DNA from: Eublepharis macularius
Lineage: Eukaryota; Chordata; Lepidosauria; Squamata; Eublepharidae
Assembly (NCBI RefSeq): GCF_028583425.1
Contig: NC_072793.1
Span: 172,213,681-172,277,680 of the forward strand
Direction of reading: 5' to 3'
Length of the DNA stretch: 64,000 bases
Positions 1 through 64,000 of this stretch are shown here, piece after piece (within the stretch, counting starts at the first letter, position 1; each line of letters opens with the position of its first letter). Below the pieces are notes generated by a model. The model was not told the DNA's origin. It ran no database searches and saw nothing but the letters and a program-made list of their open reading frames with translations. The translations under genes and the position numbers were made by a program.

Positions 1-329
1 ATAATCATAATAATCGCAATAACCAAGCAGTGGAACTCAGCACCAACTGTAGACGCAGAGCTGACTCTGGGCAGAGATCTCAGCAGAGTGCATTACAGGG
101 GAGCGACCACACGGGCGGAGTCAAGGCAGGGGGCCATCTTGTGGGACAGACTGAGTTGGAAGGAGGCATTTTTTGCCCAAATGCCTGAACTTGCCTCTCT
201 AGCAGCAACGATACCTCCCTTGGGCTCTTAAACGAGTTTGCGACGGTCATGTCGGAGTTCTTCGGGAGGGTGAAGCTCTTTGGACTCAGAGGAAGGGAAA
301 GCGTGAGCTGAAAAGCCTTGCAGCTGGAG

Positions 330-1060
330 GAGCCCAATGCGGCCAAAGGCCTCTTCGCCCGCGGGCACAAAGAGCTCCTCTGGCTCTAAGCCGGCAGGGC
401 GAGCGCGGCCACCTTCGGGGCCCTGAGATCGACGGAGCCTCCGGGTCAGCGCCGCGGTCCGTCCAGCCGCTCAGAGTAACATCGACCCCCCCCAGGCGGG
501 CTGCAGGGAGGGGGCAACACAGGCAGGCGCCCCCGCAGCCCTCCCGCCCGGGAAGCCGCCCTGCTCTGCGCTCCTCCCTCCAGCCCTTCTCGCTTCCTCC
601 CATTCACACGTGTCTTTTCTCTCCCCGCCCGAGATCCCTCCGTGCAGCCCGAAACTCACCTCCCCTGCAGACGCGCAAACGCCAAAGCCTCCCTCCGGCC
701 AAGGGAAGGGGCGCAGAGGAGGAGGAGGAGAGGCCCCGCCGAACTCCATGGCGCCCCACTCGCCTTCTCCTTCTCTCTCTAAGAAATAATGTCTCCTCGC
801 TGGGGCTCGCCGAGCCTTCTGGGAATTGCAGTTCTCTGAGACTCCCGGACCCCCCCCCCCCCCGCCTGGATTTGGGAATTTAGGGGAGGAGGTTTCTTGG
901 CTCTTCTGTGCAGCTTCACCAGGAGGCCCCTGCAGGAGAGATCTCGGAGAGAGACGGGCGGCGACGGGTCGGAAACCACTCCAGATCTCCCGGGTCCGTC
1001 TGTGGCACTCCTGCCAGGAACTGCGCTTTTCTAACATGGACGCCTGAAGGGGGCTGAGAG
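330..1060 (+). promoter_or_regulatory. CpG-rich promoter region of KRAB-ZNF gene 1
   Basis: The stretch is GC- and CpG-rich compared with its flanks and lies upstream of the first coding exon of gene 1. It matches 38820-39620, which holds the same place in front of gene 2, at high identity, so both were copied with their genes. Long frames on both strands here are by-products of GC content. The promoter role is inferred from CpG content and position; no transcription start can be fixed. Confidence 0.6.
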
Positions 1061-1178
1061 AGTCTATAAAGTCCTAGGGGGGTGGTGTATTACGTGGGAA
1101 AGTCATTTCCTGTCCTGGCCCCTTGCTGGAGCCGTTTGAATATCCTGGGCTGCTGCTTGAACGGCTGCGAGGAATCCG
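1060..1178 (+). other. Putative 5' untranslated exon 1 end of gene 1
   Basis: A consensus splice donor (CCG then GTGAGC) lies at 1179 and is conserved in the gene 2 copy (39738). KRAB-ZNF genes commonly have a non-coding first exon in a CpG island, then a start exon a few kb on, which fits the exon at 4699. The exon start is not defined. In the gene 2 copy an ATG lies 18 bases before the donor, whereas gene 1 reads ACG there. Confidence 0.4.
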
Positions 1179-1482
1179 GTGAGCTCAGAAGGGCTGCGGG
1201 GGATATTGGGGGAGGGGGTTCCCATGCAAGAACAAAGCAGAGAGAAATGGGGGGGGCGAGGGAGAGCTCCCCCCCTACGGGGGGGGCTCTCCCCTTCTTG
1301 GGGGTTTAGAGCAGAGGGGGGGCGATGGGTCAGGGTTGAGAAGTATCGGGAAGTGCAGCAGACTTGTGGGGGGAGGAGAGCCCCCAACTCCTCCAGCCAC
1401 CCTCTGCTTCTTTGTCGCCTGGGCTTCTCCGGGTTAATGCTCCCCCCCCCGCCCGCCCCTTTCCACATCAGGCCAGAAAACA

Positions 1483-1730
1483 GGTGGTGGCTGGAGATCT
1501 GGAACTGCAGCTGAGCTCCCGGCTACGGAGAAAAGAGCAGCTTCGGAGGGCGTATTCTATGGCGTTGTACACCGCTTAGGTACCTCCCCAAATCCTTCCT
1601 ATGTTGCATCCTCAAATCTCCAGGAAGCTCCCAAATCAGAGTTGTCCACCGTGTCCTTTGCTCTTTGATCATGAAGGGGGGGGGGTCAGAGGACATCCTG
1701 CCCCCCTCTCTAGTGCTGTTGCATTTCCCC
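1483..1730 (-). repeat. Dispersed squamate repeat, present only in unit A
   Basis: It carries the phrases of a repeat seen several times in the window (13040-13262, 61385-61480, 61596-61780): a two-fold 'ctggagatct' core, then a tract like 'accgcttaggtacctcccc'. The paralogous gene 2 unit lacks about 400 bases here (junction near 40126), so either this is an insertion in unit A or a deletion in B. The class (SINE or MITE) is not clear to me. Confidence 0.45.
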
Positions 1731-2344
1731 CTCCCTTTTATTTTTTGGAAATCCTGGTCCATCTCCTGTGATTTCTGGGCTGCTTTTCTCTCCCACTGGG
1801 TGTGTAGATAGAAGATGTTTCCCTCCAGGTGAGCAGTAGATTATCAACCAAATTTACAGGAACTCTTCTAGATCAGCAATACTGGATAGAAGAGAAGAGA
1901 CAAGGCTCCTTTTTGGAACTTGTAGAAAAAGTCTGAATCTTAGAACTGTTTCATATGGATAAAATATGGGGGCAAAGACCCCAGGTGATGGAGTGGGCTG
2001 TATCCCCTTGTGAAGAGCTTAACCCTGCAGGCGGACTCAAGGCAGCTTGGCTTCCAACTAGAGATGAGAGCGCATCTTGGAATGATTCCCTGAACTAAAA
2101 GCTCCCTGCCATGGAACAGCAGCCCAGCAGGCAGAGACAGAGACAAACACTTTCTCCTTGCAGTGCTAGTTTTCTACATGCAGGGAGTGTTTCCATTTTC
2201 CAAAGAAACAGTAGTAGTTTCTTTGGAAAATGTTGTAGTAGTGGTGAGAAAATATTACAAGGAAGGGAGGGGAAACATGAATAAGGAAGTTGGGACCACT
2301 CCCCATATAGAAACACTGGGTGGGGGGAGTGATGTTGGGCCAAA

Positions 2345-2414
2345 CACTCCTGTGCCCTCCTAGATCTGTACAGAGATTTCATCTTGGCATATTTTGGGAA
2401 CGTGGCTTCTCTGG
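2345..2414 (+). pseudogene. Relic of a KRAB-A exon
   Basis: The plus strand reads roughly RDLYRDFILAYFGNVASLAK, matching the end of the KRAB-A box of the intact exons ([19 protein letters not shown]). The base after CTCTGG, where the intact exons have a GT donor, is CT. The first half of the box is not recognisable. It sits in intron 1 of gene 1, in a segment (about 2095-2640) absent from the gene 2 unit. Probably debris of an older tandem KRAB cassette. Confidence 0.55.
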
Positions 2415-3214
2415 CTAAGGCTCCCTTTTCTCCTTCTGGTAGTAGGGCTGTTGGTAGTGGGTGAGGAGATTATTAGGGGACAAGCATTTTGGTGAGTTGC
2501 CTGCTTGGTGCAAAGGCTGCTGACATGATGCTCTGTAATTGTGTGTTCCTGCAGGAATCATTTGCTTCATTAGGCAGAAAGTTAAAGGCCAGGAAATCAA
2601 ACGTAGCATTTTCAGAACTGCTGCCAGTTCCAAGCGCAGGGCCAACTAGCCAGGCACAGAGCAGGGGTCTCAAAGTGTAGATGAGAAAGTGGTGCTGTGC
2701 GGAAGGGCTTAGACTTGTTAGGCAGTGAGGAATTTTCTGAGGCAGAGACAGCCTTCAGTTGAACCACTTGGTATCCAAAAGGTGGCAGAGCGGATTTTAA
2801 ACTAATCTCAGGCAAAGCTGACAGGAGCTGCGGAGCCTCCAGTTTGGGACGAGTCAGTCCAAAGTGATGACAGTGTAAACACTCAGGGCAATATTGGGAG
2901 GAGCAGGATAGGACTTGGGAGACAGAGTCGCATGGCAAAGGAGGGCCCTGCGCAGAGACAAGGGGGCTGAGGGAGCAGAAGGGGGTTGGAGAAGAAAACA
3001 CAAGACAGGTGCCAATGCTCCAAGCCTCCGAGCCAAGATGGGGGAGCCAAGCTGGAGCGCTTGGTGCCAGGTGGCCGTTTAGATGGAGGGGGTGCCTCAG
3101 AAGCATGGTGGACTGGGGAGAATCAGTGGGGAATGGTCTTGCTGGGGAATCAGCTCTGCAGGCAGAGAGGGAGGTGTTGGGCGAGGGGTTGAGAATATCA
3201 GGGGAATGCATTTC

Positions 3215-3890
3215 CCAACAGAAGCGATGGGGCCCCGTATTTCCACCCCTAAGGGTTACTTAAAAATGAGGTTGCCCTATGGCCCACCTGATCAAAGCCT
3301 TGAGGCTGATCTTGAGATGGAGAAGGGAACAAGGGAGGCGACTAACATAAATAATGTTGTGCTAATGGGTGACTCCCAAATACCCTCCCAATGAGTGGGC
3401 CAACATGTGCTTGAGTCATGCTGTAGAAATGAGATTCCTAGACTGCATAAATGGCTTTAGACGGGAACCATAGGTTGCAGAGCCAGCCAGACGGGTGGTG
3501 ATCTTAGTCTTGGTTCTGAGCAGGGCACAAGACCAGTTGGCAACTGTGACCACAATGCCATAGCATCGTTCAGCATTCTTGTCAATGGGAAGTTACCCCT
3601 GAAGTCGAAAATGTCACTCTTGATTTCAGTAGAGGGAACTGTACAAAAATGAGGGGAATATTTAAAAGGAGGCTGAAAGGGAATCACGAGAGAGTCAAAG
3701 AAATGCCTGGAGGATGCTTAGAAGCCCTTTAAAACCACACAAACTGAAGCCCAGGTCGAATGCATCTCCCAGGTTAGTAAAGGTCCTGCCAAGCCTAAAA
3801 GAATGCCTGCATGGCTAAGGACCCAACTCCAGGAAGTCATTAAAAGGTTCTTTTAAAAGTGTAACATTGTGCCCCAATGAAGGGACCGCA
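3215..3890 (+). mobile_element. Degraded CR1-group LINE fragment
   Basis: Phrases such as 'aaaagaatgcctgcatggct' and the stretch reading like LDFSRGNC...MRGIFKRRLKGN resemble the region between endonuclease and reverse transcriptase of CR1-type LINEs, with many stops. A shorter piece of the same fragment survives in the gene 2 unit (about 40895-41070), so the insertion predates the gene duplication. Family assignment is from memory of CR1 phrasing and is moderate. Confidence 0.45.
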
Positions 3891-4721
3891 GGGACTGACA
3901 AAAGAGTTGTAATCAGGAAGCGGATTTTGAATCCCAAGCAACAGGCAGAAGTGGGAGGCGGTGCAGGACAAATACCCCAAACCGTGGTGGGGGTGTGTGT
4001 GCATCGTGGACAACATGTGTTCTTTGTAGTGGAAGTGAAGGCTTTCAGCCCGTGGCAGGCATAACTCACCTCAAAATTGACGTCTTTCAAAACTGATAAC
4101 AGCTTCGGCACCATAGTAGGACATGCAGTGGCAATCGGAACATCCTGGCACAGATTTGGCTCCCAATCCTCCTCTAGTATTTGCCATGGAAGCCAAGGTT
4201 TACTCCTAGGAAATGCCAGGAAAGTGCACTGGCAGGGAGGGTGGAAAATATCCCCTCCCTTCTTCTGCCCCCTCCTCTTCTTTTCAGCCAGGCCCCAGCA
4301 GGTCTTTCCTCCCTCCCCCCTCAGCTCCTTCCATATGAGGCCCCCAAAGAATGCCATTTCCTTTCCCCTTTAAAAAATGAGCTCCTTTCCTCTTTCAAAG
4401 TGCTGGTCAGTCTTGACTGCTTTCCCACTCCTCAGGAGGGGATCCTCCAAGCACCTCTAGGTTTGCAGGATCTTTTCTGGCTCACCCGTGCCAGGTTTCT
4501 AATAATGAGTCATTCGGTTCACATACGCAGGGAGATAAGGTGGGATGGGGTGAGCACGTGTCGGGTCAAACAGTCCTTGAGTTTCTTGAATTGTGCCCCA
4601 AAGACAGGCCAGAGAGTAGTTAACTCCAGGGGCTGGCAAAGAACTTTGTGTCTAGCAAAAAAGGGTTTGCTACCCTTCCTTTTTCCTCTCTCTCCTAGGC
4701 AGCAACGGAAAGTCACCCTTG

Positions 4722-4784
4722 ATGCCTTCTCTGCCATCTCCTCTGCGTGGGGAAAAGAAAACAACCGCCATGCAGCCTGCCCAG
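4722..4784 (+). CDS. KRAB-ZNF gene 1, start exon
   Basis: The exon begins after a pyrimidine tract and AG at 4698; the ATG at 4722 opens 21 codons (MPSLPSPLRGEKK...MQPAQ) ending at a GTAAAG donor (4785). The same exon is seen in gene 2 (42411) and in the two KRAB cassettes at 56749 and 59230, always followed by a KRAB-A exon in the right phase. This conservation decides the start. The peptide itself has no known domain. Confidence 0.75.
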
Positions 4785-5138
4785 GTAAAGGGGGCTGGGG
4801 GGGGGATATTGGGAAGACCTGCAGAGAACCACATAAATGCTTCCTTCGCCCTTGCGGGGCTCACAGGATCAGGCTCCTTCCTGCCGCTTCTAGATGTTGA
4901 AACTACCCACTGGGGCGGCAGGAAAATTGCTGCACTGCATCTAGGATTATATGTGCAGAGAGCAAGGTAATACTTTATCACAAATTTCCCCCCGGCAAAC
5001 CATTTGGTCCTCTGACCCCAAGAAGACTGAGAGTGGGATGCCCTGGGGCTCCAGTCCCCTCCTGGCTGCTGCCATTTCAGAATTATTTTGATATCCGTGC
5101 TTGATTTTTTCTCATGGACCAACTTTCCAGTGATGTAA

Positions 5139-5417
<279 letters not shown>

Positions 5418-5849
5418 TAATCCTTCCTCTGGGGTGGGTTCTACGTTCTTCCAGATAAGTAGCCCCAGCCTGGCAATCCTGTGCCTGATCCACATGAGAG
5501 GGCATCAGAAGAGGTGTCCCAAGGGATGCTTGGCCTGGAGAAGGTGGGTCAAAGCAGGGGCTCCTCTCCACTCTGGGCCTTGTCTGACCCTGGCACAGGT
5601 GTGGTTGTGGAGGGAACTATGCTGGCTTCTCTTGCACTTGCTTAGTTGGATTTCCACCTCCACTTGGCTGGGAGCAGGCACAGAACTACTAATGCCAAGA
5701 GGGTCCTTGTAGGTGCATATGGTATTCCAGCCCACCCCTATTACTTCCCTGTTGGGTATTTCTGGAAGGAGAGTCAAGCTGGCTTGGAAATGCTCCATTT
5801 ATGTGCATTGGAGGGGGTCCTAATTCTGTTTCTTTCCTCTGATTAAAAG

Positions 5850-5942
5850 AACCTGGGATGGCCAAACCTGACCTCATATCCTGGCTGGAAGAAGAGCAAG
5901 CGCTGTTTCTCCGTGGCTCTGATGAAGAGGAGGGATTGGCAG
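5850..5942 (+). CDS. KRAB-ZNF gene 1, KRAB-B-like exon
   Basis: A 93-bp exon between 'attaaaag' and a GTAGCT donor. Spliced to KRAB-A it reads EPGMAKPDLISWLEEEQALF, which has the KP-LI-WLE pattern of the KRAB-B box, then an acidic tail (RGSDEEEGLAG). KRAB-B boosts repression by KRAB-A in known proteins. Exon size and phase are the same in gene 2 (43443) and cassette 4 (60396). Confidence 0.88.
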
Positions 5943-6768
5943 GTAGCTGCTTCATCTGTTGTGGGACTGGAGTGTTGCTTGTGCTTCCATCCAAAGGGGC
6001 TTGGATTTCTCTGGCTCTGTTTGTCCTCGCGGTTTGAGCTTCTTCTCAGAAGATCTTGGATGGGTTGTGAATGCTGAAATGGAATAGCTTGAAGAGATAA
6101 AAACAACGTTCTTCTCCCAACTCAAATCACTCTTGTCCAAGTCTAGCTGAGACTTCTCCTCTTGGAGTGGCAGGAGCTCTCCTTCCCCCAGTAGAGGGCA
6201 GTGTTGAAAATGATTCCACGTTTTCCAGCAGAAATGCTGGCTTTCCACTCTATTTTAAATCCTAGCCAGGATTTGTCTCTTCCAGTTAACAGCTAATTGC
6301 CTTTTGTATGGAGCCACCAGCCATGAAGCTGATTCAGTACCTGAAATAATGTTCCAAAGTGGTTTTCACAGGATGAGGAGCTGTTTAGCTGACACCCTGG
6401 TAGAGGGAAAGCAGGTGGGAGAAAACAATCTCTGATGGCATTGGAGGGGCTGTCAGGCTGGCCCAATGCCGCCTGGGATGTAGCACAGACCCCATAGGAG
6501 CTGCTGGCTGTGGTGGGAGGCAGGATTGCGTCTCATGTTTGAAAATATGCAAGATGGACTTCTACCGTTATTTCTACTGGTGGGGCAAGGGGAATGGAGA
6601 GAGAAATCTCACTTCTGACGTTGGTTTCTCTTTTTAAATGCAAACTTGACTCTTCACTTCTTTTACATTCATGCTTTCTTCCTGTATTTTATTACATGCA
6701 GTACTTCTTTTATTTCATTACCTAATTTGTAAGCACCATTATTTCTCTGTATTCACATTTTCTTTCAG

Positions 6769-8826
<2,058 letters not shown>

Positions 8827-10200
8827 GGACAACACTTCAGCTGGAATAGAAGCATTACTTTCCATCAAAGAATTCACTCAGAAGAAAAACCACATGAATG
8901 CCTGGAATGTGGAAAAACTGTTGGGTGGAGAGATTCCCTTTTTAGCCATCAAAAAATTCACTCAAGGGAGAAACCATAGAAATGCCTGGAGAGTATTGCA
9001 TCAGAGCCAATCGGATTAGGGGATCCTAAATAAATACAGTGGAATACATTTAATACATAATACAGTAAAATGTGTAAGATTTTCTGAGATTAAAACTATA
9101 GCCTTTTTGTGTGTTTAAAATCCTTTTTTAATCAAAGTATTGATTTTTAGATATTCTGTACGGTAGGATCCTTTTTTATCTCAGCAGGCAGGCCATCCCC
9201 GCAGGTGGAACCACAAGAGAAAATGCTTCTGCTTGGGCAGAACCAGCACCTGGAACTGAGCCTGAAAAGTAATGGATAGCCCTTGGAGCAATTCCAGAAA
9301 GCATTTCATGTGCACATTGTTTCTCAATCCTCATATTAATTAACTTGCAGCTTTCTGTACCAGCTACAGGTTCTGGTCTTCAAGGGCAGACTTATCTAGC
9401 GTGTGATAAGGTAGTCTAGCCACGGGTTCCTTTGGGTCAGATCCACTTGGCCAGGTCAGAAGGATCAATCTTAGGAGACATTCTTAGTGGATAAAGGCAG
9501 GATAAATATGGTAAGCAGAGTCTGATGATGTCCAGGATTGTGCTGCAAAAATGCTCACAGGCTAGTTTGTTCCTGGCTTCCACGTGCAATGTTGGTTTCT
9601 CTCTTTCTCTTCCCTCCACTGGCAGATCTTCCCAGGTTTATTGGGCAGCCTGTCGTCCTCAGGCCATGTATGTCTCTTTGGCGTTAATCTCTAGCCTGGT
9701 GCCTGCTTCAAAACAAAGATGACCAGGGAAGAGAGTGGGAGAGGTGCCTTTCTGCTTTGCCGCTTCAAGACTCCAACCATTGCTGCGTGTCCCACTTCTC
9801 TCTCTCTCTTTGGTGCTTTCAGGGACTTGCGCCTCTCTCGCACGCTCTGGGGATGAGGGGATCTTCTACTTCCCCCTCTCCTCACTCCAGTTTGATGGAG
9901 CTTAATGTGGATAGGTCTTAACATGGGTACAGGGACCAGACCGTCATATCTCAAAATATAAAGAGCAAAAAGCACACACAGGATCTTTAATCACAATCAG
10001 TGAGCAAGGGCAGAAAGAGAATTGGTATAAACCCCAATTCCTCTGTTTCTTGAGATACCCTGAAGATGATAAGCATAGGTTCTTAGTTCTTGGAAATAGG
10101 GCCTTTAGAAATAATCCATTATTTTTTCCAGTAAGTTGGGGCTGTTTCCCTTTGTTCTCAGCTCCATATAGTCAACATGGAGTCTAGAGAAATATGCTAC
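8827..10200 (+). other. 3' flank of gene 1, shared with gene 2
   Basis: No gene seen. The sequence is collinear with the gene 2 flank (45874-46209 then 52135-53060), including the phrase 'ggattaggggatcctaaa' just after the finger exon and 'gatgatgtccaggattgtgc' at about 9523. An AATAAA-like signal occurs near 9030 (taaataaatac); the real polyadenylation site is not fixed. Confidence 0.6.
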
Positions 10201-10505
10201 ACTAGAAACAGCCCGTTTTGGCTCTAGAAAGGGGAGAGAGGGCAGGCAGGCATTCCCTCCTCCTCTGTCACTGATCCTGGCCAGTGAAGGAAGGAGGTGG
10301 ACATTGCTGGCCACTCCCCACCTGATCTCAACAACGTGAAGGGGTGGTGGGCTTTGCTACCTGATGCACACCTGATACAGGTTGGGTAAAGGGGGGCAGG
10401 CATTGACACCTTCTCTGCTCCTGATCCCAGCTGGGTGAAGGGAAAACAGGCATTGCCTTCTGCTCTGTGTCTGATCACAACAACAACCACAGGCACCTCC
10501 CGTTT
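10201..10505 (-). mobile_element. Helitron-like terminus with minisatellite units
   Basis: The left edge is ACTAG followed by AAACAGCCCGTTTTGGCTCTAG, the reverse complement of a terminus ending CTAGT after a short (decayed) hairpin, as in Helitron 3' ends. The interior is a series of about 50-bp units built around 'ggcattg...ctgatc..agctgggtgaag'. The hairpin is better preserved at 62787-62827. Non-autonomous; no coding capacity. The right end is not defined. Confidence 0.5.
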
Positions 10506-10844
10506 ACAAGTAGCAACAAACAGAGAATCCTCACGGGAGGGAAAGAACCAATAAGTACAATTAAATCACACTAAATGCGCATTGCTGTACCTCATTTCAA
10601 TGTAATTTCTAAACACAGGGTATAACCAAGAAATATCAAATTCTTTTTATGCTGGCACTCATGCAATATAAAGGTTCTGATGTACAGAGCAATGTAAATA
10701 AAGTCCGGAAAAATCCAAACGTAAAAGTCTCATGTGTCTTCTTTCACATGTTTGAAAAGAGAAAAAACCTTTTATGTTGTGCATATGTGCTTCTTCCTTG
10801 AGATTTTATGTATATCATACATGGATGAAAGCATCCAGCAGAGA
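10506..10844. other. Unassigned A/T-rich spacer
   Basis: No gene, finger or recognisable transposon protein. A fragment of gene 3' flank starts at 10845. Nothing else can be supported. Confidence 0.4.
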
Positions 10845-10913
10845 GTATAAATATATTGCATCAGAGCAAATCGGATTAGGGGATCCTAAAGCAATACAAT
10901 GGAATACATTGTA
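10845..10913 (+). repeat. Third copy of the ZNF 3' flank phrase
   Basis: 'aaatatattgcatcagagca' followed by 'ggattaggggatcctaaa' matches the sequence just behind the finger exons of genes 1 (8999-9025) and 2 (46040-46082). No fingers precede it here. It looks like a stranded piece of another ZNF gene copy and is cut off by the minisatellite element at about 10911. Confidence 0.7.
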
Positions 10914-12510
10914 ACAGCCCGTTTTGGGAAAAAATACAACAGGCTCTAAAAAGGGGAGAGAGGGCAGGCAGGCATTCCCTCCTCCTCCGTCACTGATCCT
11001 GGCCAGTGAAGGAAGGAGGTGGACATTGCTGGCCACTCCCCACCTGATCTCAATAACGTGAAGGGGTGGTGGACTTTGCTACCTGATGCACACCTGATAC
11101 AGGTTGGGTAAAGGGGGGCAGGCATTGACACCTGCTCTGCTCCTGATCCCAGCTGGGTGAAGGGAAAACAGGCATTGCCTTCTGCTCTGTGTCTGATTAC
11201 GGCTGGGTGAAGAGGGGCAGGCGTTACTGCCTTCTAAAAGCCTGATCCTAGCTGGGTGAAGGGGAGTGGGCATTGGCTCCTGTTCCCTGCTGGGTGAAGG
11301 GAGGAGTGGGCATTACTTTTTGCTCCTTGCCTGATCCCCAACAGGTGAAGGCAGGCATTGAGCTTTGCTACGTGCAAGAGGGGCAGGCATTGCTGCCTGC
11401 TCCAAGCCTGATCCTAGCTGGGTGAAGGGGGTGCAAGCATCATCACCTTCTCTGCTCCCGATTCTGGCAGGTTGAAGGGGGGGGGTGGAGATTGCTGCCT
11501 CCTTGGTGCCTGATTCCAACAGGGTGAAGATAAGATGGGCACTGCCACCTGCTCAGTGCCTTATTTCAGTAAGCTGAAGGGGCCAGGCATTGTCACCTGC
11601 TCCCCTTCTTATGCTGCCTGGGTGAAGGGGAATTGCCTCCTGTGCCTGATTCCACCCAGGGGAAGGTGCTGGGTGGGCAATGGCACCTGCTCCACTCCTG
11701 ATCCCAGCTCGGTGAAGGAGGTGGGCATTGCCATCTGCTCTGCTCCTGATCCCACTTGGATGAATGGGGGGCATGGCCCCCTGCTCCGTTCCTAATACCA
11801 GCTGGGTTAGGGCAAGGTCAGGCATTGCCACCTGCTCTGCTCCTGATCCCAGCTGGCTTAAGGGGGTGAGCATTGCCACCTGCTCCACTCCTAATACCAG
11901 CTGGGTAAAGGTGGGGGGGGTGAGCATTGCCACCTGCTCCACTTCTAATGCCACTTGTGATAAGGCAGGGGTGGGCATTAACACCTGCTTTGCTCCTAAT
12001 ACCAGCTGGGTTAAGTTGGGGGGCATTGCCACCTGCTCCACTTCTAATGCCAGTTGTGAGAAGGCAGGGGTGGGCATTAACACCTGCTTTGCTCCTAATA
12101 CCAGTTGGGTTATGTTGGGGGGCATTGCCACCTGCTCCACACCTAATACGAGCTGGGTTAACATGGGGGAGGGCATTGCCACCTGCTCTGCTCCTAATAC
12201 CAGCTGGGTTAAAGTGGGGGTGGGCATTGCCACATTCTCTGCTCCTAATACCAGCTGGGTTAAGGTGGGTGGGCATTGACACGTGTTACTCTCTTAATAT
12301 CCGCTGTGTTAAGGTGGGGGATGAGCATTGCCACCTGCTCCACTCTGAATACCTGCTAGGTTAAGGTGGGGAGTGGGCATGACCACTTGCTCTGTTCCTA
12401 ATACCAGCTGGGTTAAGGCAGGGGCGGGAATTGCCTCCTCCTCCGCTCCTAATATCAGCTGGGTGAAGGTGGGAGGGCATTGCCACCTGCTTTGCTCCTG
12501 TTCCCAGCCT
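10911..12510 (-). repeat. Large ~50-bp minisatellite inside a Helitron-like element
   Basis: About 30 imperfect tandem units; spacing of the 'gcattgcc' word from 11822 to 12326 is 46 to 56 bases. A typical unit runs 'ggcattgccacctgctctgc' then 'tcctaataccagctgggtta'. The left edge (aacagcccgttttggg ... tacaacaggctct) resembles the Helitron-like hairpin at 62787 and 62841. Long frames on both strands (226 codons minus, 171 plus) are by-products of repetition and are not genes. Related units lie at 29066-29345, 55340-55545 and 62880-63240. Confidence 0.8.
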
Positions 12511-13036
12511 GGGCTTCCCACCATGGCATGTTTTCTGGAATGATATGGGGAGTTGCCTGGGCTTTCCTTTGCTGCTGCTCTGGTGGTACAGCAGGGTATA
12601 AAGTGAGTCGTCTGAAACACGCTTACTCAATTATATAGTAGGATTCTTTGAAAAGCTCATGTATAAGGGAAACAGGAAACCAGGGGCAAGCTCCATTAAA
12701 TAAAATGGGACTTCTGTCTGCTTAGGATTGCTCTCGAAAGATCTCATCAGTTCTTCACCCTGTGTGATCTAAAGATCTATACTTTATCTTTCATTTCTCA
12801 CACACACAAGGTCCCCAAGCCATCATGGCAATGTCTCCCATCAGAAAACCAGAATTTATGCTCCCTTCCTTTGCCAGGTGCCCCCACTGAGAAGCCAACT
12901 GAACACTACTGCAGAGGTGCTCCGGTTTCACTTCCCCACACACAACGCAGGATTTGGGGAAATAAAAGAGAGAAACTGGTCCCGATCCAGGAGATCATGG
13001 CTACCACATAGTAAGGCAAAACCTTCCTCTAAATCC
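12511..13036. other. Unassigned sequence
   Basis: No coding or repeat structure can be supported apart from a short CA run near 12800. Confidence 0.4.
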
Positions 13037-13039
13037 ACT

Positions 13040-13262
13040 TTAGCGTTTAGGTAGCCAACCCCAGGTTAGGAAATACCAGAAATTTTGTGGGTGGAGCCTA
13101 GAGAGGGCGGGGTTTGGGGGAGGGACCTCTGTGGGATAAAACGTCACAGAGTGCAACTTCCAAAACAGCCATTTTCTCCAGGGGAATTGATCTCTGTGTT
13201 CTGGAGATCCACTGTAATTCTGGGAGATCTCCAGGTAACCAAGTACCCTTGTCCTACAAGGG
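13040..13262 (+). repeat. Dispersed squamate repeat
   Basis: Fairly complete copy of the repeat with 'ggtggagcctagagagggcg' and 'ctggagatccactgtaattc'. Other copies in the window are at 1483-1730, 53865-54000, 61385-61480 and 61596-61780. No coding capacity. Confidence 0.6.
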
Positions 13263-14842
13263 GCCTTTGGTATGAGGGTAAAGAGCTCAAGCACTCAACA
13301 TTGAGGAGCAAAGCCTAACTTCCTAGGTAACGGAGTCACTGCCAGTGTCTGACTAGCCCTCCACTGTGAGACTGAGAGATGAGCCTCCAGTCCTGCTGTG
13401 TGTTAAACCTGAAGCCAGCCCTGCAAGGCAGACCTCTTTGCAGACTGAGTTCCAAAAATCAATTACTTGGATAGCTGCGGCAAAGAAGCCAAGGTACTGG
13501 ATTGAGATTAAAGTGCTGAAACCCAAATAATGGCATAGAAATATGATTCACAAAGTTTATTAAAAGAAGTGCAAATGAATGCCATGATAGAAGTATGCAA
13601 ACAAGAGAAGAAAACAATAAAAATTAAAACTACCCCAACACTAATAAACATGCTTTCAGTCTGCTAAACAAGATGTTATCTTGTCAAGCCCGAGCACGAT
13701 ATTTCAGGCAGGACTTCAACGTCCAAAATCCAAAGAGCATCCCACAGTGCAGCCTGACCAGCTTGACCAACCAGTGAGTTGCTTAGCATGCATTTGCAGT
13801 CAGAGCCCCTCCCCCCACTCCCAGGGTCCTTTGCATGAATGAGATGGAATGCGGGTGCGAAAACCCCTTCCGAGTTCTGTCCCCAAAGCTCTCTGATATG
13901 TGCCTGTGTCGGGTTCCATCTGGCAACTTGCAGTTTCATTTTGACTGCCCTTGGCCAGAGAGGGACTGTTAGGTACTGGGTTGCCTTAGGGCTCAGCAAG
14001 GCCCCTCATGTCTGTTGGTTCGTTGAGTGTTGAGTACTGACTAAGCTTCTATCTGAGCTTAAGCTGTTAAAGCTGTCAGTCCTATTGGTTGTTTTTCTGC
14101 TGGCTGCACATTCATTGGTTACTATCCGTAGGTGTAAGCAGTCAGCCCCACCTTCACCATTTTTACAGCAGTTTTCATATGGCTGCTTATGATCTTAACA
14201 GTATACAGGCCTCTGGAGTTTAAAATGGCTACTGTATGGCCACTAGAAACCCTCTAACCATTGCTACATCCTGCCCAAGAGAACCAGGCATGTGAGGAAT
14301 GCCGCATTGGAATGCGGAGGGCTCGAGGTATGATTGGATTTGCTAGCCATCCCAGCCCCGGAAGGGTCTAGCTCAACAAAGGTCTCACAGAGGCATCCCC
14401 GCTTCACACATTCCTTTCCCTCCTTCTATGAGGAGATCATCTGTCCATGATTGAGGAGCTAATCAAATGACATTCATAAGTATAAACAGTCGTTCCTGGA
14501 ACATTGTACACCTCGCCTAAATTCATTAACTTAGCTCCGGTAGACTTCTCCCACAAACTACTCTTTGTGCAGCACTAGCACTAATTTTGCATTTGCATTC
14601 ACACACCCTGGCAGCTACCACTTAATGCAATCAAGTCTTTTGTCAAACCCAGGAACTGACCATTGGAATTTTTGTTCTAACTGCTAGGTGCATTCCTTCC
14701 ACCTTGGGACACATTTTACCTATAAGGCAGACCCCCTAGCCCCATTCAAATCGTGCATGCTTATTGGATCCAAAAGTGTTGTTCCTTTGAGGTTGCCCTA
14801 AGCCTCTTGCCTTGCCAAAGACGCTGGATGTTTGAAGCTGCT
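13263..14842. other. Unassigned region with LTR-like signals
   Basis: No gene seen. There are CCAAT-box-like words and a minus-strand AATAAA (near 13558). I could not find paired ends or a target duplication, so no element is called. Confidence 0.3.
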
Positions 14843-14869
14843 TCTCTCTCTCTCTCTCTCTCTCTCTCT
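14843..14869. repeat. (CT)n microsatellite
   Basis: Uninterrupted CT dinucleotide run of about 27 bases. Confidence 0.95.
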
Positions 14870-15640
14870 TCATTGTGAACAGGACTGCTTTCCAGGAAAA
14901 GTAGATATACTTGCTCCTCTTTCTCTATTCCCACTTTCTAGCTATATTTCTTAGGACTCTGTGTGTGTGTATAATTATTTTCCCCAGTAATTGGTGAGTA
15001 TGTGCATGAAGTTTTGTATTTTAATAAAAGTTATTGTTTGATATTAAGCACCAGACTAGCTTGTTCTATTGGGGAGAGGATTTGGTTAAGCTGGTGATTG
15101 AGCTACGCAGTTACTGGACCTCTCGTATAGCTATCCTCCTTGCTTGCTAATTCCCCCATAAATCATACCTATTGTAAGGAGACCAATTCCAGTAACATAG
15201 GCAGCAGCCAATCGGTCCAAAGTAATAAAGACCAATCGCTGGCCTGCAAATCTGATACATTGAAGTTAATAGTTAATGCAAATAATGATATTGTAGGGTG
15301 CATGTTATTATTGGTTATTATCGGAGCAGCGTTTGAGTGTATATATTGGCTCACATTGGGCTTGTGTTGTGTATCTGTTCTGGCTGAAATCACTATTGAG
15401 CACAAGCCTCTACATAACATCTTTAATTCTAAGGCTATTTGCACAATAGCCTAAACCAATGTTTGAAAAGGCCAAAAAACAAACTAGGCGAAGTCAGGCC
15501 ACACCTGCACTAAAGAGACCCACAGGAAAACCGCCTTGGCGTGTCCTGTGCTAGAGAAGGCCTCTCTGGAGTTCCCTTTGGAGGAGATTGGCAAGGTTCC
15601 CTGTGCCCAGCCACTCCCTGCTTGCTGGACTGGAGAGTTC
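14870..15640. other. Unassigned sequence
   Basis: No gene recognised. An AATAAA occurs near 15023, with CCAAT and TATA-like words around 15200-15345, possibly relics of an old regulatory repeat. Not assigned. Confidence 0.3.
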
Positions 15641-15649
15641 TAAAGGAAT

Positions 15650-15885
15650 ATTGATACTAGTAATAATAGTGTGCTTGTACACCACCCTTCTGGACAGATT
15701 AGTGCCCACTCAGAGCAGTGAACAAGGTCAGTGTTGTTATTACCCCCACAATACAGCTAGGGAACTGGGGCTGAGAGGAGAGGTTTACCCGTGTCTCGCT
15801 GTAGAACTCATGGCAGTAGTAGGACTCGAACCAGTTCTGATTCACAGCAGCCCAACCGCTTAACTACTAAACTACAGCAAGAAGC
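15650..15885 (-). repeat. tRNA-derived SINE, MIR/CORE-like, reversed
   Basis: Read on the minus strand, the right end gives a tRNA-like head (tagtttagtagttaagcggt ... ggttcgagt, a B-box-like word). The body has 'ctcagccccagttccctag' and a tail-like 'agaagggtggtgtacaagc'. The order matches MIR-type SINEs of amniotes. Old copy; no target duplication recognised. Confidence 0.55.
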
Positions 15886-16069
15886 TCCTGGAATGACTGG
15901 AAGTTATAAAGTGGATTTTTAAAGAATCTTTGTGAATGACTATATCTTAAAACAAAATATGAACAGCCAAGGAACAGCCTGATACGCTTGCTTGTGGCAG
16001 AAAAAGTCATAATCTTCCTCTCAGGGTCAAGGGGATCCATGCAACGGTGACCTTCAGGTTAGGCTGCTA

Positions 16070-16490
16070 TAGTGGATTCTATGCGGGTCTGCCCTTGAAG
16101 TCAATTCTGAAACTCCAGTTAGTACAGAATGCTGCAGCCTAATTACTATCAGGATCTAGGAGGTATTACTCCTCTTCTGCAAACACTTCATGAGTCCCTG
16201 GGTTCAAGTCAACATTCTGGTTATCATCTACAAAGCCCTTAATGTCTGTGTCCCTATATACCTGCCAAAGTGCCTTTCCTGCACCCCCTGCTGCGACAGT
16301 TTCAACAGCTCCATTCGCTGAACAAAGCTTTCTGAATGTGCTACCCAGAGAAGACGGAGGTCCTACGTCTGGACCACAGGCTATCAGGCTTGGGGATCTG
16401 GCTCCCAGCCCTGGGGGGGGGGCACTTCTTGAGCCACCTAGGTCAGTGATGGACTTCTACTCAATTCCTTGGTCTAATCCCCTTTTTAAA
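16070..16490 (+). mobile_element. LINE 3' fragment (L2/CR1-like)
   Basis: The plus strand reads KLQLVQNAAA-LLSGSRRYY, close to the LQxVQNAAARLL motif near the C-terminus of reverse transcriptases in L2, CR1 and Rex-type LINEs. Later pieces (e.g. 'ctacaaagcccttaatg') match the YKALNG motif. Stops interrupt the frame. A 5'-truncated old copy. Confidence 0.6.
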
Positions 16491-16554
16491 ACGTCACAGT
16501 GAAGTCTCATGGCCTGCTAATCCATCGCTGCATATTCCCTTTAGGAGGTGATTT

Positions 16555-16705
16555 CAGGTGGGAAGCCACATTGCTCTGTAGTAGAAGAGCAAGATTTGGA
16601 TCCAGTAGCTAGATTTCTACTCAGAACTCCCTAAAGCTCATCCCTTGGAAATCTAATTGGTCTTTAAGGTGCTACAAGTCCTGAATCTTGCTCTTTAGGA
16701 GGCGT
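16555..16705. repeat. Fold-back repeat copy
   Basis: Left arm 'ctgtagtagaagagcaagat' and right arm 'ggtctttaaggtgctacaag' (to 16700) form the inverted arms of the family also seen at 29507, 30010, 36144 and 55845. Confidence 0.5.
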
Positions 16706-16899
16706 CTAGAGACCCAGAGAGCCCTGGCTACTGTTGCTAGGTGTTGAGACAGCCACCTGAGACCCCTAGTAGCCTTGCAGTGGTCTGGCCCTTAGTTTGA
16801 GACACTTCAAGCTCTGGGATCATTTCTGAGGGGATAGGCACACAGTCAGTCAGCAACTCCTGACACCAGAAGGAAAAATATCCATAGCTTTATTAAATA

Positions 16900-18800
16900 A
16901 CTAGCTTCATGCCCGTGCTTTGCTACAGTATTTAACTACTTTAAATCTAGTTATAATACTTAATGGGTACATAACATTTTTTGGTTTGTGGAGGAGTTTG
17001 AGTTGATTTTGTGGTATAATAGCATAGTAACCGAGCTTCACAAAAGTTTTTGAATAAAGTGATGCCTAAAACTGATGAAGTGAATTTCAAAATGTAATAT
17101 TTATATTGAATATATTTTTAAAAGGTAAAGGTTACGGAGCAAGAAATAAAGTGAAAAATACATACTACCAGGGCTCATTTTGAGGGGGAACGTGCAGGAA
17201 CGCAGTTCCGGTAGTTCCCCAAAGAGGTCACATGACAGGTGGCCCCACCCACCTGAGTCTCGGCCATTTTGGACCCGTTTCAGCCTGGATTGGGGCTGAA
17301 ATGGCCCAGATTGGGCCTCTGACGGGTGGTGGATCACTCTCCCACTCAGCAGCGGCCCGATCCTGATCATTTTGGGCCCCTTTTCGGCCATTTTCATCCC
17401 CTTTTTGCCATTTTGGGCCCAATTTCAGCCCTGAATGGCCAGGATTGGTCCAAAACAGCCAGAATAGGTGATGCCAGGGGTGTGTGGCATATGCAAATCA
17501 GTTACGCCAATGACACATTTCCAGTGCTGTCAAGGGGTGTGGCATATGCTAATGAGTTATGATAATAAGTTCCTCCAGCTCTTTTTCTACGACCCCTGCA
17601 TACTACTATTTTTTTCTACTGAAGGACCTCTTTGTAGACCACATTGGTGGTTTTCTCCTCTGGAGCTAGGATCACCAGGCTGCTGGCTGAGCTCCCTCTG
17701 GAGGACTGTGAGAAGCAGTCCTCCCTCAAGTCAATTCCTGCCACCTTCAGAGTCAGCCCCTGGGACTTGTTAATCCTCATAGCAAAGCAGGCCTTGAGGG
17801 AGAACAGCAGTCTCTTGAATTCAGAGGGGTTCTCTGCTGGTATGAGTGGTATGCGTGGTATGAACAGCGAGTCCTGCGCCCCCCCCCCCCCGAGCACTGC
17901 CAGTGAACAATGTGGCCTCCATTATGTTCCTATGGAGGGCTTTCACTCACAGTCTGGTGCCATTGCAGAGTTTGGGCGGGTTGAGGTGCTGGAACTCCTA
18001 CTTGGAGAAGCTTGTGGGCTGGAAAGCCAGGAGGGTGGTGAGGAATTTCCCAGGGTAGTGGACCACATCATCCATTTGCGCCACTGTGCCAATCTGGATC
18101 TGTACTCCATTTCTGGCCCTTGATGGGAGTTGTGTTTCCTTAATGATGGCAGCCTTGTTGTTCTCGGGGGTCAGAATGGCACGCTTCCACAGCCAGGCCA
18201 AAGGCTTTTCCATGGCAGTGACGATATCAGGGTATATCAGGGCTATTAGGTCTGCTAGGGTTGTCACTACTGTGCCCAGGTCTGCAGGGATGGTCACCTT
18301 TCCCTTGGACTTGGGATATTCTTACCCCTATTTTTAGTAGGAGTTTAGCAGACACCTCGCCACTCAAGTGGACCCTCATGTTCTTTCTTAGTGAGAATTT
18401 CCTGATGAAAGGCCACAGATACGATGCCTGGGCACACACACCCAGTAACCTTGTCAGCTCAAGTTCCCCTTGGGACTACTGGCAAAGTCTACCCGAAGTC
18501 TCCAGCTAGCAGCACGGTGACTCCCCCATCACTCTCTTGTTGCCCCTGACATCTTTAAGGGTTATGCTCAGTGCCTCAAAACACCTCTTCCTCCTTTTAG
18601 CATCAGGGTACCTTGCACAACATCTGCCAGAAGGCTTCTTGGGGGCAGTAAAAGGCGATGCTCGCAAGTGGTGTGAGGTGGAATTGGAGTAAGGGAGAGG
18701 TGGTGTGATGGGCATTTTGGCAGGTTCATGGGAGATGTTCACATCGAAATGGCCCCTAGAAAGGTTCTGCACCATCTCCCCATGAACACTTAAAAACTTA
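16900..18800 (-). mobile_element. Helitron remnant with PIF1-like helicase
   Basis: Minus-strand translation shows helicase pieces in the expected order: DAKRRKRCFEAL..TLKDVRGN (about 18600-18530), VTVLLAGDF..TLPVVP (about 18520-18470), LAWLWKRAILTPEN (about 18190), and RINKSQGLTLKVAGIDLRED (about 17750) with VILAPEEKTTNVVY. These match the C-terminal helicase of Helitron Rep-Hel proteins. Stops and frame changes show it is dead. The left edge ACTAGCTTCATGCCCGTGC reads, on the minus strand, as a CTAGT terminus behind a decayed hairpin. The Rep (HUH) half and the 5' TC end were not found; a MITE-like repeat is inserted at 17164-17606. Confidence 0.75.
17164..17606. repeat. MITE-like repeat inserted in the Helitron
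   Basis: It starts 'ccagggctcattttgagg' and 'ggaacgcagttccgg' and ends 'aagttcctccagctctttttctac'; I know similar edges from a common lizard repeat. The interior has several near-identical 'cattttgggcc' words. No coding capacity. Confidence 0.4.
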
Positions 18801-19320
18801 ATTGCCACACTGGCTTTTATATAAAACCCCCATTCAGCATTCTTGTACTGTCTTTCTTCAACTGTCTGCAGTTGAGCTGATTATTACCCTCAGAACAGAG
18901 TTCCACCAATCAAGGCTGCATATGCAAATGACCTCAGGGCAGAGTGGCTGAGTTGGCAGTTGGCCGGGGGGGGGGGATGAGCAGCCCCCGAGGTACACAG
19001 GGAAGCTGTATCCTTTTGGGAAAACACAGGTGACCCCTTTTTACCCCCTGAGGGGGTGAATTTTGGGGGCTTAAAGAACCAGTGTGGGAACTTTGTTTTG
19101 TTAAGTTTCTGATTTTTCATAAACTTAATTTAAAAAAAAAATCTGTTGAGGCAATATATATGCAATCAACCATGTCCAGAAATGAAACAACCATTTAATT
19201 TTATGTAAGAGAACCAAAACTATCCAACCACCTAAAATTAAAATAGGCAACAAAACAAATAACAGAAAAACAGAACAATTCCAAGTGGTATTCAGTACTC
19301 CTTTTGACTAAATCTGCAGA
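18801..19320. other. Unassigned sequence
   Basis: No gene seen. There is a G run near 18970 and an A run near 19132. It may contain the rest of the Helitron, but no motif supports that. Confidence 0.3.
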
Positions 19321-20274
<954 letters not shown>

Positions 20275-20460
20275 GTGGTGAGAACGTTGGACTGGGATCA
20301 TGGAGATCTGGGTTTGAATCCCCGCTCGGCCATGGGACGTTCCTAGCTGGCTTTGGGCTAAACACATACTCTCAGCCAGAACTACCTCACAAGGTTGTTG
20401 TATGGATGAAATGAAGGGGAAGAAATCAGTGTAAACCACTTTTTTTCCTCATAGGCACAA
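20275..20460 (+). repeat. tRNA-derived SINE (Sauria-like)
   Basis: The head 'ggtagtggtgagaacgttgg' with 'gggtttgaatccccgctcgg' is a tRNA-type A and B box, followed by 'ctctcagccagaactacctc' and 'acaaggttgttgtatggatg', typical of squamate tRNA SINEs. The paralogous copy at 34934-35130 has a complete 5' end. Here the first bases are replaced by zinc-finger sequence, marking a rearrangement breakpoint. Confidence 0.7.
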
Positions 20461-20537
20461 AAGGAAGCACAGAAAGGGAGTAAGGAAAATATCTCCTTCT
20501 TTACAAAACAAAAGAGGCTTAAGTGTGTCCCTGAGGA

Positions 20538-20613
20538 ATTGTGGTTTAGTGGGTAGAATATCTGACTAGGATCTCAAAGGTCCAGCTTTAAATCCCCAGT
20601 TTGCCTTTGAAAA
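20538..20613 (+). repeat. Second tRNA SINE, left part, split by the DIRS element
   Basis: 'gtggtttagtgggtagaata' through 'tttaaatccccagtttgcc' is a tRNA-like head. The SINE resumes at 26389 (ggctggttcacattccc) on the other side of the DIRS element. The uninterrupted paralogue is 35213-35395. Confidence 0.75.
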
Positions 20614-20826
20614 AAACAGGGTTTCTCACCTGTAACTGTTGATCGTCGAGTCTCTTCTGTGCAGACACACATTGGGACTGCGCAGGCACAGGCCAGCCGC
20701 GGAAAAGATTTTTCTAGCTTTTAGAGATGTGAAGGGGACGTTCGGATCCACCGCGCATGCGCGCCGGTGTTCCCGCCAATTTTGAATGCATATATATCCG
20801 AACGTCCCCGGCATTCCCTCAGTTCA
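20614..20826. repeat. DIRS left terminal inverted repeat
   Basis: From 'cacattgggactgcgcaggc' inward it is the inverse of the right end at 26211-26372. It contains a palindromic GCGCATGCGC (20753-20762), which fits the NRF1 consensus, next to 'gcatatatat'. The outer tip (20614-20674) is instead complementary to the left half of the internal region. Confidence 0.9.
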
Positions 20827-20883
20827 CCTGAGCCGCCGGAGAAACTCAATTAACCAAACACTCACAGCGGGGTAGGTGGGAGG

Positions 20884-20980
20884 GAATGTGTGTCTGCACA
20901 GAAGAGACTCGACGATCAACAGTTACAGGTGAGAAACCCTGTTTATCGTCTTCGTCCTTCTGTGCAGCCCCACATTGGGA
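20884..20980. repeat. DIRS internal complementary region
   Basis: The left half (20884-20944) is the reverse complement of the left tip (20614-20674). The right half (20945-20980) is the reverse complement of the right tip (26353-26388). A junction region complementary to both outer tips is the hallmark of DIRS1-type elements and is thought to template a circular DNA intermediate. Confidence 0.92.
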
Positions 20981-21020
20981 GAATAACTAGCATCTCACCA
21001 ATGGGGGCGGGTGTGAGTGT

Positions 21021-22555
21021 CTACTTGAACAAAGAATGCAGGACAGCCGTGCCAACAGCTGATTCACGCCGTGCATTCACGTCCACAGAATAATGTTTGA
21101 TAAAAGTGTCTGTAGTGGACCACGTCGCAGCTTGGCAGACGTCCCGGAGCGGCACTCCTCGCAGGAAGGCAGCAGAAGCAGCTTGCGCTCGAGTGGAATG
21201 AGCGGTAACCAACAAGGGGCACTGGACTCCAGCTTGCCGATAACAAAGTTTAATCGTAGACACAATCCAGCGAGAGATGGACTGAGCAGAAGCAGGTGAG
21301 CCCTTGCGAGGGCCAGAGTAACATAAAAACAGGGCAGGAGACTTCCTGAAACATTTGGTGCGATGTAAATAAAACAATAAAGCACGTTTTACATCCAATG
21401 TGTGTAGTGCACGTTCCCCTGGAGACGAGGGTGTCGGAAAGAAGGGAGGAACACCTTTTGCTGCAGGTGAAATTTGGAGACCACCTTGGGCAGAAACTCC
21501 ATGCTAGTGTGGAGCATGACCGTACCAGGGAAAAACTGCAGGAAGGGAGGGTCACACCGCAGGGCAGACAGCTCCCCAACACGTCTAGAGGACGTGACCG
21601 CCACCAGAAAGGCTACCTTTTGCGTGAGCAAAGGCAAGGGACAGGCGGACAGGGGCTCAAAGGGCTGGAGCATCAGTTGGGAGAGAACCAGGGACAGACT
21701 CCACTGAGGAATGGGAGGGGCCCTAGGAGGGAAGGTCTTGAACAGGCCCTTCAGGAACTGCTTGGAAAGCCAGTGGGTAAAAACGGTCTTTCCGTCAATC
21801 TGCTCGTGGAAAGCAGAGATCGCAGCCATGTGGACCTTAATGCTCGAGAAGGCAAGACCCTGTGAGCACAAATACAGGAGGTAGTCCAGAATGATAGGTA
21901 AGGGGCAATCAAAGGGAGAAACCCCCTTGGGGGCCAACCACCCGGAAAAACGGGACCACTTCCTCTGGTAGGACAGCCTTGTTGAAAGCTTCCTGGCATT
22001 CAGTATGACCTTAAGAACCTCTGAGGAGAGGCCTACTCCGGAGCGCACAGGAGCCAGGCGGCTAGGCTCAGAACTGCCACATTGTGGTGCCTGACCCCAT
22101 CCCTGGTCAATAGGTCCGGGGCCGGTGGTAGAACTAGGCACCGTCCCTGTGAAAGGGAGAGTAAGAGAGGGAACCAATCCTGGTGAGGCCACTTCGGGGC
22201 GATCAGGATACAGTGGGTGTTGAAGGCCCTCATCCTGGAGAGGACCTTGTGCAGGAGTGGGAAGGGCGGGAAGGCATAAAAGAGCCCTGGGGACCAGGGT
22301 ATCTGGAAGGCATCCCCTAGGGAGTGACGGCCAATTCCGGCCCGGGAGCAGAACAGCGGGGCCTGCGTGTTGTGGGCCGTGGCGAAGAGGTCGATGAGAG
22401 GTGTACCCCATGTGCGAAAAACCTGGTGGAGGTAAGCCCTGTTGAGGGACCACTCGTGTTGAGGCAGAAACACCCTGCTTAGCGTGTCCGCTGCGGTGTT
22501 GAGCTCCCCTGCAATGTGAACGGCCCTGGGAAGGACGTTGTTGACCATGGCCCAT
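21021..22555 (-). other. DIRS tyrosine recombinase region (fossil part)
   Basis: The translation has the pattern of DIRS-type recombinases: RLSYQRKWSRFSGWL, SSIKVHMAAISAFH, ATSSRRVGELSAL with the first catalytic Arg, and a later HSTRAQAASAAF segment carrying the His-x-x-Arg pair. It overlaps the end of the reverse transcriptase frame, as is usual in DIRS. Part of the 20614-26388 element. Confidence 0.85.
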
Positions 22556-23931
22556 TTCCAGAGAGTCGTTGCTTCCCTGCAGAGCTTGAGCGAGACCGTT
22601 CCTCCCTGCTTGTTGAGGTAGTAGCAGGCTGTGGTATTGTCCGACAGGACCTGAACCCTCCTGTTCCGGATGGCATCTGCAAAAGAAGCAAGGGAGTAAC
22701 GGATCGCTCTAAGCTCTAAAAGGTTGATGTGCATGGATGCCTCAGACGGGGACCAGACGCCCTGAGCTGAGAGCTGCCCACAGCGTCCTCCCCATCCCAA
22801 GTTGGAGGCGTCAGTATAGACGGTGACCTCTGCCAGGAAGGGGCCGAAAGGACAACCTTCAGACAGGTTTCCAGGGACAGCCCACCAGGCCAGAGAGCGC
22901 TGCACCACCCTGGGGATGGAGAACTTCTGATGCTGGCCCATAGTGAGGGGGTTGTACCTCCGAACGAACCAGTTTTGCAGAGGCCTCATATGGAGGCGTG
23001 CAAAGAAAACCACCCCTGTGGAGGAGGCCATAAGGCCAAGCAAGGTTTGGATCAAAAGGGCAGTTTGATACCGGTTGTGCAGAAAATGCCGGGCTAGAGA
23101 GGAAAGCCTGGCCAAGCGGTCCGGGGGCAGGTAGGCTCTGCCCTGTAGCGAATCGAAGTGAACCCCAATAAACCTAATGGCTGTGCCCGGGGTCAGGATA
23201 GACTTATCCCCATTAACCACCAAGCCCAACCTAGCCAGTACAGACAAAGTGAGGGCAATATGGGCCCGGAGCGAGTCAGCTGAGGGTCCCACCAGGAGCC
23301 AGTCATCCAGGTATGGGTAGATAAAGCATCCCTTGGACCGTAGGTATGCCACCACGGTGGCCATGCACTTCGTAAAAACCCTGGGTGCAGAGGCCAGCCC
23401 AAAGGGCAACACCGTATATTCATACACAGAATCCCCATAGACAAACCGCAGGTATTTTCTGTGGCTCTCGAAAATGGAGATGTGGAAGTAGGCGTCTTTT
23501 AAGTCTAGAATAGCTAGCCAAACGCCAACCTCCAGGAGCTCTATGACCCGTGTCAGGGTCAACATCCGAAATTTCTCAACCCTTAAATAACTGTTGAGGC
23601 CCCTAAGGTCCAAAATGGGCCGGGAACCTCCATCCTTCTTATCCACAAGGAAGTACCTCGAGTAAAACCCCCAAGGGGAAGTAGCGACATTGACCACCCG
23701 GACAGCACCTTTGTTCACCAACTCTATAACATTATTGTGTAACACAACATCACAACATGGAGAACAATGGGGAGGGAGAGAAAGAGGAGGTGCATCTGTA
23801 AACATCAATCTGTAACCATGGGCCACAATGGACAGGACCCAAGTGTCAGATGTAACAAGTTGCCAACAGGGCAAAAAAGGCCGAAGCCTGTCCAGAAATC
23901 GGGCAGCAGAGGGGGTGTCCTCAGAGGCCAA
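22033..23931 (-). other. DIRS reverse transcriptase and RNase H (fossil part)
   Basis: 632 codons. The reverse transcriptase core is recognisable: RVVNVATSPWGFYSRYFLV, RPILDLRGLN, DLKDAYFHI, PFGLASAPRVF and the catalytic FIYPYLDDWLLVG. The RNase H part starts at VTVYTDASNLGWGG and has a second acidic patch, LLELRAIRYSL, and LSDNTTACYYLN. This order matches DIRS and gypsy-like reverse transcriptases; the neighbouring tyrosine recombinase settles it as DIRS. Confidence 0.92.
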
Positions 23932-23952
23932 CAGGGGAGTGTCCAGGCTCAG

Positions 23953-26139
23953 TCAGAAGACCGAGGGCTTCTGCCCGGAGGTTGAAGGTTTGGGCGAAGA
24001 GGGTTGTTGCCTGCCCTTGGACCGGCCGGAGCGCCTGGAGGAGTGACGCTGCTGGGCCGAGTAGGATCGGTGGCCATAGGACTGGCCCGAGAAGAAACGC
24101 CCCTGACGCTGCTGGTAAGGCTGATAAGGGGTCTGGTAGGATCGGAACCGACCGTACCGGTACCTCGGACCCGACGGCTGAGTAGAAGGGGCGACTCCCA
24201 GGGACTTGGCTGTTTGCTGGTTCTTCTTCATCAGGGAGAGGGACTCATCCGTCTTCTCTGAGAAGAGCTGGGGTCCCTCGAAGGGGAAGTCCTCCACTTT
24301 CGCCCTCTTCTCCGGAGGCAGGGCCGTGGATTGGAGCCAGGCGTGTCGGCGCAAGACCACCGAAGTTGCCATCGAGCGCGCTGCAGAGTCGACGGCGTCC
24401 TTGCCAGCTGTCATCTGCTGTTTTGACAGCCTCATGGCCTCAGCTTGGAGGGCCTTCACCAAGTGGCGGCGATCTTCAGGGAGATCGGAGAGGTAAGAGG
24501 ACAGCCGTTTCCAGAGGAACAAGTTGTAGGATCCCATTATGGCCTGGAAGTTGGCAATACGAAATCCCAAAGAAGCGGACGAGTAGAGCTTCCTGCCCAT
24601 GCCATCCAGTTTCCTGCCCTCACGGTCTGATGGAGCCGACGAGGAACCATAATGGAACCGAGCCTGGCCTTCCTCCGCCACGATGGACGAGGGCTTCGGG
24701 TGATTGAAGAGGTAAGGGCAATCGTCCTGCTTTAAACGGTAGTACCTCTCAACCTTCTTCGCCGTCGCCGGCATGGACGCCGGTGCTTGCCAGAGCGCAA
24801 GAGCGTTGTCAACAAAATCCTCCACAGGGGGAAATGCCACCGATGCGGGAGACCCCGAATACAGCGCCTCTAGCAGCTTGCTTTTGGGCTTGGAGGTCGT
24901 GGAGGAGACGTCTATCTCCAGCGCGGCAGCCATCCTCACCATTTGCTCGGAGAACAGCCTGTAGTCGTCGTTCGGGGATGACGAACGGGGCCCACCCACG
25001 GTGTCATCCGGGGAGGGGTCAGAAGCCGCATCCGAAGAGCACTCTGACGGGGAAGCCAGACCCTCCTCATCCTCGGAATCCGAAAATTCCGGCGAGGTTT
25101 GTGTCGGAACCGAAGACCGGATCGGGGCCGATGGACGAGCCGCAGGAACCGACGGGTGGAGAAGCATGCCAGCCGTTGGAGGAGCGGGCGCAGGGTGCCC
25201 GATTGGCTGAGGCGGAACCGAAGGCTGCTGCAGGAAGGGCACGGACTGCTGGAACCAGGCCACGAAATCCTGCCAGGAGGTCATGTTCCCAATCCCCGCG
25301 ACAGGCTGACAAGGAGGCAGAGGAGCAGGCACCGGGGCAGGCCAGCGAAAAGGTGTCGGAACCGACGAGGTAGACGGCATTGGAACGGAGGCCTCCGAAG
25401 GCGCCGGGGCGGACGGCAAGGAACGCTCGAAAGATTGGAACGGTTCCGGGAAAGGCGGGAACGGTATGAATTCCTCGGGAAGCGACGGAGGAGGCGTGCA
25501 AGGAGGCGACGGGGTGTGGAGACTCACCACATCGTCAGGGATCAGGACCGGCCCAGATGGAGTACCGGGTTGCACAGACGGAGCCGGGGATAAAGTACGG
25601 CCCTTGGTCCTCGATTTCGTCTTGGCCTTCTTGGGCGGGGGCTCCGAAGTAGCCTCTGCGGCCGAAGGCTTGGAGGAGGGCTTCGGCTTGGATGCGGAAC
25701 GCTTCTTGGCCTTCCGACTGGAAGGACGATCCCCGGAACCGGAGTCAGATCGGGCCTCCGGAACGGGTTGCGCCGTCGGTTCCGAGGGGAGCGGCTCTGG
25801 CGACTTACGAGACGGCGCCGGCGACGGAGCGGCAGAGCGGGGCCTATCTCCCGAAGAGCCCGAGGGCTTGGGGGGGAGCAGGTTGGCATCCCACAAAAAG
25901 GCACGGAGCCTTGCCTTTCGATCGCTCCTCGCTTTCGGGGTGAAAGACAGACATATGGGACAACGCTCCACGACGTGTCCCTCGCCCAGCCAGATGAGAC
26001 AGAGCTCATGGCCGTCCAAGTGTGTCATTTTCGTGCCGCACTTAAGACACTTCTTAAATAAAGATGTCTGCGACATAATGAACGGTATCTCCCGACAGAT
26101 GACAGGGGGAAATACCGACCAGCAGAAGAAACGATCCAA
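23953..26139 (-). other. DIRS gag-like frame (fossil part)
   Basis: 728 codons. A Cys/His cluster lies near the N-terminus (KKCLKCGTKMTHLDGHELC, then CPICLSFTPKARSDRKARL), then a long Pro/Ser-rich low-complexity middle, a conserved-looking block around VERYYRLKQDDCPYLF and a Gln/Arg/Ser-rich C-terminus. This layout is that of vertebrate DIRS gag-like proteins. Long frames on the opposite strand are shadows of its GC-rich codons. Confidence 0.8.
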
Positions 26140-26210
26140 AACTCCGAAGAGACGCTGAGAGAACGAACGCTAGACAATAGAACCTTTTCGTACGGCGGCG
26201 AAAATAACTG

Positions 26211-26388
26211 AGGGAATGCCGGGGACGTTCGGATATATATGCATTCAAAATTGGCGGGAACACCGGCGCGCATGCGCGGTGGATCCGAACGTCCCCTTCA
26301 CATCTCTAAAAGCTAGAAAAATCTTTTCCCCGGCTGGCCTGCGCCTGCGCAGTCCCAATGTGGGGCTGCACAGAAGGACGAAGACGAT
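26211..26388. repeat. DIRS right terminal inverted repeat
   Basis: Inverse of the left end, including the GCGCATGCGC palindrome (26268-26277) and 'atatatatgcattc'. The tip (26353-26388) pairs with 20945-20980. On the element's own strand this is the 5' end, so its promoter probably lies here. Confidence 0.9.
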
Positions 26389-26500
26389 CGGCTGGTTCAC
26401 ATTCCCAGCCCAGCCTGCTTCTCAATGTTGTTGTAAGGATAAAGTGGAGGAAAGAACAATGTAAGCCACTCGGGAACAAGAGGGGTCTGGCATTTGTTAT
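26389..26500 (+). repeat. Second tRNA SINE, right part
   Basis: Continuation of the SINE begun at 20538: 'ggctggttcacattcccagc', 'ttgttgtaaggataaagtgg' and 'aatgtaagccactcgggaac'. Collinear with 35285-35395. Confidence 0.75.
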
Positions 26501-26578
26501 ACATCAAAATCAAAGAGGGCGAAAGGAAGATGCCACCCTTCTCTTCTCTATTCATGATGTGAGGGAAAAGATCCTTAC

Positions 26579-26708
26579 CAAGGGAGTCCACGGTGTGGTA
26601 ATTTTCCTCCATCACTTCCCAGTAGAGTTTTCTTTGGCCTGGATCCAGCAGAGCCCATTCCTCCTCCGTGAAGAACACGGCTACCTCCCGAAAGGACACT
26701 GGGGATCT
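26579..26708 (-). pseudogene. KRAB-A exon of the decayed minus-strand ZNF copy
   Basis: A 130-bp exon between a CTTTCAG acceptor and a GTAAGG donor on the minus strand. It reads [20 protein letters not shown] then [20 protein letters not shown]. The KRAB-A box and both splice sites are intact, but the finger exon it should join (19321-20274) is truncated and frameshifted, so I list the locus as a pseudogene. Near-identical to 35477-35606. A KRAB-only transcript is possible. Confidence 0.8.
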
Positions 26709-26719
26709 CTGAAAGAAGA

Positions 26720-27245
26720 ACAGATTTCCCAGTTGTTGATTTATTCCTGTCCCTGCACATTCAAGAAAGAAAGAAGAATCCCATCGGCCAAACAATGGAT
26801 TAAATGATGTCTGAGTGGTCAGAATCCACCATTGCTTTCCCACACAGCCCAAAGGCAACTACAGTCACGATGATGTTGAAAAGGCAAGTTTTCTATGCTG
26901 ACAAAATCACCTCCCCCCTCTAGACAATTAAAACCTCTGTGCAAAAAAATCCCATCCCATCTTACGAAGCCCTCTTCAGGATGATTGATCACCATACAGC
27001 CTCCCGATTCAGGATCTGGATATCTTGTGGGAACAGCGGATTGGACACCATTCTGTTGTTCTTTCAAGGTTCATAGCTCCTGCTTGGAACCATAAGATAA
27101 GTGTCCTGGCACAACTTGGTATCTCAAGGTTGTTATCTCAGATCACTTGTTCATCATCATATTTGCAGAGTTCTCTGGAAACTTCCGTAGTGTCAAGAAC
27201 TGTATTTCTTTGGTTAAAATCTCTCAGGGCTCTATATTGATTTAG
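26720..27245 (-). other. Intron/upstream sequence duplicated at 35616-36143
   Basis: Almost identical to the segment upstream of the sister KRAB exon. The minus frame of about 80 codons here (starting near 27067) is conserved in both copies, but the copies are so alike that this says little; I do not call it a gene. The two copies part company near 27241/36145, at the edge of an inverted-repeat element in the second copy. Confidence 0.6.
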
Positions 27246-27978
27246 AGGGACCCATTCTGGAAGTGGATGTAGATCACATGCTGGTTCCAGCAATTTGCCA
27301 TTGCTGGGATCTAGAGGGCAAATCAAATTTCCAAAAACAGTCACTTCACATAAACAAGGAGTAAGAGTAGGCCTTTTAACAAATTACTTTTATTACATTT
27401 GATTACAACATAATATAGTAAGATGAAGGTTATATTATACAGTGTTCTAATATGCCCTAGCTGAATAGAAGCAGATCCTGGCAGCTGCTTTCTTATTCTG
27501 CAGCCTTTTTATTCTGGCATGGAGCGGCTCTCCCACAGTCCTTTGCTCCTGTGACTGAGACTGATGGAAGGAGAGTAGAAAATGCATCGGGGTGTCCACC
27601 AGGGCAGGAGGACAAGCCCTAGTTCAGTAGCTGAGCACCTTGGTTCGCTCACTGATGGACCCTGAGACCTCCTATCTCAGTGGCATCTGAGGGAAATGTG
27701 CTTCCTCCAGAGCCCTGAGGAGTCCGGAAGGTGTGCCGATGGCCTCCTGTCAGGTAAGGCTGGGGGAAGCCGGATGGCGGGCCATTTCAAGAGATTTTCC
27801 CAGAATTTTTCCATCAGAGTTACATTTGTCTGTCTACTTTGCCAGTTCAAGGACACAATCTGTGTGGAAGGTATCCTGTATTACAGTGACATTTCTTGTG
27901 GGTGTAACTTCTAAAAGAGCACAGCCTTGTGTCAGGGCCAAACTAGAGAGGACAGCAAACTACACAAGAAACAGCAAC
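27246..27978. other. Unassigned sequence
   Basis: No gene or clear repeat recognised. A/T-rich up to 27470, then mixed composition. Confidence 0.35.
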
Positions 27979-29290
27979 CTTCAAACTGCTTGGCAAGCCT
28001 CTCCCCTCCCTCCCCATTTCAGAAATTCTCAATAGGATTCTCAGAGTCGACACTGGGATGTGCTAAGTTTGCAAGGGAGTAATGTTGGACCAGAGACTCG
28101 CAAGCAAGCAAACATCCCAACTGGGGAGGGAGGGAGGCTCACTGCAGAGTTTAAAATCCACTCTCCATAGGAAAAAAGGGAGTGTAGCTTGGGGCAGCTT
28201 GTTCTGGCCCATGTATCTGAACCTGGGACGGGAGTCCAATACTTAATGTTAGCTTGACCCTTCTGTCTCGCAGTGCTCTCTCTCAGCCTGCACCTCCGAA
28301 CACAACTGTTGTTCTGAGCGAAATTCTCCTGTTACATACAGGATGTTCCACATTACTTGTATGAGCAATTCTCATGTAAAATCCAACGAATACACAGCGG
28401 AACACTAGACGGAACCTGTGCAACTTCTGGTCCCCAGTTTCATTCGTAAAGTGAACCCACATTGACACTTCCTTACAAACATAAATAAATGCAATTTATT
28501 TATTTATTCATTCATTTATTTAATAGTCCACCTTTCTAACAGACACTCAAGGTGGATTGCACATTCTAAAACACGACCATCAACAGCAGGAATATTTCAT
28601 AAATGATGCAATAGGATATACAAATGGGTATTTGTGAAGATTTGAAAACAAGCAGTTATCCAGGGCAGATTTGAAACAATGCTGATGCAACATAAGCAAT
28701 TCACAGCGAGACATATAATGCAACACAAAAACTACCCAGCAGGATCACAGTTACAGCAGAGAGTTCACAGTGCTGCAATCTATAGTTCCTATCCCTTTAC
28801 ACACATCCGGGCGGGTTGTACCTGCATTCTCTGTAAGCTGGCAACAGGGCTGGTATGTAACATGCTTTCTTCCATGGCGTTGGGTATGGGGTTGCTAGGG
28901 ATTGCCTGGTTTGGAATCTTCAATTCCTTTTTTTTGCCCAGCACTGCAATTTTGTGGCACCTACTGTTATTTTGGGGGTTTTATGCTTGCCACAGACAGA
29001 TAGAGCCTTTTGTTTATATAAGATCTTAATATATAAAACAGTAAGCATGTTCCAGACGAGTAAGCATGTTCCAGAACAGGTGGCAATGCCCCCCCCCCAT
29101 CTTAACCCAGCTGGGATCAGGAGCAGTGCAGTTGTCAATGCCCGCTCCCTCCTTCAAACTGCCTGAATCAAGGCATGGAGCAGGCGGCAATGCCCATCCC
29201 CCTCTTCACCCAGCTGGAAAAGGCATAGAGAATGGTGGCAAACCCTGCCCTCCGCCTTCACCCAGCCAGGATCAGGTGGAGAGCAGGAGG
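27979..29290. repeat. Duplicated block X, copy 1
   Basis: Collinear with 54302-55545, e.g. 'caagcaagcaaacatcccaa', 'acactcaaggtggattgcac' and 'aactacccagcaggatcaca'. Includes a reversed SINE tail (28490-28720) and a short run of the 50-bp minisatellite. Divergence looks like roughly 5-8 per cent by eye. No gene; the 116-codon plus frame at 28679 is disrupted in other parts of the repeat and is not called. Confidence 0.8.
28490..28720 (-). repeat. SINE 3' part, reversed
   Basis: On the minus strand: 'gtgcaatccaccttgagtgt', 'gttagaaaggtggactatta' and then a run of 'aataaataaa', the tail form of squamate tRNA SINEs. Copy in block X at 54805-54990. Confidence 0.55.
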
Positions 29291-29345
29291 CAACGGCCAG
29301 CCCCACCTTCACCCAGCTGAGATAAGGAGTGGAGCAGGTGACAAT
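29066..29345 (+). repeat. ~50-bp minisatellite, inverted relative to 10-12 kb
   Basis: Units of the form 'ggcaatgcccatccccctct' and 'tcacccagctgggatcagg' are the reverse complement of the 10911-12510 array. Preceded by a duplicated 'gtaagcatgttccaga' (29040 and 29060). Equivalent array at 55340-55545. Confidence 0.75.
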
Positions 29346-29506
29346 GCTTATAAATGCTTGTAATAAAAGAACTAAGAACCGTTCTATTTAACAAAGTGGC
29401 AAGCTAGAGCTGGAAAATTAATGAACCACCTTGTTAGGAACAGCATTAAATTCTCGTTACACTCTCACATAGCAATGGAGAGTACACAGGTTATGAACAC
29501 AGTTTC

Positions 29507-29640
29507 AGGTGGGTAGCTGGGTTGGTCTGAAGCAGTAAAACAAAATTTAAGGCCAGTAGCACCTTAAAAATGAACACATTTTTCTACGGTATAAGCTTTT
29601 GTGAGGCCAAAGCTACCTTTGTAAGATAGAAATAAGAACA
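29507..29640. repeat. Fold-back family arm
   Basis: 'gggttggtctgaagcagtaa', 'ggccagtagcaccttaaaaa' and 'cggtataagcttttgtgagg' match the arm of the 36144-36738 element. Single arm only. Confidence 0.5.
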
Positions 29641-30009
29641 ATCCCCCACACCTTCCCCCCCATTCAGGTGTGGGGATGTTATAAAGAAGGGCCAGCCAGA
29701 GTCTGTATGTAGAAGCACAATACAGAATATTATAAACTTGATCAGAGATGAGGGGATAGGCACAGAGGTGTAAAGTATAGAAAACTGATCTACAAAATGC
29801 TTGAGAATACATATATACAGGGGATTTATACTTGAAATGACCTCGGTCCAAGATTGGAGACTACTTGAGAACAGATCGAAGATTATAAAAAACACAAAGC
29901 CGGCAATTCTTTAATCCAATACAAGGACAATGCTTTGCCTTCAGTAGACTTCCAGGGAGTCTAGGGGGTCTTGGCTGACGCCTCTAGATCTTCCGGAGCC
30001 TTTTCCCAG

Positions 30010-30147
30010 ATGGTTTCAGGAGAGTTTCTGTGTCGGTCTGCAGTAGAAGAGCAAAGTTTCAGCCCAGTAGCACATTAAAGACCAACAAAGAGTTTACAAG
30101 ATACAACCTTTAGAGAGTCAAGCTCCCTTCATCAGATACACAAATCT
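30010..30147. repeat. Fold-back repeat split by the ORF1-only element, left half
   Basis: 'ctgcagtagaagagcaaagt', 'cagcccagtagcacattaaa' and 'tcaagctcccttcatcagat'. The other half resumes at 31714, and the inverse arm (ggtgctactgggcttgaatc) is at about 31798-31817. Confidence 0.6.
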
Positions 30148-31696
30148 ATTCGGTTTCGTTTTCCCGGCCATGTCGGACGTTCCTCTCCGCAGGCTTGGGG
30201 GGAACTGTCTGAGCAGGCTGACTGGGCGGTTGACCCGCGAGGGTTAACCTCCGGGGCTCCCAGGGAGGGAGCCTGGATCCGGGGCGCTGCGGGAAGAACC
30301 CCCTGGAAGCAATGCAGGGGGCAAATTGCCCGTTTGCCCCAACGGAGGCCGGCAGTCTTGCGCAGCACCGCGTGTGCGGCCGGGCCATGAACGGCAATAA
30401 GCAGATTTAAGGTGAAGACCTGTAAGTAAGCGAATCCCTTCTGATTTTTGAGCGTATGCGAAGGATCGGTGGGAATTGAAGCTAAAAGGCGCAGACTTCT
30501 TCCCCTGCACCGAGTTTCGGAACTAAGTTGGCGCCCCCTCCCCCTCCCCTAAGATGGCGACGAGAAAGCAGAGCCCAGCAATGAGTAAATCGGTGACGGC
30601 AACGCTACAAGGGAAGGGGGAAACGCTGGAAGAGCTGGTGAGACGAGCAGTTTTCGATGCTGTGCAGCCTTTTGTAGCGAAACTGAATGAAATGGGGCAA
30701 AAGGTTGATTCTGTGGAGAGCGAGGTGAAAGCCATTAAAGAAACAGCGACCGGAGCAGAGCAGTCTGCACACGAGAACGCAGTACTCATGAAAGCAACAA
30801 GTAAGGAAGTGAAGCTTTTGGAGAACCAAATAATAGGATTACAAGTGGACCGTGCCCAAACGGTATTGCGTCTTCAAAATGTAAAAGAAGAGCAAAGTGA
30901 AAATTTAAAAGATTTGGTGTCTGGACTTTTGGCGCCATTTGCAAAGGCAACTAAAGAAGAGATTAAAAACGACATTTTGGAAGTCCGGCGGATATCTTCA
31001 AAGTATGCAATGAAGCGGCAGCTGCCTCGCGAGATTATTATTGATTTTTCATCTAAGAAGACTCGGGACACCATCTTATATAATTCGTATAATGTGGACT
31101 TGGACTATTTGGGCAATAAGGTTAAAATATTGAAGGACGTTCCATTTTTGGCTCGTAAGAGGAGATTCAAGTACAAGGGACTTGCGGCTTCCTTGAGGAA
31201 ATGCGATATAAAATATAAATGGCTGTTTCCAGAAGGCGTCTGGTTCAGATATAAAGATCAAACCTACAAGATTACATCGGACGTGCAGCTGACAGAGTTT
31301 TTGTTTAACCATCAGGAGTTTCAGCAGGAAGAAAGTTCGAAGTCTGAAGGGGAAAGTGGGGGGGAAGAGAGAGCGGGCGCAGCTGCTCCAGCTGCGCAGA
31401 GAGAATTGAGACCGAGACGCAAAGGGGGGGGGGGAAGAGGTGCTGATCCTGATTATAATTTGTATTGTATAAGACCTACCAATCTGATAGCATATTAGAA
31501 AGTTAACTCTTAAGAAAAATTGCAGTATGAAGGGAATACAAGACATGTAGAGTAGTGTCTGTTGTTTGTATGTTGATTTGTCCTTTTCCCAGTTTTCCCT
31601 TCTCCCTTTTTTTTCTTCCCTTCCCCTTTATACTTTTGTAGTTTTCTGTAGTTTTTTATGTTAGATATTGAAAAAATAAAAAACTTTATAAAAAAA
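30148..31696 (+). mobile_element. ORF1-only L1-type retroelement (HAL1-like)
   Basis: A 1.55-kb insertion bounded by a perfect 17-bp duplication, atcagatacacaaatct, at 30131-30147 and 31697-31713. It has a GC-rich 5' leader of about 400 bases, one intact frame (30554-31498), a short 3' UTR with a long pyrimidine tract (31580-31630) and an A-rich tail after 'aaaataaaaaactttat'. No endonuclease or reverse transcriptase sequence is present. The perfect duplication and open frame point to recent mobilisation in trans by an L1. Mammalian HAL1 has this plan; I do not know of a squamate counterpart. Confidence 0.85.
30554..31498 (+). CDS. L1-type ORF1 protein
   Basis: 314 codons, ATG (ATGGCGACGAGAAAG) to TAG, uninterrupted. 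Residues 1-100 have the heptad-rich look of the ORF1p coiled coil (e.g. VDSVESEVKAIKET). The middle, QTVLRLQNVKEEQSENLKDL to YAMKRQLPREIIIDFSSKK, matches the RRM region, and LARKRRFKYKGLAASLRKCD to FPEGVWFRYKDQTYKI the C-terminal domain. The last 55 residues are an added acidic then Arg/Gly-rich tail (ESGGEER ... RELRPRRKGGGGRG) I do not expect in L1 ORF1p. Known ORF1p is a trimeric RNA-binding chaperone of the L1 particle. It differs clearly from the ORF1 of the L1 at 46210-52134. Confidence 0.85.
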   Translation: MATRKQSPAMSKSVTATLQGKGETLEELVRRAVFDAVQPFVAKLNEMGQKVDSVESEVKAIKETATGAEQSAHENAVLMKATSKEVKLLENQIIGLQVDRAQTVLRLQNVKEEQSENLKDLVSGLLAPFAKATKEEIKNDILEVRRISSKYAMKRQLPREIIIDFSSKKTRDTILYNSYNVDLDYLGNKVKILKDVPFLARKRRFKYKGLAASLRKCDIKYKWLFPEGVWFRYKDQTYKITSDVQLTEFLFNHQEFQQEESSKSEGESGGEERAGAAAPAAQRELRPRRKGGGGRGADPDYNLYCIRPTNLIAY

Positions 31697-31713
31697 ATCA
31701 GATACACAAATCT

Positions 31714-32180
31714 GAAGGATTATATGGCATTCGTATCGGAGGATGGGAGCTGGACTCTTGAAATCTGGTAGCTTGGAAACTCCTTGGTGTTCTTTCTGGT
31801 GCTACTGGGCTTGAATCTTGGCTTTTCCCAGCTGCTACGAGATGAGTGAAGCTGTGTGGAATCCATCAAGGATTTCTCTCCTGGTCGTGGGGGGAAGACA
31901 TTCTCAGACCGGGTTGATTCATTACCTCAGGATAAGATGGATTTTCACCTCTGTCTACTCAGCTGAGAAGAGGAACCAAAACCTCCAGCCAACTTCTGCC
32001 ATGACAATCAAACTCTCTACACTGGGAACTATGTGCTTAAAGCTGAGCCTTCTAAGCCATGGGATGGCATGTGACGAACAGAAGGTATCCAGGCGCTTCT
32101 GAATCTGGCCCAGGATTATCATCCCTGGTCATGGTCCAACTCCAGTTCCAAGTGTTCCAATGTGCTCCAATGAGCGGGAT
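31714..32180. other. Rest of the split repeat and unassigned sequence
   Basis: To about 31835 it is the inverse arm of the fold-back repeat. After that nothing is recognised until the 3' flank of the minus-strand ZNF gene (from about 32185). Confidence 0.45.
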
Positions 32181-32271
32181 GGTGTAAGACTGATGTAAAG
32201 AAAGCTAACTGCAATTATATTAATTTCTTGTTGTGTACGTTAAGACAGTAGCTATGAACATAATAGCTCTT

Positions 32272-34200
<1,929 letters not shown>

Positions 34201-34204
34201 AAAA

Positions 34205-34410
34205 TCCAGTGTAAAATAGAGTTTTAAACTGGGATCTGGAAGACCCAGTTGGGCCAGGGAAGCTCACTGGTTCACACTCACTTCACTTAACCTACCTCAT
34301 AGGGTTCTTGTGAGGATAAAATGGGAGGAGAATTGTGTAAGCTAATTTCGGTCCCTATTTGGGAGAAAGGTGCAGTATGAATGAAGTAAATACATCATAA
34401 ATGTGGCTGA
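34205..34410 (+). repeat. tRNA-derived SINE (Sauria-like), old copy
   Basis: 'aactgggatctggaagaccc', 'taacctacctcatagggttc', 'ttgtgaggataaaatgggag' and a tail 'gggagaaaggtgcagtatga' then 'aatgaagtaaata'. The tRNA head is decayed. Confidence 0.65.
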
Positions 34411-34933
34411 GCATTATGGGGCACTTAAAAGGTATATTGGTTGGTGGGTGGGAAGGAGAGAAGGAATTAAGAAAAGGTGAGGTTATGGGGGGGGGCCTGC
34501 AGGACGGAAAGTGGAAATAGTGTGGGGCAGGGGATGCAGTGGAAAATGAGGTGCCCCCCCACCGAAGCTTTGCTGAACAGGAAAGGAACAGGAACGTCCT
34601 GGACCATGCAATGCCCAGAGAGCCTGTGTCCCAATCCTGCGTTTTGCATTGGAAGCTACAGCTGATAGGGGAAGGCAGAATTCATCAAACAATAAAGACA
34701 GGCATCGAAAAATAGGCCGCCTGCATCAGGCTGATGGTGGGACCTGCAGTGCCAAAAATGAAGGGAATGGGACTGATCGGGCATCGTTTACAGCCCTCTG
34801 CTATTTGCAATAGGAGGAGAAGTTTACTTACAAGAGGCCAGGAAAGAGCCAGCAACACAGACAGGGAGGTTGGAAAAGATCCCCTCTGTGGAAAAAATTC
34901 AAGGGGTTTAACTAGTTCCCTGAAACGTCAGAG

Positions 34934-35130
34934 CCTATGTGGGGTAGTGGTTAGAATGTTGGACTGGGATCAAGGAGATCTGGGTTTGAATCCCCGCTCG
35001 GCCATGGGAAGTTCCTAGCAGGCTTTGGGCTAAACACATACTCTCAGCCAGAACTACCTCACAAGGTTGTTGTATGGATGAAATGGAGGGAAAGAAATCA
35101 ATGTAAACCACTTTATTTCCCCATAGGCAC
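34934..35130 (+). repeat. tRNA-derived SINE (Sauria-like)
   Basis: Head 'gtggggtagtggttagaatg' with 'gggtttgaatccccgctcgg'; intact-looking A and B boxes. Paralogue of 20275-20460 and the better preserved of the two. Confidence 0.75.
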
Positions 35131-35212
35131 AAAAGGAAGCACAGAAAGGGAGTAAGGAAAATATCTCCTTCTTTACAAAACAAAAGAGGCTTAAGTGTGT
35201 CCCTGAGGAATT

Positions 35213-35395
35213 GTGGTTTAGTGGGTAGAATATCTGACTAGGATATCAAAGGTCCAGCTTTAAATCCCCAGTTTGCCTTTGAAAATGGCTGGTTCACATT
35301 CACAGCCCAGCCTGCTTCTCAATGTTGTTGTAAGGATAAAGTGGAGGAAAGAACAATGTAAGCCACTCGGGAACAAGAGGGGTCTGGCATTTGTT
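35213..35395 (+). repeat. tRNA SINE, uninterrupted paralogue of the DIRS target
   Basis: Continuous from 'gtggtttagtgggtagaata' to 'aatgtaagccactcgggaac'. It provides the pre-insertion sequence for the DIRS element at 20614-26388. Confidence 0.75.
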
Positions 35396-35476
35396 ATAAA
35401 TCAAAATCGAAATCAAAGAGGGCCAAAGGAAGATGCCACCCTTCTCTATTCACGATGTGAGGGGAAAGATCCTTAC

Positions 35477-35606
35477 CAAGGGAGGCCACAGTGTGGTAAT
35501 TTTCCTCCATCACTTCCCAGTAGAGTTTTCTTTGGCCTGGATCCAGCAGAGCCCATTCCTCCTCCGCGAAGAACACGGCTACCTCTCGAAAGGACACTGG
35601 GGATCT
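35477..35606 (-). CDS. Minus-strand KRAB-ZNF gene, KRAB-A exon
   Basis: 130-bp exon with a TTTCAG acceptor and GTAAGG donor, encoding [20 protein letters not shown] then [20 protein letters not shown]. It ends in phase 1, matching the finger exon at 33685. It has one more codon than the plus-strand KRAB-A exons and YWEVMEEN in place of YKEVMLEN, so it belongs to a different subfamily. The upstream start exon was not identified. Confidence 0.87.
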
Positions 35607-36143
35607 CTGAAAGGAGAAAAGATTTCCCAGTTGTTGATTTATTCCTGTCCCTGCGCATTCAAGAAAGAAAGAAGAATCCCATCGGCCAAACAATGGATTA
35701 AATGATGTCTGAGTGGTCAGAATCCACCATTGCTTTCCCACACAGCCTAAAGGCAACTACAGTCACGATGATGTTGAAAAGGCAAGTTTTCTATGCTGAC
35801 AAAATCACCTCCCCCCTCTAGACAATTAAAACCTCTGTGCAAAAAAATCCCATCCCATCTTACGAAGCCCTCTTCAGGATGATTGATCACCATACAGCCT
35901 CCCGATTCAGGATCTGGATATCTTGTGGGAACAGCGGATTGGACACCATTCTGTTGTTCTTTCAAGGTTCATAGCTCCTGCTTGGAACCATAAGATAAGT
36001 GTCCTGGCACAACTGGGTACCTCAAGGTTGTTATCTCAGATCACTTGTTCATCATCATATTTGCAGAGTTCTCTGGAAACTTCCGTAGTGTCAAGAACTG
36101 GATTTCTTTGGTTAAAATCTCTCAGGGCTCTCTATATTGATTT

Positions 36144-36738
36144 AGATCCAGAGGAGTTAGCCGTGTTAGTCTGTAGTAGCAAAATCAAAAAGAGTCCAGT
36201 GGCACCTTTAAGACGAACCAACTTTAGTGTAGCATAAGCTTTCGAGAATCACCGTTCTCTTCGTCATCTGACTCACCTACTAGGGAGTTTCCATGCAACC
36301 AAATATATCATGGAAATTAGTTATGCTTTGTTTCAGATAGACTGCATCTCTGTACTCGACTTTATGCTGCAACCATACCCTACTGTATCTGTTTCACTGA
36401 GTGCACTATTGTCCAGTATTTTATTTTGCTCAGTGAATGTCCTAACCAATGTTTCCTCTAAGCGGTGCAGTGTTGTGAGCCAGAAATCCAATTTGTGAGG
36501 AGCAACTTGCAAGTTGTGAGTGCACCTTTTCAAAAACCAGAATCCATTTGATTAAAAGACTTTTGATTTAGGTTGTCTGAGGCACTGGTATTGGGTGCCA
36601 TCAATATGCTGATGACACCCACTTAGGCATGTGGTTCTCAAAAGCTTATGCCTCAATAAAATGGGTTAGTCTTAAAGATGCTACTGGACTCTTTACTATT
36701 TTGCAATACAGACTAACCCAGCTAACTCCTCTGGATCT
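36144..36738. mobile_element. Non-autonomous element with ~82-bp inverted ends
   Basis: The left end agatccagaggagttagc... continues 'gttagtctgtagtagcaaaa'. The right end, read in reverse, is agatccagaggagttagctg... 'gttagtctgtattgcaaaat', about 80 per cent alike over some 82 bases. The interior (about 430 bases) has no frame of note. No target duplication is evident. It lies exactly where the duplicated segments 27.2 and 36.1 kb diverge. It resembles a DNA transposon derivative; the superfamily is not determined. Confidence 0.65.
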
Positions 36739-37500
36739 ACGGAGAAGAATTGTGCATCATCCAGCCCTGCAATGCACTCACTCGCTGGCTGTTCCCTTCT
36801 ACGTTCTATATAAAAAGGTGTTGTGAAGCATGCCTGCGAATGGCTCAGACACCCTTTCTTTCCATGTGCATCAGTGTATTGCCAGAGTTTTCTTTGCATT
36901 TTGGGCAACATCAGGCAGATGAGCTCCAGTAAGGGTTTCTATTTTCCCACAAGCAAATCCTAAACGGAATGTGATGTGCAGTCATCCCTCCCTCTGCCTC
37001 TGCTCTGTCGATTGGCATTTCCTGTCTCTTCTGTGGCCAGGTCTGCAGAAAGAAGAAGGAAGCTGGCTGAAGTTGCAGGGGGAGCACCTATTTAGCTTCC
37101 AGCTGAGAGCGGCTCATTTGGAACAGCCTAGAACTGGCCTTTAGTCACCCTAGAGGCTTCATGGCTTTAAAACTCTTTCCTCTTCTCTTTGTGAATTATG
37201 GTCATGGAATCTTTGAAATGAAATCAAGTCATAAAGCAGAAAGTCAGCACTGAAGTCCTGCCTTCTCCTTGCTTGCCATTCTGTTTTATTACACTGTACT
37301 GGAATGATCTATTCTCCCCTGAAGATATAAGCAGAATGCTATTGATGTACAAAAATACTGGTAAAACTGAGGCCGCAGCTCCCCACTCCCCATGGAGTAA
37401 TTTAACTAGACGACAGCCTGTCGTACCAGCCCGTGTAAAATTTCCAGATTCAGACCCTAGCTCTATCATGAGTTTTCCTTGCCATGCAAGCCTTTGAGGC
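36739..37500. other. Unassigned sequence
   Basis: No gene recognised. The 37224-37500 part has no repeat structure until the minisatellite begins. Confidence 0.35.
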
Positions 37501-37509
37501 CTTGCGGAT

Positions 37510-38115
37510 GCTCACCATGGCTCCTCTTCCACACCCGGCAAAGGGCCTCGGAAAGGCTGTGTGGGCGCCTGCTGCGGCTCTTCCCCCAGAGCCCAGCAAG
37601 GGGCCAGGAAAAGGCCGTGTGGGCGCCTTCCGTGGCTCTTTCCCCCAAGCCTGGCAACAGGCTGGGGAAAGGCCACGCAGGCGCCTGCTGTAGCTCCTTC
37701 TCCAAAGCCCGGTGAGGGGACGGGGAAAGGCTGCGCGGGCACCTTCCCCAAGCCCAGCAAGGGGCCAGGGAAAGGCTGCATGGGCGCCTGCCATGGCTCT
37801 TCCCCCTCCCCAGCCAGGCGAGGGGCTGGGGAAAGGCTGAGTGGGTGCCCGCCATGGCTCTTCTTCCAGAGCCCAGCGAAGGGCCTGGGAAAGGCCGCAC
37901 GGGAGCCTTCCGAAGTGCCTCCTCCAGAACCCGGCGAGGGGACGGGGAAAGGCTGTGTGGGCTCCTGCTGTGGCTCCTCCTCCAGAGCCCAGCGAGGGGC
38001 CTGGGAAAGGCCGTGCGGGCTCCTGCCGCAGCTCCTCCTCCAGAGCCTGGCAAGGGGACAGGGAAAGGCTGTGCAGGCTCCTGCTGCGGCTCCTCCTCCA
38101 GCGCCTGGCGCCTGC
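37510..38115. repeat. 58-bp GC-rich minisatellite
   Basis: Ten units; the word 'aggc' in 'ggaaaggc' recurs at 37554, 37612, 37670, 37728, 37773, 37834, 37892, 37950, 38008 and 38066, so most steps are exactly 58 bases, with one of 45 and one of 61. The consensus includes 'gggaaaggccgtgcgggctc' and 'ctcctcctccagagccc'. Frames of 273 (minus) and 233 (plus) codons cross it but are unrelated to any known protein and follow from the lack of stops in GC-rich repeats. Confidence 0.9.
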
Positions 38116-38179
38116 CGTGCACTGGGGCTTCTAAGCTCTGCGCTGAGCTGTTACCATTCCTGCGCCAAAGCGCAGGAGC

Positions 38180-38290
38180 GCACGTTGGCGGGAACCCTGG
38201 TCCTAACTGCTGATTATATTCTATTTCATTTGCCCTGTGTACTCTACCTTGGATCCCAGTGAGAAAGGCGGAGTATAAATAACTCATAAT
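38180..38290 (+). repeat. SINE tail
   Basis: 'ccagtgagaaaggcggagta' followed by 'taaataactcataataa', the 3' tail of a squamate tRNA SINE. The window's first 20 bases (ataatcataataatcgcaat) look like the matching tail in the gene 1 unit. Confidence 0.55.
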
Positions 38291-38819
38291 AACCGAGCTG
38301 TGGCACTCAGCACCAACAGGAGTCTCTGTGCTGACTTTGGGCGGAGCCCTTGGTAGAGTGCATTACAGTGGAGCGGCCACATGGAGGGAGGCCATCTTGT
38401 GGGACAGACTGAGTTGAAAGGAGGCCTTTTTCCCAGATGTAATGCCTCGCTTCTCTAGCAGCAATGGGGCTCTTAAACGAGTTTGCAAGGGTCAGCTGAA
38501 CCCCAGTAGGGAATATCTTTCCCTGGGTTTACAGGCAGAATAAACATATTGCAGAAATATCACTACATTTGGGAGTGGGAAATTATTCTTCTCTATAATA
38601 ACATGAAAGTCAGGAGCCGCAAAATGGGCCACCAGCTTCAGGTGGATGGTGGGAGATGCAATGCCAGAAATGAAGGGACACATCCGGACTCACACTTGCT
38701 CCAAAACATGCCTCTGCTATTATGCAATCGAAGTGACTCTGGAGAAGGCAGGAAAATGGAAGTATCACAGAGAAGGAGGGCAGAAAAAATCCAAAGCAAA
38801 CCTTCGTCCAGTGGCCAAA

Positions 38820-39620
38820 TCCGAGCTCTTTGGACTCAAAGGGAAAGCGTGGGCTGCAAAGCCTTGCAGCTGGAGAAGCCAAATGCGGCCAAAGGCCTCT
38901 TAGCCCGCGGAGCCCGCAGGCACAAAGAGCTCCTCTGGCTCTAAACCTTCGGGGCCCTGAGATCGACGCAGCCTCCGGGTCAGCGCAGCGGTCCGTCCAG
39001 CCGCTCAGAGTAACATCGGACCCCCCCCCAGACGGGCTGCAGGGAGGGGGCGACACAGGCAGGCGCCCCCGCAGCCCTCTCGCCCGGGAAGCCGCCCTGC
39101 TCTGCGCTCCTCCCTGCAGCCCTTCTCGCTCCCTCCCGTTCACACGTGTCTTTTCTCTCCCCGCCCGAGATCCCTCCAGGAAGCCCGAAACTCACCTCCC
39201 CTGCAGACGCGCCGAAGCCAAAGCCTCCCTCCGGCCAAGGGAAAGGGCGCAGAGGAGGAGGAGAGGCCCCGCCGAACTCCATGGCGCCCCGCTCGCCTTC
39301 TCCCTCTTCTGGGAAAAATGACCGTCCGGTGCCTGGAAGGCGGAGACTTCGCCTAGCTGAGCCTTCTGGGAATTGTAGTTCTCTGAGACTCCCAGACCCC
39401 AAACTGGACTTGGGAGGAGGAGAAAGAGATTTCTTGGCTCTTCTGTGCAGCTTCACCAGGAGGCCCTTGCAGGAGAGACCTGCTGGAGAGATCCCGGAGA
39501 GAGGCAGGCGGGGACGGGGTGGAAACCTCTCCAGATCTGCAGGGTCCGTCTGCTGCACTCCTGCCGGGAACTGCGCTTTTCCAACATGGACGCTTTAAGG
39601 GGGCTGAGAGAGTTTATAAA
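38820..39620 (+). promoter_or_regulatory. CpG-rich promoter region of KRAB-ZNF gene 2
   Basis: Paralogue of 330-1060, CpG-rich, in front of gene 2. It differs from the gene 1 copy mainly by small indels in homopolymer runs. Promoter role inferred from composition and position. Confidence 0.6.
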
Positions 39621-39737
39621 GTCCTAGGGGGGTGGGGGGGGGGTGAGGTTACATGGGAAAGTCATTTCCTGTTCTGGCCCCTTGCTGGAGCCGTTTGCAT
39701 TTCCCGGGCTGCTGCTTGAATGGCTGCGAGGATTCCG
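39621..39737 (+). other. Putative 5' exon 1 end of gene 2
   Basis: The donor GTGAGC at 39738 is conserved with 1179. Here the exon end contains ATGGCTGCGAGGATTCCG, an in-exon ATG 18 bases before the donor that gene 1 lacks. Confidence 0.4.
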
Positions 39738-41077
39738 GTGAGCTCAGAGGGTCTGCGGGCGATATTGGGGGAGGGGGTTCCCATGCAAGAACAAAGCAGA
39801 GAGAAATGGGGGGGGCGAGGGAGAGTTCCCCCCCCCCTCCGATCCCCACCCTGCCCCTTTCCTGAACCAGAGGGCCGCATGGTGCAAAGCCAAAGCATTT
39901 CCCTAATGCAGGAAGGACGAATAGGAAGGGGGTTCTCCCCTTCTTGGGGGTTTAGAGCAGAGGGGGGGGCGATGGGTCAGGGCTCGGAAGTATCGGGAAG
40001 GGCAGCAGACTTGTGGGGGGAGGAGAGCCCCCAACTCCTTCAGCCACCCTGTGCTTCTTTCTCGCCTGGGCTTCCCCGGGTTAATGCTCCCCCCCCCCGC
40101 CCGCCCCTTTCTATATCAGGCCAGAAAACAGAAGAGACGAGACTAGGCTCCTTTTTGGAACTTGTCGAAAAAGTCTGAATCTTAGAACTGTATCAAATGG
40201 ATAAAACATGAAGGACAAAGACCCCAGGTGATGGAGTGGGCTGCATCCCCTTGTGAACAGCTTTCCCCTGCAGGTGGACTCAAGGCATCTTCGCTTCCAA
40301 CTAGAGATGACTGAGAGCACGTCTTGGAATAATTCCCAGGGCCAACTAGCCAGGCACAGAGCAGGGGTCTCAAAGTGTAGATGAGAAAGTGGTGCTGTGC
40401 GGAAGGGCTTAGACTTCTTAGGCAGTGAGGAATTTTCTGGGGCAGAGACAGCCTTCAGTTGAACCACTTGGTAACCGAAAGGTGGCAGAGCGGATTTTAA
40501 ACTAATCTCAGGCAAAGCTGACAGGAGCTGCGGAGCCTCCAGTTTGGGACGAGTCAGTCCAAAGTGATGACAGTGTAAACACTCAGGGCAATATTGGGAG
40601 GAGCAGGATAGGACTTGGGAGACAGAGTCGCATGGCAAAGGAGGGCCCTGTGCAGAGACAAAGGGGCTGAGGGAGCAGAAGGGGGTTGGAGAAGAAAACA
40701 CAAGACAGGTGCTCCAAACCTCCAAGCCAAGGTGGGGGAGCCAAGCTGGAGTGCTTGGTGCCAGGTGGCCGTTTAGATCGAGGGGGTGCCTCAGAAGCAT
40801 GGTGGACTGGGGAGAATCAGTGGGGAATGGTCTTCCTGGGGAATCAGCTCTGCAGGCAGAGAGGGAGGTGTTGGGCGAGGGGTTGAGATTTTTTTTTAAG
40901 TCTAAAAGAATGCCTGCATGGCTAAGGACCCAACTCCAGAAAGTAAATAAAAGCTTCTTTTAAAAGTGTAACATTGTGCCCCAATGAAGGGACCGCAGGG
41001 ACTAACGAAAGAGTTGTAATCAGGAAGCGGATTTTGAATCCCAAGCAACAGGCAGAAGTGGGGGGCGGTGCAGGACA

Positions 41078-41637
41078 GATAGAATCATAGAGTTGGAAGG
41101 GGCCATACAGACCATCTAGTCCAACCCCCTGCCCAGTGCAGGATCAGCCTAAAGCATCTCTGACAAGTATTCATCCAGCCTTTTCTTGAAAACTGCCAGT
41201 GAGGGGAAGCTCACCACCTCCCTAGGCAGCTGATTCCACTTTTGAACTACTCTGACCATGAAAAAGTTTCTCCTAATATCCAGCCAGTACCTTTGTGCAT
41301 ATAGTTTAAGCCCATTGCTTCGCGTCCTACCCTCTGCTGCCAACTGGAACAGCTCTTTGTCCTCCTCCAAATGACAGCCTTTCAAATAATTAAAGAGAGC
41401 AATCATGTTCCCCCTCAACCTCCTCTTCTCCAAACTAAACATTCCCAAGGCCCTCAGCCTTTCGTCATAGGGCTCAGTCGCCACACCCCTGATCATTCTT
41501 GTCGCTCTCCTCTGCACTCTTGATTTTGTCCACATCCTTTTGAAGTGAGGCCTCTAGAACTGCACACAATACTCCAGGTGTGGCCTGACCAAGGCTGTGT
41601 AGAGAGGGGCTGTGACATCCTGCGATTTCGGTGCTAT
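41078..41637 (-). mobile_element. CR1 LINE, 5'-truncated
   Basis: The minus-strand frame reads RRATRMIRG, YDERLRALGMFSLEKRRLRG and LFNYLKG, the C-terminal end of CR1 reverse transcriptase. The 3' end at the left edge reads 'gaatcatagagttggaagg', the known CR1 tail region. The gene 1 unit is empty at the same point (3968-3977), so the insertion followed the gene duplication. The frame of 128 codons is open, also suggesting youth. Confidence 0.9.
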
Positions 41638-42410
41638 GGCCCCAAACCGGGGCGGGGGGGGGGGCACATCGTGGACGACATGTGTTCTTTGTAGTGGAAG
41701 CGAAGGCTTTCAGCCCGTGGCAGGCATAACTCACCCCAGAACTGACGTCTTTCAAAACGGATAACAGCTTCCGCACCACAGTGGGACATGCAGTGGGAAT
41801 CGGAACATCCTGGCACAGATTTGGCTCCCAACCCTCCTCTGGTATTTGCCAAGGAAGTCAAGGTTTACTCCTAGGAAATGCCAGGAAAGTGCACTGGCAG
41901 GGAGGGTGGAAAATATCCCCTCCCTTCTTCTGCCCCCTCCTCTTATTTTCAGCCTGGCCCCAGCAGGTCTTTCCTCTCTCCCCCCTCTGCTCCTTCCATA
42001 TGAGGCCCCCAAAGAATGCCATTTCCTTTCCCCTTAGCTCCTGCCGCCTTCCTTATTCTCTCTTTCAAAGTGCTGGTCAGTCTTGACTGCTTTCCCACTC
42101 CTCAGGAGGGGATCCTCCAAGCACCTCTAGGTTTGCAGGATCTTTTCTGGCTTACCGGTGCCGGGTTTCTAATAATGAGTCATTCGGTTCACATATGCAG
42201 GGAAATAAGGTGGGAGAGACCTCGTAAGAATGGATGGGGTGAGCACGTGTTGGGTCAAACACTCCTTGTGTTTCTTGAATTGTACCCCAAAGACAGACCA
42301 GAGAGTGGTTATCTCCAGTAGCTGGCAAAGACTTTTGTGTCTAGCAAAAAAGGGTTTGCTACCCTTCCTTTTTCCTCTCTCTCCTAGGCAGCAATGGAAA
42401 GTCACCCTTG

Positions 42411-42470
42411 ATGCCTTCTCTGCCATCTCTGCGTGGGGAAAAGAAAACAACCACCATGCAGCCTGCCCAG
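42411..42470 (+). CDS. KRAB-ZNF gene 2, start exon
   Basis: 20 codons (MPSLPSLRGEKKTTTMQPAQ), one fewer than in gene 1 because of a 3-base deletion. Donor GTAAAG at 42471. A short upstream frame, MESHP-stop (42394-42411), overlaps the start by one base; it exists because ACG of gene 1 is ATG here. Confidence 0.75.
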
Positions 42471-42892
42471 GTAAAGGGGGCTGGGGGGGGATATTGGGAA
42501 GACCTGCAGAGAACCACATAAATGCTTCCTTTGCCCTTGCGGGGCTCACAGAATCAGGCTCCTTCCTGCCGTTTCTAGATGTTGAAGCTGCCCACTTGGG
42601 CGGCAGGGAAATTGCTGCACTGCATCTAGGATTATATGTGCAGAGAGCAAGGTAATACTTTATCACAAATTTCCCCCAGCAAACTGTTTGTTTCCCTAGG
42701 ATGCAGACACCTCTGGCCTCTTCCGCACAAGGCTGCTCTCCTGCTGTGACTCAGGGCAGCTCCTCTGACCCCAAGAAGGCTGGGAGGGGGATGCCCTGGG
42801 GCTCCGATCCCCTCCTGGCTGCTGCCATTTCAGAATTGTTTTGGTATCAGTGCTTGAATTTTTTCTCATGGATCACCTTTCCAGTGATGTAA

Positions 42893-43093
<201 letters not shown>

Positions 43094-43442
43094 TGAAGGA
43101 GAGTCCTGATGTGGAAAGATGTGCCCAGGCTGCCTGCCCAGGGCCCAGTGGCTGATCTCTGCCACTCTCCTTCTGATGTGGGTGTTATTTCTGGATTCTT
43201 TTGGACAGGAGCCCCTGCCTGGCAGTCCTGTGCCTGGTCCACGTGAGACGGCATCAGAAGAGGTGCCAAGAGATGCTTGGAGGGAACTCTGCTGGCCTCT
43301 CTTGCACTTGCTTAATTGGATTTCCACCTCCACTTGGCTGGGAGCAGGCATAGAACTACTAATGCCAAGAGGGTCCTTCTAGGCCCCATATTGTCCCAGC
43401 CTACCCCATTACTAATTCTGTTTTCTTTCCTCTGATTAAAAG

Positions 43443-43535
43443 AACCTGGGAAGGCCAAACCTGACCTCATATCCTGGCTGGAAGAAGAGCAAGCTCTGTT
43501 TCTCCGTGGCTCTGATGAAGAGGAGGGATTGGCAG
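43443..43535 (+). CDS. KRAB-ZNF gene 2, KRAB-B-like exon
   Basis: 93 bp, acceptor TTAAAAG, donor GTAGCT. Reads EPGKAKPDLISWLEEEQALF then RGSDEEEGLAG, one residue different from gene 1 in the first part. Confidence 0.88.
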
Positions 43536-44485
43536 GTAGCTGCTTCATCTGTTGTGGGACTGGAGTGTTGCTTGTGTTTCTGTCCAAAGGGCCTTGCATT
43601 TCTCTGGCTCTGTTTGTCCTCACGGTTTGAGCTTCTTCTCAGAAGATCTTGGCTGGGTTGTGAATGCTGAAATGGAATAGCTTGAAGAGATAAAAACAGG
43701 CAACGTTCTTCTCCCAACTCAAATCACTCTTGTCCAAGTCTAGCTGAGCCTTGTCCTCTTGGAGTGGCAGGAGCTCTCTGATGCCCCTGAGATCCCTTTC
43801 AGTGGAGATGCCAGGAAAAGGAAAGACAGTGCTTTACTACAGAGATGTGACCGCCCCCCATACAGCGACTCCATACAGCTCCTATTTGACCACATTTTAT
43901 CTCCTCCCCCCAGTAGAGGGCAGTGTTGAAAATGATTCCGCGTTTTCCAGCAGAAATCCTGGCTTTCTATGGTATTTTAAATCCTAGCCAGGATTTGTCT
44001 CTTCCAGTTAACAGCTAATTGCTTTTTGTATGGAGCCACCAGTCATGAAGCTGATTCAGTACTTGAAATAATGTTCCAAAGTGGTTTCCACAGGGTGGGG
44101 AGCTGCTTAGCAGACACCCTGGTAGAGGGAAATCAGATGGGAGAAAACAATCTCTGATGGCATTGGAGGGGCTGTCAGGCCGGCCCAATGCCACCTGGGA
44201 TGTAGCACAGACCCCATATGAGCTGCTGGCTGTGGTGGGAGACAGGATTGCGTCTCATGTTTGAAAACATGCAAGATGGACTTCTGCTCCTATATCTACT
44301 GGTGGGGTAAGGGGAATGGAGAGAGAAATCTCACTTCAGACTTTGGCTTCTCTTTTTAAATGCAAACTTGACTCTTCTTTTACATTCAGGCTTTCTTCCT
44401 GTGTTTAATTGTGTACAGCACTTCTTTTATTTCACTACCTAATGTTCAAGCAGCATCATTTCTGTATATTCACATTTTATTTCAG

Positions 44486-45873
44486 CAGGAGGTGTGTGGG
44501 AGTCAGAAAATGAAAAGAAACATCATCCACTTGTGAATGAAAACATTGAATATTGTGATGCCCTGAGGAAGGAGGAGAGAAAACACCCATCCGTAGGGAG
44601 GAGAAATTTCAGTCTTTTAAAGGATGGTGACTGTCATGAAATTCAATTAATTCCAAACATATGCAAAGAAGACAATAGGAATAAGTGCTCTGCAAGTAAG
44701 GAAAATATTTCTGAAAAATCAGGAATCAATATGCATTGCAACACACATAGCAAAAAGAAAAAACATCTTCGGCTGAAGTGTGGTAAAAGCTATGGGAAGA
44801 AACATAGCCTAACATCCTATCAAAGAATTCATAAAGGGGAGAAAGCATATAAATGCCTGGAATGTGGAAAAGGCTTTAGTTACAGCGGAAGCCTTATTTC
44901 CCATCAAAGAATTCACAGTGGAGAGAAACCATATAAATGCCTTGAGTGTGGAAAAAGCTTCAGTCAGAGTGGAAACCTAACCTCCCATCAAAGAATTCAC
45001 ACAGGGGAGAAGAAATACAAATGCTTGGAATGTGGAAAATGCTTCCGTTGGAGGGGCAACTTTATTTCCCATCAAAGAATTCACACACAGGAGAAACCGT
45101 ATAAATGCCTGGAATGTGGGAAAAGCTTCAGTCGGAGAGATTACCTAACTTCCCATCAAAGAATCCACACAGGGGAGAAGAAATTTAAATGCCTGGAGTG
45201 TGGAAAAAACTTCAGTCAAAGTGGAAGCCTTAAAACACATCAAAGAATTCACACAGGGGAAAAGCCGTATAAATGCCTGGAGTGTGGAAAAAGCTTCAAT
45301 GAGAGTGGAAAACTTAGTGACCATCGAAAAATTCACACAGGGGACAAAAAACATAAATGTCTGGGGTGTGGAAAGAAGTTCATTCATGGCGGACATCTTA
45401 CTTCCCATCAAAGAATTCACACAGGGGAGAAACCATATAAATGCCTGGAGTGTGGAAAAAGCTTTACCCAGAGTTCACACCTTACTTGCCATGAGAGAAT
45501 GCACAGAGGGGAGAAACCATATAAATGCCTGGAATGTGGAAAGAAGTTCATTCATGGTGGATATCTTACTTCCCATCAAAGAATTCACACAGGAGAGAAA
45601 CCATATGTATGCCTAGAATGTGGAAAAAGCTTCAGTCAGAGTGGATTCCTAACCTCCCATCAAAGAATTCACACAGGGGAGAAGAAATACAAATGTCTGG
45701 AATGTGGAAAATGTTTCTGTTGGAGGGGCAGCTTTATTTCCCATCAAAGAATTCACACAGGGGAGAAACCATATAAATGCCTGGAGTGTGGAAAAAGCTT
45801 TAGTCAGAACAGAAGCCTTACTTTCCATAAGAGAATTCATACAGGGGAGAAGCCAGATAAATGTTTGGAATGA
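44486..45873 (+). CDS. KRAB-ZNF gene 2, C2H2 zinc-finger exon
   Basis: NAGNAG acceptor (44486 or 44489). With its upstream exons it gives an uninterrupted protein of 555 residues. After a linker and one degenerate finger come 12 C2H2 fingers with intact Cys and His pairs, ending DKCLE-stop. Fingers 7 and 9 ([12 protein letters not shown] and [12 protein letters not shown]) are near copies. The array is shorter than that of gene 1 and arranged differently, though single fingers are shared ([24 protein letters not shown]). It is the best candidate for a working gene in the window: a nuclear sequence-specific repressor with unknown target. A decayed finger stretch continues behind the stop to about 46020. 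Confidence 0.92.
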
Positions 45874-46194
45874 GGACAAACTTCAGTTGGAGTAAAAGCA
45901 TTATTTTCCATCAAAAAATTCACTCAGAAGAAAAACCACATGACTGCCTGGAATGTGGAAAAACAGTTGGGTGGAGATTCTCTTTTTACCCATCAAAGAA
46001 TTCACTCAAGGGAGAAATCATAGAAATACCTAGAGAGTGTAAATATATTGCATCAGAGCAAATTGGATTAGGGGATCCTAAGGAAATACAATGAAACAGT
46101 ACAATACACTTAATAGATAATACAGTAAAATGTAAAAGGTTTTAAAAATACAGCCTTATTGTGTGTGTGAAAATTCCCTTTTAATCAAAGAATT

Positions 46195-46209
46195 GATTTT
46201 AGATATTCT
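46195..46209. repeat. L1 target-site duplication, left
   Basis: gattttagatattct, repeated exactly at 52135-52149 on the other side of the L1. The single pre-insertion sequence is seen in the gene 1 flank near 9146 (gatttttagatattct). Confidence 0.95.
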
Positions 46210-46679
46210 TTTTTTTTTAATAAAAATTTTTATTGGTGAGCCCAAATTTAAAAATTGTATACATACATTCAATCCCCTAATTTATTTATTATGACCCCCA
46301 CCCTTTCCTCCCCCCTCCCTTATCGACTTCCAGCAGCTTTCCAACCCCTAATCCATCTTATTACTCAACTTATTTTCATTAATATTCTTCTCTACTATAT
46401 ATCATAACTCTTATTCTAAGCATATTCAAATTCTATTATATACTATATTATACTGTATTCTATAAAAATCCATTACAATATTTATTATACTTCTCATTAA
46501 TTAACTAGATATCTAAATAAAATTCCTTACACATAATACTAACTTATATATATCCCTTTATCTCATAGTTAATCATTCTATCTAGAATTTTCTTACACAT
46601 AAAACTAGCTTAAATTCTAATAGTTAAATTCCCCCTTAATGGTAAAGTCACTTCTCTCTTTCATTTACAATATCTCATT

Positions 46680-49600
46680 TTAATAGTTCTCAAACTGCCA
46701 CAGTTCTCCTTTCACATCCCATTTTTTTTCTAAGTATTGTTTCAACTTCCCCCAGTCTGCAATGTATTGTCCTGGATCAAGATCTTTAAGTTTTCTTGTC
46801 ATTTTATCCATCTCTGCCATGTACAGCAATTTGTAAATCCAATCTTCTATAGTTGGTACTTCTTGCACTTTCCATTTCTGCGCATACAAAAGTCTTGCTG
46901 CTGTTGTCATATAAAATAGCAATGTCCTATACTGCATTGGAACACTTTCCATTCCCAAGTTCAGTAGCAACAATTCTGGGTTCTTGTTTATTTGGATTTG
47001 TAAAATCTCATTTATTACTTCAATTATATCTCCCCAATATTGCTTAGCTACCTCACAAGTCCACCACATATGATATAGCAATCCTTCATGCTTTTTACAT
47101 TTCCAACATTTGTCTGACATATTTGTATTTCCAAGCGCAATTTTCTTTGGTGTCAAGTACCATCTATATATCATTTTGTAGACATTCTCTTTAATATTGG
47201 TACATGTTGAAATTTTTAGTGTATTCTTCCACAAATGCTCCCATGCTTCCATTGTTATTTCTTTATGAAAATTTATTGCCCATTTCACCATCTGGACTTT
47301 TACAATCTCATCTTCGGTATGCAATTTAAGAGTATTTTATAAATCTTAGAAATTTCTTTCTTACCTTCTTGTAAGATCACTTCCTCTAATTCCAAGTTTT
47401 CCATCCTTATTCCTCCCCTTAGGCAGTCCAAATTATAAAGGTCTCTGATCTGTCTATATTGAAACCATCCATAGCAAGGAGACAATTCTTCTTCTGTTTT
47501 AATTTTGGGTACTGAATGTTGTATCTGTATTATCTCCTTATAGGTTAAACATTGCTGTTCACTATCAACAGTTCTCGGATCTATTACTTCATACGGAACT
47601 ACCCATGAAGGAATTCCCTCTTTCATGTGAATCTTATACTTCTTCCAAATGGTAAAAAGGCTTCTCCTGATATAATGATGCAAAAACATAGAGTCCGCTT
47701 TTATTTTATCATACCACAAATACGCGTGCCACCCAAATATTTTTTTATGTCCTTCCAAGGCCAGCAACTTACGATTTTTCAACGTTATCCAATCCTTCAA
47801 CCATGTCAAACATATTGCTTCATAATATAGTCTTATGTTGGGCAGTTGTAAACCACCTCTCTCCTTCACATCCTGCAACACTTTCATTTTTACACGTGGT
47901 TTTTTCCCTGCCCACACAAAGTCAGAAATTTTCCTTTGCCATTTATCAAATTGTTTGGAGTCTCGAATGATTGGAATTGTTTGCAACAGGAACATCACTC
48001 GCGGTAAGACATTCATCTTTACTACCGCAATTCTTCCCAACCATGATAAATTCAATTTATTCCATTTTATCAAATCTCTCTCTATTTGTATCCACAATTT
48101 CTCATAGTTATTCTAGAATAAGTCTATATTTTTGGCTGTTAGTTCAATACCAAGATATTTTACTTTGTTTGTTACCTCACAGTCTGTAATCTCCATCAGC
48201 TCCTGTTGCTTCTGTTTAGTCATGTTTTTACATAATATCTTCGATTTCTTTTTATTTACATAGAAACCGGCCAGATCTCCAAATTCTTTTATTTTCTTTA
48301 TAACCTTTGGCATATTATCAATTGGACCCTCTACTATTAACATTATATCATCCGCAAATGCCCTGACCTTGTAGGCAAATTCCTTTATTTTTATACCTCG
48401 AATTGCATCGTCCTCCCGTATCTGAATCATCAATATTTCCAAGATTAGAATAAACAACAATGGAGATAGAGGGCAACCTTGTCTCGTACCTTTGCTTATT
48501 TTCAGTCTTTTTGTCAAGTCATCATTCACTACAATCGCTGCACATTGGTCTTTATAAATTTCTTTAACCGCTTGTATGAACTTTTCTCCCATTTGCAGCT
48601 TTTCCATAGTGGCAAACATAAAGTCCCAGTTCAAATTGTCAAATGCTTTTTCAGCATCTACGAAGAAAAAACCGACTTCCTTGTCACAATGTTTGTCATA
48701 GTACTCCATAGCATTTATCACTGTCCTTAAGTTATCCTTAATTTGTCTATTGGGTAAAAACCCAGCCTGTTCTTCTGCGATGAATTCCGACAACCATCCT
48801 TTTATCCTTTCTGCCAATACCTTTGCAAAAATTTTATAATCATTGTTCAATAACGAAATTGGTCTATAATTTTTAACATTGGTCACATCTTGCCCCTCTT
48901 TCGGAATCAATGAAATATTAGCTTCATTCCACGTCTCAGGAATCCTTTGACCTTGCATAGCTCCATTCAACACTTCTTTTAAAAAGGGTACTAATTCATT
49001 AGCCATCACTTTGTAAAATTTTGCCATTAATCCATCTGGTCCCGGGGCCTTCCCTAATTTCGTTGACTGTATTGCCTCTTTTATTTCTTCCTCTGTCACT
49101 TCACCATTTAATTTCTCTTTCCATTCTTCAGAAATTGCCGGAAGTTTCATCTTCTCTAAATACTCGACTATGGGTTCTTTATTCACCTCTTTTCTTTGGT
49201 ACAGTTTGGCATAAAATTTAAAAAAGGCTCTGCTGATGGCAGCTTGATCCATAAATATTTTATCATCTTCCCGAATTCTAGTTATGGTTTTCTTCTCCTT
49301 CCTTTTTTTTAATTGCCACGCCAAGTATTTCCCAGGTTTATTTGCCCCTTCAAACGACTTCTGATCCATTCTCTTTAAGTTCCATTCTATTTCTTTGTTG
49401 TTCATTGCCGCCAACTGTTCTTGCAGTATTCTAATATCCTGGTATATTTTCTTTTTCCCTGGTCTTTTCTTAAGTTGTACCTCTTTGGCTTTTATTTTTT
49501 CCATAATTTCTAATCTTTTCCCCTCTTTTTTCTTCCTAGCTCTTGCGTTCAAGTCCATCAGTATGCCTCTAATCACAGCTTTATATGTGTCCCAAACCTT

Positions 49601-50438
49601 ATTAGTCGACACCTCTTTATTCAGATTACTTTGTACAAAGAATTTGGTCTCTCTCCGCAGCAACTCGACATTCTCTACCGATTGTAGTAGGTCTTCATTT
49701 ATTCTCCATCCTCTTCTTTTATTATTTTTGCCAAATCTCCACATAATTGGATTATGATCTGAGCTTACTTTAGGCATTATTTCCACATCTCTAGTCCATG
49801 GTACTAGTTCTTTGGAAGCCCAGATCATATCAATTCTCGATAAAGTACGATGTCTTGCAGAGTAAAACGTGTATTGTCTATTTTTAGGATTCTGTCTTCT
49901 CCATACATCTTCTAGAGTCTCTTGTTCCTTTAGTGCAAAGAACGACTTTGGCAATATTCCTCTTTTCTTTTTCACAGATGTAGACTTCTTGTCTTCTTCT
50001 ATATTTGTAACTCCATTGAAATCTCCTGCTAAAATTATCTGGTCATAAGACAACTCATCTAAATGTTTCCCCAAGTCTGTAAAGAAATTTTCTTTTGCAC
50101 CATTTGGCGCATATATTCCAATCACCAATATCTTCTTTGAGTTCCAAATTATTTCCACTGCTAAATATCTAGCTTAGCTAAACATCGCTTAGCACTAATT
50201 TAGGTTGCAGCTCTTCCTTTATATACAACACAACTCCCCTTTTCTTCTTCTTTGAAGCAGCTACAAACTCATTTCCTAATTTTGCACATTTCAAATATTT
50301 TCTATCTTGCTTTTTAATATGCGTTTCCTGCAAGCACACTATATTACTTTTTTGCTTTAATAGCCAGTGGAAATCATTCTTTCGCTTACAAGGTGAATTT
50401 AGTCCATTTACATTCCAAGATATAATTTTACACTCCAT
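46680..50438 (-). pseudogene. L1 ORF2 (endonuclease and reverse transcriptase), disrupted
   Basis: Starts at MECKIISWNVNGLNSP (ATG at 50438), the N-terminus of the L1 AP-type endonuclease. Endonuclease motifs: IVCLQETHIK, ILAGDFNG and SSDHNPIMW. Reverse transcriptase motifs: YRPISLLNNDYKIFAKVLA, AFDNLNWDF, GTRQGCPLSPLLF and the catalytic AFADDIMLIVEG. The C-terminal Cys motif is CWKCKKHEGLLYHMWWTC. Disruptions: a short insertion with frameshift and stops at about 50160-50180, a TAG at about 48115, and a frameshift at about 47310. Confidence 0.93.
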
Positions 50439-51246
50439 GATCAAATTCTCGTGCATTTTGATGTCCTTTTCATTTTCCCTAATAAACACTTCCATCTCAT
50501 GACCAGATCTGATGACTTTCCTTTCTCCCCCAAACTCAAAGGCCAGTCCTTCCGGTATTTCCCATCTGTATCTGATTTTCAAGTCCTTTAGCATCTGGAC
50601 CAGCTCTCTGTATTTTTTCCGATCCAACAAAACCGCTCTAGGTATTTCCTTCATAATTCTCACCACTTTACCGTCGATTTCTAATGGATCTTGGAATTGT
50701 TTAGTCACAATTTGCTCTCTTGTATTTCTTGTCGTAAATCATATCCCTTGGTAGCTTCCTCTGAGCCACAAATCTTGAGTTAATTCTGTATACCACGTCT
50801 AGAAGAGCTGCAATTTCCTCTTCTTCCTTCCCCAGGTAAACTGCCAAAATTTCTGTGATCTGCTCCCGGGCTGTTTTTCCCCCCGTCTCCGGGATCGAAC
50901 GAAATCTGAGTTGCTTTTCCATTTGTTTACTTTCTGCGACGGCGATTCTCCCTCTCATTGCACTCATCTCGGTTTTCTGCGCGTCTGCTAGAGATTCAAC
51001 CGTATTTTCTACTACATTTACTCTCTGCTGTGTAGCTTGTAGATCGTCTTGTATTTTGTCCACACCTTTCGTCAACTCTGCCATCTCCGACTTAAGTGTC
51101 TCTTTAAAGTCTTTAAACTCTCTTGCCATCTCTTGTATCATTTCCTTAAGCTCTTTATTTCCCTCTGCAATTGCCGCCTGCCACTCCTTCTTCGACATCG
51201 TGGGGCTAGCTTTGCTCCGCTCCCACGAGTCCGCCCTCTTCCTCAA
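50439..51246 (-). pseudogene. L1 ORF1, frameshifted
   Basis: The N-terminal part (51246-50701) has a long coiled coil (KELKEMIQEMAREFKDFKET, VDKIQDDLQATQQRVNVVEN) and the start of the RRM-like domain (EKQLRFRSIPE). A frameshift near 50705 moves the rest to another frame (ILVGRKKYRE-type region: LLDRKKYRELVQMLKDLKIR, IPEGLAFEFGGERKVI). That second frame runs without a stop into the ORF2 start. Confidence 0.85.
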
Positions 51247-52134
51247 ATCCGTGGCGCTTGTCTAATATTTTCTACTATTTTTAAAAGTTCCCAATCAATT
51301 AAATCTTATCCAGAGCCATTTTACACTGTCCAAAATGTCGGGCGTTTTTTCTCTATGGTTTTATGTGAAGCACTCGCCCATACCTTCTCCAAGATGGCCT
51401 ACTTCCGTTTCCACTGAAGCCGCAATTTGCCCTTCTGAAAAATGGCGATCTTCTACTTCCGGAATCCACAGAAAGCCACTTCTCTCAAAGCTTTCTATGG
51501 TCTTGACGTACTTCCTGTTCCTTTACAGTTCACAGCAACTCTCGCGATGATAGAACTTTCCCACAGTCCGCTATCTCTCCGCCGCCGCAGGTATGTAAAC
51601 AATAATCAACTTTCGGTGCTAACTTCACTTTACAATGTCTCTTTTTAAAATTTTTCCTTGCCGGAACTTCCCCTTTTAGTAATCAATCTGTTGCAGTTTT
51701 TAAATCCTCCTTAGTATTTTATTTCTTGTATTAAACTGTCCCGTTTCGAGAGATAGCAATCTTTACCTTCTTAGACGTTTTCTTGGGTTGTAATCGCTGC
51801 TTCTGTTATCAAATCAAATAGGTTTCCCTTGCTGCTTTACCGAGGCTTGGGCATGTAGGTCTTATGCCAACAAGAATGACTCCAGAGCCGCTGCAGAGAT
51901 CTTAGCACACCTGTCTTCGGGTGGGACCTCAAGGGTGGGTGAGAGTTCGTTGCACAGAACCCCCCCCTCGCCCGAGATCAACGCGCCCTCAGGTTAAAAT
52001 GCGTACTTGCCTGTTCTCCGCCTGAGAACAGGTGGCTGCGGGCTGACGGCGCCTCTCCAGCCTTCCAAACAGCGGCCCGGACAGCTCAGCTCTTAGAGCT
52101 GCGTCAGACCTCCATGGATCCCAAACTGGAAGTC

Positions 52135-53060
52135 GATTTTAGATATTCTGTCGTGTAGTATCCTTTTTGATCCCTGCAGACAGGCTATTTCCCCAAGTGG
52201 GACCGCAAGAGAGAATGCTTCTTTCTGTACGGGCAGAACCAGCACCTGAAAAGTAATGGAATTGCCCTTGGAGCAAGTCCAGAATGGGTTTCATGTGCAT
52301 ATTGAATCTCAATCCTAATAGTAATTAACTTGCAGCTTTCTGTACCAGCTGGAGCTTCTGATCTTCAAGGGCAGCCTTACCTAGTGTGTGATAAGGTAGT
52401 CTAGCCACAGGGTTGCTTTGGCTCAGATACACATGGCCGTATCAGAAGGATCAATCTTAGGAAACATTTTCAGTGTGTATAAGCAGAATAAAAAAGGGTA
52501 AGAAGAGTCTGATGATGTCCAGGATTGTGCTGCAAAAATGCTCACAGGCTAGTTCGTTCCTGGCTTCCATCTGCAACGTTGGTTTGTTTCCATCTCTCCC
52601 CTCCACTGGCCTATCTTTCTAGCCTCAGTAGGCAGCCTCTCATCCCCAGGCCATGCACAAGGGACCAACGTCCCATTTCTCTTGCCTTTGGCTTAGGTCT
52701 TTGGTCCAGTGCTGGCTTCAAAACAAAAATGAGCAGGAGAAGAAAGCAGGAGAGGCATCTTCCTGCCTTGCCATTTCAGGTCTCCATCCATTGCTGCTTG
52801 TCCCACTTCTCTCACTCATTGGTGCTTGCAGGGACTTCTGCCTCTCTTGCACGCTCTGGAGATAAAGGGATTTTCTACTGCCCCCTCGCCACACTCCGGT
52901 TTGATAGAGCTTAATGTGAACAGGGACTAACATGGACACGGAGAAAGAGACGCATGGGCTCTTAGTTCTTGGAGTCACAAGTTTTAGAAGTCATTCATTC
53001 GCTTCTTCAGTAGGTAGGAGCTGTCTCCCTTGGTTCTCAAAACCCTGTAATCAAGATGGG
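52135..53060 (+). other. 3' flank of gene 2, continued after the L1
   Basis: Starts with the second target duplication (52135-52149) and is collinear with 9146-10180 of the gene 1 flank. No gene; the 129-codon plus frame at 52525 is interrupted in the paralogue and not called. Confidence 0.7.
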
Positions 53061-53864
53061 GTCCAGTGTACTTAGGAAAACGTACAGAAAGGGAATATTC
53101 CGGGTTACTCTGGTCAGACTTGATTCAGAGATAGGCATGCAGTTAAAAAGCCCTGAGCATCTAATTGGCTTTCCTGCAGCAAATCATTTAACTTCCAGCC
53201 AGAAGGACACCACTAATAACCTTTTCGGTTCATTACTGGGTATAGTATTCAAGTAAGACAAGTATGGAGTCTCTGCTTCCTTTTTATGCCATTATTATTA
53301 TAGCATATCTACTTAGTATTCTTGATAACAACAGAAAATCCTGCCATCCATTATAACAAATACAAAGACCAACGTAAGTCCAAAAAGTATCTTTCCCAAA
53401 GATACCAAGGTTAAAAGGAACGTCTTCAAAGAAGACGACGCTCGTTATCAGTTTAGCTTGTCATATTTACAGGGCATCAAACCCTTTCCTTAACAATAGC
53501 TGCTTCAGAGACTCAAATTCTTGGCTATTATCTTATGATTTCATGTAACAAACAAGATTAATCATATTTGAAACAGAAGCACTAAGGTGCAAGAAGTGCT
53601 GTGCAAATAGCAAAAAAACAAACGCCAGCGCTTCCGTCCATGCTGTCTACAAATGATGTTGCCTGCCCTACGGATAATTGGCCGCCTCCGTTTCGAACGT
53701 GATGCTCTCTCATGCCATGCTTCCTCAGGGGCAAGATCCAATGAGTACAGGTTACAATCAATTTTGCTGCTGCATTACTCCATTGCATTACTCCATTTCA
53801 GCTCCACCAATTCATTAAGGTCAACCTCCAGATGGTGCCTGCAAATCTTCCAGAATTAGGAAGT
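53061..53864. other. Unassigned sequence
   Basis: No gene or clear repeat recognised. Confidence 0.35.
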
Positions 53865-54000
53865 CAGACTAGGGTCTGGGAGGCCCAGCTTTCCCCACTT
53901 TGAATCTCCTAGAATTACAACTGATCTCCAAACTAGAGAGAGCAGTTCCCTTGAAGGCAATGTCAGTTTTAGGGAGTAGACTGTATGGCATCACCTCCCC
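53865..54000 (-). repeat. Dispersed squamate repeat, decayed
   Basis: 'gaatctcctagaattacaac', 'tgatctccaaactagagaga' and 'ggagtagactgtatggcatc' give the reversed form of the repeat seen at 13040-13262. Confidence 0.5.
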
Positions 54001-54175
54001 ACGGGGCTCCCTTCTCGCTCCACATTCTATGGGCCCCTGAACAAGCTGCCCACAGCCACTCGGTCCGGGACTTTACATGGGAATCTGGCAAAGCTGAACT
54101 CTGCTGGGCTGGATTTTCCAGATGCTGCAGGGAGCTATGGCGGTGGCAAGAGGGCAGGCACGGAGATAAGCCCAT

Positions 54176-54199
54176 TGCTGCTGCTGCTGCTGCTGCTGC
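54176..54199. repeat. (TGC)8 microsatellite
   Basis: Eight perfect TGC triplets. A minus-strand frame translates them as poly-Gln, but the frame has no family match and is not called as a gene. Confidence 0.95.
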
Positions 54200-54301
54200 A
54201 GGACAGTGGCATGAGACTGGTGGGGTGGGGGAGGAGGCGGCAGGCAGAAGGGGAAGAGCATCCCTTTCTGCCCTTCCCCTGGCCAAAGCTCCAAAAGAGC
54301 C

Positions 54302-55545
54302 CTTCAGACTGCTTGGCAACCCTCCTCCTCCCGCTCCCTGTTTCAGAAATTCCTAATAGGATTCTTGGGTTCAACATTGGGATTCTCTAAGCTTGCAAGG
54401 GAGTAATATGTTGAACCAGAGAAATGCAAGCAAGCAAACATCCCAACTGGGGAGGGAGGCTCACTGCAGAGTTTAAAATCCACTCTCCATAGGAAACAAG
54501 GGAGTGTAGCTTGGGGCAGCTTGTTTTGGCCCATGTATCTGAACCTGGGACTGGAGTCCAATTCTAATGTTAGCTCGACCCTTCTGTCTCACAGTGCTCT
54601 CTCTCAACCTACACTTCCCAACACAGCTGTTGTTCTGAGAGAAATTCTCCTGTTACATACAGGACGTTCCACATTGCTTGTATGAGCAATTCTCATGTAA
54701 CATCCGATGAATACACAGCGGAACACTTGATGGAACCTGTGCAAGTACTGGTCCCCAGTTTCATTCGTAAAGTGAACTCACATTGACACTTTCTTACAAA
54801 CCAGTATGCTTATTTATTTATTAGTCCACCTTTCTAACAGACACTCAAGGTGGATTGCACATTCTAAAACACGACCATCAACAGCAGGAATATTTGATAA
54901 ACGATGCAATAGGATATACAAGTGGGTATTTACAAAGATATGAAAACAAGCAGGTATCCGGGACAGATTTGAAACAATGCTGATGCAGTATAAGCAATTC
55001 GCAGCCAGACGTATAATGCAACACAAAAACTACCCAGCAGGATCACAGTTCCAGAAGAGAGTTCACAGTGCTGCAGTCTATATTTCCTATCCCTTTACAC
55101 ACATCTGGGCAGGTTGTACCTGCATTCTCTGTAAGCTATCAACAGGGCTGGGATGTAAAATGCTTTCTTCCATGGTGAGGGGTACGGGGTTGCTAGGGAT
55201 TGTCTGTTTTGGAATCTTCAATTCCTTTTTTTTTGCCCAGCACTGCAATTTTGTGGCACCTACCATTATTTTGGGGGTTTTATGCCTGCCACAGATAGAT
55301 AGAGCCTTTTGTTTATATAAGATCGTAATATATAAAATAGTAAGCATGTTCCAGAACAGGTGGCAATGCCCCCCCCCATCTTAACCCAGCTGGGATCAGG
55401 AGTGGAGCAGTTGGCAATGCCCACTCCCTCCTTCAAACTGCTGGAATCAGGCATGGAGCAGGCGGCAATCCCCCTCTTCACCCAGCTGGGAAAAGGCATA
55501 GAGAATGGCCCTCTGCCTTCACCCAGCTGGGAGCAGGTGGAGCAA
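54302..55545. repeat. Duplicated block X, copy 2
   Basis: Collinear with 27979-29290, including the reversed SINE tail (54805-54990) and the minisatellite (55340-55545). Direct orientation. It lies between gene 2 and the KRAB cassettes. Confidence 0.8.
55340..55545 (+). repeat. ~50-bp minisatellite in block X copy 2
   Basis: Units 'ggcaatgccccccccca', 'atcttaacccagctgggatc' and 'ttcacccagctgggagcagg', with fewer units than at 29066-29345. Confidence 0.75.
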
Positions 55546-55559
55546 AAAAAGAAGACAAA

Positions 55560-55844
55560 GTCCCTGTAATACAGATTAACATAAAAATAACAATTGACAA
55601 GTAGAATATACAGCAGTAAACACTGACTAATTTAAATGGCCCCTGAGTTCCGGCAATAAACATATGAATACACCAATTAGCAAACAGAATGAAATGTGTT
55701 GGAGCTAGAACATTGTAGCTGTCATGCACATATGTACACTAATGTCAATTTGCAACAAAAGTTTCACCCTCGCAACGATCCTTCCGTGACAGGGGGGATT
55801 CAACCTGGATCTCCCTGGTCCCATGATGACATTCTGTTACATCA
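55560..55844. other. Unassigned sequence
   Basis: No gene or repeat recognised. Confidence 0.35.
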
Positions 55845-55972
55845 CAGAGGAGTTAGCCGTGTTAGTCTGTAGTAGCAAAATCAAAAAGAGTCCAGTAGCA
55901 CCTTTAAGACTACAATAAAATTGGTTAGTCTTAAAGGTGCTACTGGACTCTTTTTATTTTGTTTTGTTTTGA
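55845..55972. repeat. Short fold-back repeat
   Basis: 'aaaaagagtccagtagcacc' then 'tttaagacta', and after a short loop the reverse, 'tagtcttaaaggtgctactg' then 'gactcttttt'. A near-perfect hairpin of about 35 bp arms, with further left-arm sequence 'agaggagttagccgtgttag'. Same family as 36144-36738 with most of the interior gone. Confidence 0.75.
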
Positions 55973-55974
55973 CG

Positions 55975-56410
55975 CTCGCGGCTACTTTTCGACTTGCCAC
56001 AGATGGAGGGAGGGAGAGAGGCTGTTGTTTATTTAGATTTTGCACGCAATGTAGCCGCGTCCTTGTGACGCGAAGTGCCATTTCTCTCTGTCCTTTCTTC
56101 GGAGCCTCCTTTGCTCCCAGGGTTTGCCATGATGCAGAAGGGAGCTCTGCCTCTGGAAAGCGTCCCCCGGAAGATCTTGGTGGTCTGTGGGGCACCGCGG
56201 GACTCCAGCCCTGCCCTTCCACTGCAGAGCAGCACGCCCCCCGCCCCCGGGACTCCCTTCGCGAGGTTCCTCAATGGTTAAAGTGGCAGAGTCCGCAGTC
56301 CTAGAGAGGCACGGGGGGAGGGTGGGGGTGCGATCGCCATTTCCTGCTCCTCCCCGCCCCCTTGCTAAGCGCCTCTGAGTTCACGTGACCCGTGGGGCTA
56401 TTTTGGTGAG
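55975..56410 (+). promoter_or_regulatory. CpG-rich promoter region of KRAB cassette 3
   Basis: CpG-rich stretch upstream of the start exon at 56749, with a CACGTGAC E-box-like word at about 56383 and a possible exon 1 donor (TTTTG then GTGAGC) at about 56405. It does not resemble the promoters of genes 1 and 2. Promoter role inferred. Confidence 0.5.
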
Positions 56411-56748
56411 CTGAAAGGGGCTGGGTGGAGAGATATGGGGGGAAAGCTGCACTGCAGGACCCAAAGTGGACAGGCAGGAGGGGTGAGAGACCCCCCCCCT
56501 CCTGTGCCCCCTTCCCCTGCATCCGGAAGACCTGCTTTGTGCAAAGCCACCCCTTCGGGCTGGGGACTGGATGGGCCAGGCTGGGGAACAGCAGGGGCGG
56601 GAAGAGATTTGTAGGGGGAGGAAAGCATGCACACACCCCGCCCCGCTTTTTTCCAACCTGGATCACACAAAATGTGTGTGTAAAAATCCAGGGTTTCCCA
56701 TAATCTTTCTGTCTCTCCTTCCCAGGCAGCTGCAAAAGGACACCCGTG

Positions 56749-56811
56749 ATGCCTTCTCTGCCATCTCCTACATGTGGTGAAGGGAAAAGAGCAGCCATGC
56801 AGCCAGCTCAG
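56749..56811 (+). CDS. KRAB cassette 3, start exon
   Basis: Acceptor CTTCCCAG at 56725, ATG at 56749, donor GTACAT at 56812. 21 codons: MPSLPSPTCGEGKRAAMQPA-Q. Homologous to the start exons of genes 1 and 2. Confidence 0.7.
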
Positions 56812-57225
56812 GTACATTTGGGGGGGGGCGTTAGTGGGTAGATGGGTAGATGTGCCGTGGAGGGTAGGAGTGCTTTCTTCTCTGTTGAAGGGTTCTTAGG
56901 ATTGGGCTGTTTGCCCTTTGGTTCTGGCACCACCAAATGTGAAATCTTCCCACTGGGGAGCGGCAGGGAAACAGCCAGCCCTTGTCTAGGTTGGTGTGTT
57001 CAGAGAAGCTCCATTTGGGACTGCAAAGAAGTACTTGGCCCTGTAGCTCCCATGAAAAACTGTTTGGGCTTTTCCCCGATGTACATCTCTGCCCTCTTCC
57101 CCACAATGCAGCTGGCCCCCTGCCAGTGAGGCCAGCCCCTCTGACCCCAAGAAGGGCTGGCAGCAAGGAACCAAGGGACTCCACAGGGCTCTTCTCTCTT
57201 CTTCATGCTGCTCTTCCAGCATTAA

Positions 57226-58610
<1,385 letters not shown>

Positions 58611-58613
58611 AAG

Positions 58614-58700
58614 AGCCTCAGATTGCTGAACTTGAGCTCATTTCGTGGCTGGAAGAAGAGATGTTTCTGAAGTTCTCCGGTGAAGAGACAGGATCGTCAG
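58614..58700 (+). pseudogene. KRAB cassette 3, KRAB-B-like exon with lost donor
   Basis: Acceptor TCAAAAG, then EPQIAELELISWLEEEMFLK in phase with KRAB-A. The exon is 87 bp, two codons shorter than its relatives. After GTCAG the sequence is CTAGCT where genes 1, 2 and cassette 4 have GTAG, so the normal 5' splice site is gone. KRAB-A of cassette 3 could still splice in phase to KRAB-B of cassette 4. Confidence 0.75.
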
Positions 58701-58749
58701 CTAGCTGCTCAGGTCTGTGGTGGGTCTGTGTGTTGCCTGTGCTTAGGTC

Positions 58750-59190
58750 CAAGGGCTTGAGGATCCCAGCAGGTCTTTCCTCCTCCCTCCCTCGGCTCCT
58801 TCCATATCAGGCCCCCAAAGAACGCCGCTTCCTTTGCTCTTTGAAAAATGCCCCCCCCTCCCCCGGCCACCTCACTTGTTTTACCTTCCGAAGTCCTGGT
58901 CAGTCTCTGTCATTTCTGGGCTCCTTTTCCATTCTTTTGAGGTGTGTATGTGCCACAGGGGTTTCTCTATGCACGTGTAGATTATTAACCCGGAGATCAG
59001 CTGGGCCAGTTGCTGGGTGGAAAAGAGATTTCTGTCCAGTAGGAGTCAAGTCTGTTTCACGCATGAGATGTCGGGCCAGACACTCCTGAGCCTTCCTAGA
59101 GTAAATCTGGTTTCTTCAGTTGTGCCCCAAAGCTAATCTGGCGCAAGGTTCACTCCAGGGGCTTGTGGAGAATGTGTGTTTCGTACCATC
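58750..59190 (+). repeat. Intron sequence shared with genes 1 and 2
   Basis: 'cccagcaggtctttcctcc' and 'ctccttccatatcaggcccc' match 4290-4350 and 41955-42010, just upstream of the start exons there. This shows cassette 4 arose by copying intron 1, the start exon and the KRAB exons as one piece. Confidence 0.75.
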
Positions 59191-59229
59191 TTTCTCTCCC
59201 TCCCAGGCAGCAGTGGAAAGACACCCTTG

Positions 59230-59292
59230 ATGCCTTCTCTGGTATCTCCTCTGCGTGGGGAAGGGAAAACATCCACCAAGCAGTCTGCTCAG
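59230..59292 (+). CDS. KRAB cassette 4, start exon
   Basis: Acceptor CTCCCAG at 59206, ATG at 59230, donor GTAAGG. 21 codons: MPSLVSPLRGEGKTSTKQSA-Q. Confidence 0.7.
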
Positions 59293-59664
59293 GTAAGGGA
59301 GGGGGACACTGGGAAGACGTGCAGAGGACGGCATGAATGCCCCCTTCTCTGTTGCAAGGCTCAGAGGATCGGGCGCCTTCCCTTTGCTTCAAGATGTTGA
59401 AGATGCCCACCTGGGCAGCAGGAAAATTGCTGCACTGTGTCTAGGATTACATATGCAGAGAGAAAAATCATAGTTTTCCACAAATTTCCTCTGACAAACA
59501 ATTTGGTCCCCTAGAATACAGACATTTGTGGCCCCTTCAGGGCTACTAGCCCCCTGCGACTTGGGGCAACCCCTTGTCCCCAAGGGAGGCAGGGAGGAGG
59601 AAACACCAGGGCTGTGATCCCCTGGCTGCTGCCAATCAAGAACTGGTTTGATTTCCAGGCTTGA

Positions 59665-59964
<300 letters not shown>

Positions 59965-60395
59965 TGATCTCTGCTACCCGCCATGATCCTTCCTTTGATG
60001 TGGGCGGTGCTTCCGGGTTCTTTTGGATAGGAGCCCCTGCCTGGCAATCCTGTCCTTAATCCGCAAAAAGTGGGCATCAGAAGTGCTGCCAAAAGATGCT
60101 TGGCCTGGAGATGGTGGGAGGGTCAAAGCAGGCACTTCCCTCCAGTCTGGGCCTTGCCTTACCAGGGGTTAGATGTTCCTGTGACGGGAACTCTGCTGGC
60201 TTCTCTGCCACTCACTTGTTCTCAGCTGGGATTTCCGTCTCCCCTTGGCTGGGAGCAGGCACAGAACTACACAGGACAGGTGGATACTTCTAGGCCACGT
60301 ACTGTTTTCCAGCCCACCTCTAATACTTCCCTGTTGTGTATCCATTTATGTGCAATGGGAAGGTCCTAATTCTGTTTTTTGCCTCTGATTAAAAG

Positions 60396-60488
60396 GACTT
60401 GAGATTGCCAAAGCTGACCTCATATCCTGGCTGGAAGAAGGGCAAGAGCTGTTTCTCTGTGACTCTGATGAAGAGAAAGGAGTGGCAG
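60396..60488 (+). CDS. KRAB cassette 4, KRAB-B-like exon
   Basis: 93 bp, acceptor TTAAAAG, donor GTAGCA. Reads GLEIAKADLISWLEEGQELF then CDSDEEKGVAG. Phase-compatible with the usual finger exon, but none is found up to 64000, so the exon lies further downstream or is lost. Confidence 0.82.
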
Positions 60489-60499
60489 GTAGCAACTTC

Positions 60500-61014
60500 A
60501 GGCTTTCATGGGAATGGGTGTTGCCTGGGCCTGAGCATGGAGCAATTCTGAGAACGCTTCCTTTGAGGTCCTAACCTTTAGCCTTCTGCCTAATTACCAA
60601 ATCTGTCCCCCATGACTACATTTCCCAATACTAATGCCTTTGGTATCAAAAGGACCAAGGAGCCCCCATCTGCAGTGGCTACCAGGCTATCTAAAGATCA
60701 TGTGACTTCTGCAAACTTCACACCAGGAAGGCAAGTCTCCATGTGGTCAAAACAGCCATCACAGGCCCCATTCTCTATGTTCCTAATGACAGGATCTCCA
60801 ACTATAATAATCCTATAACATAATTCTCTTAGCGGGTTTCGACGACTCACAGGGATAGGTGGAGCATGCGCAGTGTGGATGCCTGAAGGAAGGACTGCCC
60901 GCCTTCCTTCCCTTCCTCGCTTTGATAGGCTGGGGCAAAGAAGGGGCAGCCTCTCAAACGGCTTGCCCCAATTCAAATAGCCAGGCTGCAGGAGAGGCGG
61001 CCGCTTCCCTTCCC
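60500..61014. other. Unassigned sequence
   Basis: Downstream of KRAB-B of cassette 4; no finger sequence. GC-rich from about 60850. Confidence 0.4.
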
Positions 61015-62563
61015 CTCGCTGCCAGGGTCTGCGCAGGGTGGAACAAGCCCACCCACCTTCAAGCTGGGAGCCATAGACGGCTACTTCCCTTCCCCTTGCA
61101 GCCGGGATTGGCAGAGGGAGGGGGGACAAGTCCATCCACCTGCAAGCCAGCAGCCGGCTGCAGGAGAGGAGGCCACATGGAAGCCTCCATGTCCTCCTCT
61201 CCCCCCAAAGCCATGATTCTGGAGGGGGTGGTGGGGCACGGAGGTGGAGAAGCCTGGCTCGCCTTCCCCCCCCCCCCCAAAGCTGTGATTCTGTGTGTGT
61301 GTGGGGGGGGGGGAGATTCTGGAGAGGCTGGGGCAGGGGGAGAGGAGGGGCCTCAGCAGCTTATGATTGAGTCCACCCTCTGAAAGGGCTATTTTTCTGC
61401 AGAAGAACTGATCTCTATGGCCTGGAGATCAGCTGTAACTCTGGGAGATTTCCAGCTACCACCTGGACACTGGCAACCCTAGCGGCAGTGGGCATGCGGC
61501 AGTGGGCATGCCTTGCTCGCCTGCACTCCCCACAAAGCCAGGATCATGGAGGGGGGGAGGCTTGCCTGCCTTGCCCCCCCCAAAAAAAGCCTAGAGTCTC
61601 TAAGTGGTGGCTGGAGACCTCCCAGAATTACAACTCATCTCCAGGTGACAGAGCTCAGTTTCCCTGGAGAAAATGGCTGCCTTGGAAGGTAGACTCAATG
61701 GGCATTATTTCCACCTGAGGTCCCTCCCCTCTCAAAGCCCACCCTCTCCAGGCTCCACTCCCCCCCTCATCTCCAGAAATGTCCCAGTCCCTCGCTGCCA
61801 GGGTCTGCGCAGGGTGGAACAAGCCCACCCACCTTCAAGCCAGGAGCCATAGGCGGCTACTTCCCTTCCCCTCGCAGCCGGGATTGGCAGAGGGAGGGGG
61901 GACAAGTCCATCCACCTGCAAGCCAGCAGCCGGCTGCAGGAGAGGAGGCCACATGGAAGCCTCCATGTCCTCCTCTCCCCCCAAAGCCATGATTCTGGAG
62001 GGGGTGGTGGGGCACGGAGGTGGAGAAGTCTGGCTCGCCTTCCCCCCCCCAAAAGCTGTGATTCTGTGTGTGTGTGTGGGGGGGGGGAGATTCTGGAGAG
62101 GCTGGGGCAGGGGGAGAGGAGGGGCCTCAGCAGCTTATGATTGAGTCCACCCTCTGAAAGGGCTATTTTTCTGCAGAAGAACTGATCTCTATGGCCTGGA
62201 GATCAGCTGTAACTCTGGGAGATTTCCAGCTACCACCTGGACACTGGCAACCCTAGCGGCAGTGGGCATGCGGCAGTGGGCATGCCTTGCTCGCCTGCAC
62301 TCCCCACAAAGCCAGGATCATGGAGGGGGGGAGGCTTGCCTGCCTTGCCCCCCCCCAAAAGCCTAGAGTCTCTAAGTGGTGGCTGGAGACCTCCCAGAAT
62401 TACAACTCATCTCCAGGTGACAGAGCTCAGTTTCCCTGGAGAAAATGGCTGCCTTGGAAGGTAGACTCAATGGGCATTATTTCCACCTGAGGTCCCTCCC
62501 CTCTCAAAGCCCACCCTCTCCAGGCTCCACTCCCCCCCTCATCTCCAGAAATGTCCCAGTCTG
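61015..62563. repeat. 776-bp direct tandem duplication
   Basis: Copy 1 is 61015-61789 and copy 2 61791-62563; for example 'ctcgctgccagggtctgcgc' occurs at 61015 and 61791. Differences are few and mostly in homopolymer runs. Each copy carries one forward and one reverse piece of the dispersed squamate repeat (e.g. 61385-61480 and 61596-61780). No gene; the open frames here are GC-driven. Confidence 0.9.
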
Positions 62564-62786
62564 GAGCTGACAACCCTACCAGTCCCAATGGGGAGGTGAG
62601 GGAGCCACGCAGGGGCAAAGGGGGGCACAGCACTGGGCATACCTCGCTCACCTCCCCCCAAGCTACTATGGGGGCGAGGGCAGAGGGCCTGGAGGTGGGC
62701 ATGCCACCCTGCCCTCCTTCCCCTGCCCCAGATCAGGGTGCTGGGGGAGGGGGCAATGGCCAGCCAGGCCCTCCTGCCCTTTCTAG

Positions 62787-62827
62787 AGCCCGTTGTGTTT
62801 TCTGCTACAACGGGCTTTGTTTCTAGT
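62787..62827 (+). mobile_element. Helitron-like 3' terminus
   Basis: A perfect 10-bp stem, AGCCCGTTGT (62787-62796) and ACAACGGGCT (62807-62816), with a 10-base loop, then ttgttt and CTAGT (62823-62827), followed by T. This is the layout of a Helitron 3' end (hairpin, short spacer, CTRRT). The element would extend leftward; its 5' end is not identified. Confidence 0.55.
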
Positions 62828-62835
62828 TTATAATA

Positions 62836-63240
62836 ACTAGCAACAAAGACGGTTAGGGGAAAAAATACAACAGGCTCTAGAAAGGGGAGGGCGGGCGGGC
62901 ATTGCTGCCTGGTCCGCTCCTGATCTCAGCTGGGTGAAGGGGAGGCATTGCCGCCTGCTCTGTGCCTAATCCCAGCCAAGTGAAGGCAGAGGCATTGCTG
63001 CCTGCTCCACTTCTGATCCCAGCTGGGTGAAGGGGGGATGGGCATTGCCAACTGCTCTGTGCCTGATCTCAGCCAGGTGGGCAGGCACTGCCACTTGCTC
63101 CATGCCTGATTCCCAGCTGGGTGAATGGGGGTGGGCCTTGCCACCTGCTCCTCATTTGATCCCAGCCGGGTGAAAGCGGGGTGGGCATTGCTTCCTACTT
63201 CTCACCTGATCTCAGCTGAGTGACGGGGGGCAGGCATCAA
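62836..63240 (-). mobile_element. Helitron-like terminus with ~50-bp minisatellite
   Basis: It starts ACTAGCAACAAAGACGGTT (reverse of a CTAGT end, hairpin decayed), then 'tacaacaggctctagaaagg' and about seven minisatellite units (ggcattgctgcctg..., ctgatcccagctgggtgaag). Same arrangement as 10201-10505 and 10911-12510. No coding capacity. Confidence 0.55.
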
Positions 63241-63374
63241 TTCCTCAGAGGGGGCTACACATGTCATTTGCCGTGCTTTACGTTCAGGGTCCCAGGATTT
63301 TCCATCTTCCACTTTGTTGTTGAACCGCCTAGATATTATCTTTGAAAGAAATTTTTTCTGCTTCCATAGACAAT

Positions 63375-64000
63375 TTTTTTAATCAGGTCAAAGGGGTAGC
63401 CATGGGGTGCCCAGTGGCACCTAGTATTGCTAACCTTTACATGGCCAACCTCAAAGAAAAACACCAACCCTTTCTTTGATAAAATCATTTACTTTAAATG
63501 GTACATTGATGTCGTGTCCATCATCCTAAAGGGGCGGGACTGTGTAGATGAACTGGGAAACTGGATGAACACTGTAGATAATGACATTAAACTCACTTGG
63601 CAAGCACACCCACGGTGTGTCAATTTTCCAGACGTAGTGGTATATAAAAAATCTGACAGCAACTTGGGAGTAAGACCCTTCAGAAAAAGTACTGATAGGT
63701 GGACTTGCCTCCGCTATACATCTTTCCATTTGGGTTGTTTAAAGAGGAATATCCTATTTGGGCAATTTCCTCCAAATAAAACGTAACTCTTCCAGTGAAA
63801 TAGATTACCACAGGGAGTCTATTAGGATGGGAGAAGCTTTTATTGACAAGGGCTACCCTTGTAATATAATTAACAATGCTAGGGCACGGGCAGAGTAAGT
63901 CCCTAGAAATTCGTTTTTGTCTCTTTGGAATAAGATCACACATGAGAATATCAAATGGTCCATTGAATTTACAGCTTGGGCTCCACAGATTTCTAAAATT
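63375..64000 (+). mobile_element. Penelope-like element, reverse transcriptase fragment
   Basis: The frame starting KGVAMGCPVAPSIANLYMAN (63390-63450) matches the PLE motif around AMGxPVAPxxANLYM. After a frame change it continues IIYFKWYIDVVSII (the YIDD catalytic box read as YIDV), IKLTWQAHPRCVNFPDVVVY, RPFRKSTDRWTCLRYTSFH and LKRNILFGQF, the PLE C-terminal palm and thumb. Further matching words run to the window edge (AFIDKGYP). A dead copy, cut by the end of the window; the GIY-YIG part would lie beyond. Confidence 0.8.

Follow-up and report, generated by a model that had tools for sequence, protein, structure and literature searches.

Whether a 1.55-kb insertion in the genome of the squamate Eublepharis macularius belongs to a family of mobile elements that encodes an L1-type ORF1 and dispenses with ORF2, or is a full-length L1 that lost its ORF2 at this one place, is the question raised by a stretch of 64,000 nucleotides of contig NC_072793.1 (positions 172,213,681 to 172,277,680, assembly GCF_028583425.1), referred to below as the window. 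The original prediction, made from the letters of the window, proposed the former, with movement by L1 machinery in the manner of the half-L1 (HAL1) elements of mammals, for which the paper of Bao and Jurka 2010 is said to be the original description. Mammalian HAL1s are characterised in a section of PMC5322556 as ORF1-only, poly-A-tailed, duplication-flanked elements with nearly 2,100 human copies that depend on LINE RT/EN, and dependence on the RT/EN of L1 is the view expressed in excerpts of PMC5322556, PMC5753468 and PMC4859970. The same section of PMC5322556 predicts a relaxed L1 system in lizards.

Results

Organisation of the insertion

The insertion is 1,549 bp long (30148-31696) and lies between exact 17-bp duplications (Table 1). 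The perfect duplication, the single open frame of 314 codons and the A-rich tail, which follows AATAAA, were all recovered as originally described. The leader is presumed to combine a Pol II promoter, a role suggested by its position, with a UTR. Since 209 other positions in the window carry a non-simple 17-mer that recurs 1,000-2,500 bp away (the 12 positions listed fall in 7126-8246), a 17-bp repeat is by itself no proof of insertion, and the real test is provided by the duplications at 37 of 40 copies described below.

Table 1. Coordinates of the insertion, its parts and the L1 of the same window.
Feature	Position	Strand	Basis
5' target-site duplication, ATCAGATACACAAATCT	30131..30147	+	17/17 exact repeat; 2 occurrences in window
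5' leader, 406 bp, first letters ATTCGGTTTCG	30148..30553	+	match begins at position 1 in 33/40 copies and at positions 2-5 in 5 others
ORF1, 314 codons and stop, ATG start: coiled coil, RRM, CTD, disordered tail (domains predicted)	30554..31498	+	ORF list, homology, profile, fold, selection
Long helix, predicted, residues 25-101	30626..30856	+	AlphaFold2 model, Foldseek 2ykp
RRM and C-terminal domain (CTD), residues 104-252	30863..31309	+	alignment, profile, AlphaFold2 model, fold comparison
Disordered tail, acidic then Arg/Gly-rich, residues 260-314	31331..31495	+	pLDDT <50; end set by G run
Run of 11 G; ~8-13 among copies; length sets one of three C-termini	31424..31434	+	40-copy alignment
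3'UTR, 198 bp, with AATAAA and short A-rich tail	31499..31696	+	sequence reading; at least 40 3'UTR matches
3' target-site duplication, ATCAGATACACAAATCT	31697..31713	+	exact repeat of 30131-30147
Window L1, ORF2 in at least three frames, 15-bp duplication AGAATATCTAAAATC, A-rich tail	46210-52134	minus	ORF list, end reading

The flanks at 30052-30139 and 31733-31820 form an 88-nt inverted repeat of 76% complementarity; hence, the insertion site was close to the middle of an imperfect palindrome that predates the element. Elsewhere in the window, long frames at 21389-26139 (minus strand) resemble, in translation, a reverse transcriptase and a recombinase-like product, and this region may be a DIRS-type element. 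Frames with arrays of C2H2 zinc fingers were recognised by eye at 6777-8561, 19810-20439, 32496-33734 and 44494-45873.

The product of ORF1

As judged by a single sequence, the L1 ORF1-type label is weak: the match to Pfam Transposase_22 fell below the cutoff (E=0.033), and a phmmer comparison with LINE-1 ORF1P gave E=0.087. It was secured by three further comparisons. ORF1 of the window L1 matches that of the element at E=4e-16 with 24% identity. A profile built from ten aligned ORF1s, including three of other L1-type loci, retrieved 2ldy (human LINE-1 ORF1p) at E=5.9e-18; nine of the ten aligned ORF1s match Pfam Transposase_22 at E values up to 1. An AlphaFold2 model (mean pLDDT 70.3, pTM only 0.47) consists of a long helix, an RRM and a CTD, and Foldseek aligned it with 2ykp_A, the human ORF1p trimer, at E=8.9e-12 and a TM-score of 0.74 by target, the best twelve fold matches all being human LINE-1 ORF1p. 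The L1 ORF1-type middle and C-terminal domains of the original prediction are thus borne out. The protein is predicted to have the L1 ORF1p fold of coiled coil, RRM and CTD, and the modelled helix would correspond to the coiled coil of a trimer like that of L1 ORF1p. Identity to the local L1-type ORF1s compared (that of the window L1 and three found by the Pfam profile) is 22-26%.

An unusual acidic, Arg/Gly-rich tail of about 55 residues had also been proposed, and this claim stands in part. The extension is real and is predicted to be disordered (Table 1), but the extreme end differs in length among copies and its frame is not conserved. The C-terminus falls at ~296, 305 or 314 aa among copies, depending on the length of the G run; as that length varies, the last part of the tail is no conserved feature.

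Copies in the genome

The genome (2.24 Gb, 72 contigs) was searched with the whole element, which gave 42 matches (best 40 of 5,098 candidates scored). After removal of L002, a duplicate of L041, and with two matches at 72-82% set aside, the comparison set comprised 40 copies, including the window copy, at 93.7-100% identity. All but two are essentially end to end, the exceptions being L027 and L033, which start at positions 16 and 138, respectively; the 3' end is missed by 1-32 bases in nine of the 40. The 5' leader is shared from its first letters by most copies (Table 1). An ORF1 30-mer occurred 589 times genome-wide with at most one mismatch, as compared with 0 for the reversed control. 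A search with the leader alone gave at least 40 matches at 94-100%, and one with the ORF1 protein at least 126 matches at 89-100% identity, 93 of those listed being without a stop (manual count). The insertion is hence one of an ORF1-encoding non-autonomous family and no lone copy. Two subfamilies, each with many near-identical members, were distinguished within this family (family 1). Against the 40-copy set, a single substitution in 1,530 columns is private to the window copy (median copy 0.39%, maximum 1.12%), which indicates a young insertion.

Exact duplications of at least 10 bp flank 37 of the 40 copies, as compared with 0 of 400 mismatched flank pairs, and the remaining three have no exact duplication of 10 bp. 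Most duplications are 15-22 bp long, 17 bp being the commonest length, and the preferred nick is YT/AARA-like (YT/AA; slash, nick position). In 23 of the 37 copies, the duplication is separated from the 5' start by G or GG, in nine by other letters and in five (the window copy included) by nothing; the extra 5' G would fit reverse transcription of a cap. The tails are A-rich, and some appear by eye to start early within the 3'UTR, as if from alternative polyadenylation. Ends, duplications and A-rich tails of this kind are typical of Pol II mRNA copied by target-primed reverse transcription of L1 type.

Three copies of the ORF1-only lineage (L062, L070 and L033) contain different inserts that end directly before GGGCCATGGA, at leader position ~232-242. 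An intron at position ~242 was considered for L062 and L070 and rejected: the inserts are different fold-back sequences flanked by the same 14-bp duplication, GGGCCATGGAGAAC, so no splicing is involved. The L070 insert is self-complementary over 1,049 bp at 99% and has relatives elsewhere in the genome; it is no parasite specialised on the leader, as 10 of 10 sampled right flanks elsewhere lie outside the element. Of the L033 insert the right end alone was seen, and the 2.2 kb further upstream (L099) gave no leader match. Leader position ~232-242 is an insertion hot spot.

A second, older family

An old copy in L041 is 75% identical to family 1 in DNA and 68-70% in protein. It represents a second family with at least 142 matches, 125 of those listed being without a stop (manual count). 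Eight members fetched whole all start with ATTCGG or a close variant, have frames of 280-315 aa and are flanked by exact repeats of 9-18 bp, putative target-site duplications. A downstream ORF2 was found in 0 of 14 fetched members. In one of the loci of this family (L087), an ORF2 fragment lies upstream on the opposite strand. One match within a frame of 1,302 codons (L085) proved to be a tandem repeat beside ORF1.

In comparison with five family-2 copies, the window copy is 77-79% identical in the leader, 73-74% in ORF1 and 69-71% in the 3'UTR; thus, conservation of the noncoding leader equals or exceeds that of the coding part. Both families retain the sequence around GTAAGTAAGCGAATCCCTTCTG in the leader, where a GTAAGT resembling a splice donor was noted by eye. 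The leaders of both families also contain an upstream frame of 25 codons, which was discounted as coding, since its differences look by eye mostly amino-acid changing and unconstrained. Three family-1 sequences differ from the old copy of L041 by dS values of 1.57-1.73, near saturation, and pairwise dN/dS between the families is ~0.11. The join of ORF1 to the 3'UTR is common to both families, which argues that ORF2 was already absent in their common ancestor and suggests that the ORF2-less plan is old.

ORF2 and the autonomous L1s

No ORF2 is present in the 1,549-bp insertion itself. In a search with ORF2 queries from just two local L1 families, none of 81 distinct ORF1 loci (76 with 400 or more downstream bases) showed an ORF2 that belongs to the element; the positive control, L072, was detected. 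A same-strand downstream piece of ORF2, restricted to the C-terminal part, occurs at two of the 81 loci. In L030 the piece begins within the 3' duplication of the element and continues beyond it, as would be seen had an older L1 been the target of the insertion; in L059 it lies ~675 bp beyond ORF1, past the end of the element. The absence of ORF2 at the same junction in other copies was thus as predicted.

The ends of the element led to the same type of copy. Nine matches of the leader search lie outside the first list; of four fetched, three are complete ORF1-only copies and one is cut off at position 1138. A search with the 3'UTR alone gave at least 40 matches, twelve of them outside the first list. 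Three of the twelve are the ends of L075-L077 and two adjoin ORF1 matches; six of the remaining seven were fetched, and all six are joined to ORF1 sequence (some 5'-truncated or internally deleted) and none to ORF2. Had the relatives been full-length L1s with ORF2 between the same ends, the family would have been illusory; searches with the element, ORF1, leader and 3'UTR gave ORF1-only copies wherever DNA was fetched. No closer autonomous L1 that might serve as a parent was found among the best 40-142 matches scored per search.

Autonomous L1s, represented by the window L1 and L072, encode a related ORF1p, as does the element, but carry ORF2, and their ORF1 is only 23-24% identical to that of the element. 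Like the element, the window L1 has a target-site duplication and an A-rich tail, whereas its 5' leader is distinct. No end sequence common to the two was found, a blastn search of the window with the element finding the element alone. L1 ORF2 frames of 1,234-1,265 codons with no stop reported account for 11 of 65 matches listed (manual count); one such open-ORF2 L1 starts, by eye, near GACTTCCAGTTCGGG, unlike the element.

Selection on ORF1

Variants in 66 copies were divided into those of single copies, with nonsynonymous plus stop to synonymous changes at 112:52, and those present in at least four copies, at 22:43 (Fisher p=2.9e-6). Codons 286-314, multi-base codon changes and variants in two or three copies (30:21 and 21:18) were excluded. 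The neutral expectation is ~72:28; the singletons are near it, and the variants common to at least four copies are mostly synonymous. In the 40 copies picked by DNA alone, a set free of the bias that a choice by protein score would bring, the respective ratios are 78:44 and 8:25 (p=5.9e-5). As shared variants are mostly synonymous and private ones near neutral, selection acted on ORF1 in the source copies.

The dN/dS check proposed at the outset gave low values, 0.07-0.18 in ten pairs of five sequences. A frame of at least 296 aa is kept in 32 of the 40 DNA-chosen copies, and residues 1-296 are without a stop in the 5'-truncated L033. The open frame had been attributed either to selection on ORF1p or to very recent copying; the variant ratios and dN/dS values favour the first and the one private substitution of the window copy the second, so that both find support.

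Discussion

Very probably, the insertion is a full-length copy, inserted very recently, of a non-autonomous family of L1 type; the family would code for an L1-like ORF1p and nothing else and, like HAL1, be copied by L1 ORF2p in trans. A Pol II transcript, capped and polyadenylated, would start at ATTCGG and give rise to the element's own ORF1p, which may coat that transcript preferentially in cis. ORF2p, presumably supplied by autonomous L1s of the same genome, would enter the particle, nick a YT/AARA-like site, copy the RNA from the poly-A end and leave duplications of mostly 15-22 bp. This reading draws on copy number, ends, duplications, A-rich tails, the 5' G, the lack of ORF2 at the loci analysed, selection and the open-ORF2 L1s. 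Counting against L1 as the enzyme source are the lack of detectable shared ends, the ORF1 identity of only 22-26% and the different 5' start. Nick site, tail and open-ORF2 L1s point only indirectly to HAL1-like movement by L1 ORF2p in trans.

Repeated derivation of the ORF1-only copies from an autonomous parent in this genome that pairs this ORF1 with an ORF2 seems unlikely. A less abundant parent whose ORF1 is 40-70% identical might rank below the best 40-142 matches scored per search, and several origins of HAL1s in mammals are described in part of PMC5753468. In both families, however, at dS ~1.6, ORF1 is followed immediately by a homologous 3'UTR (69-71% identity, five family-2 copies), which suggests one old loss, and the window L1 and the three Pfam-profile ORF1s are all distant (22-26%).

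The copies might instead be processed pseudogenes of one ORF1-derived cellular gene, comparable to L1TD1, with the signature of selection being that of the gene. ORF2-less, poly-A, duplication-flanked copies and synonymous-rich shared variants are predicted by this origin as well, but nearly all of the best copies (38 of 40) are virtually full length and share a single 5' start, and two divergent families plus two subfamilies of family 1 with many near-identical members would need several source genes. Among the loci fetched for other purposes, no intron-bearing or duplication-free source was met, and we hold this origin to be improbable.

Mobilisation by a LINE other than L1 (CR1, L2 or RTE/Bov-B) is slightly more improbable still. 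CR1, BovB and L2 are stated to be abundant in squamates in a portion of PMC6050309; against this, the protein is an L1 ORF1p and open L1 ORF2 frames are present in the genome. Furthermore, A-rich tails, 15-22 bp duplications and a YT/AARA nick, which the element displays, are L1 traits. A lone internal deletion of a full-length L1 at this locus, which would account for the L1 ORF1p and L1-type ends, is refuted by independent insertions with the same ends, there being 37 other near end-to-end copies among the 40, own duplications at 37 of 40, 589 occurrences of the 30-mer and own ORF2 at 0 of 81 loci.

The preferred reading, an ORF1-only family served by L1 ORF2p, leaves an even chance for a further proposal, that of a long-lived ORF1-only lineage. 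ORF2 would have been lost before the families split (dS ~1.6), with no autonomous parent surviving; the lineage would have kept its own ORF1p (dN/dS ~0.1) as an RNA-binding partner and would use ORF2p of L1s whose ORF1p is ~23% identical. If so, ORF1p, and not ORF2p, would be the part that an element must supply in cis. According to PMC2666806, a Pol II-driven Alu transcript in cultured cells requires ORF1p besides ORF2p, which offers a possible reason for selection on ORF1.

The family shares with mammalian HAL1 the coding of an L1 ORF1p only, without an ORF2 of its own (81 loci), a poly-A tail with target-site duplications (37 of 40 copies) and multiple copies with fixed ends. It differs in the low identity of its ORF1 (22-26%) to the local L1-type ORF1s compared, in a leader unlike those of the L1s seen, in two ORF1-only families with one plan at dS ~1.6, and in a disordered C-terminal tail with a variable end. 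The element works like a half-L1 and, having been compared by plan alone, is not equated with mammalian HAL1 proper. L1TD1, presented in a passage of PMC4161310 as an ORF1-derived protein without ORF2 domesticated in mammals, resembles the element in lacking ORF2 but is a host gene, unlike a multi-copy mobile family. A literature search, mostly of open-access coverage, found no description of an ORF1-only or HAL1-like element in reptiles, a weak argument for novelty.

By retaining ORF1 without ORF2, such elements provide natural experiments on the function of ORF1p. With many young copies, two families and clear selection in one genome, the need for ORF1p in cis can be examined, as can the compatibility of ORF2p with a distantly related ORF1p. 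The family in E. macularius would suggest that the half-L1 strategy has also arisen outside mammals.
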